A stretch of DNA of 58,369 nucleotides from Solirubrobacterales bacterium (GTDB taxonomy: Bacteria; Actinomycetota; Thermoleophilia; Solirubrobacterales; Solirubrobacteraceae), in NCBI GenBank assembly GCA_019241635.1, contig JAFAWR010000306.1:1-58369 (forward strand), written 5' to 3'. Both the position numbers and the translations under genes were made by a program. Of the stretch, positions 1 to 58,369 are shown in pieces. The notes below the pieces were generated by a model. It made no database searches. It was given only the letters and a program-made list of their open reading frames with translations, and had not been told where the DNA came from. The first letter of the stretch is position 1. Every line of letters begins with the position of its first letter.

Positions 1-339
1 CAGCGTGCCGCGCATGGAACCAGGCTCTCCGGTGCTTATCTCGCCAAACCCGGCGGGGAAGGTCGACGGACGTGCACATAAGCGCCTCTGAGGCGCTTAT
101 GTGGCCCTGGGGGACGGGCTCAGGGGGCTTTGACGCGTTTTGCACCCCCGGCCGGCGGCCGCGGTGGTGGGCTCGCTAGTGGGCGCGTCCGTAAGTCGTG
201 CGGCACCGAGAGTGGTCACTGGTGGATGCTGCGCGAGGACGCAGGACCCGACGTGTGGCAGCGCCACATGAGGGGCCGAGGACAAAGCGCAGCGCCGCCA
301 GGGGCCGCTCGAATGCCGCGGGACTTGCGGACGGGTCCG
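1..339. other. Left-edge stretch without a convincing gene
   Basis: I see no convincing gene here. The short open frames on both strands lack ribosome binding sites and read as arbitrary Arg/Pro/Ala-rich products of GC-rich DNA. The only clear structure is the 29-base palindrome at 75-103. A gene to the left may end within the first 70 bases, but its frame cannot be chosen from this fragment. No tRNA or tmRNA fold was found. Confidence 0.5.
75..103. terminator. Perfect 14-bp inverted repeat, likely bidirectional terminator
   Basis: CACATAAGCGCCTC is followed by one base (T) and its exact reverse complement GAGGCGCTTATGTG. When folded the stem is 12-13 bp with a tiny loop. It is not followed by a T tract on either strand. 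It lies downstream of the lipoprotein gene on the minus strand and possibly downstream of an off-edge gene on the plus strand, so a tail-to-tail terminator is likely. A dimeric-repressor operator is the alternative. Confidence 0.5.
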
Positions 340-969
340 CTAGGCCAGGAAAGCCGACACGGCCCGCTCGAGCGTGGGCGCCGAATGGGCCCAGTGCGCG
401 GTGAGCGCCGCCGCCACGATCACGCTGGCGCCGTGCGAGCCGCGGACCAGGCAGGCGATCTCCTCATAGCTCGTGCGCGAGGTCCGGTAGCGGTCGATCA
501 CGCACGACCCCGTCCCGTTGCGGAACCTCAGCCCCTCAGCGGAGGACAGGACCTGCTCGTGCCGGTCGCCTTCGTCCTGGTTGTGGTCGGGGCGGAAATG
601 CGCCCAGTTCTGAAGCGTTTCCGGCCCCTGCTGGGGGGTGGCGTTCAGATACTCGCTGACCAGGCCGGTGCCCGACTGCTCGAGCGCGGCGGACGCCGTC
701 CCCGGATCGGAATGGATCCGGCTCCAGCTCGACGGGTAGGCCAGCGCCATCGTGCCGGGCAGCCGGACGGTGGTCCAATCTGTCGGCGGCGGCGCGGGAC
801 GAAGCCAGGCGAAACCGGACGGGTTGCCCGCGGCGCCGGGCGCTGCCGTCGAGACCACAGTTCGTGTGGTCGCCGACGACGTGCTAGTGGCGCCGGCGCC
901 GCAGCCGGCGGCGGCCAGCCCCAGCGCGATCAGGGGCAGGGTCGAGGCGACGATGTGCTTCAGCGACAT
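340..969 (-). CDS. Putative secreted lipoprotein, unknown function
   Basis: The product has 209 residues with an N-terminal signal peptide (SLKHIV, then a hydrophobic run) ending in the lipobox LAAAGC, so it should be lipid-anchored outside the membrane. A Thr/Ser-rich linker (about residues 27-45) leads to a globular part with WTTVRLPGTMALAYPSSW near residue 65 and two cysteines (GSCVIDR and EIACLV) that could form a disulfide. This layout resembles small actinobacterial lipoproteins that carry a PsbP/LpqN-like fold, but I cannot assign the family. It is divergent from the secreted protein at 1075, with about 105 bp between starts. Function unknown. Confidence 0.7.
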   Translation of the reverse strand: MSLKHIVASTLPLIALGLAAAGCGAGATSTSSATTRTVVSTAAPGAAGNPSGFAWLRPAPPPTDWTTVRLPGTMALAYPSSWSRIHSDPGTASAALEQSGTGLVSEYLNATPQQGPETLQNWAHFRPDHNQDEGDRHEQVLSSAEGLRFRNGTGSCVIDRYRTSRTSYEEIACLVRGSHGASVIVAAALTAHWAHSAPTLERAVSAFLA

Positions 970-1074
970 ATGGTCTTCGACGTCGGGGGCGGCGAGAACC
1001 TTCCTGAGCCCGAATGAGCAACTCTAGGCCCGGGACGGCGCCCGCGCTGAGGCGCCGGGATACGATTTCGCTCC

Positions 1075-1530
1075 GTGCCCCGCGGCCGGTATCTGCTTGT
1101 GCCCTTCGCGCTGTGCCTCGTCCTTGGCCTGGCCGGCAACGCCCAGGCGTATCGCAAGGCCACCCGGGCCGAGCGGCGGGCGATGGCCCGTGACCCACAA
1201 CTTCCTACTGACCATGGTCGCCGGCTGGGGTGGGCCGAGGTGTCGACCGCGGGACCGTATGCGGTCGCATGGCTGGCCGGACCCCCGAACTCCGACTTCC
1301 AGGGGGACGTGGTGTTGACCCGGCGCCATGGACGGAGATGGGGTACGTATGTGGCCCTCGTGGTCCGGTACCGCCGTGAAGGCCTCGTCCTGGGAGACTG
1401 GTGCTTCGGGGTCCCGCGCGCCGTGCTGCTCGACTTCAGGCACTTCTTCGCTGCCCAGAAGCGCAAGTTCATCACGCCGGGGCGCCCCGGCTACAGCCGG
1501 TGCGCCGGCAAGATCGCCTACGCGAAGTAG
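1075..1530 (+). CDS. Small secreted protein, unknown function
   Basis: The product has 151 residues and starts with GTG. Residues 1-25 form a signal peptide (LLVPFALCLVLGLAGNAQA) with an AxA cleavage site. The mature part is basic, with WGTYVALVV and GDWCFGVPRAVLLDF segments and two cysteines (about positions 110 and 143) that may pair. A TACGAT box at 1061-1066 lies only 8 bases before the GTG and suits an actinobacterial -10, so the mRNA may be leaderless, which would explain the missing Shine-Dalgarno sequence. No family recognised. Confidence 0.7.
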   Translation: MPRGRYLLVPFALCLVLGLAGNAQAYRKATRAERRAMARDPQLPTDHGRRLGWAEVSTAGPYAVAWLAGPPNSDFQGDVVLTRRHGRRWGTYVALVVRYRREGLVLGDWCFGVPRAVLLDFRHFFAAQKRKFITPGRPGYSRCAGKIAYAK

Positions 1531-1555
1531 TCCTGCGCGCAGGTGCGAGCCGACC

Positions 1556-2317
1556 TCAGCCGCCGCCCATCCGCGCGGTCATGTTGAGCCGCACGTAGTC
1601 GAGCACGAACGGTTCGCCGGAGCGCTTAAGCACGCGGTCGACGAACGGATCGCGCAGCTCCTCCGGCAGCGGATCGAGGTGACGGACCAGGCACACGGTC
1701 TGGATGAAGGCGCGCGGATCGGCCGGCGTGACCGACTTGGGCTCGAGCCAGCACCTCACGTCGCTGAACCCGGCCGCCTTCAACCGCCCCGCCGTCTCGA
1801 CATCGGTGGCGTAGTTCCACGGCCGCTTCCAGTCGGTGAAGTACGGCGCGAACGGCTCCTCGCCGGCGATGTCATCGGCCAGCGTGCGGAAGGCGTCGAT
1901 GTTGCCGCGCCCGCCGCACTGGGCGACCAGCTGTCCGCCGGGCTTCAACGTCCGATGCAACGCGGCGAACAGCGCGTCGTGGTCGTGGATCCAGTGGAAC
2001 GTGGCGTTGGAGAAGACTGCGTCCACCGGCTCGGGTAGCGACAGCTCGACGAGGTCCTGACACAGCGCCGTCACCCGGTCACCCAGCGCCGCCGCGGCGT
2101 GGTCGACCATCGAGGGGGCCACATCGACCGCATACACGCGACCTTGCGGCACCAGGTCGATCAGCAGCGCGGTGACGCGGCCCGATCCGCACCCTGCGTC
2201 GAGCACGACCTCGTCGCCGCGCAGCGACAGGCGCTCGAGCTGCTCGCGCGCCCAGCCCAGCTGCGGATCCGACACGCGGTCGTAGCTGGCGGCGTCCCAA
2301 TCGCGACTGGCGGTCAT
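1556..2317 (-). CDS. SAM-dependent methyltransferase, trans-aconitate methyltransferase-like
   Basis: The product has 253 residues with a class I (Rossmann) methyltransferase fold. Motif I VLDAGCGSGRVT (about residues 37-48) binds SAM, and the acidic VYAVDVAPSMVDHA segment binds the ribose. AVFSNATFHWIHDHDALF followed by LKPGGQLVAQCGG matches the trans-aconitate/malonyl-ACP methyltransferase group. The ATG lies just after the leuD stop (2 bases apart), so it is probably the last gene of the regulator-leuC-leuD operon. Trans-aconitate methylation removes an aconitase inhibitor, but the substrate cannot be fixed from sequence. Placement with isopropylmalate isomerase (an aconitase relative) makes an isomerase-related side-product a reasonable guess. 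Confidence 0.85.
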   Translation of the reverse strand: MTASRDWDAASYDRVSDPQLGWAREQLERLSLRGDEVVLDAGCGSGRVTALLIDLVPQGRVYAVDVAPSMVDHAAAALGDRVTALCQDLVELSLPEPVDAVFSNATFHWIHDHDALFAALHRTLKPGGQLVAQCGGRGNIDAFRTLADDIAGEEPFAPYFTDWKRPWNYATDVETAGRLKAAGFSDVRCWLEPKSVTPADPRAFIQTVCLVRHLDPLPEELRDPFVDRVLKRSGEPFVLDYVRLNMTARMGGG

Positions 2318-2319
2318 CG

Positions 2320-2880
2320 TCAGATCGCGGTCGTGACCGGACCCGAGCGTTCGCGCTGTGACTCGTAGGCGGCGATCGCCGCTTCCTCGGCCAGCGTCAA
2401 CCCGATGTCGTCGAGGCCGCCCAACAGCCGGTGCTTGGTGTCGGGGTCGATCTCGAACGTCGCCGTCCCGCCCGGCCAGCGCACCTCCTGGGCGGCCAGG
2501 TCGACCTGGGCCTCCCCGGCCTCGCGGATCGCCGCGCACTCGTCAGCGCTGAGGCACACCGGCAGCAGCCCGATCTTCGTGCAGTTGGAGCGGAAGATGT
2601 CGGCGAAGCTCGGCGCGATGATGGCCTGAAAGCCGTAGTCCTCGAGCGCCCACGGCGCGTGCTCGCGACTCGAGCCGCAGCCGAAGTTGCGCCCGGCGAC
2701 CAGGATCGGGTTGCGCGGCAGCTCCCAGCCCGGCTCCTTGGCCCAGTCGTAGAACAGGAACTCGCCGAAGCCGGTTCGCTCGACCCGCTTGAGGAACTGC
2801 TTGGGGATGATCTGGTCGGTGTCGACGTCGTCACGGTTCAGGACCGACACGCGTCCGGTGATCGTCTCGATGGCCTTCAT
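2320..2880 (-). CDS. leuD: 3-isopropylmalate dehydratase small subunit
   Basis: The product has 186 residues, the normal length for LeuD. It pairs with LeuC to isomerise 2-isopropylmalate to 3-isopropylmalate in leucine synthesis. Diagnostic segments are [18 protein letters not shown] near the N-terminus and [14 protein letters not shown], the swivel-domain substrate loop. Its ATG overlaps the leuC stop (ATGA). The gene looks intact, in contrast to leuC directly upstream. Confidence 0.95.
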
Positions 2881-4241
2881 TTCCTCCACTCCCGGATGTC
2901 GACGAAGTGCCCTTCGATGGCCGCCGCGGCGGCCATCTGGGGCGAGACCAGGTGCGAGCGTGCCCCGCGTCCCTGGCGTCCCTCGAAGTTGCGGTTCGAG
3001 GTCGAGGCCACGCGCTCGCCCGGCGCCGCGATGTCGGGGTTCATCCCCAGGCACATCGAGCAGCCCGCGCCCCGCCAGTCGAACCCGGCGCGCGTGAAGA
3101 TCTGGTCCAGCCCCTCGCTTTCGGCCTGAGCCTTCACCTGCTGCGAGCCAGGGACGACCATCGCGTAGACGCCCTCGGCCACCCGATGACCGCCCACCAC
3201 CTCGGCCGCCGCGCGCAGATCCCCGATCCGCGCGTTCGTGCACGAGCCGATGAACACGCGGTCGAGCTTCAGCTCCTCGATCGGCGTTCCCGGTTCGAGG
3301 CCCATGTACTCGAGTGCACGCTCGTCCTGGTCGGAGTGCGGCTCGGGCACGGACTCGGTGACCGGCACGACCATCCCGGGCGTGGTTCCCCAGGTGACCA
3401 TCGGGCTGAGCGCGGCGGCGTCGACCTCGATCTCCTTGTCGAACGACGCGCCGTCCTCGGTCTGGAGCGAGCGCCACGCATCGGGGACGTCTCTCGGAGC
3501 CGCCGGGCGCCCGATCACCCACTTAAACGTCGTCTCGTCGGGGGCGATCATCCCGGCGCGCCCACCGCCCTCGATCGTCATGTTGCAGATCGTCATGCGG
3601 CCCTCCATCGAGAGCGACTAGATCGCCGGGCCCGCGTACTCGACCACGTGGCCGGCGGCGCCGTCCACTCCCATCTGGCCGATCGTGGCCAGGATCAGGT
3701 CCTTGGCGGTCACGCCGTAGCCGAGCTCTCCGGTGTAGCGGATCCGCATCGACCGTGGCTTTGATTGCACCAGGCACTGGGTGGCCAGCACGTGCTCGAC
3801 CTCGCTCGTGCCGATCCCGAAGGCCAAGGCCCCGAACGCACCGTGCGTGGCCGTGTGCGAGTCGCCGCACACGATCGTCATGCCGGGCTGGGTCACGCCG
3901 AGCTCGGGCCCGATGATGTGCACGATGCCCTGGCGGTCTGACCCGAGCGAGTAGATCGGGATGCCGAACTCCTCGCAGTTGCGCTCGAGCGTCTGCACCT
4001 GCGTGCGCGAGAGCTCGTCGCGGATCCGCGCCGCCACCGGCGTGCCGTCGGTGGGCACGTTGTGGTCGGCCGTGGCCAGCGTGCGGTCGGGCCTTCTCAC
4101 CTTCCGCCCGGCCAGGCGAAGCCCGTCAAAGGCCTGCGGACTGGTCACCTCGTGCACCAGGTGCAGGTCGATGTAGATGAGCCCGCGCTGCACCTCGTGC
4201 GCGTCCCAGATCTTGTCGAACAGGGTCTTGGGTTCTGACAT
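2877..4241 (-). pseudogene. leuC: 3-isopropylmalate dehydratase large subunit, interrupted by in-frame TAG
   Basis: The reading frame would give about 454 residues, normal for LeuC, but codon 208 (complement of 3618-3620) is TAG. The first part ends [11 protein letters not shown]; after the stop the same frame continues [18 protein letters not shown], exactly where homologues read through, so this is a point substitution and not a frameshift. The 4Fe-4S ligands all lie in the second part ([12 protein letters not shown] and [11 protein letters not shown]). The internal ATG at 3608 has no Shine-Dalgarno sequence. The start at 4241 has a strong GGAGGAGCTG site and overlaps the upstream regulator stop (ATGA). 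leuD follows with ATGA. TAG ends other intact genes here (dapF, dapL, tkt), so codon reassignment is unlikely. It is either a true null allele or a sequence error. Confidence 0.85.
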
Positions 4242-4828
4242 CAGCTCCTCCGTAGGCCGGCGCTAAGCACCGCCAGCAACACGGCTTGATCAGGGCCTGG
4301 ATTTTCAAAATGATGGTTCAAGTCCGCGTCGAACGTGACGCAGTCGCCATCGAGCAGCTCGTAGCGCTGGCCGTCGCAGAGCAAAACCACCGTGCCGCGC
4401 TCGACCAGCGCGGTCTCGCGGCTGCCCGGCTCGTGCCGTGGCGGATCGCCCGGGCCGCCGGTGACCGCTCCGGGCGCCAGCGTGTGGCGCGAGATCTCGG
4501 CCCGCTGCCCCGGGAGCGGCGGAGTGAGGATCTCGTAGCTGTGTCCCGCGATCGCGGCCGGTCCCTGGCGCCGCGCGCCCGCGCGCACCACCGTCACCGC
4601 CCCGTCCTCGTCGAGGCGCAGAAGCTGTGAGAGCCGGAGCTCGAGGCCGGCGGCGATCCGCGTGGCCACCTGGAGAGTCGGGCTGGTCTCCCCGCGCTCG
4701 ACCTGCGAGAGCATCGGCGCGCTCACCCCGGAGCGCTCGGCCAGGTCGCGCAGCGACAGGTCCATGGCCTCGCGCAGCGCTTTGACCCGCGCCCCGACGC
4801 CGTTGTGGGTTGCGGCAGCCAGCGACAT
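4241..4828 (-). CDS. XRE-family transcriptional regulator with C-terminal cupin domain
   Basis: The product has 195 residues. Residues 12-66 form an HTH ([20 protein letters not shown], then [21 protein letters not shown]). Residues 115-190 form a small cupin barrel ([36 protein letters not shown]) that usually senses a small ligand. The start is ATG 4828, because this is where conserved HTH-cupin sequence begins; an upstream extension in frame is non-conserved. Its stop overlaps the leuC ATG (ATGA), so regulator and leuC should be translationally coupled. It is divergent from the patatin gene with 58 bp between starts, so one operator could serve both. Regulation of leuCD by this protein is inferred from position. 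Confidence 0.85.
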
Positions 4829-4886
4829 ACATACGTACGCTATCACATACGCGGTCCGCTCCGTGTCGCCGGGTAGCCTGAGGTCG

Positions 4887-5870
4887 ATGATGCGATCGCG
4901 CCCCGACGTGCTGGTCCTAGGCGGCGGCGGTGTCCTCGGCGAGGCCTGGATGATGGGCGTGCTGGCCGGCATCGAGGACGCCACCGGCTTCGACCTGCGC
5001 GACTGCGACTACTACGTCGGCACCTCGGCCGGCTCGATCGTGGCCGCGCACTTGGCCGCCGGGCAGTCCCCGCGCAGGCCGTCGTCCTTTGACGCCGACG
5101 AGGAACCTTCCTCGGCCTCGAACGGAGCGCGCCCCGTCGACGGCCTGGCCGCGGCGGGTGTTGCCGCCGCCCGCCGGGCCGGAGCCTGGGCGCTGGCCGC
5201 GGCGGCCACGTTCGCCCCCCTGGCGCTCGGGCTGGCCGCCCCCGGCGGCGCGGTGGCCCGGGCTGTCCTCCTGCGCCGCCTCCCCCGCCCCAGCCAGACC
5301 CTGGCCGACCTGCACCGGAACATCGAGCGCCTCGCGCCCAGCTTCGACGGCCGGCTGCGCATCGCCGCGGTCGACCGCCGTAACGGGCGGCGCGTCGTGT
5401 TCGGCAGCCCGAGGTCCCCGCGCGCCAGCGTCGCCGATGCCGTGGCCGCCTCCTGCACGGTGCCGTGGCTGTTCGCCCCGGTGAGCATCGGCGGGCGCGA
5501 GTACGTCGACGGCGGCGTGTGGAGCCCGACCAACCTGGACGCCGCGCCGGCCGGGCGCGATACGCACGTCCTGTGCCTGAACCCGACCGCGAGCATCCAG
5601 GGGTCAAGCGGCCTGCTCGCGGTGGTGCGGGGCGTCTCGCGCACCGCGGTCTCGGTCGAGGCGCTGGCCCTCCGCCGCCGGGGAGCCGCGGTCCAGATGC
5701 TCGCCCCGAGCGTCGACTGCGCCGAAGCGATGGGAACGAACTTCATGGACCGCGAGCCCCGGGGGCGCGTGCTGGCCGCGGGTTACCGGCAGGGACTGGC
5801 GTTCGTCACGGAGTCCGCACGGGTGGCTCCGAGACCGCCGCAGCCGTCGCTTCCTCGGCCTCGGCCATGA
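4887..5870 (+). CDS. Patatin-like phospholipase
   Basis: The product has about 327 residues with the serine-aspartate dyad hydrolase motifs of the patatin/RssA family. The oxyanion loop is LGGGGVLGEAW (residues 10-20), the nucleophile elbow GTSAG (Ser about 50), and the catalytic Asp lies in EYVDGGVWSPTN (about 210). It likely hydrolyses acyl ester bonds of lipids in the cytosol or at the membrane. Between elbow and core lies a low-complexity insert rich in Ala (about residues 65-125) that could contact membranes. The start is one of two adjacent ATGs (4887/4890). Its 3' end overlaps leuA tail-to-tail by 65 bases, so the two transcripts are mutually antisense there. Confidence 0.88.
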   Translation: MMRSRPDVLVLGGGGVLGEAWMMGVLAGIEDATGFDLRDCDYYVGTSAGSIVAAHLAAGQSPRRPSSFDADEEPSSASNGARPVDGLAAAGVAAARRAGAWALAAAATFAPLALGLAAPGGAVARAVLLRRLPRPSQTLADLHRNIERLAPSFDGRLRIAAVDRRNGRRVVFGSPRSPRASVADAVAASCTVPWLFAPVSIGGREYVDGGVWSPTNLDAAPAGRDTHVLCLNPTASIQGSSGLLAVVRGVSRTAVSVEALALRRRGAAVQMLAPSVDCAEAMGTNFMDREPRGRVLAAGYRQGLAFVTESARVAPRPPQPSLPRPRP

Positions 5871-7398
5871 TCCCGCGGCGGCGGACCGCGTTGGACAGCG
5901 CGCGCACGTAAGCCCGCGCCGCCGCCTCGAGGATGTCGGTCGAAACGCCTTGACCCGAGCCGGTGATCCCGGCGATCTCCACGACCACGGAGGTCTCGCC
6001 GAGCGCGTCCTGGCCACCGGTCACCGCGTCGACGCGGAACTCCCGGAGGCGGGCGTCGGCGCCGGTGGCGGCGTTGATCGCGCGGAAGATCGCGTCGACG
6101 GGGCCGTCTCCGGTGAACGATCCGGTCACCTCATCGCCCTCGGGCGTGCGGATCCCCACGGTGGCGTGCGGCGGTCGCCGGGTCGATGCCTCCACGTCGA
6201 ACCACTCGAGTTGGTAGCCGGTCACCTCCTCGCGCAGCTCGTCGGTGACCAGGGCCTCGAGATCCATCGCGGAGATCTGCTTCTTCTTGTCCGCGATCTC
6301 CTTGAAGCGCTTGAAGGCGGTGTTCAGGGTATGGCCAGAGAGCTCGAAGCCCAGTTCGGATAGCGCCTGCTGAAGCGCGTGGCGGCCGGAGTGCTTGCCG
6401 AGCACGATCGAGTTGGCGTCGAGCCCGACCGTGGTGGCGTCCATGATCTCGTAGGTCGTGCGCTCCTTGAGCACACCGTCCTGGTGGATACCCGCCTCGT
6501 GGGCGAACGCGTTGCGTCCCACGATTGCCTTGTTCGGTTGCACCGGATAGCCGGTCAGACGCGAGACCAGCCGTGAGGTCCGGGAGATCTCGGTGGTCTC
6601 GATTCCGGTGGTCAGGTTCAGCAGCGGTGCCCGTGTGTGGAGCACCATCACGATCTCCTCGAGCGAGGCGTTGCCCGCCCGCTCGCCGATCCCGTTGATC
6701 GCGCACTCCACCTGGCGGCAACCGGCCTGGATCCCGGCCAGCGAATTGGCCACGGCCAGGCCAAGGTCGTCGTGGCAGTGCGCCGAGACGGTCACCTCGC
6801 GCAGGGCCGGAACCAGCTCGTAGAGCCGGGTGAACATCGCGGCGTACTCCTCGGGCGTGGCGTAGCCCACGGTGTCGGGGACGTTGATCGTTCTCGCCCC
6901 TTCCTCGATCGCCGCCGCGATCACCTCGGCCATGAACTCGCGGTCGGAACGGAAGCCGTCCTCGGGCGAGAACTCGACGTCGTCGGTGTATTGCTTGGCG
7001 TGCGCCACCGCGGCCCGCGCCTGGCCGAGCACGTCCTCGCGGGTGGTCTGCAGCTTGTGACGGATGTGGAGGTCGCTGGTGGCGATGAACGTGTGGATCC
7101 TGGGGCGCGGCGCGTCCTTGACTGCGTTCCACGCAGCGTCGATGTCCGCGGCGTGGGTCCGGGCCAGGGCGGCAATGATCGGTCCGTCGACCGTGCGGGA
7201 GATCGTCTGCACGGCCTCGAAGTCGCCCGGCGAGGTGATCGGGAAACCCGCCTCGATCACGTCGACGCCAAGCCGGGCCAGCTGCTGGGCGATCTCCAGC
7301 TTCTCCTGCGTGTTCAGCGAGATGCCGGGCGACTGCTCGCCGTCGCGCAGCGTCGTGTCGAAGATCAGTACTCGGTTGGGGTCCCGCGGATTGGTCAT
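5806..7398 (-). CDS. leuA: 2-isopropylmalate synthase
   Basis: The product has 530 residues, the usual size of the bacterial enzyme with its C-terminal regulatory domain. It condenses acetyl-CoA with 2-oxoisovalerate, the first committed step to leucine. The catalytic motif FDTTLRDGEQSPG sits at the N-terminus. SAHCHDDLGLAVANS and NAFAHEAGIHQDGVLK carry the metal-binding and catalytic histidines. The last 130 residues (GDEVTGSFTGDGPVDAIFRA onward) form the leucine-feedback domain. ATG 7398 is preceded by the strong site GAGGAG at 7403-7408. Upstream lies a leader peptide and alternative pairing typical of attenuation. Although leuC nearby is broken, this gene appears fully intact. Confidence 0.96.
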   Translation of the reverse strand: MTNPRDPNRVLIFDTTLRDGEQSPGISLNTQEKLEIAQQLARLGVDVIEAGFPITSPGDFEAVQTISRTVDGPIIAALARTHAADIDAAWNAVKDAPRPRIHTFIATSDLHIRHKLQTTREDVLGQARAAVAHAKQYTDDVEFSPEDGFRSDREFMAEVIAAAIEEGARTINVPDTVGYATPEEYAAMFTRLYELVPALREVTVSAHCHDDLGLAVANSLAGIQAGCRQVECAINGIGERAGNASLEEIVMVLHTRAPLLNLTTGIETTEISRTSRLVSRLTGYPVQPNKAIVGRNAFAHEAGIHQDGVLKERTTYEIMDATTVGLDANSIVLGKHSGRHALQQALSELGFELSGHTLNTAFKRFKEIADKKKQISAMDLEALVTDELREEVTGYQLEWFDVEASTRRPPHATVGIRTPEGDEVTGSFTGDGPVDAIFRAINAATGADARLREFRVDAVTGGQDALGETSVVVEIAGITGSGQGVSTDILEAAARAYVRALSNAVRRRGIMAEAEEATAAAVSEPPVRTP

Positions 7399-7402
7399 GT
7401 CA

Positions 7403-7504
7403 CTCCTCGATTTCTCTCTCGAACTTCGCTTCTTCTCGGTGCTGGTCTCGCGGCTACGTGCGGCCGCCGGCGCGCTATTCCCCCCGAGGGGGGAGGAGAA
7501 GAAG
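7403..7504 (-). promoter_or_regulatory. Predicted leucine attenuator upstream of leuA
   Basis: On the minus strand the leader's Leu codon run CTTCTTCTCCTC (complement of 7493-7504) has two exact downstream partners: GAGAAGAAG (complement of 7429-7437, 9 bp) and the leuA ribosome site GAGGAG (complement of 7403-7408, pairing with CTCCTC). A GC hairpin CCCCCC-TC-GGGGGG (7480-7493) sits immediately after the Leu codons. Ribosome stalling on Leu codons would cover the anti-Shine-Dalgarno stretch and free the leuA site. No T tract is present, so translational rather than transcriptional attenuation is the better fit. Pairings are seen in sequence; the mechanism is inferred from known actinobacterial leuA leaders. 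Confidence 0.65.
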
Positions 7505-7528
7505 TCGATGCTCGAGGCTGAGTGCCAT
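7475..7528 (-). CDS. leuA leader peptide (17 residues, four consecutive leucines)
   Basis: The short frame encodes MALSLEHRLLLLPPRGE followed by TAG: six leucines in 17 residues, four in a row (CTT CTT CTC CTC). It begins at ATG 7528 and ends 76 bases before the leuA ATG. Leu-rich leader peptides are the sensing device of leucine attenuators. The use of CTT/CTC, rarer than CTG in this GC-rich genome, would make stalling more sensitive to charged tRNA-Leu(GAG). No Shine-Dalgarno sequence is visible, but the likely -10 box ends 10 bases upstream, so the message may start at or next to the ATG. Confidence 0.75.
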   Translation of the reverse strand: MALSLEHRLLLLPPRGE

Positions 7529-7538
7529 GCGCAGAACA

Positions 7539-7547
7539 AGCGTACCA
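7539..7547 (-). promoter_or_regulatory. Probable extended -10 promoter of the leuA leader transcript
   Basis: On the minus strand TGG-TACGCT reads as an extended -10 (TGn-TACGCT) 10 bases before the leader-peptide ATG. No convincing -35 is seen at the usual distance. It overlaps the divergent lipid-kinase gene start region on the plus strand (ATG 7561), so the two promoters must be interleaved. The prediction rests on motif and position only. Confidence 0.4.
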
Positions 7548-7560
7548 GCCCCGGTTCGGC

Positions 7561-8448
7561 ATGATCTGGCCGGTGCGCCGACTTGCTCTGATCGTCAATC
7601 CGGTGGCCGGCGGCGGTCGCCCGGCCCGCGCCCTGCCCCAGGTCCAGGCCGAGTTGCGGGCGCGGGGCTTCGAGCAGCGCTTCGAGTACACCAAGAGTCT
7701 CGCCCACGCCCGCGAGCTGGCCCTCGAGGCCGCCGCGGCGGGCGAGGTGGCGGTGGCGTTCGGGGGCGACGGACTGATCAGCGCGGTGGCGGGCGCCCTG
7801 TGTGGTTCCGACGGCGTGGTCGGGATCCTGCCCGGCGGCCGGGGCAACGACCTCTGCCGGGTGTTGCGGATTCCGCTGAAGCCGGTCGCCGCCTGTGGCG
7901 TGCTGGCCTCCGGCGTCGAGCGGCGGCTGGATCTCGGGGAGGCCGGCGGGCGGATGTTCGCGGGCATCGCCAGCTGTGGCTTCGACTCGGTGGTCAACCG
8001 GATCGCCAACGAGACGAGGGTGGTTCGGGGCAGCCCGGTGTATGGGTTGGCACTGCTGCGGGCGCTGCCGAGCTGGCGGGCGGCAAGATTCGAGGTTCGG
8101 GTGGACGGCGGCGAGGTCCGGCGGTTCGCCGGGTACTCGGTCGCCGCCGCCAACTCGAGGCAGTTCGGCGGCGGGATGCGACTCGCTCCGGACGCGTCGC
8201 TGACCGACGGGCTGCTCGACGTGGTCATCATCGAGGACATGCCGAAGCTTCGTTTCCTGCGCCTCGCCCCGACCGTGTTCAGCGGCCGGCACCTGCGCTA
8301 CCGCGAAGTCACCGTGGTCCGCGCGCGCGAGGTGCACATCAGCGCCACGGAGGACTTCACCCTGTACGCGGACGGTGAGGCGATCGCTTCGCTGCCCGTG
8401 ACCGTGCGGTTGCTTCCCGGCGCCGTCCGAGTGATCGCGCCGGCATGA
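7561..8448 (+). CDS. Diacylglycerol/lipid kinase, YegS-DagK family
   Basis: The product has 295 residues. LALIVNPVAGGGRPARAL (residues 7-24) is the nucleotide-binding start of the DAGK catalytic domain. AFGGDGLISAV is the GGDG glycine-rich motif, with Leu-Ile in place of the usual Thr, and GILPGGRGNDLCR is the conserved PGG loop. The enzyme probably phosphorylates diacylglycerol or a related lipid at the inner membrane face, recycling lipid for phospholipid or envelope synthesis. The chosen ATG precedes the VRRLALIVNP segment; a GTG 12 bases later is possible. The stop overlaps the murT ATG, making it the first gene of a tightly coupled five-gene operon. Confidence 0.9.
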   Translation: MIWPVRRLALIVNPVAGGGRPARALPQVQAELRARGFEQRFEYTKSLAHARELALEAAAAGEVAVAFGGDGLISAVAGALCGSDGVVGILPGGRGNDLCRVLRIPLKPVAACGVLASGVERRLDLGEAGGRMFAGIASCGFDSVVNRIANETRVVRGSPVYGLALLRALPSWRAARFEVRVDGGEVRRFAGYSVAAANSRQFGGGMRLAPDASLTDGLLDVVIIEDMPKLRFLRLAPTVFSGRHLRYREVTVVRAREVHISATEDFTLYADGEAIASLPVTVRLLPGAVRVIAPA

Positions 8449-9839
8449 CGTTGCTGGCCGCCAAGGTCGCGGCGGCCCGCGCCGTGGGCTCGCTGGCCCG
8501 ACGCGCCGGTCGCGGCGGGGGAACCAGCCTGCCGGGCAAGGTGCTGCTCGCGCTGGAGCCGGAAGCCATTAGAGAGCTCGCGGCGCGGCTGGCGCGCGGA
8601 TCGGTGGTGATCTCGGCCACCAACGGCAAGACGACCAGCGCGGCGATGGTGGCCTCGGTGCTGGCGCGGGCGGGCGTGCCGGCCGTGCACAACCGGGCCG
8701 GGGCGAACATGGCCGGCGGCGTCGCCTCGGCGCTCCTGACTGCGGCGCGCCCGGGCGGTGGGATCTCCGGCGAGCTCGGCTTGTTCGAGGTCGACGAGTT
8801 CTGGCTCGACCGGGTGGTGCCCCAGCTCGAGCCGAGGGGGATCCTGCTCGGCAACCTGTTCCGCGACCAGCTCGACCGCTACGGCGAGCTCGACACGATT
8901 GCCGATCGCTGGGCCGCGGTGGTGGCCGGCGATCAGGCCGGGCGCGCGGCGCGGCTGGTTCTGAACGCCGACGATCCGCTGATCGCCGACCTGGGTCGGG
9001 ATGCTCCGTCGGTCACGTACTTCGGGGTCGAGGATCCCTCGGTGGCGATCCCCGAGATGCAGCACGCCTCGGATTCCAAGCACTGCCGGCGCTGCGGCGC
9101 GGCCTACGTGTACGACGTGGTCTACCTCGGGCACCTGGGCGTGTACCGGTGCACCTCGTGCGGCGCCGCGCGCCCGGCGCCGTCGGTGGCGGCCGAGCGG
9201 ATCGCGCTCGACGGCACGTCGGGATCGTCGTTCGATCTGGTCACGGCCTCGGGGCGCTCCCGGGTGGAGCTGTCGCTCCCCGGGCTCTACAACGTCTACA
9301 ACGCGCTGGGCGCCGCCGCGCTCTGCCTGTCGCTGTCGATTCCGATCGATGTCGTGGTCAGCGGGCTGCGGGAGGTGCAGGCGGCGTTCGGCCGCGCCGA
9401 GCGGATCGCCATCGGGGAGGTGGAGCTCCAGGTGCTGCTGATCAAGAACCCGGCTGGGGCCAACGAGATCCTCCGCACGCTGGTCATTGAGCCGGCCGAG
9501 CTCGATCTGCTCGCCGTGCTGAACGACCGCACGGCCGACGGCCGGGACGTCTCGTGGGTCTGGGACGCCGACTTCGAGATGCTGGCTTCCCGGGTGCGCC
9601 GGGTGACTTGCGCCGGCACCCGGGCCGGCGAGCTGGCCGTGCGGCTGAAGTACGCCGGGGTGCCGCCTGATCGATTGCACGTGGTAGCCGGGGTGGCGGC
9701 CGCGCTGGACGCCGCGCTGGCCGAGGCGCCGTCCGGCCGGTTGTACGCGCTTCCCACCTACACCGCGCTGCTCGAGCTGCGCGGCGTTCTGGCCGAGCGG
9801 GGCCACACGGTGCCGTTCTGGGAGCCCGCGCCGGTATGA
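8445..9839 (+). CDS. murT: Lipid II isoglutaminyl synthase, MurT subunit
   Basis: The product has 464 residues. The Mur-ligase middle domain has the ATP loop ISATNGKTTSAAM (about residues 57-69) and HNRAGANMAGG. An inserted zinc ribbon is evident (CRRCG and CTSCG, about 26 residues apart), a hallmark of MurT. The C-terminal DUF1727 domain carries VLNDRTADGRDVSWVWDADF with the Asp needed for catalysis. With GatD it converts the alpha-carboxyl of D-Glu in lipid II to an amide. It overlaps both neighbours (ATGA). Unusually, a methyltransferase gene separates it from gatD. Confidence 0.93.
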   Translation: MTLLAAKVAAARAVGSLARRAGRGGGTSLPGKVLLALEPEAIRELAARLARGSVVISATNGKTTSAAMVASVLARAGVPAVHNRAGANMAGGVASALLTAARPGGGISGELGLFEVDEFWLDRVVPQLEPRGILLGNLFRDQLDRYGELDTIADRWAAVVAGDQAGRAARLVLNADDPLIADLGRDAPSVTYFGVEDPSVAIPEMQHASDSKHCRRCGAAYVYDVVYLGHLGVYRCTSCGAARPAPSVAAERIALDGTSGSSFDLVTASGRSRVELSLPGLYNVYNALGAAALCLSLSIPIDVVVSGLREVQAAFGRAERIAIGEVELQVLLIKNPAGANEILRTLVIEPAELDLLAVLNDRTADGRDVSWVWDADFEMLASRVRRVTCAGTRAGELAVRLKYAGVPPDRLHVVAGVAAALDAALAEAPSGRLYALPTYTALLELRGVLAERGHTVPFWEPAPV

Positions 9840-10579
9840 GCGTGGTGATCTGGCACGACGTCGAGTGTGGCTCCTACGTCCAGGACCTGCCGCTGTGGCG
9901 CTCGCTCGCCGCGTCCCACGGGGATCCGGTCCTCGACGTGGGCGCCGGTACGGGCCGGGTATCTCTGGATCTCGCGCGGGCCGGGTTCCGCGTCACCGCC
10001 CTGGACCGCGATCCAGAGCTGATCGCCGCGCTCGAGCGGCGGTCGTTGGGAAGAAACCCCAACATAGTCACAGTTTCTTCCCAAGTGACCACGGTGGTCG
10101 CTGATGCTCGGGATTTCACGCTGGACGAGCGGTTCCCCCTGGTCATCGTGCCGATGCAGACGATCCAGCTGCTTGGGGGGCCCGACGGGCGGGCGGCGTT
10201 CCTGCGCTGCGCCCACCGGCACCTGGAACCCGGCGGGGTCCTGGCCGTGGCGCTTTCCGAGGTCCTCGATCTCTACGAGGTCGTCGACGGGATGCCGATG
10301 CCGATGCCGGACGTGCGCGAGGTGGAGGGCGTGGTCTACTCCAGCCAACCGACCGCGGTACGAGCCGACCGACGCGGGTTCGTGCTCGAGCGCCGGCGCG
10401 AGATCGTCGGGCTGGAAGGCGACATGATCGTGGAGGAGAACGTCATCCGGCTCGACCGGCTGACCGTCCGGGGGCTCGAGCGCGAGGGCGTCGCCGTCGG
10501 CTTCACGCGCGGAGGGCGGGCGCATGTGCCGGCCACCGAGGACTACTCGGGCAGCGAGGTGGTGATCCTGAGTGCCTGA
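9836..10579 (+). CDS. Class I SAM-dependent methyltransferase inside the murT-gatD operon
   Basis: The product has 247 residues. Motif I PVLDVGAGTGRVSLDLARAG (about residues 30-49) and the acidic VTALDRDPELIAAL form the SAM site. IVPMQTIQLLGGPDGRAAFLR and HLEPGGVLAVALSE match small-molecule/glycine methyltransferase-like enzymes. The C-terminal half is a beta-rich lid (VLERRREIVGLEG). It overlaps murT by 4 bases and gatD by 8. About a dozen residues around SLGRNPNIVTVSSQV are encoded by a perfect 12-bp inverted repeat (10046-10084) inserted where homologues normally have a short loop. The substrate is unknown; a peptidoglycan or lipid precursor is only a guess from context. Confidence 0.85.
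   Translation: MSVVIWHDVECGSYVQDLPLWRSLAASHGDPVLDVGAGTGRVSLDLARAGFRVTALDRDPELIAALERRSLGRNPNIVTVSSQVTTVVADARDFTLDERFPLVIVPMQTIQLLGGPDGRAAFLRCAHRHLEPGGVLAVALSEVLDLYEVVDGMPMPMPDVREVEGVVYSSQPTAVRADRRGFVLERRREIVGLEGDMIVEENVIRLDRLTVRGLEREGVAVGFTRGGRAHVPATEDYSGSEVVILSA
10046..10084. repeat. Intragenic 12-bp perfect inverted repeat, 15-base loop
   Basis: TTGGGAAGAAAC (10046-10057) and GTTTCTTCCCAA (10073-10084) are exact reverse complements around a 15-base loop. The segment is strikingly AT-rich compared with its surroundings and keeps the frame open. It looks like a small palindromic element inserted in frame into a surface loop of the methyltransferase. I see no second copy in this window. Confidence 0.75.
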
Positions 10580-11300
10580 GCTACGCGTGTGCGCGCTCTA
10601 CCCGGACCTGATGAACATCTACGCCGACCGCGGAAACCTGCTGGTTCTCGAACGCCGCTGCCGGTGGCGCGGGATCGACTTCAGCGTGACCGGCAGCGGC
10701 CTGGGCGACCGCCTGGACCCCGACGTGGCCGATCTGTTCTACATCGGCGGCGGTCAGGACCGTGACCAGACGCTGTGCGCGCGCGACATGGCGGAGATCA
10801 AACGCGACGCGCTTCACGCCGCCGCGGCGCGCGGGGCGGTGATCCTCGCCGTGTGCGGCGGCTATCAGCTGCTCGGCCATTCCTACCAGCTCGGCGAGGA
10901 GACGCTTCCCGGGGTCGGACTGGTCGACCTGATCACGGTTCGCTCGGACGCCCCTCGCCTGATCGGAAACGCCGCGATCGAGGTCGAGCTCGAGCCGGGG
11001 GCGCCGCGCGTGCTGGCCGGGTTCGAGAACCACGGCGGGAGGACCCGGCTCGGGGCCGGCGCGACGCCGCTCGGCCGGCTGCTCAGAGGCCACGGCAACA
11101 ACGGTGAGGACGGCCACGAGGGGGTGCGTCGCGGCAACGTGATCGGGACGTATCTCCACGGCCCGCTGCTGCCCAAGAACGTCTGGTTCGCCGACTGGCT
11201 GATCCGGGCCGCGCTCGGGCTCGGCGAGCCGCTCGCCCCGCTCGACGACCGCCTCGAGGCCGCCGCCCATGCCGAGGCGCGGCAGGCCGCCGGAGTGTGA
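10572..11300 (+). CDS. gatD: Lipid II isoglutaminyl synthase, GatD glutamine amidotransferase subunit
   Basis: The product has 242 residues with the CobB/CobQ-like class I glutamine amidotransferase fold. The nucleophile is Cys95 in LAVCGGYQLLGH and the catalytic His lies in GTYLHGPLLPKN (about 195). LYPDLMNIYADRGN is the N-terminal signature of GatD. It supplies ammonia from glutamine to MurT for amidation of D-Glu in lipid II. The GTG start overlaps the end of the methyltransferase by 8 bases, and its stop overlaps the next start (GTGA), so expression is coupled across the operon. Confidence 0.93.
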   Translation: MPELRVCALYPDLMNIYADRGNLLVLERRCRWRGIDFSVTGSGLGDRLDPDVADLFYIGGGQDRDQTLCARDMAEIKRDALHAAAARGAVILAVCGGYQLLGHSYQLGEETLPGVGLVDLITVRSDAPRLIGNAAIEVELEPGAPRVLAGFENHGGRTRLGAGATPLGRLLRGHGNNGEDGHEGVRRGNVIGTYLHGPLLPKNVWFADWLIRAALGLGEPLAPLDDRLEAAAHAEARQAAGV

Positions 11301-12358
11301 GACCCTGCGTTTCGATGGCGCGCGGGGCACCCTCAACCGCCGGACCGCTGGCCCTCGGGATGGCCTGCGCGCTCGCCGCGCTGGGCCTGGTCGGCTGCGG
11401 TAACGAATCGCGCTCGGCGACCGCGCTGGCCCCGAGCACGCCGGCCGTGTCGACGACCACGGTCACGACCACCGCCACCACCACGACCACGACCACGGTG
11501 ACGCTCCCGGGCGTGGGCAAGCCGCCGATCACCATCGGCGATGAGAACACGCCCGAGCAGTTCATCCTCGGCCAGCTCTACTACCAGGCCCTCAAGGCCC
11601 AGGGATTCCCGGTCACGCTCAATCAGAGCATCGGCCCGCCGCAGGTCGTCATGCAGGCCCTGGCCACCGGTCAGCTGGCCATGTACCCCGAGTACCTGAA
11701 CACCTGGGACCAGGAGGTGGCCGGGATCCAGGAGCAGTTCCACTCGCGCTCGGCGGCCTACCTGGCCGGCCAGCGCTATGCCCAGCAGCACGGGCTGACG
11801 CTCCTGGACCCGACGCCGTTCAGCGACACCGACGCGATCGGGGTGTCGTTCGACTATGCGGTCGAGAACCAGGTCCAGACGATCTCGGATCTGATCAGCG
11901 TGACGCCCCAGCTGACCATCGGCGGACCGCCTCAGTTCCAGCAGAGCTCGACCGGCCTGCCCCTGCTCGAGAACACCTACGGGGTTGTCCCGTCGGCGTT
12001 CAAGCCGCTCGAGATCGGCGCCCAGTATCAGGCGCTCGACCAGGGAGCGGTGCAGGCCGCAGTGGTCCAGACCACCGATCCCCAGCTCCTCACCGGGAGC
12101 TATCCGCTGCTCCGCGATCCGGCAAACGTGTTCGGGTGGGGCAATGTCGTCCCGGTGGCCTCGGCGCAGGCCCTGGCCGCCGAGGGCCCGGTGTTCGCGG
12201 CCACGATCAACCGCGTGAGCGCGCTGCTCTCACTCGACACGATGCGCGAGCTGAACGCCCAGGTCGTTCTCTATAACCAGGACCCGGCGACGGTGGCCCA
12301 GCAATTCCTCCAGGCCCAGGGGATCCTGCCCGCGACGTCGTCATCGAACGGCGGCTAA
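11297..12358 (+). CDS. Osmoprotectant (glycine betaine/choline-type) ABC substrate-binding lipoprotein
   Basis: The product has 353 residues. The signal peptide ends in the lipobox LVGC (Cys about 34), followed by a Thr-rich stretch of about 30 residues (VSTTTVTTTATTTTTTTVTL) that acts as a flexible wall-spanning tether. The remainder fits the OpuAC/ProX type II binding-protein fold: ITIGDENTPEQFILGQLYYQAL, MQALATGQLAMYPEYLNTW, then LLRDPANVFGWGNVVPV. No permease or ATPase gene lies next to it, so it is an orphan component or serves a system elsewhere. GTG 11297 overlaps the gatD stop. The final genes of the operon are convergent with dut, 19 bases apart. Confidence 0.85.
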   Translation: MRPCVSMARGAPSTAGPLALGMACALAALGLVGCGNESRSATALAPSTPAVSTTTVTTTATTTTTTTVTLPGVGKPPITIGDENTPEQFILGQLYYQALKAQGFPVTLNQSIGPPQVVMQALATGQLAMYPEYLNTWDQEVAGIQEQFHSRSAAYLAGQRYAQQHGLTLLDPTPFSDTDAIGVSFDYAVENQVQTISDLISVTPQLTIGGPPQFQQSSTGLPLLENTYGVVPSAFKPLEIGAQYQALDQGAVQAAVVQTTDPQLLTGSYPLLRDPANVFGWGNVVPVASAQALAAEGPVFAATINRVSALLSLDTMRELNAQVVLYNQDPATVAQQFLQAQGILPATSSSNGG

Positions 12359-12377
12359 CCGGATCCGGCCCGCGCCG

Positions 12378-12806
12378 CTAACCGCTCGAGCCGAACCCCC
12401 CGCCGCCCCGCTCGGAGACCGCCAGCTCCTCCACCTCCTCGACCGCGGGCGTCTGGACCCTGACCAGCACGAGCTGGGCGATCCGGTCGCCGGCGGCGAT
12501 TCTGAACACCTCGTCGCGGTCGGTGTTCAGCAGGAGCACGCGGATCTCGCCGCGGTAGCCGGAGTCGATCAGGCCGGGCGCGTTGACCAGCGCGATCCCG
12601 TGCCGGGCGGCCAGGCCCGAGCGCGCCAGCACCAGGCCGGCTTCTCCATCGGGAATCTCGACCGCGATCCCGGTGGGGATGGACGCGCGCCTGCCGGGTT
12701 CGAGCACCGCATCCTCCAGCGCGTAGAGATCGAGGCCCGCGTCGCCCGGGTAGGCGCGGGTCGGCAGCCGCGCGCGGCCGTCCAGCCGGCGCACCTTGAG
12801 CGTCAT
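12378..12806 (-). CDS. dut: Deoxyuridine 5'-triphosphate nucleotidohydrolase
   Basis: The product has 142 residues and hydrolyses dUTP to dUMP and pyrophosphate, keeping uracil out of DNA. The five trimeric dUTPase motifs are recognisable: YPGDAGLDLYAL (1), LVLARSGLAARHG (2), NAPGLIDSGYRGEI (3), FRIAAGDRIAQLVLV (4), and the C-terminal Gly-rich ERGGGGFGSSG (5), which is Arg-poor compared with the usual RGxxGFGS form. The ATG overlaps the hflX stop by 4 bases, so both are probably one transcript. Confidence 0.95.
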   Translation of the reverse strand: MTLKVRRLDGRARLPTRAYPGDAGLDLYALEDAVLEPGRRASIPTGIAVEIPDGEAGLVLARSGLAARHGIALVNAPGLIDSGYRGEIRVLLLNTDRDEVFRIAAGDRIAQLVLVRVQTPAVEEVEELAVSERGGGGFGSSG

Positions 12807-14113
12807 GCGTAGGGCCGGCTGAGCGCGAACTCCTGGTAGCGCGCAGCCACCGGGCCCGGCAGACGTGCCATGACCCGCACCCCATCGGGGGTGTCCTCAC
12901 GCTCGAGGTCCCCGGCGAGGTGATGCAGCTCGGCCAGCCGCGCCCCCGATTCGTAGGGGATCAGCAGCTCGACGTCCTGGAGCGTGCGGGCGAACTCGTC
13001 CTCGATGCGCTGAACGAGCCCGTCGATGCCCTCGCCGGTGATCGCCGAGACCAGCACCGCGCCAGGGTGACGACGCTGGAGCTCGGCCCGTCGCTCCTCG
13101 TCGATCCGGTCGGCCTTGGCCAGGACGAGGATCTCGGGCACCGCATCGGCGTTGATCTCGGCCAGGACATCCTCGACCGCCGCGGTCATGGCCAGCAGCT
13201 CGTCTTCGGGCACCGAGGCGTCGACCACGTGGAGGATCAGGTCGGCCAGCCGCGTCTCCTCGAGCGTGGCGCCGAACGCCTCGACGAGCTGGTGAGGAAG
13301 CTTCCGGATGAACCCGACCGTGTCGGTCAGCAGATAGTCGCGCCCACCGGCGCGCAGGAGCCGGGTCGTCGGATCCAGCGTGTGAAACAGCCGGTCACGG
13401 ACGCCGACGGTCGATCCGGTCAGCGCGTTGAGCAGCGTCGACTTGCCCGCGTTGGTGTAGCCGGCCAGCGCCACGGAGGGCAGATGGGTGCGCTCGCGCT
13501 CGGCCCGCATCACCGAGCGGCTCGAGCGGACATGCCCGAGCTTTCGCTTCAGGGCGGAGATCCGGTCCCGGGCCAGGCGCCGGTCGGTCTCGATCTGCGT
13601 CTCGCCCGGTCCGCGCGTTCCGATGCCGCCGTCCATGCGCCCGGCGCCCAGACGCTCCAGGTGCGACCACAGGCCGCGCATCCTGGCCAGGTTGTATTCG
13701 AGCTGAGCCAGCTCGACCTGGAGCTTGCCCTCCGCGGTGTGCGCGTGGGAGGCGAAGATGTCGAGGATGATCGCCGTGCGGTCGATCACCGGCAGCCCGA
13801 GCGCCGCCTCCAGATTGCGCTCCTGGCGCGGGGAGAGCTCGTCGTCGCAGGCGACCAGGTTGGCGTCCGAGCGGGACAGCTCGGCCTTCAGCTCGTCGAG
13901 CTTGCCCGGTCCGAGATAGGTGTTGGGATGCGGGTGATCGCGGCGCTGGATGAGCTCGCCGACGCCGGCCACGCCCGCCGTGCGCAGGAGCTCGCGCAGC
14001 TCGGCGAGCTGCTCCTCGTCGCCCTCCGGGACCACCGCGACCAGGTACGCGCGCTGGCGGGCCCGGCGGCCGTTCAACGCCGCCTGGGTGCTTGGGGGTT
14101 GGTCTCGCTGCAC
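12803..14113 (-). CDS. hflX: Ribosome-associated GTPase HflX
   Basis: The product has 436 residues. The N-terminal HflX domain contains HPNTYLGPGKLDELK and CDDELSPRQERNLE. The glycine-rich linker MDGGIGTRGPGETQIETDRR is diagnostic. The G domain follows, with G1 GYTNAGKSTLLN, G3 DTVGFIRKLP and G4 LAKAD in place of NKxD. HflX binds 50S/70S ribosomes and splits stalled ribosomes under stress. The GTG start lacks a clear ribosome site. The gene sits beside dapF/dapL and miaA as in many bacteria, and dut follows with an overlap. Confidence 0.95.
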   Translation of the reverse strand: MQRDQPPSTQAALNGRRARQRAYLVAVVPEGDEEQLAELRELLRTAGVAGVGELIQRRDHPHPNTYLGPGKLDELKAELSRSDANLVACDDELSPRQERNLEAALGLPVIDRTAIILDIFASHAHTAEGKLQVELAQLEYNLARMRGLWSHLERLGAGRMDGGIGTRGPGETQIETDRRLARDRISALKRKLGHVRSSRSVMRAERERTHLPSVALAGYTNAGKSTLLNALTGSTVGVRDRLFHTLDPTTRLLRAGGRDYLLTDTVGFIRKLPHQLVEAFGATLEETRLADLILHVVDASVPEDELLAMTAAVEDVLAEINADAVPEILVLAKADRIDEERRAELQRRHPGAVLVSAITGEGIDGLVQRIEDEFARTLQDVELLIPYESGARLAELHHLAGDLEREDTPDGVRVMARLPGPVAARYQEFALSRPYA

Positions 14114-14229
14114 AAAAGCTGATGGTAGCTTCGGTCCTAGACGCTTAATGTCTACCCGTCCACCGAATCGATGTCGGTAGCGACCGCGTTAAGACGCTCG
14201 CAATCACCAGCAAACGAGGAGGCAGATCG

Positions 14230-14682
14230 ATGCTGAAAATCAGGGGACGGACGGCGCTCGCGCTGGTTGCCGTGGCGCTGTGCAGCCTCGGCGCGGCGGG
14301 CGCCGCCGGAGCGGTCGGCTCCGGGCCCACGCTCATCTCACCCCACCACGGGCAGCGCGTGGGACCCGGCAAGATCCGGATGGTCGTGAGCTCGCCGACC
14401 TTCCCGGTGTTCGCCCAGATCAGCCCGCGGCGCAAGCTGAACGGGGCGGGGCATCTGGCGCAGTGCCTTGCGGTGCGCCACCGCTGCGACTTCATCGAGC
14501 TCCTGCCGTGGAAGGGCCATCCGAACAAGTACATCTGGGTCTCGTCCGGATTCGCCTCGCCGGGCTTCTGGGCCACCACCCCCGGCCGCTACTACTGGCA
14601 GGCCCACTACAACGACTGCGCGGCGACCGAGGTCGACTCGTGCCGGGTGGTGAGCGCGATCGGCTCTTTCCGGGTGCGCTGA
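14230..14682 (+). CDS. Small secreted protein, unknown function
   Basis: The product has 150 residues with a strong GAGGAGG ribosome site 7 bases before the ATG. Residues 1-28 form a signal peptide ending AGAVG. The mature protein begins GPTLISPHHGQRV, a beginning typical of Ig-like or fibronectin-like beta domains on actinobacterial exported proteins, and has four cysteines (CLAVRHRC, NDC, DSC) that could form two disulfides. Function unknown. It is convergent with dapL; the palindrome CAGCTATAGCTG at 14695-14706 covers the dapL stop codon and may help termination on both strands. Confidence 0.75.
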   Translation: MLKIRGRTALALVAVALCSLGAAGAAGAVGSGPTLISPHHGQRVGPGKIRMVVSSPTFPVFAQISPRRKLNGAGHLAQCLAVRHRCDFIELLPWKGHPNKYIWVSSGFASPGFWATTPGRYYWQAHYNDCAATEVDSCRVVSAIGSFRVR

Positions 14683-14697
14683 GCTGAGCAGCCCCAG

Positions 14698-15858
14698 CTA
14701 TAGCTGCCGGATGCGCTCGACCGCCTCGAGCAGCCGGTCGTCGGGCGTGGTCAGCGAGATCCTGAAGTAGCCCTCGCCGCTGGTGCCGTAGGCGCCACCG
14801 GGCGAGATGATCACGCCGGCTTCCTCGAGCACGTGCTCGCAATAGGCGGCCGAGGATTCGAAGCCCGCGGGGATCGGGGCCCAGATGTAGATCGTCCCCT
14901 TGGGCGGGGTGACCTCGACCCCGGCCTGGGTGAGCGCGTCGCAGACGAGGTCGCGCCGGCGCTTGTAGATCGCGTTCATCTCGCGCTTGGCGCCCTCCAG
15001 CTCCGGCCCCAGGGCGGCGGCGCCCGCGAGCTGGACGGCTTCGAAGTTGCCGGAGTCGATGTTCGACTTCAGGTGCCAGTAGTGCTCGATCGCCTCGGCG
15101 TTGCCGACGATCGCCGCGCAGCGCCAGCCGGTCATGTTGTAGCCCTTCGACAGCGAGAACACCTCGACCCCGACCTCCTTGGCCCCCGGCGTCTCCAGGA
15201 AGGACGGCGCGACGTATCCGTCGTAGGTGGTCTCGCTGTAGGCGTTGTCGTGGACGGCCAGGACGTCGTGCTCGCGGGCGAAGGCGACCACCTCCTCGAA
15301 GAACCCGGCCGGGACGATTGATCCGGTCGGGTTGTTCGGGTAGTTGACGAACATCAGCCGGGCCCGCTCGAGGTCCTCGCCGGCGATCGCCCCGAGATCG
15401 GGGGCGAAATCGCGCTCGGCCAGCAAAGGCATGAGCACCGGCCGGCCACCGGCGAGCAGCGGCCCGCCGGTGTAGACGGGATAGCCGGGGTCCGAGGCCA
15501 GCGTGACGTCGCCGGGGTCGAGGAAGGCCAGGTTGAGGTTGAAGATGCACTCCTTGGCGCCGATCGCCGCCATCACCTCGGTCTCCGGGTCGAGCTCCAC
15601 GCCGAACCGACGGGCGTAGAACGCGGCCACGGCCTCACGGAACTCCTGGCGCCCGCGGTTGCTCGGATACTGGTGGGTGCTCGGATCGGTGACCGCGCGC
15701 TGCATCGCCGCGACGATCTGTGGATACGTCGGGGTGTCCGGATCCCCGATCCCCAGGCTGATCACGTCGACGCCGGCGGCGCGCTTGGCGCGGACCTTGC
15801 GCTCGAGCTCGGCGAACATGTACGGGGGGATCAGGTCCAGGCGGCTACTGCGTCGCAT
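14698..15858 (-). CDS. dapL: LL-diaminopimelate aminotransferase
   Basis: The product has 386 residues, fold type I PLP aminotransferase. SLGIGDPDTPTYPQIVAAM, HQYPSNRGRQEFREAVA and VNYPNNPTGSIV are typical of DapL/aspartate aminotransferase-like enzymes, and the Schiff-base lysine is in FSLSKGYNMTGWR. DapL converts tetrahydrodipicolinate to LL-DAP in one step with glutamate, bypassing the succinylase route. ATG 15858 has AGGAG five bases upstream and lies inside the dapF end (14-base overlap ATG...TAG), so the pair is coupled. The overlap with a DapF homologue supports the DapL assignment over a generic aminotransferase. Confidence 0.88.
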   Translation of the reverse strand: MRRSSRLDLIPPYMFAELERKVRAKRAAGVDVISLGIGDPDTPTYPQIVAAMQRAVTDPSTHQYPSNRGRQEFREAVAAFYARRFGVELDPETEVMAAIGAKECIFNLNLAFLDPGDVTLASDPGYPVYTGGPLLAGGRPVLMPLLAERDFAPDLGAIAGEDLERARLMFVNYPNNPTGSIVPAGFFEEVVAFAREHDVLAVHDNAYSETTYDGYVAPSFLETPGAKEVGVEVFSLSKGYNMTGWRCAAIVGNAEAIEHYWHLKSNIDSGNFEAVQLAGAAALGPELEGAKREMNAIYKRRRDLVCDALTQAGVEVTPPKGTIYIWAPIPAGFESSAAYCEHVLEEAGVIISPGGAYGTSGEGYFRISLTTPDDRLLEAVERIRQL

Positions 15859-16711
15859 GCAACTCCTCAACGAAGGTCTCGGCCAGGGTGCCGCGGTACA
15901 CCGGCACCGCCCAGCCTGTCAGCTTGATCTGAAGCTCGCCGGTCACCTCGACGTCGAGCTCACCGCCGTCGAGCACGACGGTAACCGGTGATCGCCCGCC
16001 GTCGAGCACGTAGGCCACGGCGGCCCCGGTCGCGCCGGTCCCACTCGCGGTGGTCTCCCCCACCCCCCGCTCGAAGATGCGCGCGCGGATCCTGGACCGG
16101 GCGGGATCCCCACCGTCGAGCTCGGCGAACCACGAGACGTTGGTCCGGTGGGGAAACAGCTCGTGGTGCTCGATCTCCGGGCCGATCGCCCCAAGATCCA
16201 ATCCCTCCAGCTCCGCCTCGTCGGCGACGCGGATCGCGCATTGCGGGTTGCCGACCTGGACGTGCTGAAAGCGCCACGTGCGGCCGGCGGCGGTGAGCTC
16301 GCCCCGGCCATCGGGAGCGCCGGAGGGATAGCCGGCGCTCTGCACCCGGGCCCGACCCATGTCGACGGCGCACCGCGTGTCGGAGAGGATCAGCGGCCTG
16401 ATCTCGCCGGCGGCGGTCTGGATGGCGAACGAGTCGGCGTCGGTCCACCCGTGGCGGCGCAGGTACAGCACCGCCTCGCGGGCGCCGTTGCCCGACAGCT
16501 CGGCCTCGGAGCCATCGGGGTTGTAGATCCGCAGCCGGGCCACGAAATCCGCGTCGTCGGGCGCTGAGAGGAGCAGGATCCCGTCGGCCGAGACGCCCGT
16601 GTGGGGTGCGCAGATCGCCTGAATCCGCGACGGGGTCAGCTCGAACGGAAGGTCTTCGGCCTCGACGATCACGTAGTCGTTGCCCAGGGCGTGCCACTTC
16701 TCGAACTCCAC
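15845..16711 (-). CDS. dapF: DapF-family protein with both catalytic cysteines replaced by serine
   Basis: The product has 288 residues, normal for diaminopimelate epimerase, and opens with the family signature EFEKWHALGNDYVIV. Substrate-binding segments RIYNPDGSEAEL, VQVGNPQCAIRV and HRTNVSWFAEL are conserved. The two catalytic cysteines are missing: the first motif reads SGNGARE (homologues CGNGxRC), the second GVGETTASGTGATG (homologues ACGTGA). The codons are TCG and AGT; TCG is two changes from any Cys codon, so a sequencing error cannot explain it. Classical DapF needs a Cys/Cys pair as the two bases. GTG 16711 start. dapL overlaps its 3' end. It may be a Ser/Ser epimerase, a re-purposed isomerase or an inactive scaffold. 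Confidence 0.9.
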   Translation of the reverse strand: MEFEKWHALGNDYVIVEAEDLPFELTPSRIQAICAPHTGVSADGILLLSAPDDADFVARLRIYNPDGSEAELSGNGAREAVLYLRRHGWTDADSFAIQTAAGEIRPLILSDTRCAVDMGRARVQSAGYPSGAPDGRGELTAAGRTWRFQHVQVGNPQCAIRVADEAELEGLDLGAIGPEIEHHELFPHRTNVSWFAELDGGDPARSRIRARIFERGVGETTASGTGATGAAVAYVLDGGRSPVTVVLDGGELDVEVTGELQIKLTGWAVPVYRGTLAETFVEELHATQ

Positions 16712-16745
16712 GGGGCGCCAGTGTATGTGTACCGTCGCGCGCGCA

Positions 16746-18068
16746 ATGGTGACGCTCCTGCAGGAACGGACAGTGCGCAGGCGAGGCTGGGTGGGACCTC
16801 GTTACAAATGGCTGCTCGCCGGGCTGGTCGTGGTCTCGCTGGTCGCTCGCATGGCCTGGATCGCCGAGCCCTGCCGCGCCCCGTGCCGTTCCGCGGACGA
16901 CCACACCCTCATCTTCGACGAGGCCTATTACGTCAACGCCGCCCGCGTGATCGCCGGAATCCGGCCCCCGGTCGGCTCGCCGTACGCGAACACGCCGCTG
17001 GGGGACGACGGCAACTCCGAGCATCCCCAGCTCGCCAAGCTGTTGATCGCGGGCGGGATCGAGCTGTTCGGTGACGGGCCGCTGGCCTGGCGGTTGCCCA
17101 GCGTGCTGCTCGGAACGGTGGCGATCCTGGGGATGTTCGCGCTCGTCCGAGCCGCCGGAGGCGGACCCTGGCTGGGGCTGGGAGCGGCCGCGCTGATGGC
17201 CTGCGACAACCTGCTGCTCGTCCACGGCCGGATCGGCACGCTCGATATCTACGCGGTCGCCGCGATGATCTGGGGAGCGGCGCTCTATCTGCGCGATCGG
17301 CCGATCCTGGCGGGCGCGATCATCGGGCTTGGCGCCAGCGCCAAGGAGGTGACGCCGTACGTGCTGCTTGCCCTGGCCGTGCTCGAGCTGGTGCGCTGGT
17401 GGCGGCTGCGCTCGGAGGGCGCGGGGCGGCTGGCCCGCCTGGTCATCTGCGCGGGCGCCTCGGCGGTGATGTTCATGGCCGTGCTCACGGTGATGGGCTG
17501 GATCGCCCCGCCCTACAGCCCCCAGACCGGCAAGCGCGTGCCGAACGGGCCATTCGGCCACGTCGCGCACATCCTGAGCTACGCCGCAAACCAGACGAGC
17601 CCGCACGGACCCACCGGGATCGCCTCCTATCCCTGGGACTGGCTGATCGATCTCAAGCCGATCACCTATCTGCGGATCAATCCGGGCCGCCCCACGGTCC
17701 TGCTGAACCAGATCTCGCCGGCGGTCCACTTCATCGGCCTGATCAGCCCGCCGATCCTGCTCCTGGCCATCCCGGGGCTGCTGCTCGCCGCGCGCCCGGT
17801 CGTCCGGCCGCGGATTCGCCTGACCGACGAGGTGGGCCTGGTCGCCTTGGCCTGGTTCGTCGGGACCTATCTGCCGTTCGTGGCGCTCAGCCTGCTCGAA
17901 AGCCGGACGAGCTACCTGTACTACATGGTGATCGTGATGCCCGGGATCTACCTGGCGGTCGCTGATCTGGTCGCGCGGATCGGTCCCCGACGCAAGCTCG
18001 TCCTGCTGTGGATGGCGGGCGTGGTGGCCGCCGCGGTCGTCCTCTACCCGTTCACCCCGCTGCCGTGA
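16746..18068 (+). CDS. Membrane glycosyltransferase, family 39 (PMT-like)
   Basis: The product has about 440 residues with roughly nine membrane segments. A first helix (WLLAGLVVVSLVARMAWI) leads to the extracytoplasmic loop with FDEAYYVNAARVIAG and NSEHPQLAKLLIAGG; these acidic FDE and EHP motifs are the hallmark of protein O-mannosyltransferase-like GT39 enzymes. LVHGRIGTLDIYAVAAM and ASAKEVTPYVLLAL follow. It should transfer a sugar from a polyprenyl-phosphate donor to an exported protein or glycan. ATG 16746 leaves 34 bases to the divergent dapF GTG, so promoters are very compact. It is convergent with miaA. Confidence 0.85.
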   Translation: MVTLLQERTVRRRGWVGPRYKWLLAGLVVVSLVARMAWIAEPCRAPCRSADDHTLIFDEAYYVNAARVIAGIRPPVGSPYANTPLGDDGNSEHPQLAKLLIAGGIELFGDGPLAWRLPSVLLGTVAILGMFALVRAAGGGPWLGLGAAALMACDNLLLVHGRIGTLDIYAVAAMIWGAALYLRDRPILAGAIIGLGASAKEVTPYVLLALAVLELVRWWRLRSEGAGRLARLVICAGASAVMFMAVLTVMGWIAPPYSPQTGKRVPNGPFGHVAHILSYAANQTSPHGPTGIASYPWDWLIDLKPITYLRINPGRPTVLLNQISPAVHFIGLISPPILLLAIPGLLLAARPVVRPRIRLTDEVGLVALAWFVGTYLPFVALSLLESRTSYLYYMVIVMPGIYLAVADLVARIGPRRKLVLLWMAGVVAAAVVLYPFTPLP

Positions 18069-18141
18069 GGATGACCGGCAGCCGCCCGTAGCGGAGCAGG
18101 ACCGCCACGTCCCGAGCGGATTGGGTGGTGAAGTTGCCGCG

Positions 18142-19047
18142 CTATCGCCACAGCGCCAGGATCTCGCCGGCCACGTCTGCCGGTTCGCGGCCGGTGGCGT
18201 CGATCGTGTGGACGGCGCCGAGCTTGCGCATCCAGGTCAGCTGGCGGCGGGCGTAGTTGCGGGTCCGGCGCTTCATCGCCTCGACGTCCCCGGTCAGGAG
18301 CTCCTCGAAGCCGAGCGCCTTGCGTGCGGTGCTCGACGCGCCCGCGGCGTTGGCGCGGCGGACCTCTTCCTCGACGCCGGCCGCCACCATCGCGTCGACC
18401 CGGGCGTCGATTCGCTCGTAGAGCTGCTGGCGCTCGAGGACGAGGCCGACCAGCAAGGTGCTGCGGCGCATCTCCGTGGTCCACAGCTCCGAGTCCGAGT
18501 CGCGGGGCTCGAGCTCGCCGGCGTCTGAGAGCTCGAGCGCGCGCACGATCCGCTGGCGGTCGCCCGGGTCGATCTCCTCGGCCGCCCAGGGCGCTCGCTC
18601 GCGAAGAACCGCATGAAGCGCCGGCGCGCCGCGCCGCTCGAGCTCGGTCAGCCAGCGCTCGCGCGCTCCTTCCGGGGGCGGCGGGCGCAGGCTGAGCTCG
18701 GCCAGCGCGGCCCGCAGATACAAGCCGGTGCCACCCACCAGGATCGGCCTGGCACCGCCGGCCAGGAGCCCGTCGATCTCGGCGTGGGCAAGCTCGGCGT
18801 ACTGGCCGGCGCTGAAGCTCGCGTCGACCGGCAGGAACGACAGCAGCCGGTGCTCGAGCTGCGCTCGCTCGTCCGCCCGGGCGGCTCCGGTGAGCGTCTC
18901 GAGCCCCTGGTAGACCTGCAGGGCGTCGGCGGATACGGCGACCGGCCGCTCACCCAGCTCCCGCAGCCGCCGTGCCAGCTCGATGGCGACGTCGGTCTTG
19001 CCCACGCCGGTCGGGCCGAACAGGGCGATCACCTCCGTGCGCGGCAC
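18142..19047 (-). CDS. miaA: tRNA dimethylallyltransferase
   Basis: The product has 301 residues. The P-loop FGPTGVGKTDVAIELA is followed by SADALQVYQGLETLTGA (substrate loop), LVGGTGLYLRAAL and GDRQRIVRALEL. The C-terminal RRTRNYARRQLTWMRKL completes the family pattern. The enzyme adds a dimethylallyl group to A37 of tRNAs reading UNN codons, and MiaB, encoded at 28128-29450, then methylthiolates it. The GTG start is chosen because the P-loop must lie about 10 residues in; upstream in-frame sequence is non-conserved. Divergent from the FIST gene, with 81 bases between starts. Confidence 0.94.
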   Translation of the reverse strand: MPRTEVIALFGPTGVGKTDVAIELARRLRELGERPVAVSADALQVYQGLETLTGAARADERAQLEHRLLSFLPVDASFSAGQYAELAHAEIDGLLAGGARPILVGGTGLYLRAALAELSLRPPPPEGARERWLTELERRGAPALHAVLRERAPWAAEEIDPGDRQRIVRALELSDAGELEPRDSDSELWTTEMRRSTLLVGLVLERQQLYERIDARVDAMVAAGVEEEVRRANAAGASSTARKALGFEELLTGDVEAMKRRTRNYARRQLTWMRKLGAVHTIDATGREPADVAGEILALWR

Positions 19048-19128
19048 GGCCGACAGTATCGTCCAGGCGGTGGGCCGGGAGCGATCGGGCCCGCAGTATG
19101 GTGCAGCGATGCGCCCTGGAGCGATCGT

Positions 19129-20298
19129 GTGAGCACGCGGATCGGTACCGGTGTCTCCACCGAAGCTGATCCGCTGAAGGCGGGTAGGGCTGCGGCACGC
19201 TCGGCCGCCGATGCGCTCGGCGGCGCCCCCGCTGATCTGGCCCTGGTGTTCGCCGCCGGCTCGCATCTCATCGCCCCGGAGGCCACGCTCGAGGGCGTGC
19301 ACTCGGCGCTGGCTCCCCGAGCCCTCGTCGGCTGCGGCGCCGGGGGGGTTCTCGGCGGCGGCCGCGAGCTCGAGGACGGCACCGCGGTCGCGGTGTGGGC
19401 GGCCGCCTTCGAGGAAGGAGAGGCGATCCCGTTTCACGCGGCGGTCCTCGACCACGAGGACGAGTACCAGCTGGCCGGACTGCCCGACCTGGAGGGATCG
19501 AGCGGCGCGCTGCTGCTCTCCGACCCCTACTCGTTCCCCACCGACATCGTGCTCGACGCGATCGCGGCGCGGTCGCCGGCGGTTCCCGTGCTGGGCGGGC
19601 TGGCCAGCGCCCGGACGGCCAGCGGTGACGCCGCCCTGTTCCTCGACGATGCCGTGTGCGACGGCGGCGCGGTCGGCGTCAGCCTGCGCGGCGTGGAGAT
19701 GCTTCCCTGCGTCTCCCAGGGCGCGGCACCGGTCGGCCGCGAGCTCACGATCACCGCCGCCGAGGGCAACGTCATCCACGAGCTTGCGGGACGGCCCGCG
19801 CTCGAGACGCTCCAGCTGATCATCTCCGAGCTGTCGGCCCGTGAGCGTGGCCTGGTCGCCGGTGGACTCCTGATCGGGGTGGTGATCGACGGGGGCAAGC
19901 CCGACTACGAGCAGGGGGACTTCCTCGTGCGTGGCGTGCTCGGGGCCGAGTCGGAGTCCGGGGCGCTGGTGGTCGGAACCCAGGTGGCGGCCGGACAGGT
20001 CGTGCGGCTGCACGCGAGGGACGCGCGCTCGGCCGACGAGGATCTCCACGAGGCGCTCAAGCTGCGCGTACAGGCGCTGGCCGGCGAACGGCCGGCCGGC
20101 GCGCTCGTATTCACGTGCAACGGCCGCGGCAGCTCCATGTTCGGCATTCCCGACCACGATGTCGAGGCCATCGACCACGAGCTCGGCGGAGCGCCCGCGG
20201 CCGGGTTCTTCGCCGCCGGCGAGATCGGACCGGTCGGAGGGCGCAGCTTCCTGCACGGCTTCACGGCGACGCTGGCGGTCTTCCCCAAGGGGTCATGA
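19129..20298 (+). CDS. FIST-domain sensory protein
   Basis: The product has 389 residues built of FIST_N (residues 1-210) and FIST_C (220-385). Signatures include LVGCGAGGVLGGGRELEDGT, VPVLGGLASARTASG, FTCNGRGSSMFG and GFFAAGEIGPVGGRSFLHGF. FIST proteins are thought to sense small ligands such as amino acids, usually fused or linked to signalling proteins; here the protein stands alone. The GTG start precedes STRIGTGVSTEADP. The ATG of the following SDR gene overlaps its stop, so the two are co-translated; the ligand and partner are unknown. Confidence 0.88.
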   Translation: MSTRIGTGVSTEADPLKAGRAAARSAADALGGAPADLALVFAAGSHLIAPEATLEGVHSALAPRALVGCGAGGVLGGGRELEDGTAVAVWAAAFEEGEAIPFHAAVLDHEDEYQLAGLPDLEGSSGALLLSDPYSFPTDIVLDAIAARSPAVPVLGGLASARTASGDAALFLDDAVCDGGAVGVSLRGVEMLPCVSQGAAPVGRELTITAAEGNVIHELAGRPALETLQLIISELSARERGLVAGGLLIGVVIDGGKPDYEQGDFLVRGVLGAESESGALVVGTQVAAGQVVRLHARDARSADEDLHEALKLRVQALAGERPAGALVFTCNGRGSSMFGIPDHDVEAIDHELGGAPAAGFFAAGEIGPVGGRSFLHGFTATLAVFPKGS

Positions 20299-21086
20299 CG
20301 GTCCTTTCCGGGACGGTGCTGCTGACCGGCGCCAGCGGTGGCATCGGGCACGCCATCGCTCGCGCAGTGGCTCCGACGAGCGCCGAGCTGATCTTGAGCG
20401 GCCGGCGCACCGAGCTGCTCGACCCGCTCGCCGGTGAGCTCGGGGCGCGCGTGATCGCCTGCGATCTGGGCGTTCGAGAGGACGTCAAGCGGCTGGTCGA
20501 GCAGGCCGGTCAGGTGGACGTGCTGATCGCCAATGCGGGGGTTCCGGCCGGCGGTCTCCTCGACGAGCTCACGCAGGAGCAGATCGACCACATGCTCGAG
20601 GTCAACCTCAGGGCGACGATCGCGCTGGCCCGCGCGCTGGCGCCGGGGATGGTCGAGCGCCGCCGCGGCCACCTCGTGTTCATGTCCTCGCTGCAGGGCA
20701 AGGCCAGCACCCCGGTCTCCTCGGTCTACTGCGCGACCAAGTTCGGCGTGCGCGGATTTGCCCTGGCGCTGCGCGAGGATCTCCGGCGCCACACGGTCGG
20801 CGTGTCGGTCGTCCTCCCCGGGTTCATCCGCGACGCCGGCATGTTCGCCGACGCCGAGGTCAAGCTGCCTCCCGGGGTGGGCACCCGCTCGCCCGAGGAC
20901 GTGGCCCGGGCGGTGGTGTCGGCGATCGAGCGAAACCGCGCCGAGGTCGCGGTGGCGCCGGTGGGGTTGCGGCTGGGCGCGGCCGTGGCCTCGGTGGCGC
21001 CGGCGGTGAGCGCTGCGGTGAGCCGCCGGCTGGGCAGCGCCCGGATCGCGGAGCGCGTCGTGGCCGGGCAGAGGGCGAACCGTTAG
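20295..21086 (+). CDS. Short-chain dehydrogenase/reductase
   Basis: The product has 263 residues. LLTGASGGIGHAIAR (residues 10-24) is the TGxxxGxG cofactor loop, followed by DVLIANAGV (NAG motif), the catalytic Ser in FMSSLQGKAS, and YCATKFG with the YxxxK pair. VVLPGFIRDAGMF closes the active site. The cofactor is more likely NADP because Arg follows the second strand (LSGRRTELL), but the substrate cannot be told. Its 3' end lies within a 34-bp tandem duplication that has one copy inside and one outside the gene. Coupled to the FIST gene by an ATGA overlap. Confidence 0.9.
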   Translation: MTVLSGTVLLTGASGGIGHAIARAVAPTSAELILSGRRTELLDPLAGELGARVIACDLGVREDVKRLVEQAGQVDVLIANAGVPAGGLLDELTQEQIDHMLEVNLRATIALARALAPGMVERRRGHLVFMSSLQGKASTPVSSVYCATKFGVRGFALALREDLRRHTVGVSVVLPGFIRDAGMFADAEVKLPPGVGTRSPEDVARAVVSAIERNRAEVAVAPVGLRLGAAVASVAPAVSAAVSRRLGSARIAERVVAGQRANR

Positions 21087-21133
21087 CGGAATCCCGGCCG
21101 GGCAGCGGACGAACGGTCAGCGGAATTCCGGCG
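21066..21133. repeat. 34-bp imperfect tandem duplication at the 3' end of the SDR gene
   Basis: Units 21066-21099 and 21100-21133 begin GGGCAGAGGGCGAAC and GGGCAGCGGACGAAC and agree at 28 of 34 positions. The SDR stop codon lies in the first unit (GTTAGCGGAAT; second unit GTCAGCGGAAT). The second copy is therefore a decayed duplicate of the gene end, lying between the SDR gene and tkt. Confidence 0.75.
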
Positions 21134-21171
21134 GTCGGTTCCGGGCGGGCATCGCTGGGTAGATCGACGTC

Positions 21172-23025
21172 ATGGACGACACCGCCTTCTGGCGCGAGCT
21201 CGGACAGCAACTGCGCGTCGACTCGATTCGCTCGAGCGACGCGGCCGGCTCGGGCCATCCCACCTCATCGATGTCCGCCGCCGACCTGATGGCCGTGCTG
21301 CTGGCCAAGCACCTGCACTACGACTTCGGTCGCCCGGATGATCCCCGTAACGACCACCTGATCTTCTCCAAGGGCCATGCCTCGCCGCTCTACTACAGCG
21401 TGCTGAAGGCCGCCGGCGCGATCACCGACGACGAGCTGCTCACCTTCCGCCAGCTCGGCAGCCGCTTGGAGGGTCACCCCACCCCGGTCCTGCCGTGGGT
21501 CGACGTGGCCACCGGCTCGCTCGGCCAGGGACTCCCGATCGGCGTCGGCGTGGCGCTGGCCGGCCAGCGCCTGGACCAGCTGCCCTACCGCGTGTGGGTG
21601 CTGTGCGGCGACAGCGAGATGGCCGAGGGGTCGATCTGGGAGGCGTTCGAGCACGCCGCGTTCAACCGCCTGGACAACCTGACGGCGATCATCGACGTCA
21701 ATCGCCTGGGTCAGACCCGCGAGACCATGCACGGCTGGGATCTCGACTCATACGCGGACCGGGCCCGCGCGTTCGGATGGCACGCGATCGAGATCGACGG
21801 GCACGACGTCGAGGCGATCGACGGCGCGTATGGCGAGGCGGTCCACACCGAGGGTCGCCCCACGGTGATCGTGGCCCGGACGAAGAAGGGCAAGGGCGCC
21901 AGCGAGACCGAGGATCAGCCCGGCAAGCACGGCAAGCCGCTGTCCGATCCGCAGAAGGCGATCGAGGAGCTGGGCGGGGAGCGCAAGCTCCAGGTCGAGG
22001 TGCCCAAGCCATCGGGCGACGTCTCCCCTCACAAGATCGATCCCGGGCACGAAGTGGAGTGGCCACGCTGGGGACCCGACGACGAGGTGGCGACGCGCCG
22101 GGCCTATGGCGAGGCCCTGGCGGCGCTCGGCGCCGAGCGCGCGGATGTGGTCGCGCTCGACGGCGAGGTGTCGAACTCCACCTACTCGGAGATCTTCGCC
22201 AAGGCTCATCCCGAGCGCTACTTCGAGATGTTCATCGCCGAGCAGCAGATGATCGCCGCCGCCGTCGGCATGCAGGTCCGGGGCTACCGTCCGTTCGCCT
22301 CGACATTCGCGGCGTTTCTGAGCCGCGCCTACGACTTCGTGCGGATGGCCGCAATCAGCCGGGCCCACATATGCCTGGCGGGGTCGCACGCCGGCTCCTC
22401 AATTGGCGAGGACGGCCCGTCGCAGATGGCCCTCGAGGACCTCGCCGCGTTCCGCGCGGTGCATTCGAGCATCGTCCTCTACCCCTCCGACCCCAACCAG
22501 GCCGCTTCGCTCGTGCGGCTGATGGCCGACCATCCCGGCATCGCCTACATGCGCACCCACCGAGGCGCCACGCCGACCATCTATGAGCCCGACGACCGGT
22601 TCGAGATCGGCGGCTCGCGGGTTCTGCGCTCTTCCGAGGAGGACCAGATCACCTTGGTCGGCGCCGGCGTCACGCTTCACGAAGCGCTCAAAGCCGCTGA
22701 GACCCTCGGCGAGCAGGGCACCGCTGCCCGGGTGATCGACCTGTACTCGGTCAAGCCGGTGGACGAGGAAACTCTCCGCCAGGCAGCCGCCGACACCGGC
22801 GCGATCGTCACCGTGGAGGATCACTGGCCCGAGGGCGGTCTCGGCGACGCCGTATTGGCGGCGCTGGCCGAGGTCGAGGGCGTCCGCGTACACAAGCTGG
22901 CGGTTCGCGACATGCCCAGCTCGGGCAAGCCCGCGGAACTGGTGCACGAGAGCGGGATCGACGCCGAGGCCATCGTGGCCGCAGCCCGCGAACTGGTTCG
23001 CGCGCCGGCCGGCGCCGGCGACTAG
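21172..23025 (+). CDS. tkt: Transketolase
   Basis: The product has 617 residues, the shorter animal/actinobacterial type (bacterial TktA is about 660). The TPP domain runs to about 270: SSDAAGSGHPTSSMSAADL, ISKGHASPL-like IFSKGHASPLYY, and the GDSEMAEGSIWEA Mg/TPP motif. The pyrimidine domain has DGEVSNSTYSEIFAKAHPER and MFIAEQQMIAAAVGMQ with the catalytic Glu. The C-terminal domain runs from about 490. It moves two-carbon units in the pentose phosphate pathway. No other pathway gene lies nearby. The ATG follows GGTAGATCGACGTC without a strong ribosome site. Confidence 0.95.
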   Translation: MDDTAFWRELGQQLRVDSIRSSDAAGSGHPTSSMSAADLMAVLLAKHLHYDFGRPDDPRNDHLIFSKGHASPLYYSVLKAAGAITDDELLTFRQLGSRLEGHPTPVLPWVDVATGSLGQGLPIGVGVALAGQRLDQLPYRVWVLCGDSEMAEGSIWEAFEHAAFNRLDNLTAIIDVNRLGQTRETMHGWDLDSYADRARAFGWHAIEIDGHDVEAIDGAYGEAVHTEGRPTVIVARTKKGKGASETEDQPGKHGKPLSDPQKAIEELGGERKLQVEVPKPSGDVSPHKIDPGHEVEWPRWGPDDEVATRRAYGEALAALGAERADVVALDGEVSNSTYSEIFAKAHPERYFEMFIAEQQMIAAAVGMQVRGYRPFASTFAAFLSRAYDFVRMAAISRAHICLAGSHAGSSIGEDGPSQMALEDLAAFRAVHSSIVLYPSDPNQAASLVRLMADHPGIAYMRTHRGATPTIYEPDDRFEIGGSRVLRSSEEDQITLVGAGVTLHEALKAAETLGEQGTAARVIDLYSVKPVDEETLRQAAADTGAIVTVEDHWPEGGLGDAVLAALAEVEGVRVHKLAVRDMPSSGKPAELVHESGIDAEAIVAAARELVRAPAGAGD

Positions 23026-23067
23026 CGGCTCGCCGCCGGTCTGCGCCGACGATCAGCCGCGCGTCAC

Positions 23068-23117
23068 GTCACGTCCTCAGGACCACCAGGCTCATGTCAC
23101 GTCTTCGGGACCACCGG
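23068..23117. repeat. 28-bp period partial tandem duplication at the 3' end of mscS
   Basis: GTCACGTCCTCAGGACCACC (from 23068) recurs as GTCACGTCTTCGGGACCACC (from 23096), an offset of 28 bases with two mismatches in 20. The mscS stop (23092-23094) lies between them, so the C-terminal codons were copied beyond the gene end. Similar in kind to the duplication at 21066-21133. Confidence 0.65.
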
Positions 23118-24168
23118 ACGTCCAGCTCCGTCGGGCGACCGCACCGGCTTGCTCGCGCGGGCGGTCAGTGTCCTCCTCGACGATCTGGTGCTCCCCGGTC
23201 ACCGTGGACAGCGCGTCGATCACCTCGTCGGCGAGTTGTGCGCCGTCGTCGGCCCGGTCGGGAGTCGCCTGAACCCGCACCACTACGTCGTTGCCGTCGA
23301 CCTCCTCGAGCAGGACGGTAGGCGAGCGCCGCGTCGGGGTCCTGATCCGGTCATCGAGGATCGCCTGGACCTGGCTGATGCTGATGCCCGTGCCGAGTCG
23401 CACGCGCACGTTGACCGCATCCGGCTCGCGAATCGGGAGCACAGCGGCCGACAGCACGACGTTGTTCGGGACCATGATGCGGTCCTCGCCGCGCGCCAGT
23501 GTCGTGTACAACAGACCGAGCGAGCTGACCACGCCCTCGAGCTGTCCGGCCACCGCACCGGCCTGCAGGCGCACGCGCTCACCCACGCGGAACGGGCGCG
23601 CGCTCAGCAGGACCATGCCGGCGAACAGGTTGCCCAGCGTCTGCTGCGCGGCCAGACCGAGGATGACCGCGGTGAACGCGCTGCCGGCCACGATCGAGCT
23701 CGCGTTCACGCCCGAGACCTCGAGGACCACGAGAAGCGTGATGCCAACCGTCACCAACCGGACGACGAACCCGACGGTCCCGGCGGTCGACGGGTCCATG
23801 CGCTTGAAGAACGTCGGACCGATGGCCCGTCCAAACTCGCGCGCCACCGCCCAGCCGAGACCGAGGAGCGCCAGCACGGCAAGGATCGTGATCGGCGTCG
23901 TCCAGCCGCTCTTCCCCCACTTCCCGTGGACCGGGAACCACGATTGGTAGTTGTCGTAGACGACGATTACCGCGATGAACAGCGGGATCAGCACCGCCGT
24001 CCGGCGCTGCGCGCTGCGGAGCGTGCGCTGGCTGATGTCCACCGCCAGCCCGACCCGCTCCCACTCATCGCTGTGGGTCTCGAACATCTGGTCGAGCCGG
24101 AAGTCGGGCCGGGACGGCCTGAATCGATCTCGACGCTGCCTTGGCTTGTTCTGTTCCTCGTCAGTCAC
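23092..24168 (-). CDS. Small-conductance mechanosensitive channel, MscS family
   Basis: The product has 358 residues. An acidic/basic N-terminal tail of about 50 residues is followed by four hydrophobic segments (AVLIPLFIAVIVVY; TPITILAVLALLGLGWAV; VGFVVRLVTVGITLLVVL; SSIVAGSAFTAVILGLAA). The pore helix is LAAQQTLGNLFAGMVLL, then the MscS beta domain begins RPFRVGERVRL and contains IMVPNNVVLSAAV. The C-terminal mixed domain precedes a charged tail. It releases solutes on hypo-osmotic shock. The GTG start lies 44 bases after the radical SAM gene stop on the same strand; the two are likely co-transcribed. Confidence 0.92.
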   Translation of the reverse strand: MTDEEQNKPRQRRDRFRPSRPDFRLDQMFETHSDEWERVGLAVDISQRTLRSAQRRTAVLIPLFIAVIVVYDNYQSWFPVHGKWGKSGWTTPITILAVLALLGLGWAVAREFGRAIGPTFFKRMDPSTAGTVGFVVRLVTVGITLLVVLEVSGVNASSIVAGSAFTAVILGLAAQQTLGNLFAGMVLLSARPFRVGERVRLQAGAVAGQLEGVVSSLGLLYTTLARGEDRIMVPNNVVLSAAVLPIREPDAVNVRVRLGTGISISQVQAILDDRIRTPTRRSPTVLLEEVDGNDVVVRVQATPDRADDGAQLADEVIDALSTVTGEHQIVEEDTDRPREQAGAVARRSWTSGGPEDVT

Positions 24169-24212
24169 GCTCTACCTACCACCGCCTTTCGCCGGAGGTT
24201 TCACGTTCGGAT

Positions 24213-25331
24213 TCAGAATAGGCGGCCCTGGTCCGGTAGCCAACCAGGCACCCCGGACGCGCGCGAACCCGCGCCGTTGCTCGCGCCTGCGCCGTTCCCC
24301 GCATCCGCGCCGTCCAGCCCGCCGGCGCCGTCCGTCGCGGCGGCACCGCGCCGGACGTTCGGCGCCCGGGGCTCGAGCCTGCCCCGCATACGTTCTCCCG
24401 GCGGCAGTTCGGGGCCCTTCACCAGGCCACCCATCCGCCGCCGCTCGTCAGGATGCAGATAGGCGCCACGGTGATAGAGACGCGTGTACAGCGGGATGAG
24501 GTCGGGTCGGTGCTCGCGCAGCCATTCAAAGAACAGGTTCTTCACGTCGCCGCGCAGATGTAGTGCGATGCCGGTCACATAAGCCGCCCCGGCCTCGGAG
24601 GCCATCTCGAGGATCGGCGCGATCTGCTCCGGCGCGTCATTGATCCCGGGCATCAGCGGCGCGACCAGCACCCCGGTCCGGATCCCGGCCCGGGTCAGCT
24701 CGGCCACCGCCTCGAGCCGGGCTCGCGGGTTCGGCGAGCGCGGCTCGGTCGCTCGCCACGCCCGCTCAGCCAGCGTCGGCACCGACAGCGCGGCGCTGAA
24801 CTCGGTCCGCTCGTTGATCTCCTTCATCAGCTGCAGGTCGCGCAGGAGAAGCGGCGACTTGGTGAGCACCGAGCACGGATTTGCCGCGTCGCGCATCGCC
24901 TCCCAGATCCCCGGCATCAACTTGTAGCGCCCCTCGACCCACTGGTAGGGATCGGTGTTCGTGCCCAGGGCAACACGCTCGCCCTTCCACGACGGCCGAG
25001 CCAGCTCCGCACGCAACAACTCAGGCGCGTTGACCTTGACCACGATCTCCCGTTCGAAGTCCCGGCCGGCGTCGAAGTCCAGATACTTGTGCGTCGGACG
25101 AGCAAAACAGTAAACGCAGGAGTGCGTGCAGCCGCGATAGATGTTGATCGTCCAGCGGAACGGCACCTGCGACGATTCCGGCACTCGGTTGAGGATCGAC
25201 TTGGCCCGGACCTCGTAGAACCTCGTCTCGATCGCCTCGGGCGCGTCGAAATGACGCACCACCGCCTCCTCGCGGTATCCCGGCAGACGGGCCCGCTCCT
25301 CCTCCTCTATTTCCAGGTTGCTCCACCGCAT
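24213..25331 (-). CDS. Rv2578c-family radical SAM protein
   Basis: The product has 372 residues. The iron-sulfur motif CTHSCVYC (CxxxCxxC) lies at about residues 70-77 in YRGCTHSCVYCFARPTHKY, as in spore photoproduct lyase-like proteins of the actinobacterial Rv2578c group. ALGTNTDPYQWVEGRYKLMPG and SVLTKSPLLLRD are core barrel segments. The last 50 residues are low complexity (Gly/Ala/Asn repeats GAGGLDGADAGNGAG) and end WLPDQGRLF. The start is ATG 25331, directly next to a LexA-type palindrome, suggesting leaderless SOS-controlled transcription. The reaction is unknown; a DNA or nucleic-acid substrate is inferred from the family and operator. Confidence 0.87.
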   Translation of the reverse strand: MRWSNLEIEEEERARLPGYREEAVVRHFDAPEAIETRFYEVRAKSILNRVPESSQVPFRWTINIYRGCTHSCVYCFARPTHKYLDFDAGRDFEREIVVKVNAPELLRAELARPSWKGERVALGTNTDPYQWVEGRYKLMPGIWEAMRDAANPCSVLTKSPLLLRDLQLMKEINERTEFSAALSVPTLAERAWRATEPRSPNPRARLEAVAELTRAGIRTGVLVAPLMPGINDAPEQIAPILEMASEAGAAYVTGIALHLRGDVKNLFFEWLREHRPDLIPLYTRLYHRGAYLHPDERRRMGGLVKGPELPPGERMRGRLEPRAPNVRRGAAATDGAGGLDGADAGNGAGASNGAGSRASGVPGWLPDQGRLF

Positions 25332-25332
25332 A

Positions 25333-25346
25333 CGAACACATGTTCG
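25333..25346. promoter_or_regulatory. LexA (SOS) box upstream of the radical SAM gene
   Basis: CGAACACATGTTCG matches the actinobacterial/Gram-positive LexA consensus CGAAC-N4-GTTCG at all ten defined positions. It fills the 36-base gap between the stop of the coiled-coil gene (25368) and the radical SAM ATG (25331). A repressor bound here would block a promoter for the radical SAM gene. I found no equally good box in front of recA or elsewhere in the intergenic regions of this window. Confidence 0.7.
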
Positions 25347-25367
25347 CACACGGGTCGGACGGAGCGT

Positions 25368-27989
25368 TTACGAGGACTTGCCGAGACTCAGGAGGTGCCC
25401 GAATCGTCCCAGCTGCAGGGCCGAGGCCTCGAGCGAAAGGGCGATCTGGGCGTCGGGCTCGATGCTGTCGTGGGTGAGCAGCTCGAGCAGGCCGATCGTG
25501 TTCGTCCCGCTGCGGACCGGAAGCAGAAGTGCAGAGCTCATCCCGTGCGCGGCGGCGGTCTGGAGGCGGGCATCGTCGACCGCGTCGATGTCGGTCAGCC
25601 AGGTCAGGTGCGGCGCCTGGAGGGCCTGATCGAGGAGCGAGCCCTCGCGGTTGACCGGGACGTCCCAGGTCAGGGCCTCGAACCGGTCAAGGCCCCGGTG
25701 GGCGGTCCAGGTGGCGGCACAACCGAGGTCATTGGACTCGCCCGGCAGCCAGGCGGTCACGGTGTCCCAACCGCCCTCCGACCCGAGCACCTCGACCGTC
25801 TCCTTGAGGACGTTGCGCCACACCGACTCGCGGGCGAGCGAGGCCGAGAGCGTCCGCTTGGCGGTCGGATGCCAGCTCACCCCGGCGGCGGTTTGGCCGG
25901 CAGGTGAGTCGACGGGCGTCTCGAGCCTGGCCAGCTCCGCCACGGTGGGGATCCCGGCCGGAGCCTCGGCGTCGACCGCCTCGGTCTCGGAGTCCTCGGC
26001 CTCCTCGGCGTTGGCCCGCGCGCGCTCGAGCTCGGCCTCCAGCTCTTCCACCCGCGCACGGTCCGCGTCGCGCTCGCCCACGAGCTCCGCGATGCGCGCC
26101 TGATCGGCCTTGCGCTCGTCCTGAAGCTCGCCGACCCGCGCGCTCCCGATCCTGCGCTCGTTCTCGAGCTCGTCGATGCGCGCTCGCTCGAGCCTGCGCT
26201 CTGCCTCGAGCTCAGCCATGCGCACCCGGTCCTGCTCGAGTTTGTCCTCCAGCGCCTGAACCCGGGCCCGGCCGCGCTCGAGCTCGGCCTCGGCCTGCTC
26301 GGCCCGCTGCGTGGAGACCTGTAGCTCGACCTCGGCCTTGTCGGCGCGCATGACGGTTACCCGCAATTCGCGCTCCAGCTCCTGCACTCGCGCCTGCGCC
26401 GGCTCGACTCCAGCCGCTCGCACCCGTGCGCGCTCGAGCTCGCCGGTGAGCTCGCGCAGGCGCTCCTCGCCGGCCGCGGCGCCCTCGCGCAGGGCGGCCA
26501 CCTGCTTACGCTCCTGCTCGAGCTCGCCGCTCAGCGCCGCCTGGGCCTTCAGCGCGGCGTCGCGTTCGCCAATCGCGTCGGTCAGGGCGGTCTCGGCGAC
26601 GATTCGCGCCTTTTCGCTCGCCCGCAGCTGCACGCCGGAGTCGTCGGCGCCCTGCTGGCGCTCAAGGGCGGCGAGCTGTTCACGCGCTGCCCCCAGCTCG
26701 CGCTCGAGCTCGGCCCGGGCGCTAGCGGCCGACTCCCGCTCGGCCCCCGCGGCGCCGCGCACGGCGTCGGCGTCGGCCCGGGCCTGCTGAAGATCGGTGC
26801 GCGCCGCCTCGGCGTCCGCGCGAGCTCGCTGGACCTCGGTGCGCGCCGCCTCGGCGTCCGCGCGGGCCCGCTGCACCTCGGCACGGGCCGCCTCGGCGTC
26901 GTCACCAAGCCGCTGGCGAACCAGGGCGAGCGTGCGCTCGAGCTCCTCGGCCCGCTCGCGCTCGCGCACCAGCGCCCGGTCGAGCTCGGCGGCCCGCTCG
27001 GCGAGCCTCGCCTCGGCGTCGCCGTGCTGGCTGTCGGCACGAGCCGTCTCCAGTGCGCGCTCGAGCTCGGCCACCCGCGACCGCGTCGTCTCGAGATCGC
27101 CGGCCAGCTTGTCATTGGCGGTCAGCGCGGCGTCCCGCTCGGCCACCGCCGTCGCGCGCTCGGCCCGCGCCTCGGCCACGGCAGCCTCCTGCTCGGCCGA
27201 TCCGGGCGCCTGCTCGGAGGCCGGCGCTGCGGCGACCCGCCCCCGTGCGTCAGGCAGGAGCCCCCAGTCGGCCAGGAGCTCGGCGCGCACGCTCTCGGCG
27301 TCCAGCCGGCTCCAGCGCTCGACCCGCAGCAACCGGGCCGCCTCGCTTCGGGCCACCTGAGCTTCGCTCGACGGCGCGGCGACGCCGCAGACAAGCGACG
27401 GGGCCCCCTGGCGATCGCTGACCGGGAAGCGCAGCACGACCAATCCCTCGCGCCCCTGGTAGGGCCCGACGAAGTACTCGAGCTGCAGCGGCTCCTCGAC
27501 CCCCTCCTCGCGCTCCTGGGCGCGGGGCCCGTCAACCGTCTCGGCCGCCGGCAGCTCGGCGTCGGTCCGGCCCAGCAGGCGCTCCTCCGAGGTCCCGAGG
27601 AACCCGGTGAAGCGCGCGTTGACCCGGACGTAGCGGCCGTCGAGGTCCTTCAGCCAGACCAGGGCGGGGCTCTCGTCAAGCGCGCCGTCGAGCAGGGCTT
27701 CGCCGGCGTCCCCGAGCGAGGGCAGCGCGCTGGTCGGCAGCGTGAGCAGGACATGCCGACCCCCGTCACGGTCGGCCATCGCCGCGATGTCGACGGCGAC
27801 TCCGTCCAGCTTCAAGACGGCGGCGTTGGCCTGTCCCTCGAGAACGCGCACCAGCTCGGGTGACTCCCGGCACGCGGCCTCGTTGTCCGCGTACCACCGG
27901 CGGAACACCTCGGTGCTTCGCTCCAGGTTGCCGTCCTCCCCCAGCAGCGCCAGGGCAGGAATGTTCGTGACCGCCGCCAGGGTGGCCAT
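25368..27989 (-). CDS. PAS - long coiled coil - GAF protein without output domain
   Basis: The product has 873 residues. N-terminal region (1-95) looks PAS-like; a clearer PAS domain follows at about 100-215 (DESPALVWLKDLDGRYVRVN, GFLGTSEERLLGRTDAEL). Residues about 265-690 form an almost unbroken charged Ala/Glu/Arg coiled coil with internal 14-residue repeats (EVQRARADAEAART). The last 150 residues fit a GAF domain (RESVWRNVLKETVEVLGSEG ... SSALLLPVRSGTNTIGLLEL). There is no kinase, cyclase or DNA-binding module and no membrane segment. The predicted 60-nm rod with sensors at both ends suggests a scaffold or signalling ruler. It follows miaB and precedes the radical SAM gene. Confidence 0.8.
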   Translation of the reverse strand: MATLAAVTNIPALALLGEDGNLERSTEVFRRWYADNEAACRESPELVRVLEGQANAAVLKLDGVAVDIAAMADRDGGRHVLLTLPTSALPSLGDAGEALLDGALDESPALVWLKDLDGRYVRVNARFTGFLGTSEERLLGRTDAELPAAETVDGPRAQEREEGVEEPLQLEYFVGPYQGREGLVVLRFPVSDRQGAPSLVCGVAAPSSEAQVARSEAARLLRVERWSRLDAESVRAELLADWGLLPDARGRVAAAPASEQAPGSAEQEAAVAEARAERATAVAERDAALTANDKLAGDLETTRSRVAELERALETARADSQHGDAEARLAERAAELDRALVRERERAEELERTLALVRQRLGDDAEAARAEVQRARADAEAARTEVQRARADAEAARTDLQQARADADAVRGAAGAERESAASARAELERELGAAREQLAALERQQGADDSGVQLRASEKARIVAETALTDAIGERDAALKAQAALSGELEQERKQVAALREGAAAGEERLRELTGELERARVRAAGVEPAQARVQELERELRVTVMRADKAEVELQVSTQRAEQAEAELERGRARVQALEDKLEQDRVRMAELEAERRLERARIDELENERRIGSARVGELQDERKADQARIAELVGERDADRARVEELEAELERARANAEEAEDSETEAVDAEAPAGIPTVAELARLETPVDSPAGQTAAGVSWHPTAKRTLSASLARESVWRNVLKETVEVLGSEGGWDTVTAWLPGESNDLGCAATWTAHRGLDRFEALTWDVPVNREGSLLDQALQAPHLTWLTDIDAVDDARLQTAAAHGMSSALLLPVRSGTNTIGLLELLTHDSIEPDAQIALSLEASALQLGRFGHLLSLGKSS
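26799..26898. repeat. 42-bp tandem repeat within the coiled-coil gene
   Basis: Copies begin at 26799, 26841 and 26883 (plus-strand GCGCGCCGCCTCGGCG, the third diverged at its start to ACGGGCCGCCTCGGCG). They encode two and a half 14-residue units of the type AARTEVQRARADAE, exactly two heptads each, so copy number can change without disturbing the coiled-coil register. Confidence 0.75.
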
Positions 27990-28127
27990 CAGCGCTCCAC
28001 GTGTCCGCGGATTACTCCCACAGACAGCGTTTCGGCGCAGTCAGAGCCCGAACCTTGCGCGCAATCGGCCTCTGGACGGATGTCCACTTGACCGAAACGG
28101 CGGGACTGGACGAATGTTGGTCGTCGG

Positions 28128-29450
28128 TCAGCCGGCGGCGCGGCTGAGGATCGATTCCTGACCGCTCAATGTCTGACTCGTAGCCTCGAGGATCTCGACG
28201 TCGACCAGTTCGCCCGGGCCTCCAAGGCCCGTGAAATTCACGACCTTGTTGTGCCGGGAGCGGCCGCGCAGCCGCGACGGATCGGTGCGCGAAGGGCCCT
28301 CGACAAGGACGTCGAGCGTGCGCCCGACGAAGCGGGAGGCGCGATCGTGCGCCCGGCGCTGCACCACCTCGACCAGCCGCTGCATGCGCTGCACCTTGAT
28401 CTCGTGCGGCACCTGATCGGGCAGGTCGGCTGCCTCCGTGCCACGCCGAGGCGAGTAGATGAACGTGAACGCGCCGTCGTAGCCGACCTCCTCCACCACC
28501 TCGACGGTCTGCTCGAACTCGGCCTCGGTCTCGCCGGGAAACCCGACGATGATGTCGGTGGTGAGCGCGCAGTCGGGGACGTGCTCGCGGATCATCGCCA
28601 CCCGGTCGAGGTAGCGCTCGCGCGTGTAGGTCCGTCGCATGCGCTTGAGCACGGGGCTCGAGCCGGATTGCAGCGGGAGGTGGATGTGCTCGCAGAGCGC
28701 GGGAAGCTCGGCGTGGGCGCGAATCACGTCCTCGCGCATGTCCTTGGGATGCGGGCTCGTATAGCGGATCCGATCGATCCCGTCGACGGCGTCCACCGCT
28801 CGGAGCAGCTCGGCAAAGGTCGTGCGCTGCTCGCGCGGTAGGTCGCGTCCGTACGAGTTGACGTTCTGCCCGAGCAGGGTGACCTCGCGCACGCCGTCGG
28901 CGGCCAGGCCCTGCACCTCGGCGATCAGCTCGCCCGCCGGCCGGCTGACCTCGCGGCCCCGGGTCGAGGGAACGATGCAGTACGAGCACACGCAGTTACA
29001 TCCGACGCTGATCTGCACCCACGCGTGGTGGCCGTGAGCCCGCTTGGCGGGCAGGTGCCCGGTGAACCCCTCGAACTCGAAGTAGCCCTGGGCGGTGAGC
29101 GAATCGCTGACCAGGAACTCGGCCAGCTTGTGTACCTGGCCCGGTCCGAAGGCGACGTCGACGAAGGGAAAGCGCGCAAACACCTCCTCCTTGACCGATT
29201 GGGCCCAACACCCGCCGACCCCGACGATGACCTCCGGCCGTTCGCGCTTGACCCGCTTGGCCTCGCCCAGGTGGGCCACGAACCGGCTGTCGGCCTTCTC
29301 CCGTATCGAGCAGGTGTTGAACAGGATCAGATCGGCCTGATCGCGCCCCGGCGCCTCAGCGTAGCCAAGCGAGTCGAGCATGCCCTTCATTCGCTCCGAG
29401 TCGTGCTCGTTCATCTGGCAGCCGAACGTGGTGACGTGGTAGCGCTTCAT
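28128..29450 (-). CDS. miaB: tRNA-2-methylthio-N6-dimethylallyladenosine synthase
   Basis: The product has 440 residues. UPF0004 domain residues 1-125 carry three cysteines for the auxiliary cluster (FGCQMNEHDSER, FNTCSIREKA, GVGGCWAQS). The radical SAM motif is CNCVCSYC (about residues 150-157) in SVGCNCVCSYCIVPSTRG. QNVNSYGRD and HLPLQSGSSPVLKRMRRTYT are diagnostic of MiaB. A C-terminal TRAM domain spans about 375-440. It adds a methylthio group to i6A37 made by MiaA. The ATG lies 34 bases after the sensor kinase stop on the same strand. Confidence 0.95.
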   Translation of the reverse strand: MKRYHVTTFGCQMNEHDSERMKGMLDSLGYAEAPGRDQADLILFNTCSIREKADSRFVAHLGEAKRVKRERPEVIVGVGGCWAQSVKEEVFARFPFVDVAFGPGQVHKLAEFLVSDSLTAQGYFEFEGFTGHLPAKRAHGHHAWVQISVGCNCVCSYCIVPSTRGREVSRPAGELIAEVQGLAADGVREVTLLGQNVNSYGRDLPREQRTTFAELLRAVDAVDGIDRIRYTSPHPKDMREDVIRAHAELPALCEHIHLPLQSGSSPVLKRMRRTYTRERYLDRVAMIREHVPDCALTTDIIVGFPGETEAEFEQTVEVVEEVGYDGAFTFIYSPRRGTEAADLPDQVPHEIKVQRMQRLVEVVQRRAHDRASRFVGRTLDVLVEGPSRTDPSRLRGRSRHNKVVNFTGLGGPGELVDVEILEATSQTLSGQESILSRAAG

Positions 29451-29484
29451 GCTCCGGGCAAGAGTAGCGACGGGCGAGCGACGA

Positions 29485-31011
29485 TCAGCGACGCCCGCTG
29501 CTCACCTCGGCCCGGTGAAAGCCGGGAAGCACGAGGTCGATCGAGGCCCCATGCCCGTTGGGCGCGTCGCGCACACGCACGACGCCCTTGTGCGCCTCGG
29601 CGATCGCGCGCACGATCGCCAACCCCAGCCCCGCTCCGCCGGTGGCGCGGGTGCGGCCGCTGTCGGTTCGATGGAAGCGCTCGAACACTCGCTCGCGCTC
29701 GTGCTCGGGGATCCCCGGGCCGTCGTCGCTAACCACGAACGAGACCCGATCGGGGGCGAGCGGCCGCACGTCGAGGCGCACCACCCCGTCGGGCTCCGCG
29801 GTGTGCTCGATCGCGTTCCGGGCGAGGTTCCGCAGGGCCTGAGCCAAACGATCGGGATCCGCTCGCAACGATCCGTCCGCGATCTCGCCGAGCTCGAAGC
29901 GGCGCTCCGCAGTCAGGGTCAGCCCGTCCCAGAGGTCGGTGACGAACGGTCCGAGGTCCACGCTCTCGACGCGCAGGAAGTCGGTTCGCTCGGCCTGGGC
30001 GAGCACCAGCAGGTCGTCGACCAGGCGGCTGATGCGGGTGATCTCCGCGCGGGCCAGGCGCTCGACCCGGACGATGTCCTCGCTCGAGGGATTCTCCTGG
30101 GCCGCCAGGACCTCGAGCTGGCCACTGATCACGGTCAGCGGCGTGCGCAGCTCGTGGGACGCGTCGGCGACGAACTCGCGCTGGCTGGAGAACGCCTCGG
30201 CCAGGCGGTCGAGCATGCGGTTGAACGCCTCGGCGAGCACCCGGACCTCGTCGAGCCGGCGACCGGTGATCTCCATTCGAGGGCCGAGATCGCCTGCATC
30301 GACCCGCGTGGCCACCTGCGCCATCCGGCGCAGCGGAGCCGACACACGCGCCCCGGCCAGGTAGGAGGCGAGCAGGGCGAGCACGAGGACCACCCCGCCG
30401 GCCAGAACGAAGGCTCGAGCCACGCCGTGCTGCGCCCGCTCCACCAGGGCCAGAGGCTCACCCGACCCCGCGATCAGCTGCGTCGTCCCGAGGTCGGCGC
30501 GCCGTTCGAAGATGCGCGTCCGGCCGACGTCGGGGACCGGTGCGACCGAGTAGCCGATCCGGGGGACCAGCAGCCTGCGGCCCTCGGCGTTCTCGATGAA
30601 CTGCTCGCTGACTGTCTCGCCCGGCTGGGGACGCAGGGACCCGAACACCTCGGGATGGTTGCTGGCCGTCGCGCCGCCGGGCAGAAGCACGAACAGCAGC
30701 GTCGAGGTCGCCGTGTAAGGCTGGGCGCGTACATAGTCGATCGCGGCAGCCTGGATCTGGGCGAGCGACTTCCCCCGCACGCCCTGGAGCGACTGCAGGA
30801 GCTGGCTCGTGTCACCGCTGATGTCGCGATCGATCTCGCCTTCGAGCTGCGACCCGGTGTCCTGGTAGACGACCAGGAAGACCACCGCGGCCGAGACGAG
30901 CAGCACCCCGGCCACCCACGCGGTCAATCGCCAGCGAAGCCCGACCGGCAGGGCGGCGTCGAGTCGCGCGCGAGGAGAGGTCCGTCGAGAACGGGTTCTA
31001 CGTGCTCGCAT
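29485..31011 (-). CDS. Two-component sensor histidine kinase (HAMP type)
   Basis: The product has 508 residues. Membrane segment 1 (LTAWVAGVLLVSAAVVFLVVY, about 28-48), an extracytoplasmic domain of about 140 residues, and segment 2 (VLAGGVVLVLALLASYLAGA) precede a HAMP (APLRRMAQVATRVDAGDLG). The phospho-acceptor His lies in [13 protein letters not shown]; the ATPase has N box NLARNAIEHT, G1 SDDGPGIP and G2 GGAGLGLAIV. Its ATG overlaps the response-regulator stop by 14 bases, so the two form a pair. The signal is unknown; the divergent small membrane cytochrome-like gene is a candidate target. Confidence 0.93.
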   Translation of the reverse strand: MRARRTRSRRTSPRARLDAALPVGLRWRLTAWVAGVLLVSAAVVFLVVYQDTGSQLEGEIDRDISGDTSQLLQSLQGVRGKSLAQIQAAAIDYVRAQPYTATSTLLFVLLPGGATASNHPEVFGSLRPQPGETVSEQFIENAEGRRLLVPRIGYSVAPVPDVGRTRIFERRADLGTTQLIAGSGEPLALVERAQHGVARAFVLAGGVVLVLALLASYLAGARVSAPLRRMAQVATRVDAGDLGPRMEITGRRLDEVRVLAEAFNRMLDRLAEAFSSQREFVADASHELRTPLTVISGQLEVLAAQENPSSEDIVRVERLARAEITRISRLVDDLLVLAQAERTDFLRVESVDLGPFVTDLWDGLTLTAERRFELGEIADGSLRADPDRLAQALRNLARNAIEHTAEPDGVVRLDVRPLAPDRVSFVVSDDGPGIPEHERERVFERFHRTDSGRTRATGGAGLGLAIVRAIAEAHKGVVRVRDAPNGHGASIDLVLPGFHRAEVSSGRR

Positions 31012-31678
31012 CCAGCCGGTAGCCGACCGAACGCACGGTCACGATCGGCGCGGTCGTCCCGTGCCTTCGCAGCTTGCGCCGCAGGTACCCGATGTACACG
31101 TCGACCACATTCGTCCCCGGGTCGTACTCGTAGCCCCAGACGGCACGAAGGATCTGCTCGCGCGAGAGCACGTGCCCGCGGTTGTGCATCAAGTAGGACA
31201 GCAACTCGAACTCGGTGGTCGACAGCCGCACGAGCTCGCCCGCGCGGCGGACCTCCCGGGATATCAGGTTCACCTCGATATCGCCCGCGCTGAGCGTAGT
31301 ACGCGGCGCGTGCGAGGCAGCGCGAAGCTGAGCCCGGATCCGGGCGGCCAGCTCGGTCAGCGAGAACGGCTTGGTCAGGTAGTCGACGGCTCCGGCGTCG
31401 AGCCCGGCGACTCGGTGCTCGACCTCCCCCAAGGCGGTGAGCACGATCACCGGCAGGCCGGGCTTGGCGTCACGCAGGCCGGCCAGAACGTCCAACCCGC
31501 TCTTGCCCGGCAGCATCAGGTCGAGCACGACGAGCTCTACGTCATGGTTGACGGCCGCGGCCGCCCCGGCGGTCCCGTCGGTGGCCGAGATCACGTCGAA
31601 GCCCTGAGCGCGCAATCCGCGCTCCAGGAAGTCGACGATCCCTGGCTCGTCTTCGATTACAAGGATCAGTCCAGGCAT
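30998..31678 (-). CDS. OmpR/PhoB-family response regulator
   Basis: The product has 226 residues. The receiver domain starts LILVIEDEPGIVDFLERG with the acidic pair, the phosphorylated Asp in LVVLDLMLPGKSGL, Thr in VIVLTALGE and Lys in YLTKPFSL. A winged-helix DNA-binding domain follows (LSTTEFELLSYLMHNRGHVL ... VDVYIGYLRRKL ... VRSVGYRL). ATG 31678 is preceded by GGAG at a fair distance; an upstream in-frame ATG at 31735 would add a non-conserved tail. Pairs with the kinase encoded immediately downstream. The upstream spacer is shared with the divergent gene at 31820. Confidence 0.92.
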   Translation of the reverse strand: MPGLILVIEDEPGIVDFLERGLRAQGFDVISATDGTAGAAAAVNHDVELVVLDLMLPGKSGLDVLAGLRDAKPGLPVIVLTALGEVEHRVAGLDAGAVDYLTKPFSLTELAARIRAQLRAASHAPRTTLSAGDIEVNLISREVRRAGELVRLSTTEFELLSYLMHNRGHVLSREQILRAVWGYEYDPGTNVVDVYIGYLRRKLRRHGTTAPIVTVRSVGYRLDAST

Positions 31679-31819
31679 TGCCCAGTCTCCAGCGCCTCCA
31701 GCGAGGAACCGCTCGATCATAAAGCCCGCTTCCATGAGGGTAGTCCCCGGAAAAAGAGCATTCTCATCTGGCGCTCACACACCGCTTGCACTAAGCGCCC
31801 AACATTCACTGACGTGGGT

Positions 31820-32515
31820 ATGAGCGACGATGTCATCCTCGCGCGCTCGGAGGGGGAGCGTGCGCCCGGAGGTGCGCGGATCGTGCGACCGCGGGGAACC
31901 TCGCTGACCGGCGGGGGCACCGACGGCAACGAGCAGCTCACCACCATCACCGGAGCGATCCTGATCGTGCTCCTCGCGGTGATCGGGTTCACCATCCCCC
32001 AGCTTCGCCAGTTCATCTGGGTCCATCTGTTCGTCGGGATGCTGCTCTTCGGTCCGGTGCTGCTCAAGATGGCGAGCACCGGCTACCGGTTCATGCGCTA
32101 CTACGCCGGGAACATCGCCTACCGGCAGAAGGGACCGCCCGAGCTGGTCCTGCGCCTGATCGGGCCAATCGTCATGCTCTCCACGGTCGGCGTGTTCGCC
32201 ACCGGAGTCGCGCTTCTGATTGTCGGCCCGACCCACCGCGATCCGTGGCTTCTGCTGCACAAGGTCACATTCATCGTGTGGGTGGTGTTCATGAGCCTGC
32301 ACGTCCTGCTGCATCTGCCCGCGGTCGGGCGGGCGCTCGGGATCGGGCGCAAGGGCCAGGAGCAGCTGGCCGGCGCGTCGCCGGGCACGCTCGGGCGCTG
32401 GATCGCGATCTCCGGAGCGCTCGTCGCCGGCCTCATCTTGGCCCTCGTCCTGATCCCGGACTTCTCGGCCTGGACCCAGCACGGCGTCTTCCTGCACCAT
32501 CACCATCACGGTTGA
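31820..32515 (+). CDS. Membrane protein resembling cytochrome b561/DUF4405 type
   Basis: The product has 231 residues. A charged N-terminal tail of 40 residues precedes five hydrophobic segments (ITGAILIVLLAVIGFTIP; FIWVHLFVGMLLFGPVLL; LIGPIVMLSTVGVFATGVAL; VTFIVWVVFMSLHVLLHL; WIAISGALVAGLILALVL). Histidines within the second (VHLFVG) and around the fourth helix (LLLHKVTF, LHVLLH) could ligate b-type heme, as in cytochrome b561-like proteins; this is inference. The natural C-terminus is HHHHHG. Promoter space is shared with the divergent response regulator; GGCGCT (31770-31775) and AGCGCC (31794-31799) form an inverted repeat there. Confidence 0.75.
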   Translation: MSDDVILARSEGERAPGGARIVRPRGTSLTGGGTDGNEQLTTITGAILIVLLAVIGFTIPQLRQFIWVHLFVGMLLFGPVLLKMASTGYRFMRYYAGNIAYRQKGPPELVLRLIGPIVMLSTVGVFATGVALLIVGPTHRDPWLLLHKVTFIVWVVFMSLHVLLHLPAVGRALGIGRKGQEQLAGASPGTLGRWIAISGALVAGLILALVLIPDFSAWTQHGVFLHHHHHG

Positions 32516-32531
32516 GGCCGGTTCGCCGGCC
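32516..32531 (+). terminator. GGCCGG-TTCG-CCGGCC hairpin directly after the stop
   Basis: A perfect 6-bp stem closed by the extra-stable TTCG tetraloop starts at the base after the TGA of the membrane protein gene. There is no T tract, as usual for terminators or 3'-end stabilisers in GC-rich actinobacteria. Confidence 0.55.
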
Positions 32532-32562
32532 CCGGATGTGCAAGGTGGGCCTAGGACGAGTT

Positions 32563-32605
32563 ACGGCTCACCGCGCGCCCCGGCCGGCGACGCGCGATGA
32601 GCCGT
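32563..32605. terminator. Strong hairpin between convergent genes
   Basis: ACGGCTCA-C-CGCGCG (32563-32577) pairs with CGCGCG-A-TGAGCCGT (32591-32605), a 15-bp stem with one mismatch and a 13-base GC loop. It lies between the ends of the membrane protein (plus) and the glutamic peptidase (minus), so a bidirectional terminator is the natural reading. The rest of 32532-32643 shows no gene. Confidence 0.65.
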
Positions 32606-32643
32606 CTCTAGTTCTCCGGAACCAGTCCGGATTCAGACGCGAG

Positions 32644-33483
32644 CTAGCTGCAGGTCGTCGCCCATGTGCACTCGTCGAACCCGTTGGCGGTGGAGTTCGG
32701 CGCCGAGGGGGCACCGATCACGTTGCCGTTCGAGTCGATGAGGTCCATCTGCTCGGTGCTCTTGAGACCGGCCGAAGCTCCGTTGGTCGTCGCCGACGTC
32801 CAACCCGGATTGGTCAGGTTCGGCAGCGAGGCGAAACCGGCGTTGGTGCCGATCAACAGCGGCGTCTCTTCGATCCACTCCGCGGTGGCATGGCTCGAGC
32901 TGTAGGGAACGGTCGTGGTGTAAGTCTCGCCTCGGGTCACGTCCTGCAGGGTGATCGTCCATGTGTTCGAGTCCGGGACGACCTCCGTGAGCGATGCGTG
33001 CATGTGGTCACCGGGGGCGACCGTCATGCTGATGGTCAGCGACGGCGCCGGCACGAGCTCGTACCAGGCCGAGTACGAGGCCGCTCCGGTTGATGACACG
33101 TCCTGTTCGGTGCCGGTTTGAATCAGTGTGGAGTCAGTCGTGGTGCAACCTGAATCCACGCAGCCGCCACCAATCCCGATCCAGTCGGAGGAGGATTCAG
33201 CCTGTCCCGCCGTGTGCTGCGTGGCGGTGGGTACGGTCCAGTCGCCGGTGATCGAGTTGAACAGCTTGCTGCCCTGCTCGAGCGTGCCCTGGTTGTAACC
33301 GAACCAGTTGCTGCTCGAGTTGGTGTTCGCCCGCACGCCTGGCGGCGCGAGGCGGAGCAGCTGGCCGTGGGAGGTGAGCGCGGCCGACGCGCTCGCAGTC
33401 GCCACTGCCAAGCTGGCCAACGAGACAGAAACTACGAGCGTCAAGCGCCGCACAGCGCTCGACGCCAAGAAACGTCGATTCAT
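32644..33483 (-). CDS. Secreted glutamic peptidase, G1 (eqolisin) family
   Basis: The product has 279 residues. A signal peptide (LTLVVSVSLASLAVATASASA) ends near residue 33. The mature part has the eqolisin pattern: SSSNWFGYNQGTL, VPTATQHTAG, SSDWIGIGGG, the catalytic Gln in TLIQTGTEQ, SAWYELVPAP, and the catalytic Glu in ATAEWIEETP. A Cys pair (GGCVDSGC) and another (CTWATTC) could be disulfides. The Q/E dyad works at acid pH and is best known from fungi, with scattered bacterial members. Ser/Thr content is high and GC slightly lower than neighbours, which may indicate transfer. ATG 33483 is preferred because it starts directly before the signal peptide. Confidence 0.88.
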   Translation of the reverse strand: MNRRFLASSAVRRLTLVVSVSLASLAVATASASAALTSHGQLLRLAPPGVRANTNSSSNWFGYNQGTLEQGSKLFNSITGDWTVPTATQHTAGQAESSSDWIGIGGGCVDSGCTTTDSTLIQTGTEQDVSSTGAASYSAWYELVPAPSLTISMTVAPGDHMHASLTEVVPDSNTWTITLQDVTRGETYTTTVPYSSSHATAEWIEETPLLIGTNAGFASLPNLTNPGWTSATTNGASAGLKSTEQMDLIDSNGNVIGAPSAPNSTANGFDECTWATTCS

Positions 33484-33596
33484 CGAGGGTCCCTTCTGCG
33501 GCGGCTCGCGGGTCAAAGCCGCCGACCTCCCTGCCAGTACGACCCGCTACGGGGACGTATACCCGTGTGGGCGAGATTTGATCGCTGCAGTGGAAC

Positions 33597-35018
33597 TCAG
33601 CGTGCGTACTCCACGGCCCGGGACTCACGGATCACGGTTACTTTGATCTGTCCTGGGTACTCGAGCTCCTTCTCGATCTCGCGCGCGATCTCATAGGACA
33701 GCGCGGTGGCGGCGTCATCGTCGATCGCGCCAGGCGCCACCATCACACGGATCTCGCGGCCGGCCTGCATGGCGTAAACCTTGTCGACGCCCTTGTGCCG
33801 GGTGGCGATCTGCTCGAGGTCCCGCAGCCGCTTGACGTATTGCTCGAGGGACTCACCACGAGCGCCGGGGCGAGCTCCGGACAGGGCGTCGGCCGCCTGC
33901 ACGATGACCGCCTCGATCGTCTGCGGCTCGACTTCGTTGTGGTGAGCCTCCATCGCGTGGGCTACCGCCTCGGACTCGCCGTACTTGCGCGCAAGCTCGC
34001 CGCCCACCAGCGCATGCGGACCCTCCACCTCGTGGGTCACCGCCTTGCCGATGTCGTGCAGCAGAGCGGCGCGACGAGCGGTCTTGGCGCTGGCGCCGAG
34101 TTCTTCGGCCATCATCGCGGCCAGTTGCGAGACCTCGATCGAGTGGGCCAGGACGTTCTGTCCGTAGCTGGTACGGAACTTGAGTCGGCCCAGGAGCTTA
34201 ACCAGCTCGGGGTGGAGCCCCTGGACGCCGGCCTCGAACACGGCGTGCTCACCGAGCTCGACGATGTGGCTCTCGAGCTCGGACTTCGCCTGGTAGTACA
34301 TCTCCTCGATCCGGGCCGGGTGGATGCGGCCATCCTGGAGGAGCTTCTCGAGGGTCAGGCGGGCAATCTCCCGGCGAACGCCGTCGAAGCCGGAGAGCAC
34401 CACGGCTCCCGGCGTGTCGTCGATGATGAAGTCGACGCCGGTCAGGTTTTCCAGGGCACGGATGTTGCGGCCCTCGCGGCCGATGATCCTGCCCTTCATA
34501 TCGTCGGCCGAAAGCTGCACGACCGATACGGTGGTCTCGGCGGCGTGGCCGGCGGCGAGACGCTGCATGCACACCGAGAGGATGTTGCGGACCCGGCGCT
34601 CGGCCTCACGCTTGGTCTCCTCCTCGATCTGGCGGATCCGCCTGGCCGCATCGTGCCTGGTCTGTTCCTCCACCTCCTTGAGCAGCAACTGCTTGGCACG
34701 GCCGGCGGATATTCCCGAGATCTGTTCGAGCGAGCGCTCGACCTCCTGACGGGCCTGGGCGAGCTCGGCACGGGCCTTCTCGACCTCGTCTTCCTTGCGC
34801 GCGAGCGCCTCCTCGCGCCGCGTCACCGCGGCGGTTCGCTCGAGCACGCCGGCGTCGCCCCGCACCGGAACGGGCTCCCGAACCATCTCGACGACCGGAG
34901 TGGCCGTGGCGGCCTGGGCGCCGGCGGGCGCCGTCCGGGCGCCGTGCATCCGGCCGTAGATGACGGCGGCAAGCACGATTCCGACCGCTATCAGCGCTGC
35001 GGCACCGATGATGTCCAT
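33597..35018 (-). CDS. rny: Ribonuclease Y
   Basis: The product has 473 residues, slightly shorter than Bacillus RNase Y (520). An N-terminal membrane anchor ([20 protein letters not shown]) leads to a coiled coil (about 60-150: [19 protein letters not shown]). The KH domain carries [18 protein letters not shown], and the HD domain the metal-binding [19 protein letters not shown]. It is the membrane-bound endonuclease starting mRNA decay; RNase J at 54585 would take over from the cleaved ends. It lies between recX and miaB as in many actinobacteria. The upstream region is long and hairpin-rich. Confidence 0.95.
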
Positions 35019-35401
35019 GGTCGATCCTCTCCTGGAGGTTCCGGCCCGAGAGCCGGATCCACTTCAAAACTTAGGTTTTTGGAGCGACCGAGCGGCCCGT
35101 GCAAGGCTGCACGAACGGATTGCCGGCAGGCGACTGACGCCTGCCTTCAGTCGGCGGCTACGCGGCGGGTTCTGGGTCTTGTCTGAATGGACCAGGAGGC
35201 CCGATGATGTTTGCCGTCAGCACTGAGTCCGGAATCCAAGATATACGAAGTTTGCTGGTGTTCTTTGTGGCCCGCGGGCCATTCGTTCGCTAACAGGATC
35301 GTAGTACTGGCGGCCGGTCAGCGCAATCACGCACGGCGTCTGGCGGCGGCGCCGGAGATCGTCGTCTCACCGATGGATTCGGCGGATTGGACAGGGGCCG
35401 G
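35019..35401 (-). promoter_or_regulatory. 383-base intergenic region, probable structured 5' leader of rny
   Basis: No gene is seen. Read toward rny it contains a TATATC box (complement of 35240-35245) as possible -10, a GGCCCGCGGGCC palindrome (35269-35280), then two mutually exclusive hairpins: GGCAGGCG/CGCCTGCC (35125-35145) versus CGACTGA/TCAGTCG (35131-35153). CGTGCA/TGCACG (35098-35113) and TCCGGC/GCCGGA (35040-35057) follow. Just before the ATG, CTCC can pair with the GGAG of the ribosome site CAGGAGAGG. A leader of about 200 bases with competing stems suggests post-transcriptional control of RNase Y. Part of it may instead be the recX terminator. Confidence 0.5.
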
Positions 35402-36007
35402 TCAGGACTGTGCCGGATCGCCGGAGTCGGGATACCCGCGGGCGACGGCGTCGCGGGTGTGGGCGGCGATCGCGTCGAGCGCGAGTTCGGAGCCGTAGCC
35501 CTTGCGAAGCAGGACTCCGAGTGCCCGCTCGCGCTCGCGGCGGTCCCCCACCGGCGAGGGAAACCGGCGCCGCAGCACCGCGGTGGCACGTTCGAGCTCG
35601 CTCTCGCCAGGCAGCTCGTCAAGCGCGTTCACGACGAGGTCGGAAGGCACGCCCCGCGCGCGCAGGGCCTGCCTGATCCGATCGCTGCCCCACTGCTCGA
35701 GTTCGCGCTTGTCCTGCGCGAACAGGCGGGCGAACCGCTCGTCGTCGAGGTAGCCCTGCTCGAGGAGGATCGCGATCGCTTGCTCCGCTTCCGGCGGGTC
35801 GACGGCCGCGCGTCCGAGCCGCACCCGCATCTCCGCCTCGCTGCACTCGCGCCGGTTCAGGTGGCGGTACGCGATGGCGAGAGCCTTCTCGACGCCGGCG
35901 CCGGCGGGGACGCCGTCGAGTCCGCCCTCGCTGGCGGCGGACCCCTCGAGGCCGGCGCCGACGGGGCCGCCGTCGAGGCTGGCCTCGCTATCGCCGGCGA
36001 GCATCAT
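35402..36007 (-). CDS. recX: Regulatory protein RecX
   Basis: The product has 201 residues. The RecX core starts around residue 43 (LAIAYRHLNRRECSEAEMRVRL) and contains three helical repeats, including LLEQGYLDDERFARLFAQDK and RGVPSDLVVNALDEL. It binds and restrains RecA filaments. The first 40 residues are a Gly/Ala/Ser-rich duplicated segment (two 19-residue units of the type SEASLDGGPVGAGLEGS) absent from family members I know; the true start could lie later, but no ATG/GTG with a better ribosome site is seen. It is 30 bases downstream of recA. Confidence 0.88.
   Translation of the reverse strand: MMLAGDSEASLDGGPVGAGLEGSAASEGGLDGVPAGAGVEKALAIAYRHLNRRECSEAEMRVRLGRAAVDPPEAEQAIAILLEQGYLDDERFARLFAQDKRELEQWGSDRIRQALRARGVPSDLVVNALDELPGESELERATAVLRRRFPSPVGDRRERERALGVLLRKGYGSELALDAIAAHTRDAVARGYPDSGDPAQS
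35888..36001. repeat. 57-bp tandem duplication encoding the RecX N-terminal extension
   Basis: The segment from 35888 (CTCGACGCCGGCGCCGGCGG) recurs at 35945 (CTCGAGGCCGGCGCCGACGG). The offset is 57 bases, exactly 19 codons, so the duplication stays in frame. Confidence 0.75.
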
Positions 36008-36037
36008 CGGACCCTGGCGAGGCGATGGCGCGCGCGA

Positions 36038-37165
36038 TCAGGCGGCCCGTCCCTGGGCGGCCGCTCCCACGGCCTGGAGCGCCGGCTCCTCGCGGCTCTC
36101 GATCGACTTGACCAGGTCGCGCTCGATGCCGAGGGCGGCGTAGATCTTCGCCTCGACCTCCTTGGCCACATCGGGATGCTCGTCGAGGAACGCCTTGGCG
36201 TTGCCGCGTCCCTGGCCCAGCCGCTCCTCGCCATAGGAGAAGAACGATCCGGACTTCGTGATGATGTTGTGCTCGATTCCGTAGTCGATCAGGCAGCCCG
36301 AGGTCGAGATGCCCTTGCCGAACTCGATGTCGAACTCGGCCTGCTTGAACGGCGCCGCGACCTTGTTCTTGACCACCTTGACCCGGACCCGGTTGCCCAC
36401 CGCCTCGGTGCCGTCCTTGAGCGTCTCGATGCGGCGGATATCCAAACGCTGGGAGGCGTAGAACTTCAGTGCCCGGCCACCCGGCTGGGTCTCCGGCGAG
36501 CCGAACATCACGCCAACCTTCTCCCTGATCTGGTTGGTGAACACGCACAGGGTCTGGGTGCGGTTCAGGCCGCCGGTGATCTTGCGCATCGCCTGCGACA
36601 TCATGCGCGCCTGAACGCCGACGGTCTGGTCGCCCATCTGGCCTTCGAGCTCGGACCGCGGAGTCAGGGCCGCCACCGAATCGATCGCGATCACATCGAC
36701 CGCTCCCGAGCGGATCAGCATGTCGACGATTTCGAGCGCCTGCTCGCCGTAGTCGGGCTGGGAGACCAGCAGCTCGTCGATGTTGACGCCGATCTGCTGG
36801 GCGTACAGCGGGTCCATGGCGTGCTCGGCGTCGACGAACGCGCACACGCCGCCGAGCTTCTGGGCCTCGGCGAGGATGTGGTAGACGAGCGTCGTCTTCC
36901 CGGATGACTCCGGTCCGAAGATCTCGACGATCCGGCCCCGCGGGACGCCGCCGATCCCGAGCGCGAGGTCGAGCGGCAGGGCGCCGGTGGGGATCGCATC
37001 CACAGCCACGCGCGCGCCCGGATCCCCCATGCGCATGACGGTGCCCTTGCCGAACTGTCGCTCAATCTGGGTCAGCGCGCCCTGGAGCGCGGCCTGCCGC
37101 TTGGCATCCGCCTTTGGATCTGACGTTGCCCCGTTCCTCACACCGGGCTTGTCGTTCTCGCTCAT
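36038..37165 (-). CDS. recA: Recombinase RecA
   Basis: The product has 375 residues. Walker A is [19 protein letters not shown], Walker [18 protein letters not shown]-binding loops L1 (around [18 protein letters not shown]) and L2 ([20 protein letters not shown]) are intact. It drives strand exchange and LexA cleavage. The acidic C-terminal tail found in many RecA proteins is replaced by an Ala-rich tail ([13 protein letters not shown]). recX follows. The upstream 260 bases contain no GAAC-N4-GTTC SOS box, so its induction may differ from the mycobacterial pattern. Confidence 0.97.
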
Positions 37166-37428
37166 CTTGGGTTCGGCTCCTTGTCTTACGCGCTTTGATC
37201 CACCACGGTAGGCGGGGTGGCGGACGGAACCGGGACGCTAGGGGCGTGCCCTGCAACGGAACAAGACGCACTCGTCACCGAAGAGCAACAACTGTGTGCC
37301 AATTGTGTGTCGGAGGCCGGACGATGGGGGTTCGGCTGCGCCAGCGGGGGTGGCCAGGACCACGGCGGCGCGGGCGGACCGCGGCGGCGCGGGCGGACTG
37401 CGGAGGGGTGGCCGGACCGGGCGCGCGC
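37166..37428. other. recA upstream region with a 19-bp tandem repeat
   Basis: No gene is seen. CGGCGGCGCGGGCGGAC occurs twice (37363-37379 and 37382-37398). The part nearest recA (37166-37310) has lower GC and two near-repeats, AACTGTGTGCC and AATTGTGTGTC (around 37290-37308). It must hold the recA promoter, but I cannot assign boxes. No canonical LexA site. Confidence 0.4.
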
Positions 37429-37938
37429 TCAGCTTGCCGGCGGCACCGGATGCAGGCGAATGACCATATGCCCGATCGGCAGGCCGAACAGCCGCAGCCG
37501 GATGGTGTCGATCAGCTCCTGGCTCGGCGCGTCCCACTCGCATGCATCGTGCGCGCCGATCACGAGCGGGAGCGGCAGGGGCGGCATCGCCACCAGGATC
37601 CGGTAGGGCGAGAACGCGAAGCCGTCGGCTCGTAGCCACAGGTCGGTCCCTCCGAGCATGTCGTCGTAGCTCAAGCGGATCCGGTTCTCGGCGGTCAGGC
37701 GCGCCATGCCGCTGCGGTACTCCGTGCGTCCGTTCTCCCAGATGAGCGCGTCGTGGACGAGCCAGACGTCATCGGTCAGCCAGGTTGTCGCGGTGGTGAA
37801 CGAGAACCAGCGCGGCCGCCGGGCGAGCCGGCGGAGCCAGGACGGGGCGATCCATTCGCCTTCGCCGGACCACGACTGCGCGAAGAACTCGCGTGGCCGC
37901 AGCGGACTGAGCTCGGATCGATCCGACCGGGTTTGCAC
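37429..37938 (-). CDS. Conserved-looking hypothetical protein
   Basis: The product has 169 residues with no signal peptide or membrane segment. It is rich in Trp (WLRRLARRPRWFSFTTATTW, DDVWLVHDALIWENG), and the alternating pattern suggests a single beta-barrel or lipocalin-like fold. I do not recognise the family. It starts 15 bases after the stop of the TIGR01777 epimerase on the same strand, so it is probably co-transcribed; small proteins of unknown function often follow this epimerase, which supports a real gene. Confidence 0.7.
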   Translation of the reverse strand: MQTRSDRSELSPLRPREFFAQSWSGEGEWIAPSWLRRLARRPRWFSFTTATTWLTDDVWLVHDALIWENGRTEYRSGMARLTAENRIRLSYDDMLGGTDLWLRADGFAFSPYRILVAMPPLPLPLVIGAHDACEWDAPSQELIDTIRLRLFGLPIGHMVIRLHPVPPAS

Positions 37939-37953
37939 GGGTGGCGGCGCCGC

Positions 37954-38874
37954 TCAGCTGCGCCCGAGGACGTCCCGGAGCGCGGCCTCGAGGTCGGGAT
38001 GGCGGAACGCGTAGCCGAGCTTGTCCAGGCGGTCGGGCAGGGTGCGCTGGCCGGTGAGCACAATCTGGGCCATCTCGCCGTAGAGCAGCTTCAGCGCCAT
38101 CGCCGGGACGGGGAGCACCGCCGGTCGCTTCAGGACGCGACCCAGGGTGCGCGACAACTCCGCGTTGGTTACCGGGCTCGGCGCGGCCAGGTTGACCGGA
38201 CCGGTGGCGGCGGTGTTATCGAGGCAGAGGAGCATGGCGCCGACGACGTCGTCGAGATGGATCCAGGGCACGTACTGGCGTCCTCCGGCCACCGGTCCGC
38301 CGATGCCGAGGCGGAAGAACGGAAGCATCTTGGCCAGCGCGCCGCCGTCCGGCGAGAGCACGACCCCGGTGCGGGTGACCGCGACCCGCATCTCGGTGGC
38401 GCCGCGCATCGCCTCCTCCTCCCAGCTGACGACCACGCCGGCCAGGAAATCGTGGCCGGGCGGAGCGTCCTCGGTGACGGGCTCGTCGCCGTGCGGCCCG
38501 TAGAAGCCGACGGCCGACTGTGAGACGAGTGCCGCCGGACGGCGGTCCGGGGCCAGGGCGAGCAGGCCCTCGACCAGCGAGCGCGTCCCGTCGGTGCGCG
38601 AGCGGCGTATGCGCTCCTTGGCCTGGGCGGTCCAGCGCTGCGCCACCGGCTCGCCGAGAAGGTGGACCACGGCGTCGGCCCCGGCCAGGGCCGCTTCGGG
38701 CGGTGGCGCCGCGGCGGGGTCTGGCCAGGCGTGCGCCTCGATCTGGCCGCCGAGCGCCTGGCGGGCGCGGTCGGCGTCGCGGGACAGCGCCACGACCTCA
38801 TCGCCGCGACTCAGGAGGGCCTTGACGAGAGCTCGCCCGATGAGCCCGGTGGCGCCGGTGATCGCTACGCGCAT
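37954..38874 (-). CDS. TIGR01777-type NAD(P)-dependent epimerase (SulA/YfcH-like)
   Basis: The product has 306 residues, an extended SDR. VAITGATGLIGRALVKAL (residues 3-20) binds the cofactor. VVHLLGEPVAQRWTAQAKERI and SRTDGTRSLVEG are family signatures, SQSAVGFYGPHGDEPVTED holds the Ser/Tyr region (YGPHG rather than the YxxxK of classic SDRs), and the C-terminal DUF1731 contains YGEMAQIVLTGQRTLPDRL. Homologues are linked to cell division in cyanobacteria and chloroplasts, but the reaction is unknown. A large stem structure (38907-38988) lies just upstream of its ATG. Confidence 0.9.
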   Translation of the reverse strand: MRVAITGATGLIGRALVKALLSRGDEVVALSRDADRARQALGGQIEAHAWPDPAAAPPPEAALAGADAVVHLLGEPVAQRWTAQAKERIRRSRTDGTRSLVEGLLALAPDRRPAALVSQSAVGFYGPHGDEPVTEDAPPGHDFLAGVVVSWEEEAMRGATEMRVAVTRTGVVLSPDGGALAKMLPFFRLGIGGPVAGGRQYVPWIHLDDVVGAMLLCLDNTAATGPVNLAAPSPVTNAELSRTLGRVLKRPAVLPVPAMALKLLYGEMAQIVLTGQRTLPDRLDKLGYAFRHPDLEAALRDVLGRS

Positions 38875-38906
38875 GCCGAGAAGAATCGCGGATCCGGGCG
38901 AGCAGC

Positions 38907-38988
38907 GTCACGCGGTCAGCTACGGGACAAATCCGCCACTCGGCCCTCCCCCGGACACGAGTGGCGAGAACTGCTGACCATGCGTGAC
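38907..38988. ncRNA. Two-stem structured element between the epimerase and ThpR-fusion genes
   Basis: The outer stem pairs GTCACGCGGTCAGC (38907-38920) with GCTGACC-AT-GCGTGAC (38973-38988), 14 bp with a 2-base bulge. Inside, CGCCACTCG (38934-38942) pairs exactly with CGAGTGGCG (38958-38966), closing a C/G-rich 15-base loop. The internal loop is 13 by 6 bases. On the minus strand it lies 33 bases before the epimerase ATG, so a 5' leader element or a terminator of the upstream gene are both possible. No T tract follows. It does not match a riboswitch I know. The rest of 38875-39071 shows no gene. Confidence 0.55.
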
Positions 38989-39071
38989 CAAAGTGACATC
39001 TCGGCCTCCGCGGGGGTGCGAATGACGGGTTAGTCCCGGGCCAGGGCCGCGAATCGAGGGTGCCGCGCGGG

Positions 39072-40115
39072 TCAGGCCCGATCTCGAGATGGGGCGCGCG
39101 CCGACCAGATGGCGTCGAACTCGGCCTGGTCGAACGGGATCAGCCAGCACTCGGCGATCCGGCCGCCGACGACCCGGAAGATGCCGACGGTTTCCCAGGC
39201 GACCTCGCGGCCGTCGCGCATCGCGCGGCCGCCGGCGAGCTGCACGACGCGGCCGGCGATCAACGACGCGCCGTGGACCGACACCCGGAAGGTGCCATCC
39301 ATGAGCCGGCGGCGCGCGTCCATGTAGGCGAGCACGGCCTCCGCCCCGCGATGCTCGCCGGCGATCGCGCTGGCGCCGGGCACGTGCCAGACGACGTCGT
39401 CGGCCAACAGCTCCCGGACGCCGGCGGCATCCCCGCCCGCGTACAGGCGCCCCTGCTCGGCGTGGAAGCGGCGCACCACCGAGACTGGGTCCGCGGCGCC
39501 GGGCGCCGAGCCGAGCTCGACCACACCCAACGGCTCGTAGCGGGCCCCGGATGAGCCGAGGCGCGAGCGGTACAGGGTCACGCGCGTGCAGCGAACCTCG
39601 ACCGCCGGGGGCGGCTCGAGAACCGACGGCCTGATCCGCGCGTCCTTGGCCACGCGGGCCACGGTTACGTGGGGCAGGAAGGGCCGCGACCCGGGCGCGT
39701 ACCAGCCGCCGGCGGCGAGCGCGGAGGACAGCGAGGCCTGGAGGCGGGCCAGGGCACCGTCTGGATCCGACAGCACGGCGGCGAGCACGCGAGGACGGCG
39801 GGACGGAAGCCACACGGGCTCTCCGAGCTGCGGCTCGACCACCGGCTCACCCGCGACAGCACCGCACGCCGCGGCGATCTCATCGATCTGCGCGGCCGGG
39901 CGTGAGCCCAGGAAGCACAGGGTGGCGTGCAGGTGCTCGACCGGTACCGGACGCAGCGCGGGAATGTCGCGCAGGCTGGTCCCGCGCCACCGGGCCAGGA
40001 TGTCGCGCGCGGACGCGGGAAGCTCGAGGGCGACGAACAGTCGGGCTCGCTCGCCGGGCGACCGCGAGGCGTCATCGGCGCCGGAGACGTCGCCGGACAC
40101 ATCGCCGGCGCTCAT
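39072..40115 (-). CDS. Fusion of 2'-5' RNA ligase-like (2H phosphoesterase) and SnoaL/NTF2 domains
   Basis: The product has 347 residues. Residues 22-200 are ThpR/LigT-like with both HxT motifs of the 2H superfamily ([10 protein letters not shown] and PHVTVARV), which open 2',3'-cyclic phosphates. Residues about 215-345 form a SnoaL-like NTF2 fold ([58 protein letters not shown]). ThpR is normally a lone domain of about 180 residues. The reading frame is continuous with no start or ribosome site at the junction. ATG 40115 overlaps the cinA stop; ThpR next to CinA is a common actinobacterial arrangement. Confidence 0.88.
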
Positions 40116-41464
40116 CCGCGCTCGCCGGTACCCGCCTCCGAGGAGACCGCCGCCACGCCGTCGGCGAGCAGCACTCGGCGCAGCAGGTGCATGGCCACGG
40201 TGGTCGAGCGGTCGCGGATGTCCGAGCGGCTTCCCGGCAGGAGCACGCGACGGGTCAAGCGCGCCCCGTCGCGCGAGGAGACCGAGAAGCACACGGTGCC
40301 GACCGGCTTCTCGTCGCTGCCTCCGTCGGGGCCGGCGATGCCGGTGATCCCGATGCCGAAATCCGTGCCGAAGCGCTCGGCCGCGCCGGAGGCGAGCGCC
40401 TCGGCCACCTCTTCCGACACTGCCCCGAAGCGATCGATCAACCCGGCATCGACGCCGGCCAGCGACACCTTGGCCTCGTTCGAATACACCACGGCGCCGC
40501 CCAGGAAGAACTCCGAGGAGCCACCGCGTTCGGTGAGCCGGGCCGACATCAGCCCGCCGGTGCACGACTCGGCGACCGCCACGGTCCGCCCGGAACGCAC
40601 CAGCAGCGAGGCGATCTGCTCGTCCACGGTCGCGCCGTCCGGTGAGAACAGCTGCTCGCGGTGGCGCTCGGAGAGGAACTCGACGAACGACGCGTAGTCG
40701 GACTCGGCCGGCGCCTCGTAGCGCGTGGCCACCTCGATCTCGCCGCGCCGCAGGCACGTGGTGATCTCCAGCCCGTCCAACGGCACACCCGCCTCCGAAG
40801 CCGCGCGGAGCGTGTTGGCGATCTCGGACTCGGGAATCCCGTACAGGCGCATGATGCCCCGGCGGTAGTCCACCGCGCCGGCGATGGCTGCCCGGAACGC
40901 CTCGGTGGAGATCGCCTTCTCCCACATCTCGTGCAGCTCGCGCGGCGGGCCGGGCAGGACGACGACGGTCGGGCCGGATCCGGACGCCGGAGGCACGACC
41001 AGCCCCGGTGCCGTGCCGACCGGGTCGAGGACCGTCGCCCCGACCGGGACCACGGCCTGCTTGCGGTTCGACGCTCGGATGGCGTCGGGATCAAGCCCCG
41101 GCCAGCGGCTCATCATCGGACGGATGATCTCGGCGATCTGCTCCTCCAGCGCCGCATCCAGGACCAGCTCCCGCCCGGCGAACTCGCCCACGATCTCCGC
41201 CGTGAGATCGTCGGCGGTAGGTCCGAGGCCGCCGCTGGTGACGATCACTGCCATGCCCGCGTCGGCCATGAACCGCAGCGCGCCCATCAGGTCCTCGGGC
41301 CGGTCGCCGACGATCTGGATCATCGCGGTGTCCACCCCGAGCTCGAGCAGGCGCTCGGAGAGCCACGGGCCGTTGCGGTCGGTGATGATCCCGGTCAGCA
41401 CCTCGGTGCCGGTGACCAGGATTCCGGCCCTGACCGGGGCCCGGGACGCCGAAACACCGCTCAT
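40112..41464 (-). CDS. cinA: CinA-family protein, competence/damage-inducible with NMN amidase domain
   Basis: The product has 450 residues. The N-terminal MoCF-like domain has [29 protein letters not shown] and [14 protein letters not shown], in which ADP-ribose pyrophosphatase activity resides. The C-terminal amidase contains [18 protein letters not shown] with the catalytic Ser and [11 protein letters not shown]. It deamidates nicotinamide mononucleotide for NAD recycling. ATG 41464 overlaps the rodZ stop (ATGA); a GTG six bases upstream is the alternative start. Grouping with recA and recX explains the old competence name. Confidence 0.94.
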
Positions 41465-42255
41465 GCGCACGAGGGTCGCTGGGCGGCGGGCAGCACGGTG
41501 GTCTTATTCGGGGTCGCCTCGTAGCCGACCGGCGCCCCGGGCCCGACCGGCACGGTCTTGCCGTTGACCTTCATCTGCACGGTGCTGTTGCCAAAGGTCA
41601 TGAGCAGCTTGTTCGCCGTCTCGGTGGGAATGGTCTGGCCGGCGGTGTAGATCACCCCCGCGATCAGCCGCTTGCCGGTGCCGTCCTCCACGCACACGTA
41701 CACCGGGCTGGTCGCGACGAGCTTCACGGTCACCGTGGTCGGGTGGGGCGGCGGCGCATGGTGGTGGTGCTTGACCGGCGGCTTGTGAGAAGTGGTCGTG
41801 TGCGAGGTCGCCGTGGTTCCGGTGGTCAGGGATCGCGAGGCGACCGAGTTGGACGTCGTGGTGGTCGGCGGTTTGTTCGAGCTGCCGAGCAGGTACAGCG
41901 CGACCGCGACGGCGGCCAGGGCGACGACGACCACACCGACCCGGCCGAGGCGGGGACGGCGCCGCCGGCGCTCGCGCTCCCGCCCGAGCGAGCTGATCGG
42001 TCGCATGTCCTGGTCGGCCGGGCGTTCATAGCGGCGCTTGAATTCGTCCACGAGCATGCGGGTGTCGACGCCCAGGAACTCGCCGTAGGTGCGGAGGAAG
42101 CTCTTGACGTAGACCGGTCCGGGAAGCAGGTCCCACTCCTCGTTCTCGATCGCCCGCAGGTACTTGGCGCGGATCTTCGTCCGCGCCTCCACCTCGGTGA
42201 TGTCGATTCGCGCGCGGATCCGTGCCTCGCGGAGTGTGGTGCCGATATCCGCCAT
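41461..42255 (-). CDS. RodZ-like HTH membrane protein
   Basis: The product has 264 residues if started at ATG 42255. The N-terminal HTH_25 domain ([20 protein letters not shown] ... [18 protein letters not shown]) is cytoplasmic. A basic stretch ([14 protein letters not shown]) precedes one membrane segment ([19 protein letters not shown]). Outside lies a Thr/Ser and His-rich tether ([11 protein letters not shown]) and a DUF4115 beta domain ([20 protein letters not shown]). RodZ links MreB to the wall machinery in rods. A TTG at 42327 could extend the N-terminus by 24 residues. Located between ftsK and cinA as usual. Confidence 0.88.
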
Positions 42256-42331
42256 CCGCCTGCGAAGGCTAGCGTCGGAAGCTTCAGCCGCCGGGCGTCT
42301 GGTGCGCCGCTCGGACCGGCCGGACAAGGGC

Positions 42332-44815
42332 TTACTGCTCTTCGTCGTCGGCGTCGTCGGGAACGCGCACCGGCGGGGGCACGCTCGGGCCGTCTGCCTC
42401 GGCGAGATGGGCGAGGATCCGCGGCACGTCGGCCTCGCCGATCAGCACCTGTCGCGGCTTCGAACCCTCATAGCCCGAGATGATCCCGCGACGCTCGAGC
42501 ATGTCGATCAGCCGTCCCGCGCGCGTGTAGCCAAGGCGAAGCCGGCGCTGGAGCATCGAGGTCGAGGCGGTTCCCATCTGGGCCACCAGGGCGATCGCCT
42601 CCTCGAGCAGCGGATCCTCATCTGGACTGAACTCCGAGGCCTCCTCCGAGCCAGAGCCGCCGTCCGAGGAATCGACTTCGTTAAGCAGCTCCTCGTGAAA
42701 CTCGGGCTCGCCCTGCCGGCGCCACGCCTCGGTGAGCTCGGCGATCTGCTCCTCGTCGATGTAGGCGCCCTGAATGCGCTGGAGCTTGCTAGAGCCGACC
42801 GGCGAGAACAGCATGTCGCCCTGGCCGAGCAGCGACTCCGCGCCGTTGTGATCGAGGATCACGCGCGAGTCGGTCTGCGAGGAGACCGCGAAGGCGATCC
42901 GCGAGGGCACGTTGGCCTTGATCATCCCGGTGATTACGTCGACTCTCGGCGACTGGGTGGCCAGAACCAGGTGGATGCCGACGGCGCGCGCCTTCTGGGC
43001 CAGGCGGATGATCGAGTCCTCGACGTCGGCCGGAGCGACCATCATCAGATCGGCGAGCTCGTCGATCACGCAGAGGATGTACGGGAGCGGCGGCTCGCCG
43101 CGCTTCTCGCGCGACCGGTTGAGCTCGGGGAGCGACCGCGTCCGGGCCAGCGACATCGTGCCGTAGCGCTGCTCCATCTCACGCACCAGGTTCTGCAGGG
43201 CGTTCGCCGCCATCCGTGGGCTGGTGATCACCGGCGTCAGCAGGTGCGGGACCCCTTCGTAGTGATTGAGCTCGACCTGCTTGGGGTCGACCAGCACGAC
43301 TCGCGCCTCGTGCGGGGTGGCCCGCAGCAGCACGCTGCAGAGCATCGCGTTCACGCACGCGGACTTGCCGGCGCCGGTCGTTCCGGCGACCAGCAGATGG
43401 GGCATCTTGGCCAGGTCGGCGCCGATGGCCCGTCCGGCGATGTCCTTGCCGAGCCACACGGTGAGCGGCGACCAGTCCGCCGGCGGTTCCTGGAAAACGT
43501 CGCCCAGATGCACGATCTTCCGGCGGGCGTTCGGGACCTCGACCCCGACCGCCTGCTTGCCGGGGATCGGCGCCAGGATGCGGATCTCCACCGCCGCCAG
43601 CGCGTAGGCCAGGTCGTCCTTGAGCTGCGCCACCTTGGAGACCTTGGTGCCCGGCGCCAGGCGGAGCTCATAACGGGTGATGTGGGGCCCGGTCACCCGG
43701 CCGATCACCTTGGCCTGGATCCCGAAGTGCCCGAGGGTCTCGACCAGGGTCGCCGCGACCTGCTCCTGGCCGGCGGTATCCGGCTTGGCCGCCTCGCCCG
43801 TGGAGCGCACGAGGAACCGGGCCGAAGGGAGTCGCCATACGAAGCTCGGGTCATCGGTGATGCTCTCGCGGTAGCGGCCCTGAGGAGTGAGGTCCTCCGG
43901 GGCCGGCGTTCGCACGTTCCCCGCCGGCTCCGGGTCAGGGAACGCGAGCTCGGGCTCATCGGCCTCCACCCCGTCGTCGGAGATCGGTGGCGCCTCGACA
44001 TGCGTCGCGCGCACGACCAGCTCGGACGTGTCGGGTTCGGGCGGCAGGAGCGGCTCGACGTCGTCAACCTCGTCGCCGTCGCCGGTCTCGCCGCTGCGCA
44101 CCCGGGCGGCGGCCGTGGCCGGCCGGCGGGCCGCCGCGGTTGCGCTACCGGGCCGACGCGTCACCGACGCGGTCATCTCACCGGTCGAGCGCCGGATCAC
44201 GCGAGTGGTTCCGGCGACCCCTTCCCGCGTGGCGCGCACGACTCCCGCGACGCCGGCGCCGGTGACCAGGATCAGTCCGGCCACGAACAGGAACACGGCG
44301 AAGATGTCGGCCCCGAGGGTCGAGATGAGATGAGAGGTGACCCACAGCTCGGCCTGTCCGACCACGCCGCCCCGGTTCTCGAACGCCGCCGCGTGCCAGA
44401 AATCGGGGCCATGGAGCTGGCCGGGGCCGACGCCGAGCGTCCCGGCCGCGAGCGAAAGCGTGATCGACGCGGTCAGGCACAACAGTCCCGTGCGCAGCGG
44501 CCGTACGGGCGGACGGAGCTCGCGGGCCAGGAGCAGCGCTCCGCCCAGGACCAGAGCGGCGGGGACCACATACCCGAGGGCGCCGAGCAGGAAGCGCAGG
44601 CCGGTGACCGCACCGTTGCCCAGGGTGCCGCCGTCCCATCCGGCGTAGGCGACGCCGCCAAGGAGCACGCCCAGCGCGATCAGGCCCAGCCCGACGATGT
44701 CCACGTGATGAGACTCGAGCTGCGGCGCGCGGGGCATCCGCAGCGCCGGCCGGGCAGCCAGGAGCGAGCGCGTCGCGCGCTTGGGCGGCGTCTTTGAGCG
44801 CTTGCGGGCGGCCAT
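42332..44815 (-). CDS. ftsK: DNA translocase FtsK
   Basis: The product has 827 residues. Membrane segments lie in the first 180 residues (VDIVGLGLIALGVLLGGVAY and following). A linker of about 140 residues leads to the alpha domain (SKVAQLKDDLAYAL) and the beta RecA-like motor with Walker A VAGTTGAGKSACVNAML and Walker B YILCVIDELADLMM. The C-terminal gamma winged helix (LEEAIALVAQMGTASTSMLQ ... RAGRLIDMLERRGII) reads polar KOPS-type sites. It pumps chromosome dimers through the closing septum. It ends 77 bases before the rodZ-like start and leads this housekeeping cluster. Confidence 0.96.
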   Translation of the reverse strand: MAARKRSKTPPKRATRSLLAARPALRMPRAPQLESHHVDIVGLGLIALGVLLGGVAYAGWDGGTLGNGAVTGLRFLLGALGYVVPAALVLGGALLLARELRPPVRPLRTGLLCLTASITLSLAAGTLGVGPGQLHGPDFWHAAAFENRGGVVGQAELWVTSHLISTLGADIFAVFLFVAGLILVTGAGVAGVVRATREGVAGTTRVIRRSTGEMTASVTRRPGSATAAARRPATAAARVRSGETGDGDEVDDVEPLLPPEPDTSELVVRATHVEAPPISDDGVEADEPELAFPDPEPAGNVRTPAPEDLTPQGRYRESITDDPSFVWRLPSARFLVRSTGEAAKPDTAGQEQVAATLVETLGHFGIQAKVIGRVTGPHITRYELRLAPGTKVSKVAQLKDDLAYALAAVEIRILAPIPGKQAVGVEVPNARRKIVHLGDVFQEPPADWSPLTVWLGKDIAGRAIGADLAKMPHLLVAGTTGAGKSACVNAMLCSVLLRATPHEARVVLVDPKQVELNHYEGVPHLLTPVITSPRMAANALQNLVREMEQRYGTMSLARTRSLPELNRSREKRGEPPLPYILCVIDELADLMMVAPADVEDSIIRLAQKARAVGIHLVLATQSPRVDVITGMIKANVPSRIAFAVSSQTDSRVILDHNGAESLLGQGDMLFSPVGSSKLQRIQGAYIDEEQIAELTEAWRRQGEPEFHEELLNEVDSSDGGSGSEEASEFSPDEDPLLEEAIALVAQMGTASTSMLQRRLRLGYTRAGRLIDMLERRGIISGYEGSKPRQVLIGEADVPRILAHLAEADGPSVPPPVRVPDDADDEEQ

Positions 44816-44866
44816 CTCGGGTGAACAGCCTTCGACGCGGGCTGGCGCCTTCCTGCCGCGGGCGGT

Positions 44867-46815
44867 TCAGACTCCGTTGAGCGTGGCGGCCACCCGCAGG
44901 ACGTCCCCGCGCCTGTAAAAGTCCACGGCGATCAGGTTCGGCAGACGGTGTCGCTCCGCCTCACACCGCCGCGCCCGCCCGAGCAGGGTCTCGTAGGCAT
45001 TGACCACGTCGGCGTTGGACGGCCGGGGGGCCGGCGTGGTGTCGACCCAGTTGTTGAGCAGGAACAGGGACTTGCCGCTACCGCCTCGGTTGGCCCGGCA
45101 ACTTGAAGCGTCGGCCAACTGCGCGGCGCTGCCGAAGTGGTACGGCGTTTCCTCGAGCAGCTTGAACTGCGGCCGGTACCAGGCCAGGTGATCGGTGTCG
45201 TTCTCGCCGAACACGATCACCCGGCGGTCCTGCTCGATGAGCTGTCTGAGCGTGGGCCACGGCGGCCCCGAGGGGCCGGAGTAGACGAGATCGAGCAAGC
45301 CGCCATCGGCGAGAGCGGTCTCGGTGTCGTCCGGGGACACGTCGTCCTCGACGCTCATCAGCAGGACCTGGTCGGGATGCTCAACCAGGAAGTCGCGGAT
45401 CTGGCCGAAGGCGACCTCGGCCGAGGTCGCGCCGACCTCGCAGAACGCATGGCACAGGAACACCTGACGCCGTCCCGCGGGGTTCAGCCCGATCCTGGCG
45501 CGCAGCTGGTCTACGGCGGCGATGAACCCGGGTCCGACCGCGTCGACCACGGTGGCCAGCTTCCGGGTCTCGGCGGTCAACACCGTCGCCACTCCCCTCG
45601 GCGTCGAGACCCCGTAGTGCGTGTCGATAAGCAGGCCGCGGATCCGGCCGAGAGCTGCTCGGGGATGCCACCGTCCTGGTTGGGGAAGAACCAGCCCGCC
45701 TCGGTCGAGCTGCCCATCGAGTTGTGCGTGGCCGGGAAAACGACCTGGTTGACCGGGCGGTCGCACAACTCGGCGTAACCGTTGCAGGAGACGATCGGAT
45801 GCTCGAGGCGCGGCTCCCCGTGTGAGGCGGAGGCAAGCACGAAGCCGCCGGCGATGACCAACGCGGTCACGCCCAGCGCTGCCGCCGCACGAACCGCGCG
45901 CCGCGGCGAGCGCTCAGGCGGTCCTGAAGTGGGCGAGCGCTTGGGGGGTCCGGGCGTCGGCGAGCGCTCTTCGGGCGGTGGCGACTGCGCTGAGCGTCGC
46001 CCGAGCAGCCACGCCACTGCCGCCACGAGCGCGCCCGCGCCGGCGGCGAGCAAGGCCCAGAAACGAAAGTCGGCCAGGAAGGCGCCCCACACCACACCCG
46101 CTGCGGTGCGGGCGTCCCCAACGGTGAACTGGGCGAGGACAAGCGCCCGCGCCACCGTGTAGACCACCGCCCCGAGCAGTCCGGCGCCCAGCACGACCAG
46201 ACCGCATCGCCGCAGCGCGGCCATCCGCTTAAGGGCAAGCCCGATCGACAGGATGAGCCCGAGGAGCGCGGCGACGAGCAGCCACATTCCCGCGGCCCGC
46301 GCGGCGTTCAGGCTCCGTCCGACGTCGGTGACCCGCCCGAGCTCTCCGCCGCGGACGCTCGACAGGACGACCGAGGTCGACTCGGGGATGCGCTTGGCCA
46401 GTTCGGGGGCGAACTTCCGCAGCTGCGCGTCCGCCAAGACCCCGAGATCGGCCAGACGGATCGTGAACGTGTCCGAGCCCCGGACGAACACCGTGCGGTG
46501 CACGTCGTAGATCGCGCCTTCGACGATCGCCTGGAACGGCGCCGAGCCGACCACGAGGTGGGCGACTCCGCTCACCAGAGGCCGCACCGCAACCAGATCG
46601 GGCTCCACGGAGAGCAGCTTCGAGGTCAGGGTGCGAGCGATCACCCCGCGCATGGCGCCGTCGCGGAGGGTTGCGGTGGCCCGCGTGGCGAACTGATCGG
46701 AGTTCGAGAGCACGTGCCCCGCATAGACGAGAACACCCCCGGTCAGCATGGCCGCCCCGGCGAGCCATGCCAGCACCACGCTCGTCGCCCGGCGCCGCCT
46801 CATCGCCGACATCAT
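44867..46815 (-). pseudogene. Membrane protein with PI-PLC-like phosphodiesterase domain, frameshifted
   Basis: The N-terminal half (from ATG 46815) has one membrane helix (VVLAWLAGAAMLTGGVLVYAG), an extracytoplasmic section, then three further helices (MWLLVAALLGLILSIGLAL; LVVLGAGLLGAVVYTVARAL; FWALLAAGAGALVAAVAWLL) and a Pro/Ser repeat (GPPKRSPTSGPPERSP). The catalytic TIM-barrel starts PVNQVVFPATHNSMGSS. After GGIPEQLSAG the frame must shift at about 45644-45646, where one G seems missing from GCCGGATCC; the next frame continues IRGLLIDTHYGVSTP with the second catalytic motif and runs to the end. Expected length is near 640 residues. Either a recent frameshift or a sequence error. Confidence 0.8.
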
Positions 46816-46821
46816 CGCCTG

Positions 46822-46838
46822 TCCCGGAAAATCCGGGA
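46822..46838. promoter_or_regulatory. TCCCGGA-AAA-TCCGGGA palindrome between divergent genes
   Basis: A perfect 7-bp inverted repeat with a 3-base AAA centre lies in the 59-base gap between the PLC-like gene start and the response regulator ATG. It sits where an operator for both genes would be expected; a hairpin in the 5' leader of the minus-strand gene is the alternative. Confidence 0.45.
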
Positions 46839-46874
46839 GATCCGGATCGGCCGCCGTACCATCTGAAGACATCA

Positions 46875-47564
46875 ATGACCGACTACGAGCGGACACCCCG
46901 GGTGCTGGTCGTCGAAGACGACGATGCGATCGCCCAGGTCCTCCAGCGTTCCCTGCGGATGGAGGGCTACGAGGTGAGAATCGCCGGTGACGGCGTGGAC
47001 GCGCTCGACGAGGCCCATGGCTTTCTGCCCGACCTGGTGATCCTCGACCTGGGGCTGCCCGGCCTCGACGGCGTGGACGTGGCCAAGAGCCTGCGTCAGT
47101 CCGGCGATGACGTGCCGATCCTGGTGCTGACCGCCCGCGACGGCGTCGAGGCGCGCGTGGAGGGACTCGACGCCGGCGCCGACGATTACCTGGTCAAGCC
47201 GTTCGAGCGCCAAGAGCTGCTGGCCAGGCTGCGAGCCCTGCTCCGGCGCCGGCCACCCCGGGGCCAGGCCATGCTGGCCATCGGCGACCTCAAGCTGAAC
47301 CCGGACACGCACGAGGTCACCCGCGACGACCGGCCAGTCGATCTCACCCAACGCGAGTTCGAATTGCTCGAGTATCTGATGCGCAACGAGCGGATCGTCA
47401 TCTCCCGCCAGCGCCTGCTGGACGAGGTGTGGGGCTACGACCCGTTCTCGATGACCAACACGATCGAAGTGTTCGTATCGAACCTTCGAAGAAAGCTGGA
47501 AGCGGGTGGCGAGCCCAGGCTCCTACACACGATCCGCGGCGCAGGCTACGTTCTCCGCGTATAG
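46875..47564 (+). CDS. OmpR/PhoB-family response regulator, MprA-like
   Basis: The product has 229 residues. The receiver starts RVLVVEDDDAIAQVLQRSLR; the phospho-acceptor Asp lies in LVILDLGLPGLDGVDV, then VLTARDGVEARVEGLDAGAD and YLVKPFERQELLARL. The winged-helix domain has VDLTQREFELLEYLM, the recognition region VISRQRLLDEVWGY and VFVSNLRRKLE. The architecture resembles mycobacterial MprA/TcrX. The sensor kinase start overlaps its end by 59 bases. Divergent from the PLC-like membrane protein, a likely target. Confidence 0.93.
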   Translation: MTDYERTPRVLVVEDDDAIAQVLQRSLRMEGYEVRIAGDGVDALDEAHGFLPDLVILDLGLPGLDGVDVAKSLRQSGDDVPILVLTARDGVEARVEGLDAGADDYLVKPFERQELLARLRALLRRRPPRGQAMLAIGDLKLNPDTHEVTRDDRPVDLTQREFELLEYLMRNERIVISRQRLLDEVWGYDPFSMTNTIEVFVSNLRRKLEAGGEPRLLHTIRGAGYVLRV

Positions 47565-49008
47565 GCGGATCCCGATCAAGTGGCGCCTCGCCGGCGGCTC
47601 GGCGATGCTCACCTGCGTGATCCTCGCCTCGTTCGCGGCGATCGTCGGCGTGCTCACCGACCGGCAGCTGCGCGGGCAGTTCAACGACGAGGTGCGCAGC
47701 AACGCCGAGCAGCTGGCCCAGGACCTGAACCTGAAGTGGATCTCCAACAGCGGCAACCTCAACTGCAACCACCAGCTGGTCTCGCTGAAGGACTACACGA
47801 GCGCCGAGCACGTCCAGATCAGGATCTTCAACCAGGCGGGATCGCTGCTGTGCACGCAGGAGCAGGTGCGGGTCAAGGGCGTGAAGTTCCTGCCCGCGCG
47901 GCCGAGCTTCCCGCTGCCCGCCCGCGAGGGCACCTACCAACAAGAGGGCTATTGGGTCTCGGCCCAGCAGATCCCCGTCGAGGGCGTCCCCGTGTGGTTG
48001 CTGTATGCGCGGCCGCTGTCGGACATCGATCACACGCTGGCCCGGGTGCGCGTGATCCTGCTCCTCGGCGTGCTCGGTGGCACCGTGCTCGCGTTGCTCG
48101 GCGGCCTGGCCACCGCGGCCCGGGCCATGCGACCGATCAAGCAGCTGACCGAAGCCGCGCGCGAGATCGAGCGGACCCGCGATCCGACGCTGCGGGTGCC
48201 GCAGGCGGAGTCCGAGGACGAGGTGGCCGAGCTGGCCCGGACCGTGGATGGGATGCTCGAGGCGCTGGGCGCCGCGCGCGCCGACAGCGACCATGCGCTC
48301 GAGCGCCAGCGCCAGTTCGTGGCTGACGCCTCCCACGAGTTGCGCACGCCGCTCACCAGCCTGCTGGCCAACCTCGAGCTGCTCGCCGAGGAGCTCGGCG
48401 GCGACCAGGCCGACACCGCCCAGGCCGCGCTGCGCTCGGCCCGTCGGATGCGACGGCTGGTCGGCGACCTGCTGCTACTGGCCCGGGCCGACGCCCGCCG
48501 CACCCAGTCGCGCGGTCCCACCGACCTGGCCGATGTTCTGCTCGAGGCGGCCTCCGAACTCGGACCGATGGCCGAGGACCACGAGCTGTCGATCGACGCC
48601 CAGCCCGCGGTGGTTCCCGGCGTCAAGGATGAGCTGCACCGCCTGACGCTGAACCTGATCGAGAACGCGGCTCGTCACACCCCGCCGGGGACCCACATCC
48701 GCGCCTTCACCGGGATCGAGAACGGCAGCGCCGTCCTGACCGTCGAGGACGACGGCCCGGGAATCCCGCCCGAGCTCGGCCCGCGCGTGTTCGATCGCTT
48801 CGTGCGCGGCCCGAGCACCGGGACCCGCGGCTCGGGCCTGGGCCTCGCCATCGTCCGGGCGGTAGCCGAGTCCCACGGCGGCACGGTCACCCTGGAGCAT
48901 CCGGCGGCGGGCAACGGCGCGCGCTTCGTGATCACGATCCCCCGCGAGCCGTCGCTCGCCACCGGAGACGATCCTCGGACTCCGGCGCGGGTGGGACGAG
49001 GGTCGTAG
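47506..49008 (+). CDS. Two-component sensor histidine kinase, MprB-like
   Basis: The product has 500 residues. Segment 1 ([19 protein letters not shown]) and segment 2 ([20 protein letters not shown]) bracket an extracytoplasmic sensor of about 135 residues with two cysteines (NLNCNHQ and LLCTQEQ). HAMP is followed by the His in [14 protein letters not shown] box [12 protein letters not shown]1 VEDDGPGIP and G2 [12 protein letters not shown]. The GTG start is inside the regulator gene (59-base overlap); a later start would remove the first membrane helix. Forms a pair with the regulator just upstream. Confidence 0.92.
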
Positions 49009-49106
49009 GGCGCAGCGTAGTTCCGCGAGGAGTCCGCGGATCGTTTCCGGGGCTCACGCTCAACCCTGGTCGGTGCTCCTGCGCCGCGTCCGGTGCTAAA
49101 ATTGCC

Positions 49107-49132
49107 TATCAGCAAGCAAGTATCTGCCGATA
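49107..49132. promoter_or_regulatory. Imperfect palindrome, probable MarR operator
   Basis: TATCAGCA at 49107-49114 mirrors TGCCGATA at 49125-49132 with an 10-base centre. It lies 10 bases before the marR ATG in an unusually AT-rich stretch (TAAAATTGCC nearby), the position expected for autorepression. A TTGCCT at 49102-49107 could be a -35 box. Confidence 0.5.
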
Positions 49133-49141
49133 AGCGTATTG

Positions 49142-49606
49142 ATGCCCCCCACACTTACCAAGCTCGATCTCGAGACGACCGCCCGCCTGCGGGCCGTGAT
49201 CGGAAGGCTCTCGCGCCGGCTGCGCCCAACGCCGGCCGCGTTGGCCGCCGGGCTGACTCCCACCCGGACCTCGGTTCTGCTCAGCGTGGTGCGCGAAGGC
49301 CGGATCGGACTGTCTGATCTGGCCGCGTCTGAGGCCGTCAATCCCACCCAGCTTTCCCGGGCCATCGCCCAGCTCGTCGAGGACGGACTGGTCGAGCGCT
49401 CGGCCGACACCGGCGACCGGCGCGCCGCGTGGGTCAAGCCCACCGTGGCCGGTAAGCGCCTGGCCGAGCGGATCCGGCGAGAGCGCACCGACGCCCTCAA
49501 TCTGGCGCTCGAGCGTCTGCAGCCCGCCGACCGCGAGCACATCCTGGCCGCGCTGGACTCGCTCGAGGAGCTCGCCGAGCGGCTCGCGACGGGAGACCGG
49601 CCTTGA
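49142..49606 (+). CDS. MarR-family transcriptional regulator
   Basis: The product has 154 residues with the winged-helix pattern of MarR: LTPTRTSVLLSVVREGRIGL, the recognition helix VNPTQLSRAIAQLVEDGLVE, and the wing RSADTGDRRAAWVKPT. Helices at both ends form the dimer interface. It probably represses itself and the exporter gene that follows (TTGA overlap), responding to a small aromatic or drug ligand as in the family. The adjacent TTG at 49139 is a possible alternative start. Confidence 0.9.
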   Translation: MPPTLTKLDLETTARLRAVIGRLSRRLRPTPAALAAGLTPTRTSVLLSVVREGRIGLSDLAASEAVNPTQLSRAIAQLVEDGLVERSADTGDRRAAWVKPTVAGKRLAERIRRERTDALNLALERLQPADREHILAALDSLEELAERLATGDRP

Positions 49607-50877
49607 CGCGGGTGATCCGCGCCGGCCGCGTCACGTTCGCCGCGCTTTCCGTCCCCAACTACCGGCTGTACTTCGCGGGCCAGGCCACCTCGTTGGCCGG
49701 GACGTGGATGCAGATGACGGCGCAGTCCTGGCTGGTGCTCACCTTGACCCACTCGAGCACCGCGCTCGGGGTGATCATCGGCCTGCAGACCCTGCCGGTC
49801 CTGGTGCTCGGCCCGTATGGCGGGGTGATCGCCGACCGGGTCGACAAGCGGCGGCTCTCGATCATTCTCCAGAGCGCGATGGGCATGCAGGCGCTGATCC
49901 TCGGCGTGCTCACCGTGACCGGCGAGGTCCGCTTCTGGCAGATCGGTGTGCTGGCCGCCCTGCTGGGTCTGAACAACGCCTTCGAGAACCCGGCCCGCCA
50001 GTCGTTCATGCTCGAGATGGTCGGCCCCGAGCACCTGCGCAACGCGGTCAGCCTGAACTCGGTGATGGCGAACACCGCGCGCGTGGTCGGACCGGCGATC
50101 GCCGGAATCCTCATCGCCACCGTGGGCATCGGGATCTGCTTCCTGCTCAACGCGGCGAGCTTCGTCGCGGTGATCGCCTCGCTCCTGGCCATGGACCGCA
50201 GCGCGCTGAACCCGACGATGCCGACCCCGCGGGCGAAGGGCCAGCTCCGCGAAGGCTTCCGCTACGTCCGCCACACGCCCGAGCTCCTGATCCCGCTGAT
50301 CATGATGGGGCTCGCGGGCTGTCTGACCTACGAATTTCAGGTGACGCTGCCGGTGATGGCCAGTCGCGGTCTGCATGCCGGATCGACCGGCTTCGGTTTC
50401 ATGACCGCCGCGATGGGGGCCGGCGCCGTGCTCGGCGGACTCCTGGTGGCCGCCCGCGGCAAGATCGGCCTGCGCGCCCTGGTGGTCGCCTCCGGTGGCT
50501 TCGGCATCGCGCTCACGGCGGCGACGCTGGCTCCCAGCCTGCCACTCGAGCTGGCCGCGCTGGCCTTCGTCGGCTGGGGCAGCATCTCGTTCATGTCGAT
50601 GGCCAACTCGACGCTCCAGCTCACCGCGGCGCCGGACATGCGCGGCCGGGTCATGTCGCTCTGGTTCGTCGCCTTCCAGGGCTCGACGCCGATCGGCGGA
50701 CCGCTGGTCGGGTGGCTGATGGCCGTGGCGGGGGCCCGCGCCGGACTCGGGGTCGCCACCGTGACGATCTTCGCGGTCGCCCTGGGCGGCCTGCTCTGCC
50801 TGCGATCGGTACGGCCGAGGACGCGCAAGGGCACCGTGCGGGCCGATGTGGGCGTGGCCGAGCCGACTACTACCTGA
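49603..50877 (+). CDS. MFS exporter (EntS/MFS_3 type)
   Basis: The product has 424 residues with 12 predicted membrane helices. NYRLYFAGQATSLAGTWMQM at the N-terminus, GGVIADRVDKRRL (MFS motif A) and ENPARQSFMLEMVGPEHLRN are typical of the MFS_3 group that exports siderophores or drugs. The TTG start overlaps the marR stop; translation is thus coupled to its repressor. The cargo is unknown. The C-terminal tail is hydrophilic (RTRKGTVRADVGVAE). Confidence 0.9.
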   Translation: MTRVIRAGRVTFAALSVPNYRLYFAGQATSLAGTWMQMTAQSWLVLTLTHSSTALGVIIGLQTLPVLVLGPYGGVIADRVDKRRLSIILQSAMGMQALILGVLTVTGEVRFWQIGVLAALLGLNNAFENPARQSFMLEMVGPEHLRNAVSLNSVMANTARVVGPAIAGILIATVGIGICFLLNAASFVAVIASLLAMDRSALNPTMPTPRAKGQLREGFRYVRHTPELLIPLIMMGLAGCLTYEFQVTLPVMASRGLHAGSTGFGFMTAAMGAGAVLGGLLVAARGKIGLRALVVASGGFGIALTAATLAPSLPLELAALAFVGWGSISFMSMANSTLQLTAAPDMRGRVMSLWFVAFQGSTPIGGPLVGWLMAVAGARAGLGVATVTIFAVALGGLLCLRSVRPRTRKGTVRADVGVAEPTTT

Positions 50878-50949
50878 GGCTGACCCCTCCGGCAAAGATC
50901 CCTCTAGCGGCCGATGGCGAGAACCAGGCCGCGGGCCGATACTGGCGCC

Positions 50950-51897
50950 ATGATCTCCGTTGAAAACGTAACCAAGCGCTATGGGGAGAAGGTCGCGGTC
51001 GACGACCTGACCTTCCAGGTGAAGCCCGGGGTGGTCACGGGCTTCCTCGGTCCCAACGGCGCGGGCAAGTCGACCACCATGCGCCTGATCCTCGGGCTCG
51101 ACGCCCCCACCTCCGGATCGGTCACCATTGACGGCCGCTCCTATCTCGACCTCGGGGCGCCCCTGCACGAGGTCGGCGCGATGCTCGAGGCTCGCGCAGT
51201 CCACACCGGCCGTTCGGCCTACAACCACCTGCTGGCGCTCGCCCAGACCCACGGCATTGGCCGCTCACGCGTGAACGAGGTGATCGACTTGGTCGGCATC
51301 CAATCGGTCGCGCGCAAGCGAGTCGGAGGCTTCTCGCTGGGTATGGGCCAGCGCCTCGGCGTCGCGGCCGCGCTGCTCGGCGACCCGCGCGTGCTGATCC
51401 TCGACGAGCCCGCCAACGGCCTTGATCCCGAGGGCATCTTGTGGATCCGGACGCTGCTCAAGCGGCTGGCCAAGGAGGGCAGGACGGTGTTCCTGTCCTC
51501 GCACCTGATGGCCGAGATGGCCCAGACCGCCGAGCATCTGGTGGTCATCGGACGCGGCAAGCTGATCGCCGACACCAGCGTGGAGGAGTTCGTGCAGCGC
51601 GCCTCGACCGGCGCCGCGGTTCGCGTGGTCTCACCCCAGGCGACCGCCCTGCGCGACGCGCTGGCGGCCAAGGAGGCGCAGGTCGAGAGCGTCGAGCGCG
51701 ACGTGCTCGAGGTTCACGGCCTCACCGGCCAGGAGATCGGCGAGGTCGCGCTGGCCGAGAAGATCGTCCTGGCCGAGCTCACCCCACTTCAGCTGTCCCT
51801 CGAGCAGGCATTCATGCAGCTGACCGGCGAGACCGTGGAGTACCACGCCACTTCGACCGATTCCGATGATCCCACGACCATGAAGGCCGCAGCATGA
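50950..51897 (+). CDS. ABC transporter ATP-binding protein
   Basis: The product has 315 residues. Walker A GPNGAGKSTTMRLIL, the signature GGFSLGMGQRLGVAAALLGD, Walker B VLILDEPANGLDPEG and the H-loop SSHLMAEM are all intact. An extra C-terminal domain of about 90 residues (VSPQATALRDALAAKEAQV) is usual in DrrA/BcrA-type exporters. It powers the permease whose ATG overlaps its stop. The ATG start precedes the ISVENVTKRYGEK beta strand. Confidence 0.93.
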   Translation: MISVENVTKRYGEKVAVDDLTFQVKPGVVTGFLGPNGAGKSTTMRLILGLDAPTSGSVTIDGRSYLDLGAPLHEVGAMLEARAVHTGRSAYNHLLALAQTHGIGRSRVNEVIDLVGIQSVARKRVGGFSLGMGQRLGVAAALLGDPRVLILDEPANGLDPEGILWIRTLLKRLAKEGRTVFLSSHLMAEMAQTAEHLVVIGRGKLIADTSVEEFVQRASTGAAVRVVSPQATALRDALAAKEAQVESVERDVLEVHGLTGQEIGEVALAEKIVLAELTPLQLSLEQAFMQLTGETVEYHATSTDSDDPTTMKAAA

Positions 51898-52727
51898 GCG
51901 CAACGTCAGCCACACTCGAAACCCCCGTCCGCACGTCCGTGGCCCGCGGACAGGTAACCCAGCTCCGAGTCTTCCGCTCGGAGTGGACCAAGCTGTGGTC
52001 CCTGCGCTCGACGCGCTGGTCCCTGCTCGCCGCGACCGTGGCCATGGCCGGACTCGGTCCGCTCATCGCGTTCTTCCAGATGAACCGGTGGGACCGCATG
52101 GCGCCGGATGACCGGCTTCACTTCAACGCGATCAACACCGCGGTGGGCGGCTATCACTTCGCCCAGCTCGCCATCGGCGTGCTCGGCGTGTTGATCCTGA
52201 CCGGCGAGTACAGCACGGGTCAGATCCGCTCGAGCTTCATGGCCGTGCCCAAGCGCCTCCCGGTCCTGTGGGCCAAGTGCGGCACGTTCGCCGCGGTGGC
52301 GTTCGTGCTGATGCTGATCTCGGCGTTCGTCGCGTTCTTCGCGTCGCAGGGCATCCTCACCCAGCATCACGTGCAGACGACGCTGGGGCACGCCCCCGCG
52401 CTGCGCTCGGTCCTCGGTGCGGCCCTGTACATGGCGGTGCTCGGGGTGTTCGCCACCGGGCTCGGCGCGATCGTCCGCAATACGGCAGGCGGGATCTCGC
52501 TGTTCGCCGGTCTGCTGTTCGTCGTGCCCGGCCTGACCAACCTGCTCCCGACCAGCACGCAGAACGCGATCAACCCGTATCTGCCCTCGGTGGCCGCGCA
52601 GGGCATCCTGTCGGGCACCCGCGATGCGCACACGTTCTCACCGTGGGGCGGATTCGCGCTGTTCTGCGGTTACACCGTGGCCGTGCTGATCGTCGCGGCG
52701 GTCCTGCTCAAGCGCCGGGACGCGTAA
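51894..52727 (+). CDS. ABC-2 type transporter permease
   Basis: The product has 277 residues with about six membrane helices, including LLAATVAMAGLGPLIAFF, LAIGVLGVLILTGEYSTGQI, FAAVAFVLMLISAFVAFFAS and ALFCGYTVAVLIVAAVLLK. The segment GEYSTGQIRSSFMAVPKR is typical of ABC-2 permeases of actinobacteria. It pairs with the ATPase upstream (ATGA overlap). The sensor kinase starts 10 bases after its stop, so export activity is likely sensed and regulated by that two-component system. Confidence 0.9.
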   Translation: MSATSATLETPVRTSVARGQVTQLRVFRSEWTKLWSLRSTRWSLLAATVAMAGLGPLIAFFQMNRWDRMAPDDRLHFNAINTAVGGYHFAQLAIGVLGVLILTGEYSTGQIRSSFMAVPKRLPVLWAKCGTFAAVAFVLMLISAFVAFFASQGILTQHHVQTTLGHAPALRSVLGAALYMAVLGVFATGLGAIVRNTAGGISLFAGLLFVVPGLTNLLPTSTQNAINPYLPSVAAQGILSGTRDAHTFSPWGGFALFCGYTVAVLIVAAVLLKRRDA

Positions 52728-52737
52728 CGTCCGGGAC

Positions 52738-53889
52738 GTGCCTCGAAGCCTTCGACCGCGGCGCTGGGATGCAATCAGCGCCGCGGTCGTCCTGCTGCTG
52801 GTCCTGCCCGAGCTGACCCCGCGCCACGGCGGCGCGGCCGGCGTAGCGCTCGACCTGGCCTTCGCGATCCCGCTGCTCTGGCGCTCGCGCTGGCCCTTCC
52901 CGGTCTTCCTGCTCACCGCGGCCATCGCGTTCGTGCAGTGGCTGGTCGGGGTCCGGGTGCTCGGCGATCTCGCGCTGCTGATCGCGATGTACACGGTGGC
53001 CAGCCGCGAGGAACCCGCGACGGTTCTCACCGCGGCCGGGATCCTCGAGCTCGGAGTGATCCTCGCGCTGGCTCGGTGGTTCCACGGCGCGCACGTCAGG
53101 ACGTTTGTCGGGCTCACCGGGCTGGCCGCCGCGGCCGCCATCCTCGGGCGCAACATCCGTAACCGCCGCCGCCTGCTCGTCTCACTGCAGGAGCGGGCGG
53201 ACCGGCTCGAGCTCGAGCGCGACCAACAGGGCAGGCTGGCCGCGGCGGCCGAGCGGACCCGCATCGCGCGCGAGCTCCACGACGTGGTCGCGCACAACTT
53301 GACCGTGATGATCGCCCTGGCCGACGGCGCCACCTACGCGCTGCGCGACGCGCCCGACGAGGCGCAGGCGGCGCTCGAGACCGCTTCGAGCACGGGCCGG
53401 CGCGCGCTGGCCGAGATGCGCCGCCTGCTCGGCGTGTTGCGTGACGAGGGCGGCGACGCCGATCCGGATCGCGACCCGCAGCCCGGGGTGGCGAGGATCG
53501 ACGGGCTCATCGAGCAGGTCCGCGCCGCCGGGCTGCCGGTCTCATATCGCGTCTCCCCCGCCGCCCGCACGCTGCCCGACGGGGTCCAGCTCGCCCTCTA
53601 CCGGATCGTCCAGGAGTCGCTCACCAACACCCTCAAGCACGCTGGACCGTCCGCGGCCGCCGAGGTCGAGGTGATCGCCACCGAGCAGGCCGTCCGGGTT
53701 CAGGTCGCCGACACCGGCGCGGTCGCCGGCCCGGCCAACGGCGACGGCGGCTCCGGGCTGAAGGGCATGCGCGAGCGGGTGGCCGTCTACAGCGGCGAAG
53801 TCCAGGCCGGGCCTCGCCCGGGCGGCGGATGGGTCGTCTCGGCGCAGTTGCCCCTGCCCACCCCGGGAGCTGACGGCGAGCCAGCGTGA
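52738..53889 (+). CDS. NarL/DesK-type sensor histidine kinase (HisKA_3)
   Basis: The product has 383 residues. Four or five membrane helices fill residues 12-140 without a large outer loop, as in intramembrane-sensing kinases. A short coiled coil (LLVSLQERADRLELERDQQG) links to the HisKA_3 domain with the phosphorylated His in RIARELHDVVAHNLTVM. The ATPase contains RIVQESLTNTLKHA (N box) and GSGLKGMRERV (G box). GTG start; the regulator start overlaps its stop. Sits directly after the ABC exporter genes, a familiar layout for envelope-stress or antibiotic-sensing modules. Confidence 0.92.
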   Translation: MPRSLRPRRWDAISAAVVLLLVLPELTPRHGGAAGVALDLAFAIPLLWRSRWPFPVFLLTAAIAFVQWLVGVRVLGDLALLIAMYTVASREEPATVLTAAGILELGVILALARWFHGAHVRTFVGLTGLAAAAAILGRNIRNRRRLLVSLQERADRLELERDQQGRLAAAAERTRIARELHDVVAHNLTVMIALADGATYALRDAPDEAQAALETASSTGRRALAEMRRLLGVLRDEGGDADPDRDPQPGVARIDGLIEQVRAAGLPVSYRVSPAARTLPDGVQLALYRIVQESLTNTLKHAGPSAAAEVEVIATEQAVRVQVADTGAVAGPANGDGGSGLKGMRERVAVYSGEVQAGPRPGGGWVVSAQLPLPTPGADGEPA

Positions 53890-54569
53890 GCGAGTCACCC
53901 CCCACGCGCATCCTGCTCGTCGACGACCAGCCGATGCTCCGGATGGGCTACCGGATGGTGCTCGACGCCCAGCCCGACCTCAGCGTGGTCGGAGAGGCCG
54001 AGAGCGGCGAGCAGGCGATCGAGCTGACCGCTCGTCTCGAGCCCGACGTGGTGCTGATGGACGTCCGGATGCCCGGCCTCGACGGGGTCAAGGCCACCGA
54101 GCGGATCGTTGACTCGGGCAGCCGGTCGCGGATCATCATCCTGACCACCTTCGACCTCGACGAGTACGCCTACGGGGCGCTGCGCGCCGGCGCCAGCGGC
54201 TTCCTGCTGAAAGATGCCCCGCCCCCGGACATGCTCTCGGCCATCCGGGCGGTGGCCACCGGCGACGCGGTGGTCGCCCCGAGCGTCACCCGCCGCCTGC
54301 TCTCTCAGTTTGCCCGCCACCTGCCCGGCCCCGAACAGCGCGCGGACATGGATGATCCGCGCGTCGAGTCGCTCACCCCGCGCGAGCGCGAGCTCCTCGT
54401 GGAGGTGGCTCGGGGCCTGTCGAACGCCGAGATCGCCGAGCGGCTCGTGCTCTCCGAGGCCACGGTCAAGACTCACGTGGGCTCGATCCTCGGCAAGCTC
54501 GGTCTGCGCGACCGGGTTCAGATCGTGGTGTTCGCCTACGAGACCGGCCTGGTTCGGCCGACGGCGTGA
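53886..54569 (+). CDS. NarL/LuxR-family response regulator
   Basis: The product has 227 residues. The receiver has RILLVDDQPMLRMGYRMVL, the phospho-acceptor Asp in VVLMDVRMPGLDGV, TTFDLDEY and LLKDAPP. The C-terminal LuxR-type HTH is LTPRERELLVEVARGLSNAE followed by EATVKTHVGSILGKLGLRDR. The GTG start overlaps the kinase stop (GTGA). It is the likely regulator of the ABC exporter upstream. Its 3' end is 15 bases from the rnj stop on the other strand; a small GAGA-C-CG-TCTC-like hairpin lies there. Confidence 0.93.
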   Translation: MSESPPTRILLVDDQPMLRMGYRMVLDAQPDLSVVGEAESGEQAIELTARLEPDVVLMDVRMPGLDGVKATERIVDSGSRSRIIILTTFDLDEYAYGALRAGASGFLLKDAPPPDMLSAIRAVATGDAVVAPSVTRRLLSQFARHLPGPEQRADMDDPRVESLTPRERELLVEVARGLSNAEIAERLVLSEATVKTHVGSILGKLGLRDRVQIVVFAYETGLVRPTA

Positions 54570-54584
54570 GAAGAGACCGTCTCC

Positions 54585-56249
54585 TCAGACCTCGACCACG
54601 ACCGGCAGCACCATCGGTCGCCGCCGCAGCCGGTCATAGACGAACGCGGCCAGGTCGTCGTGCAGCTCCTGCTGGAGCATGTCGATCTCGCGCACCCCGT
54701 CGTGCGCGGCGTTGGCCAGCGAGCGCTCGACCTCCTCGCGGATGTCCTCGACCAGGCTGTCGGCCTGCTCGACGAACGGGACGCCGCGGAAGATCACCTC
54801 GGGTGGGACGACCGACTCGCCGCTCTGCTCGGAGACCGTGGCGACCACGATGAAGATGCCGTCGCCCGAGAGCATGCGACGGTCGCGCAACGCCACGTCG
54901 GCCGGATCGCCGATGTCGACCCCATCGACGAAGATCATCCCGGACTGCTCGGGCTCGCCGTAGCGAGCGCCGCGCTGGTCGAGCTCGAGCGGCAGCCCGT
55001 TCTCGCCGCGGAACACGTCCTCGGGATCGATGCCGACCGCGGCGGCGAGCTGGGCGTGCAGCCGGATGCGCTTGTAGTCGCCGTGCACGGGCATCACGTA
55101 GCGCGGCTTGACCAGGTTCAGCATCAGCTTGAGCTCCTCGGCGTATCCGTGTCCCGAGGCGTGGATCGGGGCCTCGCGCGGGGTGATCACCTCGCAGCCG
55201 ATGTGGAACAGGCGGTCCACGGTCTCGTTCACCGCTCGCTCGTTGCCGGGGATCGGCGTGGCCGAGAACACCACGGTGTCGCCGCGATGCAGCTTGATCA
55301 TGCGGTGGTCGTTGTGAGCCATCCGGCGCAGCGCGGAAAGTGGCTCGCCCTGGGACCCGGTGGAGATCACCACGATCTTCTCGTCGGGCCAGTCCTCGAC
55401 CTCCTGGGGCGGGATCAGCGTGCCCTCGGGGAACTCGATGTGGCCAAGCGAGCGCCCGATGTTGACGTTCTTGCGCATCGAGCGGCCGACCAGCGAGACC
55501 TTGCGCCCGAGCCCAGCGGCGGCGTCGATCACCTGCTGAACGCGGTGGATGTTCGAGGCGAAGCTGGTGACGATGATTCTCCCGCTGGCGCGGGCGAACA
55601 CCTCCTGCAGGCGCGGCCCCACGTCGCGCTCGGAGGGTGAGAAGCCGGGGCGATCGGCGTTGGTCGAGTCGCCGCACAGGAGCAGCACGCCCTCCCGGCC
55701 CAGCTCGGCCAGTCGAGACACATCGGCCGGCGAGCCGTCGACCGGGGTCTGGTCGAACTTGTAGTCGCCGGTGACCAGCACGGTCCCGAGCTCGGTGGTG
55801 AGCGCGACCGCGCAAGAGTCGGGGATCGAGTGGGTCATGTGCACGAGCTCGAGGCGGAACGGTCCGAGCGTGAGCTCCTCGCCGGGCCGCAGGTCCTCGA
55901 GCTCGACGTCGCGAAGCTTGTGCTCATCGAGCTTGGACCGGGCCATGGCCACGGTGAGCCGAGCGCCGAACACCGGCGGAGTGTGGTCAAGCTCGCGGAT
56001 GACCCACGGGAGGGCACCCAGGTGGTCCTCGTGGCCGTGCGTGACCACGATCGCCTCGATGTCGTCCGCCCGGTCGCGCAGATAGCCGAAGTCGGGCAGC
56101 ACGAGGTCGATGCCGAGCATGTCGGTGGTCGGGAAGCGCAACCCGGTGTCGACCACGACGATGCGACCCTCGTACTCGACGACGGTCATGTTCTTGCCTA
56201 TCTCGCCCAGCCCGCCCAGCGGCAGGACCCGGAGAGCGCCGTTACTCAC
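54585..56249 (-). CDS. rnj: Ribonuclease J
   Basis: The product has 554 residues. The metallo-beta-lactamase core contains VVTHGHEDHLGALPW (HxHxDH, two zinc ions), VLVTGDYKFDQTPVDG and the beta-CASP segment (FASNIHRVQQVIDAAAG, GHIEFPEGTLIPPQEVE, HASGHGYAEELKLML, PVHGDYKRIRLHAQLA). A C-terminal domain follows. It has both endo- and 5'-exonuclease activity in mRNA and rRNA processing. GTG 56249 overlaps the dapA stop (GTGA), a conserved dapA-rnj coupling in actinobacteria. RNase Y at 33597 gives this organism both main decay enzymes. Confidence 0.96.
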   Translation of the reverse strand: MSNGALRVLPLGGLGEIGKNMTVVEYEGRIVVVDTGLRFPTTDMLGIDLVLPDFGYLRDRADDIEAIVVTHGHEDHLGALPWVIRELDHTPPVFGARLTVAMARSKLDEHKLRDVELEDLRPGEELTLGPFRLELVHMTHSIPDSCAVALTTELGTVLVTGDYKFDQTPVDGSPADVSRLAELGREGVLLLCGDSTNADRPGFSPSERDVGPRLQEVFARASGRIIVTSFASNIHRVQQVIDAAAGLGRKVSLVGRSMRKNVNIGRSLGHIEFPEGTLIPPQEVEDWPDEKIVVISTGSQGEPLSALRRMAHNDHRMIKLHRGDTVVFSATPIPGNERAVNETVDRLFHIGCEVITPREAPIHASGHGYAEELKLMLNLVKPRYVMPVHGDYKRIRLHAQLAAAVGIDPEDVFRGENGLPLELDQRGARYGEPEQSGMIFVDGVDIGDPADVALRDRRMLSGDGIFIVVATVSEQSGESVVPPEVIFRGVPFVEQADSLVEDIREEVERSLANAAHDGVREIDMLQQELHDDLAAFVYDRLRRRPMVLPVVVEV

Positions 56250-57115
56250 GCGCGAGAAGCTTGCAGCAGCCCGTGGCGCTCGAGCATGGCCCGGATCACG
56301 TCGAGCTCGGACTCGTCGAGCTCCACGTACGGGAGTCGGGGAGCGGCACCCGGCAGGATCCCCAGCATGGCCAGTGCCGCCTTGGTCGCGCAGGCCAGCG
56401 GCGCGACCGGCATGTCGCGGTAGACGTCCTTCAGCCCCTGATCGATCTCGCGCCGCCGGTCGGGCTCGTCGGCCATCCGGTGCATCTCCTCGCCGAACAG
56501 ATGGCTGGCCACGAGGATGCCGCCCGCCTCGCCCATGTCGAGCACGTCGGCGAGCAGGTCGTCGTTGCCGGCATAGATTCGCAGGCCATCGACCTTGGCC
56601 AGGTTGGCGGCATTGGCCTGCTTGACCGCGACGATGTTCTCGAGCTGGGCGAGCTCGGCGAGCAGGTCGTTCGGCATGTCCGAGCCGGTGCGCTGAGGGA
56701 TGTTGTAGAGCACGATCGGCAGATCGGTGGCGCGGCACACCTCCTCGAAGTGGCGCACGATGCCTCGCCGGCTCGGCCGGTTGTAATAGGGGTTCACGTG
56801 CAGGAGTGCGTCGGGGCCGATCTCGGTGGCCCGCTCCGTCAGGTGGATCGCGTGCCGGGTGTCGTTGGAGCCCACGCCGGCCACGATCGTCGTGTCGGTG
56901 CCGCGCATCTCCTCGACGGCCAGGCGGATGAAGCCGAGGTGCTCCTCGTCGTTCAGGGTCGAGGCCTCGCCGGTCGTGCCGCAGATCACCAGCCCGTCCG
57001 AGCCGTGCTCGACCAGGTGGTGCATGAGGGCGACGGCGGCCTCCTCGTCGACGCTCCCATCGGCGTCGAACGGGGTCACCATCGCTGTCAGGATCGTCCC
57101 GAGGTTGACGGACAT
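56246..57115 (-). CDS. dapA: 4-hydroxy-tetrahydrodipicolinate synthase
   Basis: The product has 289 residues, a TIM-barrel aldolase. GTTGEASTLNDEEHL carries the Thr-Thr of the proton relay, LLHVNPYYNRPSRRG the catalytic Tyr and Arg, and the Schiff-base Lys lies in NIVAVKQAN. It condenses pyruvate with aspartate semialdehyde, the entry to DAP and lysine. dapL and the DapF homologue encoded at 14.7-16.7 kb continue the route; dapB is not in the window. ATG 57115; rnj overlaps its stop. Confidence 0.95.
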   Translation of the reverse strand: MSVNLGTILTAMVTPFDADGSVDEEAAVALMHHLVEHGSDGLVICGTTGEASTLNDEEHLGFIRLAVEEMRGTDTTIVAGVGSNDTRHAIHLTERATEIGPDALLHVNPYYNRPSRRGIVRHFEEVCRATDLPIVLYNIPQRTGSDMPNDLLAELAQLENIVAVKQANAANLAKVDGLRIYAGNDDLLADVLDMGEAGGILVASHLFGEEMHRMADEPDRRREIDQGLKDVYRDMPVAPLACATKAALAMLGILPGAAPRLPYVELDESELDVIRAMLERHGLLQASRA

Positions 57116-57167
57116 CGCCGCGATTATCGCAGGGTAGGCGGGCGGACCGGCACTCGCCGGAAACTGC

Positions 57168-57647
57168 TCAGTGCTCTTTGCGGGCGCCCCAGGCCAGGAC
57201 CGACAGCGGACCCATGGCCTTGTCGGGGTGCGCGGGAGGTGGTGCCAGCTCGGGCTCGGCCTTGGCGGGCTGGGAGACGATGTGGGTGACCGGGGCGTCG
57301 GTCAGCTTGGCGATCCGCTCCGGCAGGCCGGCGTGCAGCCACTTCGAGAAGCGCATCGGCAGCGTCGAGACGATGATCTCGTCGTATTTCTTGGGGTCCC
57401 AGGCGTCGGTCACGGCCAGGATCGGGTCAGCGTTGCCGACGCCTCCCTCGGCCTCCAACCCTGCGGCCCGGAGCTGCTCGAGGGCCTCGCTCAGCTTGCG
57501 CTCGGCGGATTCCCGCCCACCACCGAATGGAGTCGCCGGAATGATCAGCGTGAAGCCGGCCGGCGCTCGTGACTTCAGCGCCTCGATCAGCTCATCGGAG
57601 GTCGCCGTCACGTTTGCCACCACGAGAAAGCTCCGTTTCCACGTCAT
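57168..57647 (-). CDS. Universal stress protein-like (UspA fold) protein
   Basis: The product has 159 residues. It begins WKRSFLVVANVTATSDELIE, an alpha/beta Rossmann-type first strand, and continues LTLIIPATPF-like FTLIIPATPFGGGRESAERK, DPILAVTDAW and YDEIIVSTLPMRFSKWL. The pattern fits UspA-like proteins, but the ATP-binding G-x2-G-x9-G-S/T motif is degenerate, so it may not bind ATP. ATG 57647 is chosen because AGGAGG lies 8 bases upstream; an in-frame extension to 57734 is not conserved. The C-terminal tail is Pro-rich. Probably a stress accessory protein; exact role unknown. Confidence 0.78.
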   Translation of the reverse strand: MTWKRSFLVVANVTATSDELIEALKSRAPAGFTLIIPATPFGGGRESAERKLSEALEQLRAAGLEAEGGVGNADPILAVTDAWDPKKYDEIIVSTLPMRFSKWLHAGLPERIAKLTDAPVTHIVSQPAKAEPELAPPPAHPDKAMGPLSVLAWGARKEH

Positions 57648-57697
57648 GACCGATCCTCCTAATCCGTTAGCGCTCACAAGCCACGATAGCGGGTCGT

Positions 57698-57763
57698 GGG
57701 CGCCTGATGTCCTTCTGACGACGCTCAACGGCAAGGCGTCGTCAGAAGGACATTCAGGCGCCC
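57698..57763. terminator. 27-bp hairpin downstream of the desaturase gene
   Basis: Left arm 57698-57724 (GGGCGCCTGATGTCCTTCTG...) pairs along its whole length with 57736-57763, with only one bulged base and an 11-base loop (TCAACGGCAAG). It lies 61 bases past the desaturase stop and 51 bases before the Usp-like ATG, both on the minus strand. Its length far exceeds a normal terminator and may reflect an inserted palindromic element serving as terminator. The rest of 57648-57823 shows no gene. Confidence 0.65.
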
Positions 57764-57823
57764 CTGCCCGTGGCCAGGCAGTCGGCGTGGACGGCTAAGT
57801 CGGCCGGTCCACGGACGGAAGCT

Positions 57824-58369
57824 TTAGCTGACGCCGGCGACTTCCGGAACGGGGCGCTCGCCCTTGCCGCGGATCAGCGGGCCCTGGTAGGCGCCGGGCT
57901 TGGGTCGCACCTTTCCGCCTGGGAAGGCCAGGCGGAGGATCGTCCGCTGCACCATGCCGAGCTGCTGGTGGAACGGCCCCGAGTTGTACGGCAGGCCGTA
58001 GCGCTGGCAGATCTCGCGCACCTTGGGGGCAATCTCGCCGTAGCGGGTGCTGGGCATGTCCGGGTACAGATGGTGCTCGACCTGATAGCCGAGGTTGCCG
58101 CTGATCACATGGAACAGCGGTCCGCCGTCGATGTTGGCCGCGCCGGTGAGCTGGCGCACGTACCAGGCGCCGCGGCTCTCGTTGTCGGTCTCCTCCTGGG
58201 TGAACGTGTACGTCTGGTCGGGGAAGTGGCCGCAGAAGATGATCCCGTAGGCCCACACGTTGCGGACGACGTTGGCCGTGAAGTTGGCCTTCAGCGTCGA
58301 CCTGAACGCGTCGCGGCCGACGTCGACCAGGTCGTTCCCGCGCTTGCCGCGCAGCGCCGCGACGCCGGC
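57824..58369 (-). CDS. Membrane fatty-acid desaturase, C-terminal part (cut by window edge)
   Basis: Frame is open from the right edge to the stop at 57824, giving the last 181 residues. The third histidine box NLGYQVEHHLYPDMPSTRY (QxxHH) and GGPLFHVISGN identify a membrane desaturase of the acyl-lipid (DesA/delta-6-like) class; SRGAWYVRQLTGAANI is usual before this box. The first two histidine boxes lie beyond the edge. It introduces a double bond into membrane lipid acyl chains using two-iron chemistry. Start unseen. A long hairpin follows. Confidence 0.88.
   Translation of the reverse strand, partial: AGVAALRGKRGNDLVDVGRDAFRSTLKANFTANVVRNVWAYGIIFCGHFPDQTYTFTQEETDNESRGAWYVRQLTGAANIDGGPLFHVISGNLGYQVEHHLYPDMPSTRYGEIAPKVREICQRYGLPYNSGPFHQQLGMVQRTILRLAFPGGKVRPKPGAYQGPLIRGKGERPVPEVAGVS

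What the first reader, a model, noticed from the sequence alone, without database searches (positions are those of the whole stretch)
15845..16711. DapF homologue with both catalytic cysteines changed to serine, overlapping dapL
The two motifs that carry the acid/base cysteines in diaminopimelate epimerase read SGNGARE and TTASGTGATG here. Serine codons TCG and AGT are seen directly; TCG cannot be one change from Cys, so this is not a base-call error. All other substrate-contacting motifs are kept and the gene is translationally coupled to dapL. Known DapF enzymes depend on the Cys/Cys pair. Either a Ser/Ser enzyme with a new acid/base mechanism exists, or this lineage uses LL-DAP directly in its wall and this protein does something else, for example a regulatory or racemase-like role.
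Basis: partly seen in the sequence, partly recalled or inferred. Interest (0 to 1): 0.82.

Follow-up and report, generated by a model that had tools for sequence, protein, structure and literature searches.

The report
Cysteine-free DapF across Solirubrobacterales
A whole order of soil bacteria makes its cell-wall building block with what looks like the usual DAP epimerase, except that both catalytic cysteines are always serine (and a catalytic histidine is glutamine), so either serine can do a job textbooks reserve for cysteine or these bacteria hide an unknown replacement enzyme.

Summary
The window (a Solirubrobacterales MAG) encodes a DapF with Ser73 (TCG) and Ser223 (AGT) in place of both catalytic cysteines. 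It is not a base-call error or a decaying copy: across 118 distinct genomes of the order, Ser73 is present in 121/121 rows and Ser223 in 119/119 readable rows. A third catalytic residue, His159 (H. influenzae numbering), is Gln in 121/121. Substrate contacts are invariant. It is almost always the only DapF. Meso-DAP dehydrogenase is absent above cut-off; LysA and MurE are always present. Best reading: a working, thiol-free DAP epimerase (0.7); main rival: a dead DapF plus an unidentified epimerase. Actinomycetota show Cys/Cys, Ser/Cys, Cys/Ser and Ser/Ser DapFs, with Ser/Ser arising at least twice. MurI in five Ser/Ser genomes keeps both cysteines. Ser/Cys epimerases are known in the related proline racemase superfamily. 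I found no report of a natural Ser/Ser DapF. Activity is untested.

The parts
15845..16711 (-). dapF orthologue, 288 aa, Ser/Ser/Gln active site
   Evidence: Foldseek/VIA best matches are DapF structures
16493..16495 (-). Ser73 codon TCG, at the position of catalytic Cys73 (H. influenzae)
   Evidence: immediately before helix 74-86 in the AF2 model
16043..16045 (-). Ser223 codon AGT, at the position of catalytic Cys217 (H. influenzae)
   Evidence: immediately before helix 224-236 in the AF2 model
16241..16243 (-). Gln157 codon CAA, at the position of catalytic His159 (GNPH to GNPQ)
   Evidence: His listed as catalytic in PMC3581254
16133..16135 (-). Ser193 codon TCG, where almost all other actinobacterial DapFs read here have Glu (TNVE to TNVS)
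16070..16072 (-). Glu214 codon GAG, equivalent of catalytic/substrate-binding Glu208, retained
14698..15870 (-). dapL, LL-diaminopimelate aminotransferase, overlapping the dapF stop; likely ATG at 15858
   Evidence: 533 bits to PRK09276 subfamily
12803..14113 (-). hflX GTPase, conserved downstream neighbour
18142..19080 (-). miaA, conserved upstream neighbour (start approximate)

Best explanation
It is the organism's working diaminopimelate epimerase, with a thiol-free active site. DapL makes LL-DAP; this DapF closes on it using the unchanged contacts (N11, N64, G74, N75, N155, N191, E214, R215, G224, T225). Ser73 and Ser223, each at the N-terminus of a central helix, would take the places of the Cys thiolate/thiol pair: one hydroxyl(ate) removes the alpha proton and the other reprotonates the opposite face, giving meso-DAP for MurE and LysA. 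Helix dipoles, backbone amides and Asn75 (SGN motif) would have to lower the serine pKa. Loss of His159 (Gln) and Glu193 (Ser) implies the charge network of the pocket was re-tuned. A plausible benefit, inferred only, is resistance to oxidation, because Cys/Cys DapF is inactivated by a disulfide between the two catalytic cysteines. Shown: sequence, conservation, copy number, context, fold prediction, pathway content. Inferred: catalysis, proton transfer by serine, and the benefit.
For: Ser/Ser/Gln throughout 118 distinct order genomes. Nearly always the only DapF: present in 97/97 genomes of at least 90% completeness, 147/151 overall, including single-contig genomes. Ddh over cut-off in 0/30; LysA in 30/30; MurE in 30/30, with the DNPR meso-DAP motif in the 27 whose motif was read. 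G198 C1 is 6,359,369 bp, the published length of C. woesei, whose wall is A1gamma meso-DAP; its sole DapF is Ser/Ser. Solirubrobacter deserti also has meso-DAP. Substrate contacts invariant. dN/dS mostly 0.13-0.35 among the closest pairs. Ser is kept across both TCN and AGY codon families. miaA-dapF-dapL synteny is shared with Cys/Cys relatives. DapF fold, VIA Z 34.6 to P. aeruginosa DapF. Cys/Ser and Ser/Cys forms occur elsewhere in the phylum. A Ser/Cys 4-hydroxyproline epimerase in the same fold performs the two-base reaction (PMC4113996).
Against: Single Cys-to-Ser mutants of DapF-fold racemases keep under 0.1% activity (PddB, with M. tuberculosis DapF cited there; PMC8225329) or are greatly reduced (HisR). 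The His that is Gln here is called essential for epimerase activity (PMC5885031). No assay exists. The second-shell changes fit a change of function as well as re-tuning. The G198 = C. woesei link rests on genome length only.
Confidence: 0.7

Rival explanations
1. Meso-DAP is made by an unrelated, unidentified epimerase (for example a PLP racemase or a promiscuous amino-acid racemase). The Ser/Ser protein binds LL-DAP but is catalytically dead, kept as a scaffold, chaperone or regulator for DapL or the pathway.
For: Cys-to-Ser cripples related enzymes. His is also lost. E. coli lacking dapF still grows in minimal medium, though slowly (PMC5892946), so other enzymes can supply some meso-DAP. 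Some genomes carry extra Asp/Glu-racemase family proteins.
Against: No conserved second candidate found: PF01177 gives 0-1 hits in most order genomes tested and none in G081, G103, G118 and G127; Ddh absent. Substrate contacts around the reacting carbon are invariant. Four DapF states form a graded series, and f11 and f45/f48 Ser/Ser forms keep His and Glu. PLP racemases were not surveyed.
Confidence: 0.17
2. Changed function: the protein acts on another amino acid, or does a one-base reaction such as dehydration, as Ser/Thr members of the proline racemase superfamily do.
For: Ser/Thr trans-3-hydroxyproline dehydratase in the same fold; other DapF-like proteins are histidine, Dab or O-ureidoserine racemases.
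Against: The distal DAP-binding residues (N64, N155, N191, E214, R215) are 100% kept in the order; synteny with dapL; and with no other DapF or Ddh, LysA and MurE would have no known source of meso-DAP.
Confidence: 0.08
3. A decaying or redundant copy, sequencing error, or contaminant.
For: None beyond the missing cysteines; the window assembly is 75% complete.
Against: 118 genomes, invariant Ser/Ser/Gln, purifying selection; no Cys/Cys copy in the window genome. The two extra DapF-like copies read were a 4-kb contig 54% identical to another actinobacterial family (suggesting contamination) and a divergent paralogue.
Confidence: 0.01
4. The order puts LL-DAP in its wall and needs no epimerase.
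For: Would explain loss of the catalytic residues.
Against: Meso-DAP reported for all Solirubrobacterales, with C. woesei A1gamma, and for S. deserti; LysA in 30/30.
Confidence: 0.03

Closest known systems
Diaminopimelate epimerase DapF (TIGR00652, PF01678; e.g. 8qzy, 9mro, 1bwz)
   Same: Fold, domain architecture, length, substrate contacts, catalytic Glu208 equivalent, dapL/miaA neighbourhood of its actinobacterial orthologues
   Different: Both catalytic Cys are Ser; catalytic His159 is Gln; Glu193 is Ser; helix Ala229 is Gly
Ser/Cys 4-hydroxyproline 2-epimerase of Agrobacterium vitis (PMC4113996)
   Same: Same fold superfamily; catalytic Ser replaces the first Cys in a true two-base epimerase; the Ser is held by Asn; a nearby His is also replaced
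   Different: Keeps one Cys; different family and substrate; here both positions are Ser
[quoted passage not shown]
   Same: Thiol-free active site in the same fold with a catalytic Ser
   Different: One-base dehydration, not epimerisation; Thr is non-catalytic
Laboratory C73S and C217S mutants of H. influenzae DapF (2q9h, 2q9j)
   Same: Ser at one of the same positions, same fold
   Different: Single, engineered changes; here both positions, natural and fixed across an order
HisR, CntK, PddB and O-ureidoserine racemase (DapF-like racemases)
   Same: DapF fold, cofactor-independent
   Different: Cys-dependent, other substrates

Membership tests
DapF by descent (TIGR00652 / PF01678) | Sequence match to the DapF equivalog above curated cut-off | tested here: met
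   190.3 bits vs 114.65; PF01678 two domains
DapF by descent (TIGR00652 / PF01678) | Two-domain pseudo-symmetric DapF fold | tested here: met
   AF2 pLDDT 89, pTM 0.85; VIA Z 34.6 to 8qzy
DapF by descent (TIGR00652 / PF01678) | DAP-binding residues (N11, N64, N157, N190, E208, R209 and the backbone motifs after each catalytic residue) | tested here: met
   100% conserved in the order set
DapF by descent (TIGR00652 / PF01678) | Orthologous position next to DAP-pathway genes | tested here: met
   dapL next in at least 36/52 order loci, miaA upstream in 18/18, as in Cys/Cys relatives
Two-cysteine cofactor-independent racemase/epimerase class | Catalytic Cys/Cys pair | tested here: not met
   Ser/Ser
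Two-cysteine cofactor-independent racemase/epimerase class | Catalytic His159 together with Glu208 (DapF) | tested here: not met
   His is Gln in 121/121 rows; Glu kept
Enzyme EC 5.1.1.7 | LL-DAP to meso-DAP activity | not testable with these tools
   Needs an assay; indirect support only
Ser-containing proline racemase superfamily enzymes | Sequence membership in the proline racemase family rather than DapF | tested here: not met
   Only PF01678 matches in Pfam; proline racemase superfamily structures score well below DapF, about Z 23-26 vs up to 34.6

The most novel reading that the evidence does not exclude
A fully thiol-free two-base amino-acid epimerase: a serine/serine pair (with the catalytic His also lost in this order) performs 1,1-proton transfer at the unactivated alpha-carbon of LL-DAP. 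It evolved at least twice in Actinomycetota, probably through single-Ser intermediates, possibly to escape oxidation of the catalytic thiols.
Probability: 0.55. Interest if true: 0.86.

Novelty: new variant of a known kind. Interest (0 to 1): 0.76.

Why it matters
DapF is a textbook case of a Cys thiolate/thiol pair deprotonating a carbon acid of pKa about 29, and an antibacterial target whose inhibitors attack those thiols. A natural Ser/Ser version fixed across an order, with single-Ser forms elsewhere in the phylum, would show that the chemistry does not need sulfur. It would supply an evolutionary series for dissecting how the pocket lowers the barrier, and it predicts enzymes insensitive to thiol-directed inhibitors and oxidants. 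If the protein is inactive instead, meso-DAP in these soil bacteria must come from an undiscovered epimerase. Profile-based annotation calls these proteins DapF without noticing the missing residues.

Tried and rejected
Base-call error, pseudogene and contaminant readings: rejected by 118 genomes. LL-DAP wall: contradicted by published meso-DAP walls. Ddh bypass: no hit over cut-off. General loss of catalytic cysteines in racemases: MurI keeps both cysteines (ACN[SA]AT and GCTHYP) in the five Ser/Ser genomes read, one from the order and four from f7/f11 (L222; L217, L218, L220, L221). A second Cys/Cys DapF: only a 4-kb contig in G659 (54% identical to an f34 DapF, likely contamination) and a divergent paralogue in G219. 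One origin of Ser/Ser within the class is not rejected (p-AU 0.776), so I do not claim three origins there; the f45/f48 origin is separate on a starred branch. A pattern scan of 386 genomes of the phylum of L038 (a Gastranaerophilales MAG) gave 8 hits; none of the eight loci encoded a DapF recognisable by the HMM, so within the limits of a TCN-only, first-motif pattern the trait was not seen there. L048 was scored Ser/Ala in one script by a regex artefact; read directly it is Ser/Ser. PLP-dependent racemases were not surveyed.

Full report
OBSERVATION. The minus-strand ORF 15845-16711 encodes 288 aa with LSGNGAR and TASGTGATG in place of the two DapF cysteine motifs. Ser73 is TCG and Ser223 is AGT. 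The protein passes the NCBIfam DapF equivalog cut-off comfortably (190.3 vs 114.65 bits), and its best PDB relatives are DapF. The window is contig C256 of a 4.42-Mb, 75% complete assembly; the identical gene is in a Solirubrobacterales MAG record.

IT IS CLADE-WIDE. I fetched the dapF locus from genomes throughout the order. In 121 rows (118 distinct genomes) Ser73 is invariant, Ser223 is invariant in the 119 rows readable, and the residue after GNP, His159 in H. influenzae numbering, is Gln in all 121. The residue after TNV is Ser in 113 of 114 readable rows (Cys once), where almost all other actinobacterial DapFs read have Glu. His159 and Glu208 are listed with the two cysteines as the four catalytic residues (PMC3581254), and the His is called essential (PMC5885031). 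So three of four catalytic residues are replaced, while the DAP contacts are 100% conserved in the order. Both Ser codon families occur at both positions, so the hydroxyl has been held through codon switches that need two changes. dN/dS is mostly 0.13-0.35 in the closest pairs, though dS is unreliable in these GC-rich genomes beyond close pairs.

NO OBVIOUS ALTERNATIVE SOURCE OF MESO-DAP. PF01678 is found in 147 of 151 order genomes, and in 97 of 97 at least 90% complete, nearly always as one gene with two domains. The exceptions I read were a 4-kb contig most like another actinobacterial family's DapF and a divergent paralogue. Meso-DAP dehydrogenase reached its cut-off in 0 of 30 genomes, LysA in 30 of 30 and MurE in 30 of 30, with the meso-DAP-type DNPR motif in the 27 whose motif was read. 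The Asp/Glu racemase family gives none or one match in most order genomes, so it offers no conserved stand-in. Its only DapF is Ser/Ser. Solirubrobacter deserti also contains meso-DAP (PMC10722151).

A SERIES OF STATES. In the same class the dapF orthologue, often in the same miaA-dapF-dapL setting, is Cys/Cys in families f5, f6, f8, f10 and most of f9, Ser/Cys in a clade of f9, and Ser/Ser in f7 (over 20 genomes read) and f11. Outside the class, Ser/Cys occurs in members of f18, f25, f26, f32, f47, f48, f55, f62, f74 and f78, Cys/Ser in f22, f35 and f49, and Ser/Ser in f45 and f48. On the gene tree the first position changes at least 7 times and the second at least 6 times. One origin of Ser/Ser in the class is not rejected (p-AU 0.776); f45/f48 is separate on a starred branch. 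f11 and f45/f48 keep His and Glu193; f7 keeps His but has Gln for Glu193; only Solirubrobacterales lost His. MurI, another two-cysteine racemase, keeps both cysteines in the five Ser/Ser genomes read (one from the order, four from f7/f11), so this looks specific to DapF.

STRUCTURE. AlphaFold2 from six sequences gave pLDDT 89 and pTM 0.85, with Ser73 and Ser223 immediately before helices 74-86 and 224-236, as the cysteines are at helix N-termini in DapF (PMC12039745). The best structural matches are DapF, VIA Z 34.6 over 269 residues at 2.1 A.

MECHANISM. Most likely it is an active epimerase in which Ser73 and Ser223 carry out the two-base proton transfer, with pKa lowered by helix N-termini, backbone amides and Asn75. 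Precedent in the same fold: a 4-hydroxyproline epimerase with a Ser/Cys pair is active, its Ser is held by an Asn, and a nearby His is also replaced (PMC4113996). Against: single C-to-S mutants of Cys enzymes keep under 0.1% or greatly reduced activity, and serine's pKa is far higher. Cys/Cys DapF of C. glutamicum is inactivated by peroxide through a disulfide between its catalytic cysteines (PMC5296763), so oxidation resistance is a reasonable but untested benefit. The main rival is a dead DapF plus an unknown epimerase; E. coli without dapF still grows, slowly, in minimal medium, so supply through other enzymes is possible in principle.

NOVELTY. By descent this is DapF; by mechanism it fails the defining two-cysteine test. 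I found no report of natural Ser/Ser DapF in the papers searched, a library that lacks most subscription journals. I file it as a new variant of a known kind.

Noticed in passing
Genomes G081, G103, G118, G127 (order) and G007 (f5): No Asp/Glu racemase family (PF01177) match in these near-complete genomes, so the source of D-glutamate for the wall is unclear.
   Followed up: no
f7 loci L084-L108: DapFs of class family f7 are often short (some open frames about 234-270 aa), with SGTS or SGSS at the second motif, Gln for Glu193, and rarely dapL next to them (1 of 22).
   Followed up: partly
L041, L167, L169, L170, L171 (f9): A clade of f9 is Ser/Cys while close relatives are Cys/Cys: a recent single-position replacement suited to biochemical comparison.
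   Followed up: partly
L151 (G537, f48): Ser/Cys row nested among Ser/Ser relatives, consistent with reversion of the second position to Cys.
   Followed up: no
L256 (G219 C165): Divergent DapF-like paralogue with CGNG and GCATG motifs, in a genome that also has an ordinary Ser/Ser dapF; function unknown.
   Followed up: partly
window 16680-18068 (+): A divergently oriented, membrane glycosyltransferase-like ORF lies between miaA and dapF in the window.
   Followed up: no
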